From NCBI GenBank assembly GCA_029856375.1, contig JAHQWX010000008.1:1-15571 (forward strand): DNA of 15,571 nucleotides. Reading direction: 5' to 3'. A program made the position numbers and the translations under genes. Below the pieces are notes generated by a model. That model was given only the letters and a program-made list of their open reading frames with translations, was not told the origin of the DNA and did no database searches. The number at the start of each line of letters is the position of its first letter. Within the stretch, counting starts at the first letter, position 1. This document shows positions 1 through 15,571 of this stretch, piece after piece. Source of the DNA: Promethearchaeia archaeon. Lineage in GTDB: Archaea > Asgardarchaeota > Lokiarchaeia > Sigyniarchaeales > SOKP01.

Positions 1-123
1 TTATTATAAGCACAACCATATGTTCTAATATGAAATTTATCTCTTATCAATAACTTCACGGACCAATATCTTATCGAATAAATTAATATTAATTTTCTAA
101 AGAAATTTTTTTAAAGTTAAAAA

Positions 124-217
124 TGCTTCTGGGGGGATTTGAACCCCCGTCAGGAGGGTGAGAGCCTCCGATGCTTAGTCATTTTTTTTAATTTTGACCG
201 GGCTACACTACAGAAGC
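124..217 (-). tRNA. tRNA-Glu (anticodon CUC) with D-loop insertion
   Basis: The minus strand folds into a full cloverleaf. The acceptor stem GCTTCTG/CAGAAGC is a perfect 7 bp with discriminator A at 124. The T arm is GGGGG-TTCAAAT-CCCCC and the anticodon arm is GGAGG-CTCTCAC-CCTCC, so the anticodon is CUC (Glu, codon GAG). The D arm starts GTGTAGCCCGG as in archaeal tRNA-Glu, but about 18-19 extra A-rich bases lie between GGTC and AAGCAT (about 177-195). The gene is therefore 94 nt instead of about 75. The ends of the insert pair (GGTCA with TGACT), so it forms its own hairpin. It is either an intron at a non-canonical D-loop site or an expanded D loop. CCA is not encoded, and five T residues follow directly and could terminate transcription. 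Identity is very sure; the nature of the insertion is inferred. Confidence 0.95.
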
Positions 218-611
218 TGAATTGATTTATTTTATTATGCTATCTTTCTTTAAAATATTAAAGTATTAGATTTAATTTTTTCTATTTTGTTATCTTCACA
301 CTCGATTTCTTTAACCTTTGAATGAAATTAACTTCAATTCATATTATGCATTTCAATTAATTATAATTCTTCTCCCTAATAATATTAAAATATTTAATTA
401 ACTATAAGATTATTTAAAAAAAATTTTAAATTTGGATCTAGATCCTTTTTGAATTTATTAGATAACAAAATTAATTACCTTTAGTTTTGATTAGTTCTCA
501 GATAACATCAAACATATCTGCTAAAAAGAAAAAAAAATCACAATTTGGATTATTTATATTTGAAGTATTTGCCAAAGTTAAGTAGAAGGAACACTAGAAA
601 CAGGTGGTTGT
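218..611. other. Gene-free A+T-rich spacer with a 12-bp palindrome
   Basis: This 394-base stretch separates the tRNA promoter from the stop codon of the zinc-ribbon gene. I see no coding-like frame. The only ordered element is the perfect palindrome GGATCTAGATCC at 434-445, followed by five T residues. It could be a protein-binding site. As a hairpin it gives only 4 bp, so a terminator role is weak. No complete C/D or H/ACA RNA is visible here. Confidence 0.5.
225..245 (-). promoter_or_regulatory. Probable promoter of tRNA-Glu
   Basis: Reading the minus strand toward the tRNA, an A/T-only TATA-like stretch (CATAATAAAATAAAT) lies about 25 bases before the first tRNA base at 217. This is the usual distance between an archaeal TATA box and the start site. 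It is a positional call only. Confidence 0.4.
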
Positions 612-1172
612 TTATTCGTTATTTTCGCTTTCCTTCAAAAACGCTATTGTTTTAAGAATTTCGTCTTCTTCTAAGTTTTGGGCCCAATTTTTTAAATTCC
701 TAATAAATTTTCCTTTAAGAAAAGAGTTATTAATTGAATTTTTTTCTTTAGGGATTATCATCTTATTTAACTTTTCAATCGAGTGTAAGAAATTTAAAAT
801 AGTTATCGAATAGGATTTCAAATTTTTAATTTGTTCTTCGTTTTCGATCTTACGCATAATCCATTTAATTTTGTCGATTAAAATATTTTCTAATCTATTA
901 TAAATTTCATTAAGACTGATTTTTTTAATCGAGTCACTGGAGCTCGACTTAATTGTGGATGCTTTTGCACCATTCGTTGAAATTTCTTCACCTTCTTTGA
1001 CAACAACAACTTTTTTATTACATACAGGACAAAAAACATCATCTGTTTTATATTTAAATAAAGGAGAATTACAAGCTGGGCATGCCAAATTTAACATAGT
1101 TGCCCCTTTCCTCAATAATTCTGCCATTTTCTTGTAATCTTCGTCCTCGAGCATATTTTCGAGAATCTCCAT
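612..1172 (-). CDS. UPF0148 / p27 autoantigen-type zinc-ribbon protein
   Basis: The 186-residue protein has an N-terminal helix (EDEDYKKMAELLRKGATML) leading into a zinc ribbon, with C31-x2-C34 (CPAC) and C48-x2-C51 (CPVC). This is the layout of the Sjogren/scleroderma autoantigen p27 family, known in archaea as UPF0148. The 'AELLRKGATML..ACPxC' signature is typical of that family. The archaeal proteins have no firmly established biochemical role. This copy is longer than most members: after a Ser/Lys linker (about 60-85) it has a charged helical tail of about 100 residues (NEIYNRLENILIDKIK...), possibly for protein contacts. It lies 15 bases after eS17 on the same strand, so the two are probably co-transcribed. 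The ATG at 1172 lacks a clear Shine-Dalgarno site, as do most starts here. Family is confident, function open. Confidence 0.85.
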   Translation of the reverse strand: MEILENMLEDEDYKKMAELLRKGATMLNLACPACNSPLFKYKTDDVFCPVCNKKVVVVKEGEEISTNGAKASTIKSSSSDSIKKISLNEIYNRLENILIDKIKWIMRKIENEEQIKNLKSYSITILNFLHSIEKLNKMIIPKEKNSINNSFLKGKFIRNLKNWAQNLEEDEILKTIAFLKESENNE

Positions 1173-1187
1173 TTGAATTATTGGGAG

Positions 1188-1391
1188 TTAAATCGACTCA
1201 ATTCTCTCTCTTAATTTGAATAAATTTACGATATAACCTGCAATTCTGTTTCTTAAATGTTTTGAGTCAATTTCCGCGTATTTATTTAACAGCTCTTTAT
1301 TTGTATCAAAATCTGATGTAAAAATGTTGGGATATTTCTCGATCAATTCTTTTGAAATTTTCTTTATTAAAACAGTTCTAATCTTTCCCAT
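1188..1391 (-). CDS. rps17e: Small ribosomal subunit protein eS17
   Basis: This 67-residue protein matches archaeal/eukaryotic eS17 over its whole length. It has the start MGKIRT, the ELIEKYPNIFTSDFDTNKELL segment, and the hallmark SKHLRNRIAGYI near the C terminus. Members of this family bind 16S/18S rRNA in the head of the small subunit and are absent from bacteria, which supports an archaeal source. Archaeal members are typically about 60-70 residues, so the gene is complete. It is the first gene of a probable two-gene unit with the downstream p27-like zinc-ribbon gene. Confidence 0.96.
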   Translation of the reverse strand: MGKIRTVLIKKISKELIEKYPNIFTSDFDTNKELLNKYAEIDSKHLRNRIAGYIVNLFKLRERIESI

Positions 1392-1433
1392 TTCTATGTG
1401 AGTCCTTTAATTTAAATTTTGATTTGATAATTG

Positions 1434-1441
1434 TTTTATAA
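1434..1441 (-). promoter_or_regulatory. TATA box of the eS17 unit
   Basis: On the minus strand TTTATAAA lies about 43-50 bases before the eS17 ATG. That places the expected start site around 1410 and a leader of about 20 bases. It is the best TATA match upstream of the gene. Confidence 0.5.
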
Positions 1442-1467
1442 ATCTTAAATTTTTTGTTTTTACCAAT

Positions 1468-1517
1468 AACAAATAATAAATCAAATCAGATCTGATTTAA
1501 ATAATACATTATTTGTT
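1468..1517. repeat. Nested inverted repeat between rnpB and rps17e
   Basis: A perfect 16-bp palindrome AAATCAGATCTGATTT (1483-1498) sits almost concentrically inside a second inverted repeat with 10-bp arms, AACAAATAAT (1468-1477) and ATTATTTGTT (1508-1517). Overlapping it, AAATAAT/ATTATTT (1499-1505, 1508-1514) forms another arm pair. The block lies just past the 3' end of the RNase P RNA and upstream of the eS17 TATA box. It could act as an operator, a cruciform or the 3' end of the upstream transcript. The symmetry is seen; the function is not known. Confidence 0.6.
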
Positions 1518-1524
1518 GCATTTA

Positions 1525-1848
1525 GATGATAAATGAAGGGCATACCCACCCTTTTGTACTAATTTTTGTCGCCAAAAATTAGTTTCGGATATCAAACTAA
1601 TTCGGCATACCTAAAGTTCAAATCCAAAATATCATCACTTTTATTTTGCCTTTCTCCAAGACTTTTAATCGTTTCAACAATTCCCAATTACATTTTTCTT
1701 TGAATTTTCAAGTCATTAAATTAAATAATAGGGCTGTTCCGTTTCTATATTTTAAGATATTTCTATCTGAATTTAAATCTTGTTTGGATACGAGGGGTGA
1801 AGTTCCTCATTGCGAAGCAACGTTAATCCGAGCTCTTCATTTATCATC
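1525..1848 (-). ncRNA. rnpB: RNase P RNA (candidate)
   Basis: This is a 324-nt structured RNA. Its 5' end (GATGATAAATGAAG, from 1848 downward) is perfectly complementary over 14 bases to its 3' end (ending at 1525), forming a P1-like closing helix. Just inside are a CR-I-like GAGGAAC (1802-1808) and TTCACCC (1795-1801). The latter can pair over 7 bp, including two G-U pairs, with GGGTGGG (1545-1551), which sits in ACAAAAGGGTGGGTATG near the 3' end. That is the long-range P4 arrangement next to a CR-V-like ACAnAA..GGnnTAT. A 10-bp hairpin with a GCGA (GNRA) tetraloop lies at 1559-1582. Archaeal RNase P RNA is normally about 300-400 nt and, with its proteins, removes tRNA 5' leaders. No open reading frame here looks coding. 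I could not run a covariance model, so this rests on ends, P4, CR-I and size. Confidence 0.78.
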
Positions 1849-1872
1849 AAATTTATTTAAGGAATTATTATG

Positions 1873-1880
1873 TTTTAAAC
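1873..1880 (-). promoter_or_regulatory. Probable promoter of RNase P RNA
   Basis: On the minus strand GTTTAAAA lies about 25-30 bases before the predicted RNA 5' end at 1848. The spacing agrees with an archaeal TATA box and independently supports the chosen 5' end. Confidence 0.4.
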
Positions 1881-1952
1881 TTTGATGCTTTTCTTGTTTA
1901 TTTAGATCTCCTTTCAAGTAGAAAAAAGATTCGTTGAATAATGTAAATGAGA

Positions 1953-2282
1953 TTATATAAGACTTTTAATTTCTGTGAAAGTCTCCTCTCTTAATCTCTC
2001 AACATCTTGCAGCTTTATTTCGTCTGCTTGTTTTACGGGAATTTTTAAATTAACTACTGAATTGATTGCTTTAACATCTTCTGCTGAGATGGGGAATTCA
2101 ACCCCTAAACCCTTTACAATTAAATCAACCTTTATTGGGAAGAATTGAATTTTAATACTTCGTACAACTCCCACCTTCCTAGCATAAGAATCAATTACTT
2201 CTAAGCCGATAACATTTCCTGGAACTGCTAATTCGTATAATTCCGATTCAATTGTGGGATTAATGATTTTTTCTATTTTCAT
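1953..2282 (-). CDS. PRC-barrel domain protein
   Basis: This 109-residue soluble protein has a PRC-barrel fold over about residues 16-75. The signature is VPGNVIGLEVIDSYARKVGVVRSIKI, followed by further beta strands (FPIKVDLIVKGLGVEFPISAEDVKAI). PRC-barrels occur in RimM, the photosynthetic reaction-centre H subunit and many small archaeal proteins of unknown role. In archaea they have been discussed as RNA-processing or cell-division factors. Here a short charged tail (KLQDVERLREETFTEIKSLI) follows the barrel. The gene is monocistronic, upstream of the RNase P RNA on the same strand and divergent from orc1. An A/T-only TATA-like run lies about 36-50 bases before its ATG (2318-2330). Domain is sure; cellular job is unknown. 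Confidence 0.85.
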   Translation of the reverse strand: MKIEKIINPTIESELYELAVPGNVIGLEVIDSYARKVGVVRSIKIQFFPIKVDLIVKGLGVEFPISAEDVKAINSVVNLKIPVKQADEIKLQDVERLREETFTEIKSLI

Positions 2283-2562
2283 AAACAGTCATTTTTAGGA
2301 TAAATTGTTACACAAAAAAAATAATATAATATGTGGGTATTTTGAACCCAGTAAAATCTCAACATTCATATATTTTCACTTCGACAGAATTCTGAAATTA
2401 ATACAATAATAGAATAGAAGAAATCAGCAATATCGATTCATCAGATTTTTTCTGGATTTTAATCAATATACTTTGTCGTTATTATCTCTTTTATATAATT
2501 TAATAATAAACCTAAACTCTGTTTATCATTATTAATGTGCTTCTTTTTTTATTATATATTTA
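2283..2562. promoter_or_regulatory. Divergent promoter region of PRC-barrel gene and orc1; possible origin
   Basis: This 280-base A+T-rich intergenic region carries promoters for both flanking genes. On the minus strand there is a TATA-like run at 2318-2330. On the plus strand TTTATATAATT at about 2487-2497 could serve orc1 with a leader of roughly 40 bases. It also contains a 5-bp hairpin TGGGT/ACCCA (2334-2350) and the palindrome CAGAATTCTG (2385-2394). Archaeal replication origins often adjoin orc1/cdc6 genes, so an origin is possible, but I found no convincing repeated origin-recognition box. Confidence 0.4.
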
Positions 2563-3783
2563 GTGAGGTGGGAATATATATCTCAAAACTTTATTGAAGA
2601 TCAAATTAGAAAACCCAATTTATTTCTAGATGAGACTAAGTTGGATATTAATTATGTACCAGAAGAACTACCTCACAGAGATAAAGAGTTAATTGCACTC
2701 TCGCAACTATTTTTAATTCTATTAACACAACCAAATCTAATTTCAAGGAGGGTTCTAATTACCGGGATTATTGGAGTAGGAAAAACAGTAACGGTTAAAT
2801 ATTTCGGTCGAATGATCCTTGAAGCAGCTGAGAAAAGAGAAATTAAAATTAGATATCTACATATTAATTGCAGAAAAGAAAGAACGGGATATAAAGTCTT
2901 AATAAAAATCATGAAATCTTTTGAAAACAATTTCCCAAATCGAGGGCTCTCCCATCAAGACATTATAGATGTACTGTGTGACATGTTAAATCGAAATAAC
3001 CTGCATTTGGTCCTAGTTTTGGATGAGCTTAATTACCTAATTGGGAAAAATGACGATTTAATTTATACATTAACAAGAATTAACGATGAATCATTTAATA
3101 CCGCTCAAAGGTTATCATTAATTGGGATTGTTCGAAATATTTCGTGCCTAAATAATTTAGATGAAAGTACTTTAAGTACCCTCCAAAGAAATATAATTTC
3201 CTTTGAAAAATATGATAAAAAGCAAATTCGTGACATCTTACGCTCTAGAGCAAAAGTGTCCTTAAAACCTAGAGTTTTTAATAGCGCAATTTTAGAAATG
3301 ATTGCGGAAATTGTTCAAAAAAAAGGTGATATGAGAAAATCATTAGAATTGCTCTGGAGCTCAACAAAAATTGCTGAGGCAAAAGAATTAAAAGCCATCA
3401 CTCCGGAATGTGTCAGGTTAGCCAATAACCAGATTATACCGAGTAATTCGTTGGGATTCTTAAAGTCAATAAAAACTCACAAATTAGTCTTAATCGCTTC
3501 AATCTTAAATATTTTAAAAAAACCAGATACCTTTAATACAGATATCTCAACTATTCAAGACGAATACTCGCATTTTTGTGAAAATATTGGCTCTCCTCCT
3601 CGCTCCTATTCTCAAATTATGAATTATCTTCATGAATTACAAAATTATGGAATAATTTCAATAAAAATTAATAGTAGAAACATAAAAGGAAGAAAATCTC
3701 AAATTAGTATTAATGATTATTCAATAAAGGAACTTGAAACCTCATTAATCTCAATTCTAAAAGGACGAGGAATCTACATATGA
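2563..3783 (+). CDS. orc1: Orc1/Cdc6-family AAA+ replication initiator
   Basis: The 406-residue protein opens with the family signature YVPEELPHRDKEL (31-43). It then shows Walker A GIIGVGKT (68-75), Walker B LVLDE with D154/E155, a sensor-1 Asn in LIGIVRN (about 192), and sensor-2 GDMRKSLELL with R258. The last about 110 residues form a winged-helix domain. Orc1/Cdc6 proteins bind origins and help load MCM. The length is normal for the family. The Walker A loop (GIIGVGKT rather than GxPGTGKT) is somewhat divergent, so it may be a paralogue instead of the main initiator. The start is GTG at 2563, the only plausible one ahead of the conserved motif, with no Shine-Dalgarno site upstream. It overlaps the next gene at ATGA. 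Confidence 0.92.
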   Translation: MRWEYISQNFIEDQIRKPNLFLDETKLDINYVPEELPHRDKELIALSQLFLILLTQPNLISRRVLITGIIGVGKTVTVKYFGRMILEAAEKREIKIRYLHINCRKERTGYKVLIKIMKSFENNFPNRGLSHQDIIDVLCDMLNRNNLHLVLVLDELNYLIGKNDDLIYTLTRINDESFNTAQRLSLIGIVRNISCLNNLDESTLSTLQRNIISFEKYDKKQIRDILRSRAKVSLKPRVFNSAILEMIAEIVQKKGDMRKSLELLWSSTKIAEAKELKAITPECVRLANNQIIPSNSLGFLKSIKTHKLVLIASILNILKKPDTFNTDISTIQDEYSHFCENIGSPPRSYSQIMNYLHELQNYGIISIKINSRNIKGRKSQISINDYSIKELETSLISILKGRGIYI

Positions 3784-4070
3784 GAGATAAAGTCGAGAGT
3801 AAATATTCTATTGAAGAACTCTTCTGCTCAAAAGGACGAACTAAAATAATAAAAACATTAGCGTTAAATAAGGAATTAAATATATCAAAAATTATTAAAA
3901 ATACAAATTTGAACCACTCCAATGTAATGAACCATTTAAGATTTTTGATTAAAATAAATTTAATTCAAGAAAAAAATTTTGGACGCATAAAAATCTACAG
4001 ATTCAGAGAAGAAGATTTAAAAGCTCATTGTATTAAGAAAATGATTGAATTAATAGAGGATATAGATTAG
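3780..4070 (+). CDS. Winged-helix DNA-binding regulator (ArsR/MarR-like)
   Basis: This 96-residue protein consists almost entirely of a winged helix-turn-helix. ELFCSKGRTKIIKTLALNKELNISKIIKNTNLNHSNVMNHLRFLIKINLIQEKNFGRIKIYRF gives helix 1, the HTH with recognition helix LNHSNVMNHLRFL, and the beta wing. Such proteins act as small dimeric transcription regulators. Its ATG overlaps the orc1 stop (ATGA), and GAGGA at 3767-3771 lies 8 bases ahead, so translation is probably coupled to orc1. The tight link suggests it acts with, or is regulated together with, the initiator. The regulated genes and any ligand are not visible. No metal-binding cysteine pair of the classical ArsR kind is present. Confidence 0.8.
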   Translation: MRDKVESKYSIEELFCSKGRTKIIKTLALNKELNISKIIKNTNLNHSNVMNHLRFLIKINLIQEKNFGRIKIYRFREEDLKAHCIKKMIELIEDID

Positions 4071-4144
4071 TTGCATAAGTCTTCTAAAATTAGTTTTAAA
4101 AATTGTGTTTGGTTATTATTACTCTATTTATATTAAAAAAAGGA

Positions 4145-4780
4145 ATGTATGGTTTTATTTTCATTTTAATCATATCTATATATTACTCAATTTTGGATTT
4201 TTTTATCAGGAAAATTCCGAATAAAAATTTTATAGTTTTTTTCTCTTTAGGAATATTAAACCTTATTATATCTTCTGTTCTCTCAAATTTTTCGAAATTC
4301 TTTCTTTTAATTCTATTTCTATTGAATTTTTTCACACTGTTTCTCTCCTGCTTAGTATTGTTTTGGATAAGATTTATTGGAGGCGGAGACTCAAAATATA
4401 TTTTTCTTCTCTTCCTCCTTCATTTTGGTTTCTTCTTTGAAATATTAAATTTATTCAATTTCTTTTTTTTTCTCTTTCTCTTTAATTTTCTGTTTTCATT
4501 CTTAAATTACTTAATTAATCAAGTTATACACTCAAATAAATTCGATAAAGTATTTTTAATTCTGAAAATCAATAAAATTTCGATTAAATTCTATTATAAA
4601 TTGTGTTTCCGGATTATTCCATTGAAGTTGTTAATTCACTACGATAAAATTAGGTTTGAGATAAAAAGATTCTTAATTTTCTACGATTTCGATGGAGGTT
4701 ATTGTTTTTATTTAGCACAATATAGATTTCCAGCAATATTTTTGTGCTTTTTAAGTTACATTTCAAATTTGATTTTTTAG
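4145..4780 (+). CDS. Class A24 prepilin peptidase (TadV/FlaK-like)
   Basis: This is a polytopic membrane protein with both catalytic aspartates of the A24 aspartic peptidases. The first is in SILDFFIRKIPN (D18 counted from this ATG), right after the first membrane segment. The second is in the GGGD motif (residue 82), before another membrane helix. These enzymes cut the leader from type IV pilins and archaellins at the inner face of the membrane. The frame is open upstream to a TTG at 4103, which would add 14 residues. I prefer the ATG at 4145 because it puts the first Asp at the usual distance from the N terminus, but the TTG cannot be excluded. A poorly conserved, Lys/Phe-rich C-terminal half follows. 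It is the natural partner of the pilus locus at 7.9-12.3 kb. Phe codon content is very high. Confidence 0.85.
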   Translation: MYGFIFILIISIYYSILDFFIRKIPNKNFIVFFSLGILNLIISSVLSNFSKFFLLILFLLNFFTLFLSCLVLFWIRFIGGGDSKYIFLLFLLHFGFFFEILNLFNFFFFLFLFNFLFSFLNYLINQVIHSNKFDKVFLILKINKISIKFYYKLCFRIIPLKLLIHYDKIRFEIKRFLIFYDFDGGYCFYLAQYRFPAIFLCFLSYISNLIF

Positions 4781-4792
4781 TCTTTTAAATAG
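4781..4792 (+). promoter_or_regulatory. TATA box for the 4813 gene
   Basis: CTTTTAAATAG is centred about 26 bases before the ATG at 4813, which predicts a nearly leaderless transcript. No Shine-Dalgarno site precedes that ATG, in agreement. Confidence 0.4.
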
Positions 4793-4812
4793 ATCTTATT
4801 AGATTAAATAGC

Positions 4813-5121
4813 ATGTCTTTAGAGAAAAAAACTTTAGAAAAAGCCCTTAAATTTATTTCTGACATCGAATTAGATGAATCGGAACAAAAAATCATTTTTA
4901 ATAAGGTTAAAGATAAAATCTCAGCGCTAAGAGACACAGATCTTTTGAGGAAAATTGAAGATCTAAGTTTATTACCAGCAGATCTCTCTTTTAACAAGTT
5001 ATTTAGCTTGATTTTAGAAAAAATAGACATTAATCAGCTAAATAAAATATTGAAAATTTTTCTAAACGATGAGGATCTCATAAATTATTTACAAGATCTT
5101 CTTTTGGAAAAATTAATATAA
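4813..5121 (+). CDS. Hypothetical all-helical protein
   Basis: I do not recognise a family for this 102-residue protein. It is highly charged and leucine-rich (SLEKKTLEKALKFISDIELDESEQK..., ending NYLQDLLLEKLI). It is predicted to be almost wholly helical, without cysteines, a signal peptide or a membrane segment. Regular spacing of hydrophobic residues suggests a small helical bundle or a protein-interaction module. It has its own promoter-like TATA element and stands between the prepilin peptidase and the lipid-kinase-like gene on the same strand. The amino-acid composition and frame look genuinely coding. Function is unknown. Confidence 0.7.
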   Translation: MSLEKKTLEKALKFISDIELDESEQKIIFNKVKDKISALRDTDLLRKIEDLSLLPADLSFNKLFSLILEKIDINQLNKILKIFLNDEDLINYLQDLLLEKLI

Positions 5122-5170
5122 ATACACTGGGTTTTACATACCTTTGAAACTCTTAATTTTTGGTCTCTTC

Positions 5171-5180
5171 TTATAAATAA
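5171..5180 (+). promoter_or_regulatory. TATA box for the 5200 gene (leaderless)
   Basis: TTATAAATAA lies centred about 26 bases before the ATG at 5200, so transcription should begin at or next to the start codon. A leaderless mRNA is expected, which fits the lack of any Shine-Dalgarno sequence. Confidence 0.5.
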
Positions 5181-5199
5181 TAAAAACAAAGATATTTTT

Positions 5200-5952
5200 A
5201 TGTCATGGTTATTAGATATATTTCTCGTTGTTGGCGCTTATATATATGTTATTCTTGTAATTTTAATTCCAAAATACCTTAAAGAAAAAGAAAAAATATC
5301 TGGTTTTACTGCGCGTAAAATAATCCATTTGTTAGCAGGATTATCAATCTTTATTACCCCCTTTTTAGAATTTTATTGGTATGCCGTAATAATCTCGGGA
5401 TCGTTGATGATTTTAGTTTTCTTTAGTTCGAAAGAGAGTAAAATTAAACCACTAAAAGAATTATACGAAGCAATAAGCGAAGAGGCAGAAGAAAAAGTTG
5501 GGTATTTACAAGGCCCCTTTAATTATTGCCTTTCGGTTTTTCTTCTCATGCTCGTCTTTTCGATTATTGCCACTTTTGGTCTTAAATTATTTTATTTTCC
5601 AATAGCGGGAATCTTGATAATGATTGTTTCAGATACTTTAGCGAGCGTTATTGGAAAAAGATATGGAAGAATTAAGATAAAATTAAAATGGACAAATACG
5701 GAAAGAACAATTATCGGTTCACTCACTCTTTTCGCTTCTGCTTTCGCTTTATCTTACCTCTCGTATTGGTTATTTGGATTCGTGCTTATAATGGATCAAG
5801 TAACGATTACTATTGAAGAAGTACTTATTTTTTCGTTATTGACAAGCGTTATCGCGACTATTACAGAATTACTTTCACCAAGTACTTATGACGATTTAAC
5901 AGTGCCAATACTCACTACTATCGTTATATTTATTTTTTCCATATTCATTTAA
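5200..5952 (+). CDS. Dolichol/phytol-kinase-like CTP-dependent lipid kinase (SEC59 family)
   Basis: The 250-residue integral membrane protein has about six to seven hydrophobic segments and the motifs of the SEC59/DGK1/phytol kinase family. These are RKIIHLLAG (39-47), SDTLASVIGKRYG (144-156), ERTIIGSL (168-175) and TELLSPSTYDDLTVPI (222-237). Characterised members transfer phosphate from CTP to polyprenols, phytol or diacylglycerol. In an archaeon a likely substrate is dolichol for N-glycosylation or geranylgeraniol salvage for ether lipids. The substrate cannot be told from sequence. The length is complete. It is transcribed alone from a leaderless promoter. CarS-type CDP-archaeol synthase is less likely, because the SDxxAS...GS and C-terminal DDL.VP motifs are those of the dolichol/phytol kinases. 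Confidence 0.85.
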   Translation: MSWLLDIFLVVGAYIYVILVILIPKYLKEKEKISGFTARKIIHLLAGLSIFITPFLEFYWYAVIISGSLMILVFFSSKESKIKPLKELYEAISEEAEEKVGYLQGPFNYCLSVFLLMLVFSIIATFGLKLFYFPIAGILIMIVSDTLASVIGKRYGRIKIKLKWTNTERTIIGSLTLFASAFALSYLSYWLFGFVLIMDQVTITIEEVLIFSLLTSVIATITELLSPSTYDDLTVPILTTIVIFIFSIFI

Positions 5953-6016
5953 CTTAGTTTAACAACATAAGTTTAAATTAAAAATCAGCCATTTTAAGAT
6001 TAGACTAGTTTGAATT

Positions 6017-6028
6017 TTTATATATATC
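6017..6028 (+). promoter_or_regulatory. TATA box for the 6054 gene
   Basis: TTTATATATATC is centred about 31 bases before the ATG at 6054, giving an expected leader of only a few bases. Confidence 0.45.
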
Positions 6029-6053
6029 AAATAGTAATTCATAAGGGAAATTA

Positions 6054-6569
6054 ATGGAAATAGAGAAGAAAAGAGAGACTATTTGGAAAATAAAACAAAG
6101 AGATCACGATAGTCTAGTTGAGTTAATATCCGTAGAAGAGTCCGGAGAAGTAAATATAATCAAATTTATGTTAAAAAAGTCTAACGATTCAATTTGTGTT
6201 GAGATGAATAAAAGCGAATTTAATAATTTACTTTCAGTTTTATCAGCTTTTAAAGATGTAGTTTTTGGAGCGGAAATGGAAGCATTACAGTCTAGTTTTA
6301 AGGAAGTAGAAGAAATACAAACACAAGATTTTGAAGAAACTGGATCATCTTCAGAGGAAATTTATAATAGTGAAGTTTTAACGGAAAAAGAGGATATTGT
6401 GGTAGAAAATGAAGTCGCTGAAGAAGAAAAATATGAACAAAGTGAAGTTATCCCAGAAAATGAAGATATTGCAGCAGAAAACGATATCCCTGAAGAAGAA
6501 AAATTTGAAGAAGAAGAGGAATTATATCCCGAAGAAGAATTAAATCCTAAAGAATGGGATCCCTGGTAA
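6054..6569 (+). CDS. Acidic protein with 24-residue tandem repeat
   Basis: Residues 1-75 of this 171-residue protein look like a small alpha/beta domain: strands TIWKIKQRD, VELISVEESGEVNIIKFML and SICVEMNKSEF, then a helix NNLLSVLSAFKDVV. The rest is an acidic, probably disordered tail. The tail holds two adjacent 24-residue repeats, at 106-129 (SEVLTEKEDIVVEN...) and 130-153 (SEVIPENEDIAAEN...). It ends in EELNPKEWDPW, with two tryptophans in the last residues. I recognise no family. The strand-strand-strand-helix order faintly resembles PC4-type single-strand nucleic-acid binders, and an acidic tail with an aromatic C terminus also occurs in SSB-like proteins, but that is inference. It is monocistronic and ends about 40 bases from the oppositely transcribed SRP RNA. 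Confidence 0.8.
   Translation: MEIEKKRETIWKIKQRDHDSLVELISVEESGEVNIIKFMLKKSNDSICVEMNKSEFNNLLSVLSAFKDVVFGAEMEALQSSFKEVEEIQTQDFEETGSSSEEIYNSEVLTEKEDIVVENEVAEEEKYEQSEVIPENEDIAAENDIPEEEKFEEEEELYPEEELNPKEWDPW
6369..6512 (+). repeat. In-frame tandem duplication, two 72-bp units
   Basis: Units 6369-6440 and 6441-6512 encode the two 24-residue acidic repeats of the preceding protein. Both start SEV and share EDI, EN and EEEK at the same positions. The copies have diverged, so this is an old duplication and not a recent slippage. Confidence 0.8.
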
Positions 6570-6607
6570 AAAGTGATCTTCACCTCGAAATTAAATTTTG
6601 AACCTTT

Positions 6608-6886
6608 ATGTCAAACCTACTTTCTTACCACCCGACACCAATAAGCGTAAACCATTTGATTTACGACTGCTCCATCCCTGGCCTGGTCGATTTCGTCATT
6701 AATTGATTGAATTTCTCTTACAAGAAATACTTCAAAAATGATCTACCTAATTGGGCGAATGGGTCATGGAAATTTAAGATAAGCATAAAGGCCATTTTTA
6801 ATCCCTTAGATCAATTCTCAGTCCGTTATAGAGCGTTTACGGTCCACCCAGTAAAGGGCTTCAGGAAGTGCCCTAGGTTCCCACGA
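6608..6886 (-). ncRNA. Signal recognition particle RNA (7S)
   Basis: The minus strand holds the conserved SRP54-binding hairpin of domain IV at 6665-6690. It reads CAGG-CCA-GGGA-TGG-AGCAG, meaning the CAGG/AGCAG asymmetric loop, a 3-bp stem and a GNRA tetraloop. The 5' and 3' ends pair through GAACCTA (6874-6880) and TAGGTTT (6613-6619), which is helix 1 and typical of archaeal SRP RNA. An Alu-like domain follows the 5' end: one hairpin GGGC...GCCC and a second TTTAC...GTAAA, with C-rich and G-rich loops that could kiss. About 280 nt is a normal archaeal length. The RNA scaffolds SRP19 and SRP54 and targets ribosomes making membrane proteins. The 5' end is set by the TATA box about 25-30 bases upstream. 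Exact ends are uncertain by a few bases. Confidence 0.92.
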
Positions 6887-6908
6887 TCAATATTAATATT
6901 TTTTAAAC

Positions 6909-6918
6909 AAATATAAAG
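6909..6918 (-). promoter_or_regulatory. TATA box of the SRP RNA gene
   Basis: On the minus strand CTTTATATTT lies about 27 bases before the predicted 5' end of SRP RNA near 6886. Spacing and composition fit an archaeal TATA box. Confidence 0.55.
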
Positions 6919-6968
6919 CTTATTACAGAAAGAATGAAATTAAATATAATACTAAAAGTGTTCTAAAG

Positions 6969-7460
6969 TCATATTTCCTTCTTCTCAATGTTGAAAATAC
7001 AGAATTCCTTTTCTGGATCATCAATTATGCATTCTTTTTCTGAAACAGTGGCCCGATATAAAGCGAATTCGCCAAAACCCGAGAAAACTCCAGATAAAAA
7101 GTAACATACATATTTAAAATTGTTTTCAAGAGAAGATGAGATATTTTGAGATAATTTTATTACTATTTTATCTTCCGAAACTTCTTGAGATTCGAGTTTT
7201 CCCCATCCCATATTACTAAACATTTCGCAAAATAATGTGGTTAATTCTTTAAGGGTTTTTGGTTTTAAGACTTCTTCCCAATTTTCTATTAAAACTCTCC
7301 CCATCTTTTTTCCAAGCCAAACCAATATTGGCTTTACTCCCTCTCCATATATTGACGATAATAGATTGATTATCTGAGGGGGGAAAAACACAAATCTTTG
7401 GTTAAATAATTTATATATTCCTTCAGAATATTCCAAACCCTTGAGTTTTAAATCCTTCAT
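6969..7460 (-). CDS. V4R (4-vinyl reductase) domain protein
   Basis: Residues about 85-160 of this 163-residue protein match the V4R domain. They contain the three spaced cysteines C119, C144 and C154 in VCYFLSGVFSGFGEFALY...KECIIDDPEKEFCIFNI, and a preceding MGWGKLE. V4R domains bind small molecules or metals and are related to the Bet3/TRAPP fold. In archaea they occur as stand-alone proteins or fused to regulators. The N-terminal 80 residues are helical (VFFPPQIINLLSSIYGEGVKPILVWLGKKMG), resembling the usual companion half of the fold. It is transcribed alone, downstream of its own A/T-rich promoter. A 12-bp palindrome ACAAAATTTTGT (7470-7481) lies between promoter and ATG and might be an operator. 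Ligand unknown. Confidence 0.82.
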   Translation of the reverse strand: MKDLKLKGLEYSEGIYKLFNQRFVFFPPQIINLLSSIYGEGVKPILVWLGKKMGRVLIENWEEVLKPKTLKELTTLFCEMFSNMGWGKLESQEVSEDKIVIKLSQNISSSLENNFKYVCYFLSGVFSGFGEFALYRATVSEKECIIDDPEKEFCIFNIEKKEI

Positions 7461-7574
7461 CTTTCTAACACAAAATTTTGTTTTACAAAAATATTTTGAT
7501 TTTTATTTTGTTTATATCGGTTTAAGAATTTTTATGTTATTTTCTTTATTAGCCATTTTATATTTATATTAGTT

Positions 7575-7582
7575 TTTATAAT
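7575..7582 (+). promoter_or_regulatory. TATA box for the 7602 gene
   Basis: TTTATAAT is centred about 24 bases before the GTG at 7602 and about 42 before the in-frame ATG at 7620. The spacing supports GTG as a leaderless start. Confidence 0.45.
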
Positions 7583-7601
7583 TATTTGATTATTTTCTTG
7601 T

Positions 7602-7901
7602 GTGTTCGATTTTAGCGCGATGTTAATAATAATATTATTGATTTTGCTAATTATAACCTTTATTTTCTCTATATTCTCTACGAGTATTGAGATAATGTTT
7701 TATTTTCTCATATATATAATTATAACTATTATCTTAAATATCGTAATTCTACAGAATTATTTCAAAATAAATATAACTAATCAGTTTAATGACTCAAAAT
7801 CTTTAAGTTTTTTCAGTCTTTTAACATCTATCTCGCCAATTTTTGAAATTTTTATTGGAATTTTCCTATTAATTCAAATATTCTACATTTTTATGAATTA
7901 A
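7602..7901 (+). CDS. Small membrane protein beside the pilus locus
   Basis: This 99-residue, very hydrophobic protein has about three membrane segments (roughly residues 7-26, 28-48 and 76-97) and a short polar loop (NYFKINITNQFNDSKS). I recognise no family. The start is GTG at 7602, chosen because a TATA box lies 24 bases ahead; ATG at 7620 is the alternative. It ends 9 bases before the stop of the convergent platform-protein gene. Its Phe/Ile-rich composition resembles that of the pilus membrane proteins and the A24 peptidase, so a link to the pilus is possible but unproven. It might also be an unrelated small membrane orphan. Confidence 0.6.
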   Translation: MFDFSAMLIIILLILLIITFIFSIFSTSIEIMFYFLIYIIITIILNIVILQNYFKINITNQFNDSKSLSFFSLLTSISPIFEIFIGIFLLIQIFYIFMN

Positions 7902-7910
7902 TCTCATTCT

Positions 7911-9476
7911 TTATATAATATTAGAGCTGAAGGTGAAGGTGATAATGAAGATAAAGGAAAAAATTATATTTGAGAAAACGACAATAATTCGTTTTGGTTC
8001 AATGCGAATAATTTTTGAGAAAAAATAAACACTTATTAAGTTACTTGTGAAGAACGAGCAAAAAATTATCGCGACATCTATTACATTGAAAGTAAAAAAT
8101 AAAAAAATAGAGTCATAAAAATCTCCCTTATTAATAAGATTTAAATAATAAAAGAAAGCAGGAAAAGTGCCAGAAATTATTCCGAGAATGAGCGGTAATA
8201 GAAAAATAAAGACGATGCTTTTGAATTTCTCACCTCTAATGATGATTCTTTTTTGTGCTTCTAATTTTTGGTGTTTTCTAATTATCTCCAGAAGCTCCCA
8301 AATCGTGTGTGCCGTGTGAAAAGTGTCTTCCATAACCATTTTTATTAATACATTTAATATTAAACGGCATCGAGGTGAAATTAGAGCATTTTTCAATCTT
8401 TTAAATGTTTCCTCTAAGGAAATCGAATTTTTTATTAATAAAGAAATTGACTGTTCAATATTACTTTGAAAAAATTTACTTGCATCTTTATAGGAAATAT
8501 ATAGAGCATATTCTGGAGATTTCTTCCTTGACAAGATTATTGCAAAATTCTTAATAAAAGATAAAAAATGATTAAATTCTTTTCGCTCAATTCTGGATTC
8601 ACTACTTAAAATGCCAATTAGTTTCAAATTCTCGTGTAATAGCTTCGTCGATAAATAGTTAATTACAACAAAAAATATTGGGACAATTAATATCAAAAAG
8701 AACGATCTAAAAGCTTGAAAAATTATTAGAAAGCAAGTACCTATTGGTAGAAATAATCCAATAAAAAATATTAAACTTAGCTTGGATTCAATACTTTTTG
8801 TGAAAGTTTCATATAGATTTTCAGAATAAGAAAAGTCATTAATTTTTAACAAGTTTGAATTCTCAAAATTGTCAATAATCAAGTCTCTAAGAAATTTCAC
8901 GAAATCTTTTGAAGCAATATCAATTTTCTCTAATTCTTCTTCCGGATTATTACCATACTGGACTCTTCTTAAAATGCTTTTAAAAGAATCTGAAATAGGA
9001 AAATTATAATTTGAAACCGATTCAATCAAATTTAAACATTTATCTGATGTTCGAGTAAAAAACGAATTTATGAGCGAAAAATCTAAAATTATTAATTTTA
9101 AATAAGCATTAATGTTAATTTCTTCAGTTTTTAATTTATTATACAAGTAACTATTGAACTTATAAGCGATTATCGTAGAAAACATAATAGAAATCAGAAG
9201 ACAAATCTGTATATTGAAACTCATATCTAAATGCGAGAGATTATCTATAATAATGAAATCAAATAAAAAGAAAAAAGGTACTGCGACAGAAAATGTCAGG
9301 AAAGTAGCTTTATTAATATCAGAAATCAGTAAGTTATATCTATTAAAAATCATATTTGAATAAAATGGTTTAAATTTTTTAAATCCAATTTGTGGGAGCT
9401 TGATATTTCTGAAGAGCCGAGTAAATTTAATATAAAATTTAAAAAAGCTAATAATTTCTCCCCTAACATCACACAA
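7911..9476 (-). CDS. tadC: TadC/GspF-type pilus platform protein (T2SSF)
   Basis: This 521-residue membrane protein has the double-module layout of archaeal platform proteins. There are membrane segments near 57-76 and 88-106, a cytoplasmic T2SSF helical module about 125-230, two membrane segments near 233-277, a second module about 300-415, and further segments near 420-440, 456-478 and 497-517. The second module carries the T2SSF hallmark IEQSISLLIKNSISLEETFKRLKNAL and a helix IIRKHQKLEAQKRIIIRGEK leading into the membrane. Platform proteins couple the ATPase to filament assembly. The start is TTG at 9476, overlapping the upstream pilin-like gene by 8 bases, so coupled translation is likely. 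A later ATG (residue 42) is the alternative. It is the last gene of the minus-strand pilus operon. Confidence 0.85.
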   Translation of the reverse strand: MCDVRGEIISFFKFYIKFTRLFRNIKLPQIGFKKFKPFYSNMIFNRYNLLISDINKATFLTFSVAVPFFFLFDFIIIDNLSHLDMSFNIQICLLISIMFSTIIAYKFNSYLYNKLKTEEININAYLKLIILDFSLINSFFTRTSDKCLNLIESVSNYNFPISDSFKSILRRVQYGNNPEEELEKIDIASKDFVKFLRDLIIDNFENSNLLKINDFSYSENLYETFTKSIESKLSLIFFIGLFLPIGTCFLIIFQAFRSFFLILIVPIFFVVINYLSTKLLHENLKLIGILSSESRIERKEFNHFLSFIKNFAIILSRKKSPEYALYISYKDASKFFQSNIEQSISLLIKNSISLEETFKRLKNALISPRCRLILNVLIKMVMEDTFHTAHTIWELLEIIRKHQKLEAQKRIIIRGEKFKSIVFIFLLPLILGIISGTFPAFFYYLNLINKGDFYDSIFLFFTFNVIDVAIIFCSFFTSNLISVYFFSKIIRIEPKRIIVVFSNIIFSFIFIITFTFSSNII

Positions 9477-9870
9477 AATTGATATAAACTAAATCTGATT
9501 TGATATAAATAGTAAGAATGTGATATCCGGGCTTTTTAAAATTAATTTCAAAGAAACACTGAGAAAATTTAAAAATATATTCGTACCAAGAATTGTCTAA
9601 CTCAAAAGAATATTTAATTTCCATACCAGAAGTAATTATACTAAAATTTTCTGGAATTTCTATAGGAGTGCTAAAGTTTAGGGAAGGATTTTCAATAGTT
9701 TTATTAATTCCAGAATTAATAATTGAAATACACATCATTTTTTTTTGGAGCGCTCCCTCTTCTTTAATTGTTTCTAATAACTCAAAAAACGGAGCTGAAA
9801 TTGATAAGAATAAAATTAATATTGCAACCCCAAAGCCTATCATAAGGCATTTTTCTAAAATTTCAGTCAT
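9469..9870 (-). CDS. Membrane-anchored pilin-like protein
   Basis: This 133-residue protein has one N-terminal hydrophobic helix (about 9-29, MIGFGVAILILFLSISAPFF). A predicted beta-rich extracellular part of about 95 residues follows, with two cysteines (C47 and the C of SQCFFEI) that could form a disulfide. The plan matches minor pilins, TadE-like pseudopilins and archaellum FlaF/FlaG proteins. I cannot assign one of these by sequence alone. A clear class III cleavage site (basic residue, Gly, then Glu at +5) is not obvious, so it may stay uncleaved. It sits between ATPase and platform genes, 43 bases after the ATPase stop, and overlaps the platform gene by 8 bases, which argues for a structural part of the same machine. 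Confidence 0.7.
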   Translation of the reverse strand: MTEILEKCLMIGFGVAILILFLSISAPFFELLETIKEEGALQKKMMCISIINSGINKTIENPSLNFSTPIEIPENFSIITSGMEIKYSFELDNSWYEYIFKFSQCFFEINFKKPGYHILTIYIKSDLVYINFV

Positions 9871-9913
9871 TTCAACTATTAATAAAAATAGCGCAATTTA
9901 AACTCCGTTAATT

Positions 9914-12061
9914 TTATTTTTTAAATCCTTCTAAAAAATCAATTAATTCTTCATATCTTTTGTTTAAACTCAAAAACCCAACTATATGAAACATCGAAGC
10001 CATTTCCTTTAAATTAAGATTTTGGTCTTTACAAAATAGATTAAATATCTCAATAAAAGTTTCAATTAAAAAATTAAAATCCTCCTTTGTAAAATCCTCA
10101 TATTTTAAAATTCTAGAAATTGTCTTTGTTTGAAACAATTCTTTTTTTTTAATCCAATTATTAGTTCTTGGAACATACTCAAAAATATTTTCAACCATTA
10201 TTCCGTTTGTGTTGTTTATTTCAGAAATTGAAACGACTTTTCTTCCGTTTACTAATTTTTTCATTAAGATTATCAAATCCAGATCGTTAAAACATGTTTC
10301 ATCAATTTTAAAGTGATAAAGAAAACGATTGATTAAGCTTAATATATCTCTCGAGTGGATAGTCTGAAATCCTCTCAACCCAGCACTCATACAATGAAAC
10401 ATTGCTTTACACTCCTCTTCTGTAAGGATTTCTCCTAAAAAAATAATATCAGGACTTCTATGTAATAAGGTCTGAATTAGATTACTTTTTTTAAATGGAG
10501 CGTCCTCTAAATTTTCTAGTGACTGTGATTTATATTTCACTTGGTGTTTCTCATAACTTAATTCATCTAATGATTCAACCGCATTTTCAACATAAATTTT
10601 ACGAAATTCTTTTGGAGTAATCAAATCTAATGCATTAATAAGCGTTGTTTTACCTGTGTCAGTTTCGCCCGTGACTGTAATATTGATTCTTTTTAGAACG
10701 CAAAAATATAAAAATGCACAAATTTCTGGAGAAATTGATTGAAAACGCAATAGATCTAGAAGTGTTAATACATTTTTATTTAATTTTCGAATATCCAAAC
10801 AAAATTCGTTAAGTTGAAGCGGATCAACATCAACCGAGAATCGACAATGAAAAATCTCATTTTTAATAACCGTTTTTATACTTGGATGAATAATATCAAG
10901 CCGTTCTTTACTATATACTCTAAGAAAAGTCTTTATTCTATTAATATCTTCTGAGTATAGTCTAATCTTCGTTCTACAACGTCCAAAAGTTTGGTGATTC
11001 AAGTAAATATTGTCTTTAGGCTGATCTAAAAAAATTTCTTCGATATAATCATCGATTAAAAAGGGAAATAGCTTTTTAACATTTAAAATTTTTATAACTG
11101 AGAAATAGCTTAATTTAATATGTGTTTTATCCGAGATATAAGGAACATTTCTTTTCAAATATACTGAAGCATGGGTTTTAAGAAAATTGAATAAATCTTG
11201 AAAAGAATATAATTTGTTCATTTCTAATGATTTTAAATATGAACAAACCTTTCCAGCGATCTCCTTATAATACTCTACTTTCTCCGCGTATTCGTAGTTT
11301 TCTTCGACTTCGTAAATCATTTCAGCTTGAAATTCCTTTTTATAAATGGAAACTTGATATAAATCATTAGGACCAATGAAGTACTTTTTTAATAATAAAA
11401 ACTGAAAGTTCCTACTTTTTCGGCGGCTCTTTTTGATTAGTTTATTGTTATCTTTAGAGGTATCCAAAAATTCCCCTCTATGGTCGTTCACCTTCTCACT
11501 TATCAGGTTTTTAATTAAACTAAATGACTTGAATTTTTGTAGAATTGTGTTTAAGTATTTAATTAAAGAAGAAAAGCAGTTTTGACATATTGAAATCTTT
11601 ATTTTGTTATTTTGTATTAGCTCATAAGTTTTTTTTAATTCACTAAAGAATGAAATTGGATCAACATTTCTTAGGTCAAGATTAAGAAAATTTAAAAAGT
11701 TAGAATATCTGCAATTATCGGTTTTGAAATATTTGCATTTCTTGTGTAGTTCTTTTTTTATTGATTTGAGTTTTGTGTTTACAAATTTAAAATTGTGGAT
11801 ATATTCAATAAACCAAGATATTTGAACAGATTCTAAAATTTTTTCATCTCGTTCATTTATAATTGCAACTATTTCATCCTTTTGAAATTTTTGAAGAAAA
11901 ACCACCAAACAAATTCTACAATTTGAATTTAAAATAATTATGGTCTCTTTTAATTCGCGAAATTTACATTTTTGGCAATTAATTTTAAGAATCCATTTAT
12001 TTGATCCCTTTATATCCGAATACTCTGGAATTAAGACGTAATCACTTACAGGATCAGGCAT
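9914..12061 (-). CDS. tadA: TadA/CpaF-type secretion ATPase with Cys-rich N-terminal extension
   Basis: The 715-residue protein ends in a type II/IV secretion ATPase. It has an N1D-like region at about 330-440 (LFPFLIDDYIEEIFLDQPKDNIYLNHQTFG), Walker A GETDTGKTT (465-473), an acidic Asp-box segment YVENAVESLDE (490-500), Walker B SPDIIFLGE (536-544) and a His box GLRGFQTIHS with H569. It is expected to be hexameric and to drive pilus assembly from the cytoplasm. Unusual is the first 200 residues, which hold paired cysteines at C29/C32, C48/C51, C109/C117 and C159/C162, enough for two zinc sites, plus a basic stretch KKSRRKSR near 210. A further helical tail follows the ATPase. The ATG is 26 bases from a TATA-like element, so the message may be leaderless. 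It heads the operon with the pilin-like and platform genes. Confidence 0.9.
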   Translation of the reverse strand: MPDPVSDYVLIPEYSDIKGSNKWILKINCQKCKFRELKETIIILNSNCRICLVVFLQKFQKDEIVAIINERDEKILESVQISWFIEYIHNFKFVNTKLKSIKKELHKKCKYFKTDNCRYSNFLNFLNLDLRNVDPISFFSELKKTYELIQNNKIKISICQNCFSSLIKYLNTILQKFKSFSLIKNLISEKVNDHRGEFLDTSKDNNKLIKKSRRKSRNFQFLLLKKYFIGPNDLYQVSIYKKEFQAEMIYEVEENYEYAEKVEYYKEIAGKVCSYLKSLEMNKLYSFQDLFNFLKTHASVYLKRNVPYISDKTHIKLSYFSVIKILNVKKLFPFLIDDYIEEIFLDQPKDNIYLNHQTFGRCRTKIRLYSEDINRIKTFLRVYSKERLDIIHPSIKTVIKNEIFHCRFSVDVDPLQLNEFCLDIRKLNKNVLTLLDLLRFQSISPEICAFLYFCVLKRINITVTGETDTGKTTLINALDLITPKEFRKIYVENAVESLDELSYEKHQVKYKSQSLENLEDAPFKKSNLIQTLLHRSPDIIFLGEILTEEECKAMFHCMSAGLRGFQTIHSRDILSLINRFLYHFKIDETCFNDLDLIILMKKLVNGRKVVSISEINNTNGIMVENIFEYVPRTNNWIKKKELFQTKTISRILKYEDFTKEDFNFLIETFIEIFNLFCKDQNLNLKEMASMFHIVGFLSLNKRYEELIDFLEGFKK

Positions 12062-12144
12062 ATATTTTTCTTTAATAAAAAGAATAAAAATGTCGATTTT
12101 TTTAGGAGTTTTTATATTTTATTTAAAAGAATATGTGATAAAAA
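12062..12144. promoter_or_regulatory. Shared divergent promoter of tadA and the Flp-type pilin
   Basis: These 83 bases separate the two starts. On the minus strand TTTTTATT (12084-12091) lies 26 bases before the tadA ATG. On the plus strand TTTATATTTT (12111-12120) lies about 30 bases before the pilin ATG. Both transcripts would have almost no leader. The arrangement lets one regulator control motor and subunit together; no operator is recognisable. Confidence 0.55.
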
Positions 12145-12342
12145 ATGAAAAAGATATTCAGAAAACTAATATTGCGGAAATTAAAAGAGTTTTTAAAGGA
12201 TAATAGTGCGGGCTCTCTGCTAGAATATGGATTACTTATAGGCTTTAGTATTTTCATTTTTATATTAATTATTGCAATTGTTACACAAATCTTCGAATGG
12301 ACGGGTGGGCAGATCTCAGAATTATTTGGAGTAATTGGGTAG
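12145..12342 (+). CDS. Flp-type class III pilin
   Basis: This 65-residue precursor has a strongly basic leader of about 22 residues (MKKIFRKLILRKLKEFLKDN), a processing region SAGSLLEYGLLIG, and one long hydrophobic helix to about residue 51. This is the plan of Flp/Fap pilins: short leader, Gly/Ala cut site, Glu-Tyr pair at +5/+6, then the assembly helix. Cutting after A22 puts Glu at +5 and Tyr at +6; cutting after G23 puts them at +4/+5. Mature size would be about 43 residues, typical for Flp. It would be the filament subunit, trimmed by the A24 peptidase encoded at 4145 and polymerised by the tadA and tadC products. It is transcribed divergently from tadA. Confidence 0.85.
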   Translation: MKKIFRKLILRKLKEFLKDNSAGSLLEYGLLIGFSIFIFILIIAIVTQIFEWTGGQISELFGVIG

Positions 12343-12347
12343 TTTGA

Positions 12348-12575
12348 GGTGCACTTTTAATCCCACAAACTCAAAAATCCTTTAAGCTAGATGAAAAAAT
12401 TCTTAATGATTTAATTGAAAAAATAAATAACAAAATTAATAATAAACGAAAAGTAATGTATTGCGATATAATAAACCAGATAATTCGGTTAAAATTAGCT
12501 GGGGATCCCTACAACAAGATTTTATTGTGGTGCAATTATAATATACGATTAGGAAATGAATACTTAGACGAATAA
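12348..12575 (+). CDS. Coding-like frame after the pilin, start codon not standard
   Basis: An open frame of 75 codons begins just after an in-frame TGA (12345-12347) and ends with TAA at 12573. Its translation is charged and balanced (KSFKLDEKILNDLIEKINNK..., then LKLAGDPYNKILLWCNYN, ending LGNEYLDE) and looks like real protein. No ATG, GTG or TTG occurs in the first 36 codons. The first ATG, at 12456, would leave only 39 residues. GAGGTG at 12346-12351 matches a Shine-Dalgarno site and lies 8 bases before an in-frame ATC at 12360. Options are a rare non-AUG start, a start-less gene remnant, a small protein from 12456, or a sequencing indel. I recognise no family. It lies 5 bases after the pilin stop on the same strand. 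Confidence 0.45.
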   Translation, partial: GALLIPQTQKSFKLDEKILNDLIEKINNKINNKRKVMYCDIINQIIRLKLAGDPYNKILLWCNYNIRLGNEYLDE

Positions 12576-12859
12576 ATTCGTTAATTTATATAAATCAACC
12601 ATAACTCAATTGAGTTTTCAGATTCTCTTAATTGAAAAATCAGAAGCATCGGATTTTTTTAATTTAATCATTTTTCTCAATGAATTTTACTTTAAAAGTA
12701 TAGATTTTAGCAAATATTTAAAAAATGAGAAATATTTTTTAATAAATATCTAGATATAATGATTATTGATAAAAATATTAATATTAAAGAATAAATTTAT
12801 GTAATTTAACAATTAATTATTAATATTCTAAGAAAACCTTCGTTTCTGGCAGAATCTTT
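12576..12859. other. A+T-rich spacer with 14-bp palindrome upstream of the GTPase
   Basis: These 284 bases hold no coding-like frame. The perfect palindrome AACTCAATTGAGTT lies at 12603-12616. Overlapping it, a 22-base period recurs once: AATTGA then CAGA at 12608/12619 and again at 12630/12641. The stretch before the GTPase start contains a TTAATTATTAATA element (about 12813-12825) that may be its TATA box, with a leader of about 10 bases. Confidence 0.45.
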
Positions 12860-13549
12860 ATGGTGAGATTTACAGCAGATCATCGAGTTTATATAAAAAT
12901 TTTATATTGGGGAATGGGGGGCTCTGGTAAGACCACCATTGTAGATACATTATTTCGACTTACGAACGAACAGAATTTAGAGATAGAACCCTCTGGAAAT
13001 CTTACTAAAATCGCTATGGCGAGCGGCTCGACGCTTTATTTTGATAGAGGGATTTTTCAATCAAAAAAAACGAGAAAAGTGTTCTATCATGTATACACAG
13101 TTGCAGGACAAAGTAGATTTTCACCATTAAGAAAAAAGATTTATAAGGGTACCGATGGAGTAATATTTGTAGTAGATGCACAAACTCATCTTTTTGAAGA
13201 TAATATTGAATCTTTAAAAGAGTTAAAAAAAGTAGCAAAAGGTGATTTAATTAAAGAAACACCTATTCTCATTATGTTAAACAAGAAAGATCTGACAGAA
13301 ACTATTAATGGTAGCGAGTTTGAACAAATTTTAAGAGATGAAGGTTTATGGTACGATCCTCCTCATCGATTGGCTATTTGGAATCCAATTATTTACGAAT
13401 CATGTGCATTATATAATAAACAAAAAAATATATATCGCTCGTTTAACGAGTGCGCCAGAAGAACAGGTATATATCAAATTTATGGAAATGGAACTGCACC
13501 CGTTAACGACGATTTTTTGAAAAATGAAAAGAAAGTTAAGGAGTCATAG
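12860..13549 (+). CDS. MglA/Ras-superfamily small GTPase
   Basis: The 229-residue protein has the ordered GTPase motifs. G1 is WGMGGSGKTT (17-26), a possible G2 lies near T58 (GSTLYFD), G3 is TVAGQSRF (80-87), G4 is NKKDL (141-145) and G5 is ESCALY (180-185). The switch-II sequence TVAGQ, with Thr instead of the Asp of Ras (DTAGQ), and the segment KVFYHVYTVAGQ...YKGTDGVIFVVDAQ, are the MglA type. MglA sets polarity in bacteria, and MglA/Arf/Gtr-like GTPases are greatly expanded in Asgard archaea. There is an extra piece between G4 and G5 (EGLWYDPPHRLAIWNP) and a polar tail of about 30 residues without a lipidation motif. It has no co-directional neighbour close by. Partner GAP/GEF (for example roadblock proteins) are not in the window. 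Confidence 0.92.
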   Translation: MVRFTADHRVYIKILYWGMGGSGKTTIVDTLFRLTNEQNLEIEPSGNLTKIAMASGSTLYFDRGIFQSKKTRKVFYHVYTVAGQSRFSPLRKKIYKGTDGVIFVVDAQTHLFEDNIESLKELKKVAKGDLIKETPILIMLNKKDLTETINGSEFEQILRDEGLWYDPPHRLAIWNPIIYESCALYNKQKNIYRSFNECARRTGIYQIYGNGTAPVNDDFLKNEKKVKES

Positions 13550-13650
13550 AAAGAATTACAATAGATTTTTATAAAAGAACGAATTACTTCTTAAAAAAAA
13601 TGGTGTCGTTTAAAATGAAAACTTTTGATAATATAAATTACTCGAAAAAA

Positions 13651-13666
13651 GTTCTCACTTTAGAAC
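13651..13666 (+). promoter_or_regulatory. Small hairpin in the leuA upstream region
   Basis: GTTCT-CACTTT-AGAAC forms a 5-bp stem with a 6-base loop. It precedes the larger leuA hairpin by about 50 bases. A TATA-like AATATAAATTA ahead of it (about 13629-13639) would place both on one leader transcript. The role is unknown. Confidence 0.35.
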
Positions 13667-13715
13667 GATTGCTATTACCTCTTTTGAGTTTATTAACACT
13701 CCTCTTATTATAAAG

Positions 13716-13765
13716 GCTACCTTGTCTCCTAAAAAACGCACTTCGTTTCTTTGGGCAAGGTTAGC
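13716..13765 (+). promoter_or_regulatory. Long bulged hairpin in the leuA leader
   Basis: The sequence folds into one extended hairpin. The lower stem is GCTA-CCTTG with CAAGG-T-TAGC (9 bp, one bulged base). Above a small internal loop is an upper stem CC-U-AAAAAACG with CGTTT-C-TTTGG (10 bp, one bulge each side), capped by CACTT. It ends 35 bases before the leuA ATG. It may be a cis-regulatory leader structure, a processed small RNA, or a DNA-level operator. I cannot match it to a known riboswitch, and there is no T-run after it for termination. Confidence 0.5.
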
Positions 13766-13800
13766 ATTTGAGAAAATAAAAATAAATTAGTGAATGTAAA

Positions 13801-15420
13801 ATGATGCAAAGGAATAAAAGCGAAATTAATGTTTCGGATATGATGGAAGAAATACGAGGAACATTAAATTTACCAGAAAAAGCTTATTTTTTTGATACTA
13901 CCCTTCGTGATGGAGAACAAACACCGGGTATTAGCTTTAGGCATGAAGAAAAATTATCAATTTCATATGCTCTGGATGAATTGGGTGTGGATGTAATTGA
14001 AGCAGGATTTCCTATCGTGTCTCAGGGAGATTTCGAAGCTTGTAGAGATATTTCGAAATTAGGTTTAGATATGGAAGTAATTGGACTAGCTCGAATGAAA
14101 AAATTGGATATTGATAAAGTAATTGAAGCTGATATGGATAGTATTCATGTATTTATCGCTACCTCTGATATTCATATGAAATCAAAATTGCAAATGACTC
14201 GGGAGCAAGTTTTAGAAGAAATCGCGGAAATGGTCTCATATGCGAAAAACAGTTATTCGACGATATTGTTCTCTGCTGAAGATGCAACACGATCAGACTT
14301 AGATTTCTTAATTAAAGCGAATAAAGTTGCTGTTGAAAATGGGGCTACAAGAGTAAATATTCCCGATACTGTGGGAACAATCACGCCCCAAGCTTTCGGA
14401 TATATTGTTAAAAATATTTATGAAGCGTTACCAAAAACAATTAGAATAGCAGCTCATTGTCATAATGATTTTGGATTAGCCGTTGCAAACACTATTGCTG
14501 GATTTGAAAATGGTGCTTCAGAAGCCCAAACAACAATAATGGGTTTAGGGGAACGTGCAGGAAATGCATCTTTTGAAGAGACTGCGATGTCTCTATACGC
14601 GTTATATCAAATCCCAATGAATATTAAAACTAGAAGAATCTTTCCAACGGCAAAATTAATTGAGAGCTATTGCGGCGGCAAAATTAAAATTGGTCGATTG
14701 CAACCTCTTATTGGACAGAATGCATTTGCTCACGAATCAGGCATTCATGCTCATGCAATGATAAAAGATGCTCGCGCATACGAACCAATTACGCCTGAGT
14801 TGATAGGAATTAAGCGTTCAGATAATGTTCAAGAAATTATACAACGCTCAATTAAGCTCGGAAAACATACTGGGGGGCATGCTTTGAAAGCAAAATTAGA
14901 AGATTTAGGAATAACAACAACAGATGAGCAATTTCAAAAAGTAATTCAACATGTAAAAAATTTCGGAGATAAAGGACACGAAGTTTTAGAAGAAGATTTC
15001 TTAGCTATTGTAAAAGATGTATTAGGAGAGCTTCCACCAGAAGAGCAATTTGTCATTCTTGAAGAATTAACCGTTTTAACAGGATCCGTAACGCCGACTT
15101 CTACAGTACGCTTAAAAATTAAAGATAATGGAAATTATGTCGAAAAATTGGCATCATCCACGGGTGTTGGCCCCGTTGATGCATCAGTTAAAGCAATTGT
15201 AAAATGCTTTGAACCTATGAGTAAGGTTAAACTATTAAATTACAATATTGACGCAGTTACAGGAGGAACTGAAGCATTAGGGCATGTTTCAATAGAATTA
15301 ATGGATATTGAAACAAATTTTATAGTAAATTCTAACGCAACACATGAAGATATAGTCATGAGCTCGGTATTAGCCTTATTAAAAGGACTTAATCGAGTTA
15401 TGAAATATAAAAATCAATGA
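13801..15420 (+). CDS. leuA: 2-isopropylmalate synthase (LeuA family)
   Basis: The 539-residue enzyme condenses acetyl-CoA with 2-oxoisovalerate in the first step of leucine synthesis. The catalytic TIM barrel shows DTTLRDGEQTPG (32-43), EAGFP (67-71), metal ligands H219/H221 in HCHND (219-223), GLGERAGNAS (248-257) and HESGIHAHA (311-319). A linker with GKHTGGHALKAKL follows. A C-terminal LeuA allosteric dimerisation domain (about 420-530, with STGVGPVDASVKA and VTGGTEALGH) points to leucine feedback. The related citramalate synthase and homocitrate synthase share the barrel. GFPIVSQGDFEA and the regulatory domain favour LeuA, but citramalate synthase is not fully excluded. The ATG at 13801 gives about 27 residues before the barrel; codon 2 is also ATG. 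A structured leader precedes it. It is the last complete CDS of the window. Confidence 0.92.
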   Translation: MMQRNKSEINVSDMMEEIRGTLNLPEKAYFFDTTLRDGEQTPGISFRHEEKLSISYALDELGVDVIEAGFPIVSQGDFEACRDISKLGLDMEVIGLARMKKLDIDKVIEADMDSIHVFIATSDIHMKSKLQMTREQVLEEIAEMVSYAKNSYSTILFSAEDATRSDLDFLIKANKVAVENGATRVNIPDTVGTITPQAFGYIVKNIYEALPKTIRIAAHCHNDFGLAVANTIAGFENGASEAQTTIMGLGERAGNASFEETAMSLYALYQIPMNIKTRRIFPTAKLIESYCGGKIKIGRLQPLIGQNAFAHESGIHAHAMIKDARAYEPITPELIGIKRSDNVQEIIQRSIKLGKHTGGHALKAKLEDLGITTTDEQFQKVIQHVKNFGDKGHEVLEEDFLAIVKDVLGELPPEEQFVILEELTVLTGSVTPTSTVRLKIKDNGNYVEKLASSTGVGPVDASVKAIVKCFEPMSKVKLLNYNIDAVTGGTEALGHVSIELMDIETNFIVNSNATHEDIVMSSVLALLKGLNRVMKYKNQ

Positions 15421-15482
15421 TTCTACTTTCTTTAAATGATTATTAGTATTTCTTGCTCTTTGTTTGCTATAGATAGATAAAA
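15421..15482 (+). terminator. leuA 3' region with T-rich stretches
   Basis: After the leuA TGA come pyrimidine- and T-rich runs (TTCTACTTTCTTT, TTTCTTGCTCTTTG), the kind of sequence at which archaeal RNA polymerase commonly stops. No hairpin is needed or seen. Because the sRNA gene converges on leuA, termination here would avoid read-through into it. Confidence 0.35.
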
Positions 15483-15559
15483 AATAATTCTCAGCGTAAC
15501 TATTAACGCATCACACAAGATTTAATGTCAGCCTTGTCTAGTCTCATCATAGAATTATT
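15483..15559 (-). ncRNA. Box C/D sRNA, double guide for 23S rRNA
   Basis: On the minus strand, in order: stem arm AATAATTC, box C ATGATGA (15544-15550), guide GACTAGACAAGG, box D' CTGA (15528-15531), 13-base spacer, box C' GTGATGC (15508-15514), guide GTTAATAGTTACG, box D CTGA (15491-15494), then stem arm GAATTATT. The arms give a perfect 8-bp terminal stem. Six T residues follow at once (15484-15479) and may terminate. Such RNAs, with L7Ae, Nop5 and fibrillarin, direct 2'-O-methylation of the base paired five nucleotides from D or D'. The D guide matches CGUAACUAU of 23S helix 69 (predicted target equivalent to E. coli A1913). The D' guide matches CCUUGUC of helix 71 (equivalent to G1945). 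It lies convergent to leuA; its promoter is outside the window. Confidence 0.9.
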
Positions 15560-15571
15560 GAGAATTTTTAG

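Follow-up and report, generated by a model that had tools for sequence, protein, structure and literature searches.

Box C/D sRNAs of archaea act together with a protein set consisting of L7Ae, Nop5, and fibrillarin, and the nucleotide that is methylated is the one that pairs with the guide nucleotide five positions upstream of the D or the D' box. In the archaeal set of Dennis et al. 2015 (PMC4644070), 262 of 489 sRNAs are predicted double guides with sites within 100 nt of each other, and helices 68, 69, and 71 of the 23S rRNA are named as hotspots in that paper and in PMC7994747, with predictions being dense around A1912. The seven species of this set, as they are given in PMC7994747, include no Asgard archaeon, and a search of open PMC papers returned none that appeared to describe Asgard C/D guides. 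In the comparison of eukaryotes in PMC8817022, snR63/U46 is listed for yeast Am2256 and human Am3739, and snR75 for yeast Gm2288. In Dictyostelium, both nucleotides, which are also 32 nt apart, are methylated by CD4/CD14, while the human column of this comparison holds the first site only and the Arabidopsis column the second site only. The yeast positions were related to E. coli positions by an offset of 343, which was taken from a table in PMC2584109 (1909=2252, 1915=2258, 1917=2260) and extended to 1945=2288 without an alignment. For Haloarcula, the same paper assigns Gm1950 (E. coli 1909) in helix 69 to an archaeal C/D sRNA candidate with homologous sequences in 25 archaeal genomes.

Archaea are already known to have double-guide sRNAs directed to helices 68-71, and the Asgard family described here adds to them. 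The DNA analyzed here, the window, is the whole stretch of 15,571 nt from contig JAHQWX010000008.1. Its minus strand most likely encodes, at 15483..15559, a box C/D double-guide sRNA in a Lokiarchaeon-like archaeon, as judged from boxes, terminal stem, a layout scan, and homologues. The preferred reading, to which we assign a probability of about 0.73, is that this sRNA would direct 2'-O-methylation of G1945 by its D' guide and of A1913 by its D guide, with possible help in the folding of the H69-H71 region. A1913 and G1945 are what we take to be the E. coli numbers of the two target sites. The boxes, the stem, the conservation, the complementarity, and the guide changes that follow the targets were observed directly in the window and its relatives. 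In its sequence, the RNA seems to be of an ordinary archaeal kind, apparently aimed at the same two nucleotides that are methylated in yeast. It resembles the archaeal double guides of Dennis et al. 2015 in its four boxes and in having two guides to rRNA sites within 100 nt. In contrast to yeast snR63 and snR75 and to Dictyostelium CD4 and CD14, which are given in PMC8817022 as two separate RNAs, the window would encode one double guide for the same two nucleotides. The Haloarcula candidate, compared by its description in PMC2584109, is likewise aimed at helix 69, but at a site 4 nt off and in another register.

All parts of the sRNA are located on the minus strand. The 5' arm AATAATTC (15559-15552) and the 3' arm GAATTATT (15490-15483) pair to an 8-bp terminal stem. 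The C box ATGATGA (15550-15544), which is identical in five of five genus members, is followed by the 12-nt D' guide GACTAGACAAGG (15543-15532) and the D' box CTGA (15531-15528). A 13-nt spacer (15515..15527), in which a 4-bp hairpin is possible in homologues outside the genus, leads to the C' box GTGATGC (15514-15508; GTGATGA in the congeners), the 13-nt D guide GTTAATAGTTACG (15507-15495), whose positions 1-12 are the same in all five genus members, and the D box CTGA (15494-15491). Nucleotide 15536, 5 nt upstream of D', would be opposite 23S G1945, and nucleotide 15499, 5 nt upstream of D, would be opposite A1913. A T6 run (15484-15479), a possible terminator overlapping the end of the stem, is kept in none of the four congeners. 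The four boxes, the 8-bp stem, and the T6 run that had been claimed in the initial annotation are thus all present at 15483-15559. A RUGAUGA C box and a CUGA D box closed by a terminal stem, together with internal C'/D' boxes and guide spacers of 12 and 13 nt (near 12 nt), agree with the make-up of archaeal C/D RNAs.

The layout was searched on both strands of the window as C box, 9-14 nt, D' box, 2-25 nt, C' box, 9-14 nt, D box, and a terminal stem of 5 bp or more; this layout, drawn up after the feature had been seen, gave a single match, which is the sRNA locus with its 8-bp stem. Applied to 100 shuffled windows with dinucleotides preserved, the same scan had no match. The fold of the sRNA is somewhat better than that of shuffled sequences (z -2.2; 6 of 200 equally good), and Rfam 15 returned no match to a C/D family at this locus up to E 5. 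The end of the window overlaps the start of contig C82 from the same bin by 99 bases, and C82 bears the same sRNA.

Homologues of the sRNA were found by BLAST in four of four congeners with 81-84% identity over 74 nt. The congeners keep the boxes, and the guides are kept while the D'-C' spacer diverges. A covariance model built from six copies, with which the best 60 candidates per genome were scored under stricter filters, detected the sRNA at E <= 0.002 in at least 38 of the 79 genomes of the order, and all 38 belong to the family of the window (65 genomes). Of these 38 places, 30 were aligned (alignment A2) and seven more were read by eye; the match in G057 was left out. A decaying pseudogene or a chance look-alike of a C/D RNA is very improbable in view of the empty shuffles, the guides kept beside a diverging spacer, and the family-wide model matches, although the partial bin, the weakened D guide, and the decay of the D' guide in genus g2 would be in line with it.

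In A2, which was aligned by the covariance model itself, the D'-C' spacer could form a 4-bp hairpin with 84% of the cells paired and two-sided changes at two pairs. In both covariation score and number of paired cells, the alignment exceeds 500 of 500 shuffles, while pairs with two-sided change (as high in 245 of 500 shuffles) and additional pair types (as high in 132 of 500) are not exceptional. When the alignment was slid by +1, the score was 0.112 compared to 0.159; when it was slid by -3, there were more two-sided cells, 14 compared to 9. In G018 (L169, G018:C77:38572-38741), a second, partial tandem copy of the sRNA was observed, in which the spacer hairpin, the C' box, and the D half are kept and the 5' half is replaced.

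Several pattern searches were also carried out. A first order-wide pattern gave two matches, both judged by eye to be chance; the true homologues escaped it owing to an overlong minimum gap and to a TATAG core that excludes the genus of the window. A second pattern matched 21 of 79 genomes, in four of which (G000, G008, G011, G034) the sRNA was recognized by eye. Counts of the bare TATAGTTACNYTGA pattern (94 of 227 phylum genomes) were dropped, since a control with the reversed pattern gave matches in many genomes, too. The phylum counts took in only loci that had been read by eye and have boxes, with the locus of G125 left out. C/D architecture was found in 11 of 30 phylum-pattern loci that were read and in 14 of 20 further chosen ones; the rest of the list was left unread except for places already found by the covariance model. 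A wider pattern scan of contigs was set aside as well: its 54 stretches comprise 25 from Lokiarchaeota/Lokiarchaeia and 29 of bacterial origin (mostly Nostoc), which were taken as chance and left unread.

The bin of the window has neither 23S nor 16S rRNA, and the targets were checked instead in the 23S rRNA of four congeners. In all four, this sequence is CCUUGUCUAGUAAG, with which the D' guide of the window forms 11 contiguous base pairs. The strand paired by the guide is CCUUGUCUAGU, and the predicted methyl site is G1945. This exceeds the 9 bp to rRNA set as a minimum for a guide, and nucleotide 5 is in a Watson-Crick pair. In run length, the site is the best over 16S and 23S of G001 and is equaled by none of 300 shuffled guides; it is also the best in energy, with -17.2 kcal/mol. 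The assignment of the D' guide to G1945, as it had been proposed from the window alone, is well borne out by these results. The lineage-specific CUAGU, which had been foretold from the D' guide only, is present in the 23S rRNA of the congeners; at this place, other genera of the family have CUGGU and other families have CGUAU, CGUGU, CGGAU, CGGAC, CGGGU, or CAGAU. The D' guides of the congeners themselves form 9 bp and differ from the window guide at positions 1-2, with positions 3-11 being identical.

Inspection by eye showed that the two-guide layout extends to more distant families, namely to 11 of 12 g33 genomes (one was unread), to four of four g40 and four of four g46 genomes, and to G020 and G029. 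As read from the compared sequences, changes in the D' guide follow changes in the target across families. The typed set consists of 20 genomes with both sequences, from which G057 and the bacterial-type 23S rRNAs of G020:C197 and G058 were left out. All four genomes with CUUGCC in the 23S rRNA have GGCAAG in the guide, and of the 16 genomes with CUUGUC, ten have GACAA. Pairing at eight or more of the D' guide positions 3-12 was found in 16 of the 20 genomes; three genomes of g2 reach six and G020 reaches seven. In all 16 fitting genomes, the nucleotide opposite G1945 is Watson-Crick paired. The H71 sequence had no match in any g33 genome and, hence, the D' target of g33 is a prediction.

Watson-Crick pairing opposite G1945 in 16 of 16 fitting genomes is what a working methylation guide needs, and it argues against the possibility that the sRNA is mainly a folding chaperone that would join the H69 and H71 strands during 23S assembly, with methylation being secondary or absent at one site. 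A chaperone role for double-guide sRNAs was proposed by Dennis et al. 2015 (PMC4644070), where a mismatch at the methyl site is accepted. The distance of just 32 nt between the two sites and the mini-intron-like inserts of about 30 nt between them in five genomes (see below) would suit such a role, which we consider improbable as the main function; chaperoning and methylation are compatible, and one does not exclude the other.

Judging from the guide sequences, D' function is not universal, even within the family. G018, G043, and G050 have damaged D' guides. In genus g2 (L108-L110, L112, L113), the D' guide has diverged (AACTAACATAC and similar) and has no fit to H71, with six of ten positions paired in three of three genomes with both sequences; the D guide of this genus is retained. 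G027 and G022 combine the helix 69 guide with different D' guides. Helix 69 itself varies over the phylum, and some genomes have GUAACUCU or GUAACUGU. Contig G027:C746 (L160) has two C/D-like RNAs, one on each strand and separated by about 230 nt, which share the helix 69 D guide but not the D' guide.

The D guide had been assigned to A1913 in the initial annotation. This assignment stands insofar as helix 69 is the site of best energy for the D guide over 16S and 23S of G001 (-10.2 to -10.5 kcal/mol; -8.9 kcal/mol without the bulge described below) and as the guides of homologues from other genera fit this helix 69 site over 10-13 nt. It is weakened by the pairing within the genus itself: the congeners have AGUAACUAUAACUC as helix 69, and the D guide of the window forms just 8 contiguous base pairs, at positions 2-9, with GUAACUAU. 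At least 9-10 bp had been expected at each site; in the 23S rRNA of the congeners, this was found for the D' guide with its 11 bp, but not for the contiguous run of the D guide. PMC4644070 loosens its 9-bp rule for a few double guides. The shortfall is associated with an extra A at position 10 of the D guide, and if this nucleotide is bulged, three further pairs can form (11 in total). The extra A is present in five of five genus copies, in contrast to none of the 25 other aligned copies. In all 25 aligned homologues outside the genus, the D box is preceded by TTATAGTTAC, which fits helix 69 AGUAACUAUAA over at least 10 nt, and the guide of G011 forms 13 bp with helix 69 in the 23S rRNA of G001.

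Of 400 shuffled guides, 69 gave an 8-bp run spanning position 5 somewhere in the 23S rRNA; when the run had to lie no more than 100 nt from the D' site, 71 of 5000 did (1.4%). The 23S rRNA of G001 and G004 is GGGAGUAACUAUAACUCUCUUAAGGUAGCCAAACGCCUUGUCUAGUAAG, in which the target sites are 32 nt apart; G002 and G003 have the same sequence plus a 31-nt insert after CUCUUAA, and the distance in their genes is 31 nt longer. Provided that the D guide targets H69, both guides fall within 100 nt of one rRNA, as is the case for double guides. A second A1913 guide, which was sought in the genus with TATAGTTACNYTGA, was found in none of five genomes. By sequence, the sRNA has one well-supported guide (D') and one weakened guide (D). 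Because the D guide is weakened by the one extra A in the genus of the window, methylation of A1913 could be partial there. The description of A1913 as a notable position for a methyl group holds, but the equivalent nucleotide of yeast is already known to be methylated.

The same extra A has to be considered together with a site in the 16S rRNA. The D guide might have been re-aimed or doubled in this genus to 16S CUUAACUAUUAGU, with D' still directed to G1945. The site would be in the helix 21 region at about E. coli 620 (counted from the 515 site), with the methyl group on the second A of CUUAA. Here, D guide positions 3-11 form nine Watson-Crick pairs and positions 12-13 two GU pairs, and the site is identical in four of four congeners. 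The UAUUAG form of the 16S rRNA is private to the genus (four of the 14 matched, among 65 family genomes), and the same holds for the extra A of the guide. For positions 3-12 alone, the 16S site is favored with -7.4 kcal/mol compared to -5.0 kcal/mol for H69; for positions 2-11, the two are equal (-7.7 for H69 compared to -7.5), while the whole guide favors H69 with -10.2 compared to -7.9 kcal/mol. A 16S score this high is also attained by 17 of 300 shuffled guides; by eye, the site forms one arm of a hairpin in the rRNA, and the aligned guides of other genera (25 copies) fit H69. Re-aiming or double aiming to the 16S rRNA is live, yet less likely, and we regard it as distinctly unlikely compared with A1913 as the D target.

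Under the preferred reading of methylation at G1945 and A1913, we infer that the sRNA would be transcribed and assembled into an RNP, with L7Ae, Nop5, and fibrillarin bound at its two box pairs as in other archaea. Pairing of the D' guide with its 23S strand would lead to 2'-O-methylation of G1945, and pairing of the D guide with the loop of helix 69 would lead to 2'-O-methylation of A1913, 32 nt upstream of G1945. Simultaneous binding of two sites so close to each other may also aid the folding of the H69-H71 interface region.

The sRNA would represent a new rRNA-methylation guide family in the Lokiarchaeota phylum, with targets checked in the 23S rRNA of relatives and guides tracking their targets. 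Because yeast uses two separate snoRNAs to methylate the two target nucleotides, a lineage near the eukaryotes offers a testable case for the origin of single-site snoRNAs from double-guide sRNAs. That one double-guide sRNA for the Am1913/Gm1945 pair was ancestral in Asgard archaea and a forerunner of the snR63/U46 and snR75 activities is a speculative and rather unlikely proposal; if true, the methyl pair at the subunit interface would predate the eukaryotes, and one RNA would later have been split into two. The drift of the D guide specific to the genus of the window may represent a guide that is changing its target.

Inserts of 29-31 nt were observed in the 23S core of five family genomes (G002, G003, G016, G037, G018). 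They are located after CUCUUAA, at about E. coli 1927, in L007, L013, L234, and L237, and after GUAACUAU, at about 1917, in L014/L270. By eye, they are hairpin-like stretches with four different sequences, one of which is common to G002 and G003. From their sequences, they look like mini-introns. In all five genomes, the insert sits between the two sRNA target sites, and in the gene of G018, helix 69 is split by the insert after GUAACUAU. In L248, L257, L258, and L260, the 23S genes upstream of AAGGUAGCC end in GAUAUAGUCC..GUUGCU-like stretches, which we take to resemble the 3' ends of group I introns at the same site.

With regard to its genomic setting, the sRNA shares a contig with the 16S gene in 13 of 14 genomes with a matched 16S stretch and lies some 2.3-5.1 kb upstream of the start of the 16S gene, which was estimated from the offset in G001. 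Outside the genus, the sRNA and the 16S gene are encoded on the same strand in ten of ten genomes, whereas in three of three congeners they are on opposite strands. The window encodes an Arf/Ras-like small GTPase on the plus strand (12860..13549; Pfam Arf, E 6.6e-16), and a GTPase gene with a similar N-terminus, a matter of sequence resemblance only, adjoins the sRNA in all eight regions of relatives that were read. The GTPase gene is on the strand opposite to the sRNA in the window and in four of four congeners, and on the same strand in G011, G049, G062, and G078. Between GTPase and sRNA, the window has a 2-isopropylmalate/homocitrate-synthase-like (leuA-like) gene on the plus strand (13801..15420; HMGL-like and LeuA_dimer), which is missing at that place in four of four congeners. 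Further RNA genes of the window at 1531-1842, 6570-6893, and 124-217 (minus strand) are, in this order, an archaeal RNase P RNA above its cut-off, an SRP RNA with E 1.7e-14 and under the gathering score, and a tRNA gene that contains an insert when compared with the model.
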